A DNA stretch of 5,715 nt from Nitrospinota bacterium. Its GTDB lineage: Bacteria; UBA8248; JACPRG01. Of the stretch, positions 1 through 5,715 are shown piece by piece. Every line of letters starts with the position of its first letter. Positions within the stretch are counted from its first letter, which is position 1. Under the pieces are notes generated by a model that did not search any database, was not told where the DNA came from, and worked only from the letters and a program-made list of their open reading frames with translations. Made by a program: the position numbers and the translations under genes. Where the stretch lies: NCBI GenBank assembly GCA_030740135.1, contig JASLXW010000276.1, positions 1-5,715 of the forward strand, read 5' to 3'.

Positions 1-473
1 TTGAGCCCTCGACGACGTGCCAGATCTTCTGGTGACAGATCGGATTCTGGCGTCCATCGCTCAATTCCGAGATCCAAGCGCACCCGATCGCGCGCTCGGC
101 GTTCAAGCGTCTCGAACTCCGAGCTGGAAGCCCTCTGCCGCTCCAGGGATGCAAGCGAGTCAAGATATACGGGATCGTTGTCCTTTAAGTCCGCAAGGGC
201 CGCCTGAAACTCTTCGGTGTCCTCGTCGTCTGGTTGCGTCTGCGGAACTGACAGAGGAAGAATTCCAAACTCGGTGCCATTAAGAAGACCGCCAAAAACT
301 TGATCGGGAAGCTCGTCAATAATGCGGAAATGTCTCGAAGAGGGTTCGCGATGGGAGAACGACAACAGAGGATTGCGCAGACCGAGATCGAGGAGCTTTT
401 TTCGAAAAGTCCCGATCTCGGTCCGAATCTGGGTTCGGAGCGCATTCTGGTTCGGAGGCTTAATGTCTGCCAA
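1..473 (-). CDS. DUF4011-family large helicase protein, N-terminal part only (runs off the left edge)
   Basis: Read on the minus strand, one frame is open from the TTG at 473-471 to the window edge, giving 157 residues and two leftover bases. Residues 24-38 read RKKLLDLGLRNPLLS, the hallmark start of the DUF4011 domain. A conserved-looking RIIDELPDQVFGGLL follows at about 50-64, then an acidic linker (80-100). The segment LERRARDRVRLDLGI (about 123-137) and the SPEDLARRRGL end (147-157) resemble the stretch that precedes the helicase core in this family. Family members are usually well over 1000 residues, with DUF4011, an SF1 helicase, and often a Vsr-like nuclease or DUF3320 region; some are catalogued as defence helicases. 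Only the N-terminus is visible, so ATPase motifs cannot be checked. TTG is chosen because no ATG or GTG lies between it and the in-frame stop at 551-549, and GGAGG sits 5 nt upstream. Identification is by recalled motif, not by a search. Confidence 0.8.
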   Translation of the reverse strand, partial: MADIKPPNQNALRTQIRTEIGTFRKKLLDLGLRNPLLSFSHREPSSRHFRIIDELPDQVFGGLLNGTEFGILPLSVPQTQPDDEDTEEFQAALADLKDNDPVYLDSLASLERQRASSSEFETLERRARDRVRLDLGIERWTPESDLSPEDLARRRGL

Positions 474-478
474 GATCC

Positions 479-483
479 CCTCC
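479..483 (-). promoter_or_regulatory. Ribosome binding site that decides the TTG start
   Basis: GGAGG on the minus strand, followed by two more G, ends 5 nt before TTG 473-471. It supports this uncommon start codon for the DUF4011 gene. Confidence 0.6.
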
Positions 484-535
484 AGGGGCCGACAGGCCGC
501 GTCACACTGGATGACCGAGATATTGGTTTTTTCGA

Positions 536-564
536 AGTGTACCTTTGATCAGAGCAAGATTCAA
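536..564 (-). promoter_or_regulatory. Candidate sigma70 promoter for the DUF4011 gene
   Basis: On the minus strand TTGAAT (564-559, 4/6 to the -35 consensus) is followed after 17 nt by TACACT (541-536, 4/6 to the -10). It would give a leader of roughly 55 nt before the TTG at 473. The match is moderate and placed by eye. Spacing and position are what make it credible. Confidence 0.35.
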
Positions 565-659
565 AGGGTAAAAGTGTTAGGGACTAGGGTCTTGTTTATT
601 ATCGTGGGTCTTTTAACGGTGCCTTCAGTTTTCAGGACAAACCTCAAAAACACCGATTT

Positions 660-681
660 CGGGGCGGAATCCCCGGTTTTT
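660..681 (+). terminator. Short terminator-like hairpin with T-run
   Basis: CGGGG (660-664), loop CGGAAT, CCCCG (671-675), then one G and TTTTT (677-681). A 5-bp GC stem followed by five T fits a weak intrinsic terminator on the plus strand. No plus-strand gene is seen upstream in this window, so its role is unclear and it may be chance. Confidence 0.22.
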
Positions 682-871
682 CAAGGGTAGGGGCCGATTT
701 TTTCTCCCTTACCCCGACCGCCTCAAGCGTGACTCGCCTGGGCCTGCCCATAAGTCCGGGCTTCCCTTGGTCCGGGAACCTGTTAAAATTTCAGTTGTCA
801 ATACAAAAAGACACAGACTATGCACACCCGATAGGGGCACGTCATGCGGGTTTCAGGAGCCCGAAATGGAG

Positions 872-900
872 TTGACAGGTCCGGTAGAGAGGGGTCTAAT
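872..900 (+). promoter_or_regulatory. Strong sigma70-type promoter upstream of the permease fragment
   Basis: A perfect TTGACA (872-877) is followed by exactly 17 nt and TCTAAT (895-900, 5/6 to TATAAT). Transcription would start near 907, about 60 nt before the permease ATG at 968. The promoter therefore appears to remain intact while the gene it serves is broken. Confidence 0.55.
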
Positions 901-967
901 CGGGCTAAACAGCAACGAGTGGCAGGTATGGGTCTGTTCGGATTTATAATGGGGAATTCCGGCCCAA

Positions 968-1333
968 ATGGCTGAAGACCTTGCGAGAGGATCTATACAA
1001 CCTGGAGGCCTGAGGGTCCGTCCGCTTTCGGTGGGGGACCTCCTACAACGCGGGGGGGTTGTCGTCGCACTGGCGCTGGTGCTGCTAGCCGCCGCGATCG
1101 TCTCTCCCGCTTTTTACCAACCCGCCAACATCTTCAACGTTCTGAGGCAGGGCTCCGCCCTGGGCATTGTCAGCATCGGCCAGGCCATCGTCATCCTGGG
1201 GGGCGGGTTTGACTTGTCGGTGGCGGCGGTCATGCAACTTGCCGTTATCACTTCGGCACAAATCGCCCGGGGGAGAGATTGTCGGCGAATCGCGAAAAAA
1301 TTCGTGCGTTATAACGTTTCAGGCTGGACCTAA
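968..1333 (+). pseudogene. ABC-transporter permease (RbsC/BPD_transp_2 type), truncated after about 102 residues
   Basis: The frame opens at ATG 968; an in-frame TAA at 947-949 excludes an earlier start. Only a weak GGGG lies about 13 nt upstream as a ribosome site. Residues 29-50 form a first membrane helix ending in SPAFY. Residues 52-60 (PANIFNVLR) are the loop typical of ribose/simple-sugar and nucleoside permeases. Residues 70-86 contain GQAIVILGGGFDLSV, the conserved GGIDLSVG-like signature. A third hydrophobic stretch follows to about 100. Family members have about 310-350 residues and eight or more helices, so two thirds is missing. From about residue 104 (near 1280) the frame continues into 17 charged, unrelated residues and stops at 1333. 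The intact protein would be the inner-membrane channel of an importer; this product cannot work. It faces hyuB tail to tail. Confidence 0.85.
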
Positions 1334-1359
1334 CGCAGCCGGCCAGCGCCGTCCTCAGC
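1275..1359. other. Junction segment between the broken permease and the hyuB stop
   Basis: About 85 bp of unassigned DNA joins the point where permease similarity ends to the hyuB stop codon. It is locally AT-richer, with a run of six A at 1295-1300 and the perfect 10-bp palindrome CGTTATAACG at 1307-1316. A weak GCTGG/CCAGC pairing lies around 1322-1350. No clear terminator for hyuB is seen, because no T-run follows a stem on the minus strand at suitable spacing. Confidence 0.45.
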
Positions 1360-3096
1360 TCATTTTGACGCCAGCTTCTTCCGCCGGGCCTCGGTGGCCG
1401 GGATGTCCAAGGCGGTGGAGTCCCCCAGAAAAACCGCACCGTAATCCCGCTCCGCCGTCTCGCGGTAAACGCGCCCGCTCCGCACGTCCTCCTGCACCCA
1501 TTCAAGATTCCGTTCGAGGGGGTCGCCGTACCCGCCCCCGCCGGGGGAGTGCACCTCGATGGTGTCGCCCGGTTTCAGGCGCACCCGGGCGTCTTTCGTC
1601 ACGTGCTCGGGCCGGTGCTCCTTGCCGTCCAGGGTAAAGATGATTTCGCTGAGGCGCGCGGGCTTCCCCCCCAGGATGCCGAAGGGCGGAAACTTCCCCC
1701 GGTCGCCGATGACCGAGCAAACGCCCTCACCCCGCAGGAGCTCGAACTTGTACGAGGTGCCGAACCCGCCCCGGTGCCGGCCCGATCCCGCCGAGTCCTC
1801 GAAGAGCTCGAAGTGCTTCACGCGGAAGGGATAGCGCTGCTCGTAGAGCTCCGCCGGCGGGACCCGGGAGATTCCGATCGTCGACGCCCCGTTGGTCAGG
1901 CCCTCCGAGACCATCGAGCCGCCGTACCCGCCCCCCTGATAGATGTAAATCACGTAGTCCTTCCCGGTCTCCGGGTCATGCCCGCCCACGACGAGATCGT
2001 TGTTCGTGGAGAAGGGGGCCCCGAAGAGCTTGTCGGGAATGGCCTGGGCCAGGCACCCGAAGACCACATCCACCACCCGCTGGCCGACCTCGGCGGTGCA
2101 GGCCGCGCAGGGCTTGGGAAACTTCGAGTTGAGGAAGGTGGTGTCCGGGACGTCGAAGGTGAAGGGGACGAACAGCCCCGAGTTCACGGGCACGTCGGTG
2201 AAAACGTGCTTGATGGCCACGCAGAAGGCCGCGATGGTGTTGGACAGCACGCTCGAGGTCGGCCCCTTGCACGGCGGGCTGGACCGGCTGAAGTTCAGGT
2301 GCATGTCGGACCCTTTGACCGTCATGTCGCAGTGGATGGTCAAGGGCTCGTTCGTCACCCCGTCGCTGTCCATGTAATCCTCGAAGGTATAAACGCCGTC
2401 GGGGATGGCTTCGATGTGGGCCCGGATCATCTTTTCGGAATGGACCTTCATCTCGTCGATGCACGCCCGGACCGTCTCCAGACCGTACTTCTCAAGGATG
2501 CCGCGAAGGCGGACCTCGCCCACGTGAAGCGCGTTGACGGCCGCGGTGATGTCGCCCGTGCGCTCTTCCGGGACGCGGATATTGGCCAGGACCAGGTTCC
2601 AGATGTCCTCGTTCATCACCCCTTCGCGGAACAGCCGGACCGGCGGAAGGCGCAGGCCCTCCTGGAAGATCTCCGTCGCGTCGCTCACGAACCCCCCCGG
2701 AACCGAGCCGCCGATGTCGGGCCAGTGGCCGGTGTTCGCCAGCCACGCGAAAATCTTCCCCTCATAATAAAAGGGCTTCAGGAGGGAGACGTCCATCAGG
2801 TGCGTCCCGCCGGTGTAGGGGTCGTTCACCATGAAGATGTCGCCCGGCTTGAAATCATCGACCACCTTGAGGGTGGCCTGGACGGTGAACTGCATGGCCC
2901 CGACGAAGATGGGCAGGGCGTCGTCCCCCTGGGCGATGACCTCGCCCGTCACGCCGTCATAGATGCCGTTGGCCCGGTCGTGGCCCTCGGCGATAACGGG
3001 GGAGAAGGACGTCTTGATCATGGCGGTGTCCATCTCATCGGCGGTGAACTCCAAGCTCGCCTTGACGACGGCCAGTGTAACGGGATCCACGGCCAT
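1360..3096 (-). CDS. hyuB: Hydantoinase B / oxoprolinase-family protein (HyuB)
   Basis: 578 residues, within the usual 510-590 of stand-alone HyuB proteins. It is the metal-site partner of HyuA in N-methylhydantoinase, 5-oxoprolinase and acetone/acetophenone carboxylase-type enzymes in the cytoplasm. Family features seen in order: DPVTLAVVKASLEF at the N-terminus; SPVIAEGHDRANGIYD (32-47); MVNDPYTGGTHLMD (89-102); NTGHWPDIGG (121-130); GSGRHRGGFG (437-446); LKPGDTIEVHSPGGGGYGDP (507-526), the standard glycine-rich end. His99, Asp102 and His124 have the same spacing as the Mn ligands I recall for acetone carboxylase (His150, Asp153, His175), so the metal site looks intact. The start is ATG 3096-3094, because GGAGG lies 10 nt upstream and the family begins at DPVT; the in-frame ATG at 3129 would overlap hyuA and lacks support. 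It lies 2 bp after hyuA, so the two are co-transcribed and probably translationally coupled. The substrate cannot be told from sequence. Confidence 0.96.
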   Translation of the reverse strand: MAVDPVTLAVVKASLEFTADEMDTAMIKTSFSPVIAEGHDRANGIYDGVTGEVIAQGDDALPIFVGAMQFTVQATLKVVDDFKPGDIFMVNDPYTGGTHLMDVSLLKPFYYEGKIFAWLANTGHWPDIGGSVPGGFVSDATEIFQEGLRLPPVRLFREGVMNEDIWNLVLANIRVPEERTGDITAAVNALHVGEVRLRGILEKYGLETVRACIDEMKVHSEKMIRAHIEAIPDGVYTFEDYMDSDGVTNEPLTIHCDMTVKGSDMHLNFSRSSPPCKGPTSSVLSNTIAAFCVAIKHVFTDVPVNSGLFVPFTFDVPDTTFLNSKFPKPCAACTAEVGQRVVDVVFGCLAQAIPDKLFGAPFSTNNDLVVGGHDPETGKDYVIYIYQGGGYGGSMVSEGLTNGASTIGISRVPPAELYEQRYPFRVKHFELFEDSAGSGRHRGGFGTSYKFELLRGEGVCSVIGDRGKFPPFGILGGKPARLSEIIFTLDGKEHRPEHVTKDARVRLKPGDTIEVHSPGGGGYGDPLERNLEWVQEDVRSGRVYRETAERDYGAVFLGDSTALDIPATEARRKKLASK

Positions 3097-3098
3097 GA

Positions 3099-5102
3099 TT
3101 AATCGACCTCCAGAAGGATGTTGCCCCACTCATCCACGGACCAGGCCATCCCGGGCTCCACGAACACCGTGGCGTCCGCCTGCTCGATGACGGCCGGGCC
3201 GTCCCCGCGGAAACCGACGGGCAGGCGACGCCGCTCGTACGTGGGACTTTCATACCACTGCCGGCCGAAGTAGACCCGCCGCTCCCCTTTAAAGGGATCG
3301 CCCCCGACCCTGTCCAGCAGGGAGCTGAAGTCCACCTTGGGCCGGACGCCGATGACCGCCGTGCGAAGGTTCACCACCATCACGGCCGTAGCCACGAGGA
3401 CGTCGCCGTACCGGCCCGTGTACGCCTTCAGGAAATTCGCGCGCATCTCCTCCGCCGCGGGCCGGCCGGACGCGAGCGGAACCCGGACGGTGTGGGTCTG
3501 GCCGGAGAACTGCATGTCGGCCTCGAACAGGTGGACGGCGCCTTCGACGTAGGTGCTCGCGCTCGCCAGCACCTCTTCGCCCCTTCGCACATGGTCCTCG
3601 AAGATACCGTGAATGTCCCCGATATCGATGTCGTCCAGGGCGACGTTCAGCGTTTGGACCCAGTCGTGGCGCATGTCGGCCAGGATGCACCCCATCGCGG
3701 AGGTCACGCCCGGCAGGTGCGGGATCAAGGTGTGCCGGATCCCCAGCTCCCGGGCCAGGGCCGCGGCGTGCAAGGGTCCCGCCCCCCCGAATCCGACCTG
3801 GGCGAACTCCCGGGGGTCGTGGCCCTTCTCGATGCTCACGACCCGCAGGGCGTTGGCCATCTTGACGTTGGCGACCTGGATGACGGCCTCCGCCGCCGCC
3901 TCGACCCTGAGGCCGAGGGGCGTCGCGACCTTCTCCTCTATCGCCCGCCGGGCGGATTCCAGGTCGAGGGTGAATCCCTCCTCCCGGGCGATGGAGTATT
4001 CGGGATTGATCCGGCCCAGGACGAGATTCGCGTCGGTGACCGTGGGCTCGCTCCCGCCCCGGCCGTAGCAGACGGGTCCGGGGACCGCCCCGGCGCTGTG
4101 GGGGCCGATCTCCAGCAACCCGCCGGAATCGACCCAGGCGATGGAGCCGCCGCCCGCGCCGATGGTGCGGATGTCGATCATCGAGATGCGCACCGGGATG
4201 CCGAACTCCAGGGCCCGGTCGGAGCCCACCTCGGGCCGGCCGCCGCGGATGAGGCAGGCGTCGAAGGAGGTGCCGCCCATGTCGCCCGAGATCACCTCGG
4301 CGTGACCCGCTTGGGAGGCGATGTACGCCGCCGCGATGGCTCCCGCCGCCGGACCCGACAGGACGGTGTTGACCGAGTAGCGCTCGGCCGCCTCCAGGCT
4401 CATCCCGCCCCCGTTGCTCTGGATCATCACGATGTCCCGGTCAAAGCCGTCCTCGCGGAGCTGCCCCCGAACCGAGCGCAGGTAGCGGGAGACCAGGGGA
4501 CGGACGTACGCGTTCACGACCGTCGTGCTCGTGCGCTCGAACTCCCGGAATTCGGGCAGGACCTCGGAGGTCAGCTCGATGTAATCGTTGGGCCAGAAGG
4601 AGACCAGGACCTCCTTGGCCTTCTGTTCGTTGGCCGGGTTGGCGTAGCAATGAAGGAAGCTGACGACGACGGCTTCGCAGCCCTCATCGAGCAGTCGCCT
4701 GCCGAGCCGCTCGATCTCTTGCGGATCGACCGGCGTAAGGATGTTGCCCTTCTCGTCGCTCCGCTCGTCCACCTCCAAGCGGAGATCCCTTGGAACGAGC
4801 GGTTTGAAATCGCCCTTCAGGCCGTAGTCGTGATGCCGGTCCCGGCGGCGGATCTCGAGGATGTCCCGAAAGCCCTTCGTGGTCAGGAGTCCGACTTTGG
4901 CGCCCTTGCGCTCGAGGACGGCGTTGGTCGCCACGGTGGAGCCGTGGACCACCATTCCGATGGCGTCGATCGGAATTCCGAGATTCGCCAGTCCGTGCAG
5001 GAGGCCGCGGGCCTGGTCGTCGGGCGTGGAGAAGACCTTGAGAACTTTGAGGTCCCCGGACCCGGGATCCAAACCCACCAGATCGGTGAACGTGCCCCCC
5101 AC
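3099..5102 (-). CDS. hyuA: Hydantoinase A / oxoprolinase-family ATPase-like subunit (HyuA), 5' end irregular
   Basis: 667 residues counted from GTG 5102; the family is about 680-700. It belongs to the ASKHA (actin/sugar kinase) fold and uses ATP to phosphorylate the substrate that HyuB then processes. Seen in order: GGTFTDLV (2-9), the end of phosphate motif 1; VVHGSTVATNAVLERKGA (51-68); TTKGFRDILEIRRRDR (74-89); LSGPAAGAIAAAY (248-260); SGDMGGTSFDACL (272-284), phosphate motif 2; RTIGAGGGSIAWVDSGG (312-328); GPVCYGRGGSEPTVTDANLV (342-361); FGGAGPLHA (438-446), the nucleotide-binding motif. All key motifs are intact. The start is the problem: the codons before GTG 5102 read TVIGID, completing the normal IGIDVGGTFTD motif, so real coding continues upstream. 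No ATG, GTG or TTG lies in this frame before the TGA at 5147-5145. GTG 5102 is given as the first conventional start and is probably not the true one; a one-base shift would link to a TTG at 5148. Its TAA is 2 bp from hyuB. Confidence 0.94.
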   Translation of the reverse strand: MGGTFTDLVGLDPGSGDLKVLKVFSTPDDQARGLLHGLANLGIPIDAIGMVVHGSTVATNAVLERKGAKVGLLTTKGFRDILEIRRRDRHHDYGLKGDFKPLVPRDLRLEVDERSDEKGNILTPVDPQEIERLGRRLLDEGCEAVVVSFLHCYANPANEQKAKEVLVSFWPNDYIELTSEVLPEFREFERTSTTVVNAYVRPLVSRYLRSVRGQLREDGFDRDIVMIQSNGGGMSLEAAERYSVNTVLSGPAAGAIAAAYIASQAGHAEVISGDMGGTSFDACLIRGGRPEVGSDRALEFGIPVRISMIDIRTIGAGGGSIAWVDSGGLLEIGPHSAGAVPGPVCYGRGGSEPTVTDANLVLGRINPEYSIAREEGFTLDLESARRAIEEKVATPLGLRVEAAAEAVIQVANVKMANALRVVSIEKGHDPREFAQVGFGGAGPLHAAALARELGIRHTLIPHLPGVTSAMGCILADMRHDWVQTLNVALDDIDIGDIHGIFEDHVRRGEEVLASASTYVEGAVHLFEADMQFSGQTHTVRVPLASGRPAAEEMRANFLKAYTGRYGDVLVATAVMVVNLRTAVIGVRPKVDFSSLLDRVGGDPFKGERRVYFGRQWYESPTYERRRLPVGFRGDGPAVIEQADATVFVEPGMAWSVDEWGNILLEVD
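3107..3111 (-). promoter_or_regulatory. hyuB ribosome binding site inside the hyuA 3' end
   Basis: GGAGG on the minus strand lies within the last codons of hyuA, 10 nt before ATG 3096-3094. It selects this start over the in-frame ATG at 3129 and supports coupled translation of the two subunits. Confidence 0.6.
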
Positions 5103-5140
5103 GTCGATCCCGATGACGGTTTCTTTAGAAATTGGATTGA

Positions 5141-5407
5141 TTATTCAAAAATCCCTCGGGGGACAAAAAACCGCGCGGAGCGATTCGGGCAGAGATTCTC
5201 AGGAGACCCCAAATCGCCTCTGGAACGGCAAAGACATTCCGTAAAACCTACTTTGAACGTATCCGATGTGTCAAGGAGGTGTATGGGTTCAAGACATATG
5301 AACGAAGGGGCCTCCGTTTTGAGTTTTCCCAGGGCCTGTCCGGGTCCCGAACGAACTGGACCCCGGCCTTCACCCGACGGCGATTCAACGGCACACAGAA
5401 ATTTTGA
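5141..5407 (+). pseudogene. Startless 88-codon open frame, possible C-terminal remnant of an unidentified protein
   Basis: One plus-strand frame is open from the codon after TGA 5138-5140 to TGA 5405-5407, with no ATG and no ribosome site. The later part is rich in aromatic and basic residues: KTFRKTYFERIRCVKEVYGF (codons 31-50), then TYERRGLRFEFSQG (52-65), then NWTPAFTRRRF (72-82). This looks more like a protein than chance translation and has the flavour of a transposase C-terminus, but I do not recognise a family. It begins where hyuA coding ends and stops on the first three bases of the 5405-5448 palindrome. Accidental openness is the main alternative. Confidence 0.3.
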
Positions 5408-5448
5408 CCTGCCCCCTGAAACCGGTCCAGTTTTAGGGGGGCAGGTCA
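5405..5448. repeat. 44-bp near-perfect palindrome resembling paired IS3-type ends
   Basis: TGACCTGCCCCC (5405-5416) is exactly inverted as GGGGGCAGGTCA (5437-5448). The pairing extends inward past one extra G (5436) through T-A, G-T and AAAC/GTTT, leaving a 7-nt loop at 5423-5429. Read from either end, the sequence begins TGACCTGCCCCC and continues to an A-rich core and a CTGGACC-like or CCGGTCC motif, the layout of IS3-family terminal inverted repeats as I recall them. No T-run follows on either strand, so it is not a classical terminator. No 3-4 bp target duplication is evident at the immediate edges. Confidence 0.7.
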
Positions 5449-5514
5449 GGGAGATGACCATCCCAAAGTGATCGTCAACCCCAGAAGAACAGCCCGCATC
5501 AGCCAGCGTCTCAT
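5446..5514 (-). pseudogene. Signal-peptide-like 22-residue reading frame cut off at the palindrome
   Basis: ATG 5514-5512 on the minus strand is preceded by AGGGG (5527-5523) at an ideal 8 nt. The product begins MRRWLMR, continues with the hydrophobic core AVLLGLTITLGW, and reaches SSP: a textbook basic n-region and h-region of a Sec signal peptide. It then meets TGA 5448-5446, the first triplet of the palindromic element. This looks like the 5' end of a secreted or lipid-free periplasmic protein whose remainder was lost or displaced by the insertion. No continuation was recognised beyond the palindrome. A chance mini-ORF cannot be excluded. Confidence 0.4.
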
Positions 5515-5715
5515 GGCCGTTTCCCCTTTCAGCCGGGTGTGCCAATCACCTGAGAAATTGTTGGACTTGGTAAATATTAAGATATTTTCCCATAGACCTA
5601 AAGGAGGAAAATGCCCTTATGTGAGACCCTTCTGGGACAGCACCGTTTTCAGGTTCATAGAGGGTGTAAACACCAGAAAAATGCACGAGAGGGAGTACTG
5701 GTGCCCGCGCAAGCT
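5513..5715 (+). CDS. Weak open frame running off the right edge, unidentified
   Basis: A plus-strand frame is open from ATG 5513 to the end of the window (67 codons), containing KCPYVRPFWDS and HEREYWCPRK. There is no ribosome site at ATG 5513. AGGAGG at 5602-5607 lies 3 nt before ATG 5611, which opens a different frame that is also open to the edge (35 codons). The two readings compete and neither shows a family motif. It overlaps the signal-peptide-like frame by 2 bp in divergent orientation. Reported only because the frame is incomplete at the edge; it may be non-coding. Confidence 0.13.
   Translation, partial: MAVSPFSRVCQSPEKLLDLVNIKIFSHRPKGGKCPYVRPFWDSTVFRFIEGVNTRKMHEREYWCPRK

Follow-up and report, generated by a model that had tools for sequence, protein, structure and literature searches.

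We identify the start of a DUF4011-family gene at the left edge of a 5,715-nucleotide stretch of DNA from a Nitrospinota bacterium (contig JASLXW010000276.1; hereafter, "the window" means this whole stretch). The best explanation, to which we give a probability of roughly 0.7, is that this is the beginning of a giant single-chain DUF4011-helicase-nuclease gene, separated by a junction from a hydantoinase operon to which it is unrelated. What the window shows directly is limited to the start site and the opening half of DUF4011. Judging from its relatives, the gene most likely continues downstream of the fragment as in P0226, a protein of 2068 residues. The DUF4011 helicase-nuclease family is widespread in bacteria and has frequently been connected with antiviral defence.

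The minus-strand frame encodes 157 amino acids and runs without a stop up to the left edge, where the contig end cuts it off; a GGAGG that ends five bases 5' of the TTG start codon makes a good ribosome-binding site (Table 1). The window appears to span the complete contig, as 5715 bases is also the greatest length of any contig on which this protein occurs. A first-pass annotation made from the sequence alone had proposed an edge-truncated DUF4011 gene on this strand, with a signature motif that reads RKKLLDLGLRNPLLS, and had suggested searching the 157-residue translation against Pfam. That search returned PF13195 (DUF4011) at 36.3 bits, above the curated cut-off of 22.2 bits (E 7.1e-9), with residues 26-129 aligned to positions 1-90 of the 158-position profile; the remainder of the domain falls outside the contig. 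DUF4011 is the sole Pfam family listed for the fragment at E ≤ 1. The "several further family-like segments" of the annotation (DELPD, PDDED..F, DPVYL, RRARDRVR.DLG and LARRRGL) were confirmed by alignment with P0003, P0004 and full-length proteins. The openness of the frame is weaker evidence that the gene is real: when bases 1-1000 were dinucleotide-shuffled 2000 times, the minus frame was open from the left edge over at least the same length in 10 cases (182 codons, a count from the edge that runs on past the start codon). Because the shuffles reach this length, the real support comes from the match to the family and from how the fragment aligns with its relatives. The fragment is a real gene start, cut at the edge, and it belongs to an already known, widespread bacterial family.

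Table 1. Features of the window from left to right, with strand and basis of assignment.
Feature	Position	Strand	Basis
5' part of DUF4011 gene, 157 codons, TTG start	3..473	-	ORF and PF13195 match
Ribosome-binding site region, GGAGG	474..491	-	Sequence inspection
Intergenic, between divergent DUF4011 and permease frames, GC 0.516	474..967		
Sugar-ABC-transporter permease gene, 5' fragment	968..1264	+	Homology
Likely junction, end of permease homology to hydB stop codon	1265..1359		
hydB (hydantoinase B/oxoprolinase)	1360..3102	-	PF02538, E 2.2e-161
hydA (hydantoinase A)	3099..5102	-	Pfam; N-terminus compared

The close relatives of the fragment bear on whether the gene is intact. Four of 295 candidates of similar length passed, the window's own protein among them, and three other proteins annotated PF13195 are 79%, 56% (P0003) and 54% (P0004) identical to the fragment, with P0003 and P0004 both tracking the window sequence. 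A further possibility is that the window holds a broken remnant (a pseudogene) whose frame ends soon past the contig edge. The near-identical P0002 differs from the window at one position in the first 120 residues and then turns into unrelated sequence at residue 121, as after an insertion or rearrangement; it looks like a disrupted allele, so the locus may be decaying. P0003 (236 residues), in turn, keeps to the family consensus only up to about residue 209, and the permease gene adjoining the fragment in the window is truncated. Against this, the window gene has a good start site, and its sequence stays with the family through its last codon, past the point at which P0002 breaks. We regard a remnant as unlikely. 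As a side observation, P0002 and P0080, which share the source ENA, may lie on one contig, for which the equal size of 4578 bases is the sole evidence; if they do, the disrupted DUF4011 copy adjoins a different hydantoinase A (51% identical).

For the remainder of the gene we turned to full-length relatives. A profile search scored 7997 proteins and returned 7416 at E ≤ 0.001, and the counts that follow refer to the best 120 of these 7416. The fragment matched 115 of the 120 by BLASTP at E ≤ 0.001. P0226 was the closest, at 58% identity over 146 residues (window residues 12-157), and the second by BLASTP score was 38% identical. Since the search profile beyond the N-terminus was built on one cyanobacterial protein alone, closer full-length relatives may rank below 120.

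In the Pfam scan, P0226 carries DUF4011 (residues 37-280), the AAA_11 and AAA_12 halves of a split Upf1-like SF1 helicase, and an MTES_1575 (Vsr-like) nuclease (1625-1722), a layout that it has in common with the relatives at loci L001-L004, L008, L009 and L010. P0226 and four aligned relatives share the motifs GPPGTGKS, DEASQ, GD..QLPP, VQGDERD, RRLNV and ECDG..YH; among the best 120, Walker A occurs in 120, DEA[SG]Q in 117, GD..QLPP and RRLNV in 116 each, and ECDG..YH in 113. The first-pass annotation had suggested searching the full protein for SF1 helicase, Vsr and DUF3320 domains. The helicase and the nuclease are supported by way of relatives only, with PF18741 present in P0226 by direct scan and in 115 of the best 120 (counted from a precomputed Pfam column). 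DUF3320 is uncommon: it occurs in 4 of the best 120 and at L008, and the Pfam scan did not find it in P0226. The best PDB sequence matches were SMUBP-2, SEN1 and UPF1, in agreement with PMC10925250, which counts the helicase of Hhe within the Upf1 branch of SF1. A search with the predicted structure of DUF4011 gave no clear structural relative. At L007 (11668-17524), on a Sphingomonas plasmid, the DUF4011 helicase-nuclease is annotated as three consecutive genes, of which the first holds DUF4011 and the first helicase part and the next two match later stretches of PDC-S37 and Hhe.

By analogy with these proteins, the complete product would consist of DUF4011, two Upf1-like SF1 helicase halves around a long insertion, and then an MTES_1575 (Vsr-like PD-(D/E)xK) nuclease. 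The helicase core may load on invading nucleic acid and translocate along it, the attached nuclease would cut that nucleic acid without a methylase partner, and DUF4011 could serve as a recognition or regulatory domain ahead of the motor. As a motor and a cutting domain share one chain and no modification enzyme accompanies them, the predicted layout suggests a direct attack on foreign nucleic acid. Such an attack has been argued for giant proteins related to these, whose C-terminal winged helices probably provide the recognition (PMC3710099).

Several named families resemble that of the window gene. Hhe (NF042953; Hhe in PADLOC and "Gao Hhe" in papers) appears among listed anti-phage proteins or systems. 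Its model matches the N-terminal part of the fragment (E 2e-10, 38.7 bits for this short piece), and P0226 has the same layout over most of the model, yet scores 1190 bits against the 2000 bits required of a whole protein; the relatives at L002 and L003 do pass, at 2046 and 2240 bits. ProA (NF058533) matches the short fragment over model positions 348-467 at 28.7 bits, and P0226 scores 1064 bits against a whole-protein cut-off of 1500. About 347 positions precede the match in the ProA model, whereas 7 residues do so in the window. The N-terminal region of ProA is absent here: the match begins at fragment residue 8, equivalent to model position 348, and an in-frame stop lies upstream of the fragment, since the open stretch that begins at the edge ends after 182 codons. 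With P0226 below both cut-offs and the fragment short, we assign the window gene to neither Hhe nor ProA. The best PADLOC match of both the fragment (32.4 bits) and P0226 (1160.6 bits) is PDC-S37, a candidate family. The MTES_1575-type giant proteins, as described in PMC3710099, share the helicase and MTES_1575 nuclease core of the window gene's relatives and combine HEPN, transglutaminase, SF1 helicase, Vsr-like nuclease and winged helices; unlike them, P0226 had no HEPN or transglutaminase match in its Pfam scan. In type III-B CoCoNuT systems, a Vsr-like nuclease is directly fused to a UPF1-like helicase (PMC11090510).

A defence role is plausible for the branch of P0226 without being established for it, given that P0226 falls under both anti-phage cut-offs. 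The first-pass annotation had suggested a possible defence island to the left of the window; within the window no defence neighbour is seen, the seven other frames having no PADLOC match at E ≤ 0.01. At four of eight relatives' loci, among proteins picked by eye and without a background control, we found a PADLOC-matching neighbour: type I restriction and PDC-S11 at L003, an OLD-like protein at L004, PDC-S44 at L008, and AbiD with a UvrD-like helicase at L010. Two of these four are on plasmids and one adjoins conjugation genes. The scan covered ten hand-picked proteins at five loci, leaving out the neighbours in L001, L002 and L009, and two of the ten, both at L007, turned out to belong to the DUF4011 gene.

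A rival reading is a conserved housekeeping helicase, acting in DNA repair or RNA handling, in place of a defence gene. At L002, a Y-family DNA polymerase gene (impB/mucB/samB family) stands directly before the DUF4011 gene, and the shortfall of P0226 against the Hhe and ProA models points the same way. In P. aeruginosa, according to PMC10250203, a defence hotspot has a DUF4011 gene as its core flank on the right, and this gene is present in every isolate; a DUF4011 gene can thus border an island without belonging to its variable content, and this core position would suit a housekeeping function no less than defence. The location of some relatives on plasmids and beside restriction and abortive-infection genes and the anti-phage listing of Hhe speak against housekeeping, which we consider improbable, slightly more so than a remnant.

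To the right of the fragment, the intergenic region contains one weak promoter-like site (shuffle mean 0.5) and has no Rfam match. The permease fragment has no Pfam match, and its homology ends at about residue 99-104 of some 320 in most matches, although two of ten listed plasmid rows align it to residue 120. The segment that follows matched no DNA of the plasmid collection convincingly. Beyond it, Pfam identifies the hydantoinase A and B genes, in keeping with the hydantoinase locus that the annotation had placed beside the helicase gene; the closest relatives of hydA are 95% and 86% identical, and one at 81% is from a Nitrospinota bacterium. GC3 is 0.561 in the DUF4011 fragment, 0.697 in the permease piece and 0.894-0.898 in hydAB, where the lowest value among 935 stretches of 157 codons is 0.822. 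The break in the permease near 1265, together with the step in GC3 from 0.56 to 0.90, makes a junction or a chimeric assembly there likely, and the cut and the change in codon composition fit the "rearranged DNA" that had been suspected.

A chimeric contig would mean that assembly had joined DNA of two genomes near 1265-1359, one piece carrying DUF4011 and the permease and the other the hydantoinase genes. The codon composition, the end of permease homology at the junction and the shortness of the contig all speak for this. However, a deletion or a horizontal transfer would look alike, and GC falls again to the right of hydA, to 0.523, so that shifts occur at more than one point. We hold a chimera to be about as unlikely as a remnant, and continue to prefer an authentic helicase-nuclease gene start beside an unrelated operon.

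Two further observations concern the right-hand part of the window. The conserved IGIDVGG start of hydA reaches about position 5132, which lies upstream of the first GTG. Within 5103-5145, no ATG, GTG or TTG precedes the conserved SKETVIGIDVGG start, and a TGA stands six codons before its S; for these reasons, hydA either starts at a rare codon or has a displaced 5' end. The predicted proteins P0005, P0006 and P0009 all start ahead of the conserved motif. In the right intergenic region, an inverted repeat at 5405-5448 has 17-base arms, 88% complementary and 10 bases apart, and presumably resembles the ends of insertion sequences.

Through this analysis, a gene start that lies at a contig edge and is easily missed has been placed in a widespread family; the closest full-length relative, among the best 120 of 7416, lies below the cut-offs of two named anti-phage families. 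It is a doubtful but conceivable reading, proposed without a tree, that the window gene, P0002, P0003, P0004 and P0226 might form a branch outside Hhe and ProA that sits in the defence locus of an uncultured, possibly Nitrospinota-like bacterium and has been lost by insertion in sister strains, in which case it would represent an undescribed defence system in turnover. For now the finding changes little; an intact gene with defence genes around it on a longer contig would make this a further branch that merits testing.
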